From the NCBI GenBank assembly GCA_021777365.1, contig JAJYDP010000347.1, positions 1 through 5,778 on the forward strand: a stretch of DNA of 5,778 nucleotides. Direction: 5' to 3'. The DNA comes from Chloroflexota bacterium (GTDB taxonomy: Bacteria > Chloroflexota > Limnocylindria > Limnocylindrales > CSP1-4). The position numbers and the translations under genes were made by a program. Below are positions 1 through 5,778 of this stretch, one piece after another. The notes below the pieces were generated by a model that did no database searches, was not told where the DNA came from, and saw nothing but the letters and a program-made list of their open reading frames with translations. How positions within the stretch are numbered: the stretch's first letter is position 1; the number at the start of each line of letters is the position of its first letter.

Positions 1-1
1 C

Positions 2-745
2 ATCCTCCCCGCGCGCCTGGGCGAGCTGGTGCGCGCGCACCTGCTGGGGACGCGGGAGGGCGTGGGCCGCAGCCGCGCGCTCGGGTCGATCGCGATGGAG
101 CGCGCGCTCGACGTGGTGGCCGCGGCCGCGCTGGGGGCGATCGCGTGCTCGGTCTCGGGGATCCACGGCGCGATCGTGGTCACCCTGGCGCTGATCGCGC
201 TGGGGGCCGGGGCGGTGGTCGCGCTGGTCGCGCTGCTGCCGCACGCGATGGTGCGCCGCTGGCTCGACGCGATGGTCGCGCGCGCCCCGTCCGGGATGCC
301 GGCCCGGATCGCCGACATCGTCAGCCGCTTCTTCCACGCCCTGCTCGACGCGGCGACCCCCTGGCGGGTGCTGGTCGCGCTGGCGCTCTCCTTCGCGGCC
401 TGGCTGGCCACCTCCGGTCTCTTCGCGGTCACCAGCGCGTCGCTCGGCATCTCGCTGCCGCCGGCGGGCCTCGTCGCGGTCGCGGTGGCGGCCAACCTTG
501 GGGCGGCGCTGCCGTCCGCGCCCGCCGGGATCGGACCGTTCGAGTTCGGGGTGGTGGTGATCGCGACCGCGCTCGGGCTCGACGCCCCCACGGCGTTCGC
601 GTTCGGCATCCTGAGCCACGCCTGCACGGTGGTGCCGGTGTCGCTGCTGGGCGGCTACGAGCTCGGGCGGGTGCGCTGGGGGCTGGGCGCGCTGCGCGAC
701 GCCGGGCGAATCGACGGGCCGCTCGAGGAGGTCGAGCCGGCGTGA
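2..745 (+). CDS. Flippase-like membrane protein, LPG synthase TM / YbhN family (5' end missing)
   Basis: This is the C-terminal 247 residues of a polytopic inner-membrane protein; the reading frame is open at the left window edge and begins upstream. The first visible residues read ILPARLGELVRAHLLG, which matches the signature of the PF03706 (lysylphosphatidylglycerol synthase TM region / YbhN / AglD-like) family. A second family motif, LPSAPAGIGPFE, lies at visible residues 170-181. Several hydrophobic spans of about 20 residues separate these motifs, and the tail is short and polar. Family members are thought to move lipids or lipid-linked sugars across the membrane, but substrates are rarely known. 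A GTG at 29 encodes the Val inside the conserved ELVRA motif and is not a start. The stop overlaps the next gene's GTG by 4 bases, so the two are probably co-translated. Family assignment is solid; substrate is unknown. Confidence 0.88.
   Translation: MLPARLGELVRAHLLGTREGVGRSRALGSIAMERALDVVAAAALGAIACSVSGIHGAIVVTLALIALGAGAVVALVALLPHAMVRRWLDAMVARAPSGMPARIADIVSRFFHALLDAATPWRVLVALALSFAAWLATSGLFAVTSASLGISLPPAGLVAVAVAANLGAALPSAPAGIGPFEFGVVVIATALGLDAPTAFAFGILSHACTVVPVSLLGGYELGRVRWGLGALRDAGRIDGPLEEVEPA
726..731 (+). promoter_or_regulatory. Shine-Dalgarno site for the GT-C-like gene
   Basis: AGGAGG lies inside the end of the upstream gene, 10 nt before the GTG at 742. It supports GTG 742 (overlapping the upstream TGA as GTGA) rather than the internal ATG at 799 as the start. 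Confidence 0.7.
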
Positions 746-2022
746 CGGGCCCGGCCACCGAGTGGGGGGCGGACGACGACGCGTTCGCGACCCCGGGAAT
801 GCGGCTGCTCGTCACCCTGGGCGTGCCGATCCTGCTCGTGCTCTGCACGGTCCTCATCGACGCCTGGATCGTGCCGACGGTGATCAACGGCGGGTGGTTC
901 GACGCGGGTCGGCCGGACTTCTTCCTGATGGCCGACTCGTTCCTGCACGGCCACCTCTGGCTGGACGTGAACTGGCGACCGCCGACCAACGACATCGTCG
1001 TGCTGGGCGGCCACGTCTACGTGCCGTTCGCTCCGTTCCCGGCGTTCCTGTTCGTGCCGCTGGTGGCGCTGATCGGGGTAGGGCGGGCGATCGCGTACGA
1101 GCCGCTGATCAACGCCTTCCTGGCCGGGGTGGACGTGGCGCTCGCCTGGGGGATGCTGGGCGCCTTCGGGGTGCGGCGCTGGGCGGACCGGCTCTGGCTG
1201 ACGGTGCTGTTCGGGTTCGGCACGGCGCTCTGGAACGTGACCGTGCGCGGCGGCGTCTGGCACACCGCCGAGATCATCGCCGTGGGGCTGACGTTGTGGG
1301 CGCTGATCGAGACGCGCCGGGAACGGCCACGGCCGTGGCTCCTGGGGGTCCTGGGCGGAGCGGCGTTCCTCACCCGCTCGACGCTGCTCTTCGCGCTGCC
1401 GTACTACGCCTGGGTGGTGGCGGGGCGCCCGACCAACCTGCCCGGGCTGCGGCGGGCCCTGCGCGAGGGGCTGGTCCCGGCGCTGCAGGTGGCGATCGCG
1501 TCGGTGCCCTTCGGGCTGGTCTTCTTCTGGTACAACTGGGCGCGCTTCGGCTCACCGCTCGAGACCGGCTACGAGCTGGCCTCGCTGCCGCCGTTCCTGG
1601 AGACGCTGCGGGCGCAGGGGCTCTTCTCGATCGTGCACCTGCCGATGAACCTGGACTACCTGTTCCTGAAGGGCCCCCAGGAGCTGATCTCGACGCCGCC
1701 CTTCTTCGTGCCCAGCACGCTCGGGATGTCGGTGATCCTCACGAGTCCGGCCCTGCTGGTGGGCCTGTGGTCGCTCGTGCGCTCATCCGAGGCGCGGGTG
1801 GTGGCGTTCACGGGACTGCTGGTCCTGCTGCCCACCCTGCTGTACTACGGGGGTGGCTGGGTGCAGTTCGGCTACCGCTACCTGCTCGACTCGGTCCCCT
1901 TCTGGCTCGTGCTCTGCGCGATCTGGGCGTCCCGGCGTGGGGTGGGCTGGGTCTGGCAGCTCGGGATCGCCTGGAGCATGCTGGTGAACCTGGGCCTGGT
2001 CTACTGGGCGTTCAACCTGTAG
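742..2022 (+). CDS. Polytopic membrane protein, probable GT-C-fold glycosyltransferase
   Basis: This 426-residue protein has about ten hydrophobic segments, the first at residues 21-44. The first predicted external loop holds several acidic residues (D55, D59, D65 and D75 around GRPDFFLMADSFLHGHLWLD). This is where GT-C enzymes carry their catalytic or metal-binding acids. It is followed by a segment YVPFAPFPAFLFVPL, and later by LTRSTLLFALPYY (210-222) and YNWARFGSPLETGYEL (264-279), motifs I associate with uncharacterised GT39/PMT-like membrane proteins of high-GC bacteria. Such enzymes use polyprenyl-phosphate sugars on the outer face of the membrane. The GTG start overlaps the upstream stop by 4 bases and has AGGAGG 10 nt before it. 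The flippase-like partner fits a lipid-linked glycan pathway. The membrane topology is clear; the glycosyltransferase role is inferred, and donor and acceptor are unknown. Confidence 0.75.
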   Translation: MTGPATEWGADDDAFATPGMRLLVTLGVPILLVLCTVLIDAWIVPTVINGGWFDAGRPDFFLMADSFLHGHLWLDVNWRPPTNDIVVLGGHVYVPFAPFPAFLFVPLVALIGVGRAIAYEPLINAFLAGVDVALAWGMLGAFGVRRWADRLWLTVLFGFGTALWNVTVRGGVWHTAEIIAVGLTLWALIETRRERPRPWLLGVLGGAAFLTRSTLLFALPYYAWVVAGRPTNLPGLRRALREGLVPALQVAIASVPFGLVFFWYNWARFGSPLETGYELASLPPFLETLRAQGLFSIVHLPMNLDYLFLKGPQELISTPPFFVPSTLGMSVILTSPALLVGLWSLVRSSEARVVAFTGLLVLLPTLLYYGGGWVQFGYRYLLDSVPFWLVLCAIWASRRGVGWVWQLGIAWSMLVNLGLVYWAFNL

Positions 2023-2170
2023 GCGGGCCGCCTGGTCCCCGCGCCGCCCGTCCCACCCACAACCGCACGACGGCCAGGCCCTTCATGACGGTCCACGGGT
2101 AGAGCGACCGGATGGCGATCACCACCGCAAGAGCCGACGCCCATGGCCTGTGGACCAAGCCAAATCCCTT
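2012..2170 (-). pseudogene. Probable C-terminal remnant of a convergent gene
   Basis: On the minus strand this frame runs to a TGA at 2014-2012 and reads, in its clearest part, ALAVVIAIRSLYPWTVMKGL followed by AVVRLWVGRAARG. For about 25 consecutive codons (roughly 2125 down to 2050) every third position is G or C, as in the real genes here. One neighbouring frame is poor in third-position G/C and hits a stop quickly. The amino acids look like a hydrophobic stretch ending in a basic tail, typical of membrane or membrane-associated proteins. No plausible start or upstream part exists: the same frame is closed upstream by the stop of the ATPase gene at 2200-2198. I infer the tail of an older gene, truncated when the ATPase cassette arrived, whose stop overlapped the 3' end of the GT-C gene by 11 bases. 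The family is not recognised, and chance cannot be excluded. Confidence 0.4.
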
Positions 2171-2175
2171 CCGGG

Positions 2176-2195
2176 CCGACGTCACGCGACCTCGG
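2176..2195. terminator. Weak hairpin just downstream of the ATPase gene
   Basis: CCGACGTC and GACCTCGG are complementary at 7 of 8 positions around a 4-base loop (ACGC), starting 2 bases beyond the ATPase stop codon. There is no proper T-run on the minus strand. On the plus strand the stem is followed by TTTCA. It may slow or end transcription from the convergent units, but it is a poor match to an intrinsic terminator. Confidence 0.25.
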
Positions 2196-2197
2196 TT

Positions 2198-3415
2198 TCA
2201 CCCGTCCAGCAGATCGCCCGAGGCCGCTCCCAGGACCTGCTCGAGCGGCAGGCCCTGTGCGCCGATGAGCAGCGGCCGGGCGGCCGGCGCCATCCTGGTG
2301 AATGCATCGAGTCCCGGCAGGCTGCCCTTTGCTCTGCCGCTCCCGACCTCGATGGCGAGGATCCGCCTGCCGTCCGACAGCACGAAATCGACCTCCCGAT
2401 TGCCCTCGCGCCACCAGGTCACCTCGAGGCTGCTGGGCGCCGTATTCACCAGGTGCGCCCCCACCGCGGTCTCGACCAGGCGGCCCCAGGACTCGCCGCG
2501 TCCCCGGATGACCGCCGGGTCGGCTCCCGACATGGCGGTGACCAGTCCGGTGTCGAGAGCGAGCAGCTTCGGGCTCGACCCGCGCTTGCGGATCTTCGAA
2601 CCGGAGAACTTCTCGAGGCCGGTCAGGAGGCCGGCATCACCGAGCAGGTGCAGGTAGTGCGCGAGCGTGGTCGTGTTGCCCGCGTCGCGAAGCTGCCCGA
2701 GGAGCTTCGTGAAGGACACCACCTGAGCGGAGTAGTCGCACCCGAGCCGGAACAGCTGGCGCAGGAGCGCCGGTTTGTCCACCCGGGTGAGCAGCAGGAT
2801 GTCGCGGGACAGCGTGGTCTCAACGAGCGAGTCGAGGAGGTAGGACCGCCATCGATCGACGTCGTCCACCAGTCCGGCGGCTCCGGGGTAACCACCAAAT
2901 AGCACGAAGCGCTCCAGGTCCCAACCAAAGGCGTCGCGCATCTCGCCGTAGGCCCAGTGGTGCTGGCGGATCAGTTCGAACCGCCCGGCCAGGCTCTCCG
3001 CGAGACCGCGTGCGATCAGCAGCGGCGCGGAACCCAGCAGGACGACACGGACGTCGACGCCGCTGGCGGTGTCCTCGTCCCAGTGCCGCTTGACGATCTC
3101 CGACCAGTCCGGGACCTTCTGGACCTCGTCCAGCACGAGGACGGCGTGTGCGCCCGGCGATCTGCGGGCCAGGACCCGTGCCGCTTCCCACTGCGCCCCG
3201 AGCCACGCGCGGTCCCGCAGGCCGGGGTCGTCGGCGCTGGCCCACGCCAGGGGACCTTCTAGCTCCGCCACCACCTGCCGGACGAGCGTGGTCTTGCCGA
3301 CCTGCCGGGGGCCGGCGACGACCTGGATGAACCGGCGTGGCTCATGGAGCCGTTGGAGCAGCGTCGCGAACGCCGCGCGGCGGTACGGGGGCAGGGAGGG
3401 CGAGTTGCTCAACAC
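2198..3415 (-). CDS. AAA_14 / DUF4143 family ATP-binding protein
   Basis: This 405-residue protein has the full length expected for the AAA_14-DUF4143 family. Residues 28-150 form the P-loop domain, with Walker A GPRQVGKT (35-42), Walker B VLVLDE (92-97) and a sensor-like VVLLGSAP (124-131). Residues 195-295 match the DUF4143 winged-helix region, including SRDILLL, QLRDAGNTTTLAHYLHLLGDAG and SSPKLLALDTG. Residues 340-360 hold the PD-(D/E)xK-like element: E341, D343, then IEVGSG at 355-360, where relatives usually have IEVKSG. The catalytic-type lysine is therefore glycine (G358). The family's function is unsettled; members are often scattered, horizontally transferred and found near toxin-antitoxin genes. 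GTG 3415 is the first possible start, because an in-frame stop lies at 3433-3431. No Shine-Dalgarno is visible, and the promoter position suggests a leaderless mRNA. Family certain, role unknown. Confidence 0.93.
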   Translation of the reverse strand: MLSNSPSLPPYRRAAFATLLQRLHEPRRFIQVVAGPRQVGKTTLVRQVVAELEGPLAWASADDPGLRDRAWLGAQWEAARVLARRSPGAHAVLVLDEVQKVPDWSEIVKRHWDEDTASGVDVRVVLLGSAPLLIARGLAESLAGRFELIRQHHWAYGEMRDAFGWDLERFVLFGGYPGAAGLVDDVDRWRSYLLDSLVETTLSRDILLLTRVDKPALLRQLFRLGCDYSAQVVSFTKLLGQLRDAGNTTTLAHYLHLLGDAGLLTGLEKFSGSKIRKRGSSPKLLALDTGLVTAMSGADPAVIRGRGESWGRLVETAVGAHLVNTAPSSLEVTWWREGNREVDFVLSDGRRILAIEVGSGRAKGSLPGLDAFTRMAPAARPLLIGAQGLPLEQVLGAASGDLLDG

Positions 3416-3417
3416 GG

Positions 3418-3445
3418 TGAGTAAATTTACTCAGCGCGCTGAGTA
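3418..3445. promoter_or_regulatory. Double overlapping palindrome, probable operator of the ATPase gene
   Basis: TGAGTAAATTTACTCA (3418-3433) is a perfect 16-bp palindrome, and TACTCAGCGCGCTGAGTA (3428-3445) is a perfect 18-bp palindrome sharing six bases with it. The half-site TGAGTA therefore occurs three times in alternating orientation. The two dyad centres are 11 bp apart, about one helical turn, so two bound dimers would sit on the same DNA face. The array begins 2 bases before the GTG start of the ATPase gene and covers its predicted -10 and spacer. I infer an autoregulatory operator. Which protein binds is unknown; the winged-helix part of the ATPase is one candidate. Confidence 0.6.
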
Positions 3446-3454
3446 CTAGTCAAC
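3424..3454 (-). promoter_or_regulatory. Predicted promoter of the ATPase gene
   Basis: On the minus strand a -35-like TTGACT (3454-3449) is followed after 19 bases by a -10-like TAAATT (3429-3424). Initiation about 7 bases downstream would fall at 3417-3415, on the GTG start, giving a leaderless transcript consistent with the absence of a Shine-Dalgarno. The spacer is longer than ideal, so confidence is moderate. The -10 and spacer lie within the palindromic array. Confidence 0.45.
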
Positions 3455-3505
3455 GGGACGGAGAGGTCATGTCCATGGCCGTACCCGGAGAGCAACGCGT
3501 GCTCC

Positions 3506-3937
3506 TCAGTCAGCGGTGGGCACGTCCCCTCGAGCGGCCTCGACCCCGAGGAAATCCGCCGGCGATCGGACAGGTTGCGACCCGCTCAAGACCAGCAGGT
3601 GCCCGTCGCCAGACACGAGGAAAGCGTCCTGGGTGGCAGCCAGGGCGAGGAGGTAATCGTCCCCGGGGTCTGCCGAGCGGATTGCGGGAGGGTCGTCCGG
3701 ATCCCGGGCGAGTGTCGCCGTGCGCGCCAGCCATGCAATCACCCGCTCCGCCTCGTCCGCGGCGATGTAGCGGCGCAGCTTCGGGTCTGCGAGCGCACGC
3801 TCGAGCTCAGCGAGCAGGGCAGCCGAGACCACGAGCTCGAACCTGCCGTCTTGCCATGCCAGCAGGAGGCGCGCCGGCGCGCCGGTTGGCGAGAGGAGGG
3901 CGGAGATGATGACGTTCGGGTCCAGGACTGCGCGCAC
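3506..3937 (-). CDS. PIN-domain toxin (putative TA toxin component, PIN family)
   Basis: This 143-residue protein is the probable ribonuclease toxin of a type II toxin-antitoxin pair. It begins MRAVLDPNVIISALLSPTGA, the usual opening of the COG1569/TIGR00305 PIN subfamily. The acidic active-site set is present: D6, E44 (LLAELE), D93/D94 (PGDDYLL) and D111 (SGDGHLL). These residues coordinate the metal ions used to cut RNA. Proline follows D6 where many VapC proteins have Thr or Ala; I recall this variant in the subfamily and do not read it as inactivating. The GTG start is only 3 bases after the antitoxin stop and lacks a clear Shine-Dalgarno, so translation is probably coupled to the antitoxin. 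The RNA target cannot be read from sequence. The gene appears intact. Confidence 0.88.
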   Translation of the reverse strand: MRAVLDPNVIISALLSPTGAPARLLLAWQDGRFELVVSAALLAELERALADPKLRRYIAADEAERVIAWLARTATLARDPDDPPAIRSADPGDDYLLALAATQDAFLVSGDGHLLVLSGSQPVRSPADFLGVEAARGDVPTAD

Positions 3938-3940
3938 CGG

Positions 3941-4168
3941 TCAGCGTTGCGGTCGGGTCGCGTGCTGCGCTTCCACGGCGAGCGCAATCGACTCCTGCTC
4001 GGGCACCTGGTTGTGCTTCCACAGTCCCTCGAGCAGGTCCAGGCCGAACTCGCGTCGCAGTGCGTCCTCGATCACGGCACTGTCGCCACGGCCCGTGCGA
4101 GCGGCCTGCAGCCTGACCGCGCGAAGGACCCGCTCGTCGATCGTCAGGGTCGTACGGACTTTCGCCAT
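3941..4168 (-). CDS. Ribbon-helix-helix antitoxin of the PIN toxin
   Basis: This 75-residue protein has a ribbon-helix-helix (CopG/Arc-type) N-terminus. Residues 2-10 (AKVRTTLTI) form the DNA-contacting strand, residues 11-24 helix 1 and residues 28-41 (GDSAVIEDALRREF) helix 2. The remaining tail (42-75) contains LLEGLWKHNQV and a polar end, and probably wraps the toxin, as antitoxin C-termini do. In such systems the dimer neutralises the PIN RNase and represses the operon, more strongly when bound to toxin. The toxin gene follows after 3 bases. The ATG start sits 6 bases from a TATGAT -10 box, so the mRNA may be leaderless. Three 8-bp-spaced repeats over that box are a fitting operator. A role as antitoxin is well supported by fold and context. 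Confidence 0.88.
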   Translation of the reverse strand: MAKVRTTLTIDERVLRAVRLQAARTGRGDSAVIEDALRREFGLDLLEGLWKHNQVPEQESIALAVEAQHATRPQR

Positions 4169-4172
4169 GCGG

Positions 4173-4194
4173 TCATCATAGCATCACTGCATCA
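4173..4194 (-). promoter_or_regulatory. Promoter -10 and repeat operator of the RHH/PIN operon
   Basis: On the minus strand TGATGC, TGATGC and TGATGA (plus-strand GCATCA 4189-4194, GCATCA 4181-4186, TCATCA 4173-4178) repeat with an exact 8-bp period. A TATGAT -10 hexamer (4180-4175) lies within the array and ends 6 bases before the antitoxin ATG, so transcription would start at or next to the start codon. No convincing -35 is visible. Tandem 8-bp half-sites are the classic arrangement for ribbon-helix-helix repressors such as MetJ, supporting autorepression. Confidence 0.55.
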
Positions 4195-4229
4195 TTGTGC
4201 GGGTGCGCTTTAGTGCGTTCTGCTCCCCC

Positions 4230-4802
4230 TCAGCCCAGCGAGCGCACCAGCTCGCGGAGCGGCGGGTTGGAACGGTCGCGGGGCGAGAGGATGGGGTCCC
4301 GGTCCGGCCACGGCACGCCAACCTCGGGATCGTCCCACGCGAAGCCCAGCTCGTCGGTGCCGTCGTACTCGTTGGTGACGAAGTAGAGCAGGTCGGTGGG
4401 CTCGATGGCGTAGAAGCCGTGGGCCACGCCGGCCGGGATCACGACCCACTCATCGGGGCCCAGCACGCGCGTCTCGACCTGCGGCGCGGCGACTTGCCCA
4501 TCAGCCGTGGTCCCTGCCCCTGCCCCTGCGACCATGCCGGCGAGCAGCGGGCGCACATCCACCAGGGCGACGAAGGCGCGGCCGCGGGCCACGGTCCAGC
4601 GGTCGAGCTGGCGGCGGTGGTAGTGGAGGCCGCGCACGACGCGCGCCTGGCTGGTCGACAGGTTGGCCTGCACGAACCCCTCGCCCGACCAGCTGACCCG
4701 CCAGAGCTCACGAAACGCACCGCGCTCGTCGGCGTGGGAGGTGAGCCGGCCCCAGGCGACGCCGTCGAGGATTCCGGGTTCGCCGCTCGCTCCGGTGGTC
4801 AT
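4230..4802 (-). CDS. RmlC-like dTDP-4-dehydrorhamnose 3,5-epimerase family protein
   Basis: This 190-residue cupin enzyme should epimerise C3 and/or C5 of a dTDP-4-keto-6-deoxy sugar, a step toward dTDP-L-rhamnose or a related sugar for surface glycans. Family landmarks occur in order: DERGAFRELWR (25-35), FVQANLSTSQARVVRGLHYH (43-62), VALVDVR (78-84), IPAGVAHGFYAIEP (122-135), YFVTNEY (140-146) and FAWDDPEVGVPWP (154-166). H60, Y146 and D157/D158 correspond to the catalytic His63, Tyr138 and Asp170 of characterised RmlC enzymes. Residues 85-108 contain about a dozen extra Gly/Ala-rich residues between two core strands, encoded partly by a hexanucleotide repeat. The ATG start has GGGAGGA 4 bases before it. 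No other rml gene is in the window, so the exact sugar is unknown. The enzyme fits the flippase-like and GT-C-like genes on the left. Confidence 0.88.
   Translation of the reverse strand: MTTGASGEPGILDGVAWGRLTSHADERGAFRELWRVSWSGEGFVQANLSTSQARVVRGLHYHRRQLDRWTVARGRAFVALVDVRPLLAGMVAGAGAGTTADGQVAAPQVETRVLGPDEWVVIPAGVAHGFYAIEPTDLLYFVTNEYDGTDELGFAWDDPEVGVPWPDRDPILSPRDRSNPPLRELVRSLG
4512..4529. repeat. Three tandem CCCTGC hexamers inside the RmlC-like gene
   Basis: CCCTGC is repeated three times without interruption. On the coding (minus) strand this is (GCAGGG)3, encoding Ala-Gly-Ala-Gly-Ala-Gly in the extra loop of the epimerase. Unit gain or loss would keep the frame and change loop length by two residues. 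Confidence 0.85.
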
Positions 4803-4806
4803 CCTG

Positions 4807-4813
4807 TCCTCCC
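4807..4813 (-). promoter_or_regulatory. Shine-Dalgarno site of the RmlC-like gene
   Basis: Minus-strand GGGAGGA ends 4 bases before the ATG at 4802-4800 and fixes this start. It contrasts with the apparently leaderless antitoxin and ATPase genes on either side. Confidence 0.65.
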
Positions 4814-4834
4814 GCGAATGTGGTCGCAGTCTTT

Positions 4835-4858
4835 CCGGTTGGGGAGCAACTCAACCGG
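4835..4858. repeat. Inverted repeat upstream of the RmlC-like gene
   Basis: CCGGTTG (4835-4841) and CAACCGG (4852-4858) are perfect 7-bp arms around a 10-base loop that itself contains GCAAC. The element lies in the 136-base gap between the unknown 154-residue protein gene and the RmlC-like gene, 33 bases before the latter's start. No T-run follows on the minus strand, so it is not a standard terminator. It could be an operator or an RNA hairpin at the 3' end of the upstream unit. A shorter repeat, GGCAG-TGCC-CTGCC (4911-4924), lies nearer that gene's stop. No convincing promoter for the RmlC-like gene was found in the gap. Confidence 0.4.
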
Positions 4859-4938
4859 GCACCACTCGCTCCGGTTCGTCCCAGGTGAGTGCTTGTCCGA
4901 ACTCCAGATGGGCAGTGCCCTGCCGCAGACGCCGGCCC

Positions 4939-5403
4939 CTACGCTCGTGACGCGTCCAAAGGGTAGTAGGGGCTGCAGTCGATCGACTCGTCAGCAGCGT
5001 AGCGCCGTCGGAAGTCATCGCGCGCCTCTTCGAGGAAAACAAGGTGATCGCGGAAGTGTCCGCGAGTCCCGTCCGAAGGCGTGCAGTGGAGGTGGTAGAT
5101 CCTCGCCCCGCCACTCCAACGAAACGCATGCCAGTGATGTTCGAGCTGCCCCTGGCCGGTTTGCCACGACATGAGGTAGACATACTCGACCAGCTCCCAG
5201 GCGACGCCGTCCCAGGCGTACCCCTCGTAGTAGCGGAAGGACATGTCGTGCCCCGCAGCGCCGCCAGGAGCCTCGATCCGAGCGTCCATCTGGAACGGCA
5301 CCTGGCCGCGCTCGGATGTCGCGAGGCTGACGTCGCCGTCGCGCGACAGGAGTTCGGCGAGACGGACGACGCGGTCATCGAGTTCCCGTGGGGAGAGGTG
5401 CAC
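4939..5403 (-). CDS. Unrecognised 154-residue His- and aromatic-rich protein, second gene of an HTH module
   Basis: I cannot assign this protein to a family with confidence. It is soluble, with no signal peptide or membrane span. Residues 1-21 form a likely helix (SPRELDDRVVRLAELLSRD). Residues 53-108 are rich in aromatics and look like beta strands (MSFRYYEGYAWDG, ELVEYVYLMSW). A histidine cluster follows: H89, H90 and H92 (EHHWHAFRW), H104 and H106 (RIYHLH), H116 and H120 (HFRDH). The protein ends in a helix, LEEARDDFRRRYAADE (124-139). The regular HxH and HHxH spacing suggests metal binding or acid-base catalysis, but this is inference. The outline vaguely recalls small TA-associated proteins such as TumE/DUF6516; I would not assign it on that. 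The GTG start has AGGA 7 bases upstream, overlapping the preceding gene's TAG, and follows that stop by 9 bases, so the pair is co-transcribed and probably coupled. Confidence 0.75.
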   Translation of the reverse strand: MHLSPRELDDRVVRLAELLSRDGDVSLATSERGQVPFQMDARIEAPGGAAGHDMSFRYYEGYAWDGVAWELVEYVYLMSWQTGQGQLEHHWHAFRWSGGARIYHLHCTPSDGTRGHFRDHLVFLEEARDDFRRRYAADESIDCSPYYPLDASRA

Positions 5404-5412
5404 GGTGGCGTC

Positions 5413-5697
5413 CTAACCGGCGACGAGGCGACCGGCGGATGCAGGGACCTCCTCGTCCGTGAGCTCGTCGCGAAGGTCCTGGGCCCCGGCCGGCGACAAG
5501 TGCCGACGCCTGACGGACAGCGGCCGGCCGATGAGGCGCATCACCTCGCCGTACGGGATCCGCGTAACGCGTGGCGAGACGTGGACGGCTTCGATCGCGC
5601 CATCGCTGATCAGCTTGGTGATGTGCGAATGGCTCGTGCTCAGGATCTCGGCGAGCTCAGCCGGCGTGTAGAACGGCTTCGTCGGGAACTGCTCCAT
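5413..5697 (-). CDS. Excisionase-type helix-turn-helix DNA-binding protein
   Basis: This 94-residue protein has an N-terminal HTH_17/MerR-like domain. YTPAELAEILSTSHSHITKL (10-29) forms the helix-turn-helix, and AIEAVHVSPRVTRIPYGEVM (34-53) gives the wing and following helix, as in excisionase-family DNA-binding proteins. Residues 60-94 are a polar, acidic and basic tail (SVRRRHLSPAGAQDLRDELTDEE) that is probably flexible and could contact a partner. The ATG at 5697 has AAGGA 7 bases upstream. No integrase is visible, so a phage-type excisionase role is less likely than a small regulator. It is first in a two-gene unit, 9 bases ahead of the unrecognised protein gene, and its promoter carries an inverted repeat over the -10. 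This layout is typical of an antitoxin or autorepressor. Fold assignment is good; antitoxin role is inferred from context. Confidence 0.82.
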   Translation of the reverse strand: MEQFPTKPFYTPAELAEILSTSHSHITKLISDGAIEAVHVSPRVTRIPYGEVMRLIGRPLSVRRRHLSPAGAQDLRDELTDEEVPASAGRLVAG

Positions 5698-5715
5698 CGG
5701 CCTGTCCTTCTTGGG

Positions 5716-5729
5716 TATCGATCACGATA
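5716..5729. promoter_or_regulatory. Inverted repeat over the -10 of the HTH module, probable operator
   Basis: TATCG-ATCA-CGATA has perfect 5-bp arms and a 4-base centre, covering the -10 hexamer and the expected transcription start. A small HTH dimer bound here would block RNA polymerase. The first gene product is the obvious candidate binder. Confidence 0.5.
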
Positions 5730-5752
5730 GCCAAGAGCGCCAACAGCGTCAA
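5724..5752 (-). promoter_or_regulatory. Sigma70-type promoter of the HTH module
   Basis: On the minus strand TTGACG (5752-5747) and TATCGT (5729-5724) are separated by exactly 17 bases, giving an expected start near 5717 and a leader of about 20 bases carrying the AAGGA ribosome site (5709-5705). This is the best promoter in the window and shows that the two-gene unit is self-contained. Confidence 0.65.
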
Positions 5753-5778
5753 CTGAGCGGACGTGTGGCGAGGTGACG

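Follow-up and report, generated by a model that had tools for sequence, protein, structure and literature searches.

A mobile two-gene module in one class of Chloroflexota pairs an HTH_17 protein with a candidate TumE-like toxin

We describe a compact gene pair carried by a 5,778-nt stretch of DNA from a Chloroflexota bacterium, in which a gene for a small HTH_17 protein is followed by one for a 154-residue protein of no recognised family, hereafter the partner. The two genes stay together in their relatives, recur at differing genomic sites and are preceded by a predicted promoter of their own. We consider it reasonably likely that they form a type II-like toxin–antitoxin (TA) module that is mobile, regulates its own expression and has a toxin resembling TumE. 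A first-pass annotation of the window, meaning the whole 5,778-nt stretch, had proposed a TA or regulatory module. Its picture of a self-contained two-gene unit has stood up, and the unit proves to be conserved, patchily distributed and placed at differing sites; toxicity, neutralisation and repression, together with RNase or metal chemistry, are inferred.

Both genes lie on the minus strand. The HTH_17 gene encodes 94 amino acids from an ATG start (5413-5697) and the partner gene 154 amino acids from a GTG start (4939-5403), with an intergenic gap of 9 nt. The sequence TAGGA (5411-5415, minus strand) contains the HTH stop codon TAG and, overlapping it, a Shine–Dalgarno-like AGGA for the partner gene. 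The two reading frames, the 9-base gap and the Shine–Dalgarno on the stop codon are all as the first-pass annotation had described them. This is the layout of a type II TA system, with two small coupled genes and the DNA-binding one first. A spacer (4803-4938, minus strand) separates the module from an rmlC-like gene. Downstream of the partner gene we found neither a terminator nor an unusual RNA fold (z 0.08), and an Rfam search of the window for RNAs gave no matches.

The strand carries a sigma-70-type promoter ahead of the pair (5724-5752, minus strand), with a -35 box TTGACG (5752-5747), a 17-nt spacing and a -10 box TATCGT (5729-5724), matching the consensus at 9 of 12 positions. It is the only promoter-like site that a consensus scan returned between 4800 and 5778, where shuffled sequences averaged 0.0 sites, and it bears out the promoter proposed earlier. 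The operator-like repeat proposed with it is real: a palindrome over the -10 box (5709-5736) has 12-nt arms, 11 of 12 positions paired and a 4-nt spacer (TCTTGGCTATCG-TGAT-CGATACCCAAGA), and as good a palindrome arose in 1 of 200 shuffles of the region. It can also be read as CTTGGcTAT-CGTGATCG-ATAcCCAAG, with a middle of eight bases. At the same place, the related locus L034 carries TTGTTGGtTAT-N8-ATAgCCAACAA, and L043 carries TTGGGcAT-N8-ATACCCAA, a site found with a pattern composed after sight of those in the window and L034. The three loci have in common such a site lying across the -10 region. Across 24 promoter regions, six held a palindrome equalled by fewer than 5% of shuffles (window 1/200, L034 1/200, L040 0/200, L042 7/200, L047 5/200 and L054 5/200), that of L042 being of a different form. 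The palindrome of L065 was equalled in 10 of 200 shuffles, and the other seventeen regions, L043 included, gave higher counts. With six of 24 regions passing the 5% level, the putative operator is convincing in the window and in a few of its relatives, and only a candidate in the rest.

The upstream gene encodes an excisionase-type HTH protein, as had been suggested. It matches Pfam HTH_17 just over the cut-off (27.5 bits against 27) and narrowly misses TIGR01764 excise (28.4 against 28.8). The HTH domain spans residues 9-56 and the C-terminal tail is variable; all 12 aligned HTH relatives match HTH_17. HTH_17 proteins serve as plain regulators too, which we count against the TA reading. Assignment to a named anti-phage system was considered and dropped, the sole match being a weak one of the HTH protein to mad1 (E 0.0099).

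The first-pass annotation had called for a neighbourhood survey and held that homologues found mostly without the HTH partner would speak against a module. The homologues do mostly follow an HTH_17 gene. The HTH gene stands immediately upstream of 35 of the 40 distinct partner genes examined, at an estimated gap of -13 to +46 nt. The five exceptions are a tandem second partner copy (L035), a core-deleted partner that nevertheless has the HTH gene upstream (L050, seen also as L081), two contigs that start ~100 nt upstream with the tail of the HTH gene visible (L058 and L074) and a truncated fusion (L083). Seen from the other side, an HTH profile gave 56 strong places in 177 genomes, counting matches at E<=1e-15 only and leaving out weaker ones, many of them in long frames. 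The partner lies downstream in 52 of the 56 (40 from the partner search and 12 of 16 in fetched stretches), one of the 52 being core-deleted in the partner (G105). The four unpaired places comprise a fragment (G082), a contig end (G029:C24) and two HTH gene copies with no recognisable downstream partner, L161 (G077:C68) and L169 (G012:C7). Conversely, 7 of 47 partner places lack a listed strong HTH match; these are a tandem copy, contig starts in G129, G061 and G020, and fragments or weak matches in G012:C38, G045 and G046. Within these relatives, pairing is near-obligatory both ways.

The partner matched nothing in Pfam, NCBIfam or PADLOC, in keeping with the earlier impression of a protein outside any recognised family. 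Queried with the single sequence, a set of 5.8 billion proteins yielded two close relatives, and alignment-based searches returned 34 and 32 proteins; with the single-sequence finds, this amounts to 51 distinct proteins, none of which carries a precomputed Pfam domain. The family has two main branches, that of the window (~155 aa) and a second, branch B (~170 aa), with the motif HEHCE; their profiles match each other at E 2.6e-21. In an alignment of 35 diverse members (A8, a selection from the family), P46, E60, Y74, H90, H104 and C107 are invariant, and G23, H92, H106, H116 and C143 nearly so. The histidine pattern noted in the first pass is present as HHWH (89-92), HLH (104-106) and HFRDH (116-120), and of it H89 and H120 are absent from the list of residues conserved in the 35 diverse relatives. 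Among the other alignments, A2 omits L036, L048, L049 and L050 (partial, chimeric or core-deleted) from 17 places found, and the partial sequence P0034 is excluded from A3 and included in A4.

A structural model of the partner built from 52 sequences reached a pLDDT of 90.3 and a pTM of 0.84, where one built from only three sequences had stayed at a pLDDT of 49.6. The model places helices at 5-20 and 124-136 and strands at 24-29, 37-46, 52-64, 69-80, 86-93, 101-108 and 115-118, giving a predicted order of one helix, seven strands and one helix (alpha-beta7-alpha). No solved protein matched it confidently, START-like ligand-binding chains appeared among its structural matches at low scores only, and a search by sequence found no solved structure for the family.

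This order of elements recalls TumE (DUF6516) toxins. As described in excerpts of PMC10584680, these consist of an antiparallel sheet of seven strands carrying two helices, lack confident PDB matches and are encoded predominantly downstream of their partner gene. According to the same excerpts, TumE was toxic in Escherichia coli in 6 of 6 tested cases and the one labelled TumE lowered methionine incorporation, with RNase activity called unproven. The TumE–TumA system (DUF6516, PF20126) and the pair described here are both two-gene units in which a protein of alpha-beta7-alpha make-up, predicted as such in our case, is encoded downstream of a partner gene; here that gene encodes a DNA-binding protein, stands upstream in 35 of 40 cases and matches HTH_17 in 12 of 12 aligned proteins. 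The predicted element count and order agree with the description given in that paper. A solved structure was found neither for TumE nor, by sequence, for the partner family. In the profile alignment both show a conserved Glu in strand three, a Y-x-Y in strand four and an H-x-H in strand six. Unlike TumE, the partner family has C107, H116 and C143 as additional conserved residues, and no HTH_17 partner was seen upstream of the TumE genes viewed by eye.

We compared profiles using 30 TumE sequences drawn from Chloroflexota (7 of 151 genomes) and from the phylum of cyanobacterium L019 (13 of 98), a set that omits 9 of 39 matches (seven partial or weak, two duplicates). The two-branch profile aligned with them end to end over 119 collinear columns (P 2.1e-4, probability 46%). 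With gappy columns removed it scored 29.45 over 117 columns. No column shuffle out of 300 scored this high and a single block shuffle out of 300 did, none over at least 100 columns, and decoys scored 11.3 (reversed), 11.7 (rmlC-like) and 8.9 (HTH). The first branch alone, likewise freed of gappy columns, scored 22.0, against a best of 19.7 in 400 column shuffles and 24.9 in 400 block shuffles, the ten best of which span at most 56 columns. Other alignments gave P 0.002 and 0.017 (A4 profile), P 0.004 (two-branch profile against an 11-row TumE set) and P 0.001-0.016 over 70-74 columns (branch B alone). The profile similarity thus appears modest and alignment-dependent. The Pfam TumE model (PF20126) matched none of the 35 partner members at E<=1, and the TumE motif R-[WY]-D-N-x-x-H ... 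H-H-x-H is absent from the family, with only its H-x-H part and a nearby His aligning. Because the Pfam model misses all 35 members, the RWDN motif is absent and the alternative alignments are weaker, we do not assign the partner to the TumE family; it would probably act as TumE does and may be a distant relative of these toxins.

We surveyed the occurrence of the family in the class of G003 and the window, which we take to be Limnocylindria. A three-row profile matched 15 of its 177 genomes at E<=0.01, some of them weakly, and a 47-row profile matched 38 of 177 at E<=0.001, with a few fragments among the matches. Five further genomes found through the HTH gene (G084, G039, G043, G013 and G107) bring the number to at least 43 of 177. 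A sample of 400 genomes from the phylum gave 15 matches, every one of them also in the class search; the wider 35-row profile matched 11 of 261 sampled genomes, each also among the class matches. Samples from the phyla of two other MAGs, covered with a capped first look, contained none: 0 of 296 (with the first profile) and 0 of 115 for the Solirubrobacterales MAG L012, and 0 of 130 for the gammaproteobacterial MAG L021. Since matches fall within the class and the samples of other phyla are empty, the family seems restricted to a single class of Chloroflexota. Contigs of genome, viral and phage collections, scanned with the narrow three-row alignment, gave no relative, and plasmid contigs gave one weak match (E 2). 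Some genomes hold several copies of the module: four in G147, three in G012 and three in G101. Searches of titles and abstract openings in the literature found no description of an HTH_17/154-aa pair and nothing on Limnocylindria with toxin–antitoxin.

Comparison of flanking DNA showed how far the shared stretch extends. We aligned eight branch-B modules in stretches of up to 18 kb, having dropped a ninth, L186, with no HTH core. In 23 of 28 pairwise comparisons, a test limited where contigs stop shortly past the module (L183), the homology at that place is the module alone, beginning between -45 and -91 and ending within ~25 nt of the partner stop codon. Most shared stretches begin at about -70, and the -35 box lies at -68 by our own count in L073; identity across the shared stretch is 82-91%. 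The other five pairs have longer homology: in L181/L183 and L187/L188 it gains less than 100 nt, in L183/L184 it runs on through a tRNA-Ser, and in L181/L185 and L182/L188 it takes in an upstream stretch. Short blocks at other distances or places are common to several pairs (for example L184/L187). A tRNA-Ser (TGA) gene also lies shortly upstream of the branch-B module in L077 (896-981) and L078 (929-1014). About 8.3-8.5 kb past the HTH core of L184, near the match to the tRNA-Ser region of L183, there is a short partner-gene match (+8338 to +8423) that is perhaps the remnant of a second copy.

In the window's own branch, homology with L034 (51% protein identity) covers 5739-4952, which is the module, with a further match of 108 columns elsewhere. 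At the sister locus L001, of a Chloroflexota MAG whose rmlC-like gene is 93% identical to that of the window, homology to the window starts at 4812, ten bases ahead of the rmlC-like start; the module therefore lies beyond the break. No partner gene was found at E<=0.1 in the genome of L001, which may be incomplete. Upstream of the homology, L001 has an open frame that reads like a putative rmlD-type reductase. In another set of genomes L039, L040 and L050 have common flanks, so some copies were inherited in place. Overall, the distribution is patchy and mobile, as in type II TA systems. Pairwise dN/dS among seven branch-B genes is 0.15-0.32, the mark of purifying selection, and the partner protein has therefore been kept. 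One genome (G105; L050, G105:C29) retains the HTH gene and has lost ~240 nt of the partner core in frame, and another (G010) holds the partner twice in tandem; these could be traces of an active toxin and its decay, short of proof.

The TA pair that the first-pass annotation placed ~770 nt from the module is there as an RHH gene at 3941-4168 and a PIN gene at 3506-3937. At L001 the counterpart of this pair (2179-2740; window 3506-4168) lacks the start of the RHH gene, the homology skipping window positions 4221-4088, and keeps the PIN region at ~89% identity. An AAA_14/DUF4143 ATPase gene (window 2198-3453) is absent from the blastn matches to L001; it has a promoter-like site at 3453-3424 and a palindrome, GAGTAAATTTACTC, at 3419-3432 just before its start. 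A two-gene module with a PIN toxin, in which a short (truncated) MerR-related HTH protein is the proposed antitoxin, is described in excerpts of PMC2701414. That proposed antitoxin resembles the HTH protein described here in being short and MerR-related; the toxin differs, being a PIN nuclease, to which the partner is unrelated by Pfam. The antitoxin in those excerpts carries its extra small domain at the N terminus, whereas the extra tail here is C-terminal.

That the pair is regulatory and toxin-free, an HTH transcription factor with a ligand- or metal-sensing co-regulator acting on its own operon and perhaps other genes, is unlikely, if far from implausible. The operator-like site over the promoter would suit such a pair, as would the conserved His/Cys set of the partner and the START-like, ligand-binding character of some weak structural matches. 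Furthermore, five of 12 HTH proteins match Pfam MerR, and many HTH proteins of the MerR type sense metals or drugs. A comparable arrangement exists in ArsR–COG3832 (COG3832 being an SRPBCC domain), where a small HTH gene stands beside one for a one-domain alpha/beta protein; it differs in its HTH family, and no SRPBCC Pfam match occurs in any of 35 partners. ArsR–COG3832 figures among the two-gene systems in the excerpts of PMC2701414. However, no regulated neighbour genes travel with the module, which is shared alone in 23 of 28 comparisons, and multiple copies per genome together with loss at the sister locus fit a selfish module better. Even less probable, to the point of being very doubtful, is that the partner is an enzyme of metabolism or resistance controlled by a dedicated repressor: the His/Cys/Glu cluster is a conserved polar set that resembles an active site, but no enzyme family matches, sites and copy numbers differ and no pathway neighbour was seen. 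We give virtually no credence to an unrelated regulator that happens to precede an orphan gene, for although a short two-gene stretch in one window can arise by chance and each gene alone is unremarkable, pairing in 35 of 40 and 52 of 56 places contradicts it.

We therefore return to a TA module with a TumE-like toxin, a reading we favour because of the near-obligatory pairing, the predicted TumE-like make-up, the profile alignment with TumE, the shared operator-like site, relocation, absence at L001, copy number and dN/dS. It is weakened by the failure of Pfam TumE on all 35 members, the lack of RWDN, the modest and alignment-dependent profile match, the want of a confident structural match to a solved protein, the count of six palindromes in 24 regions and the two partnerless HTH genes. 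In such a module, one promoter would yield a two-gene mRNA, and the HTH_17 protein, as the proposed antitoxin, would bind the palindrome over the -10 box and repress the operon. Its short variable C-terminal tail would hold the partner inactive. The partner, a predicted alpha-beta7-alpha protein and perhaps a remote kin of TumE toxins or their structural twin, would block translation, probably via RNA cutting, and a metal ion could be held by the cluster of E60, Y74, H90/H92, H104/H106, C107, H116 and C143. The whole would change sites as a minimal unit that begins with the promoter and ends at the stop codon. More tentatively, as a possibility that we rate somewhat short of even, the partner would represent a novel family of toxins, with a TumE-like scaffold remodelled about a conserved His/Cys centre that may hold a metal, paired with a MerR/excisionase-type antitoxin, restricted to one Chloroflexota class and moving as a ~0.8-kb promoter-to-stop unit.

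If true, the proposal would add a TA family that has no name in the profile libraries we searched, and would tie it to the recently found TumE toxins, whose chemistry is unproven. It would also provide a naturally occurring variant whose residue set differs, with which to study how TumE-like toxins work. Finally, the sharp promoter-to-stop boundaries make this module a clean case for studying the relocation of the smallest gene modules.
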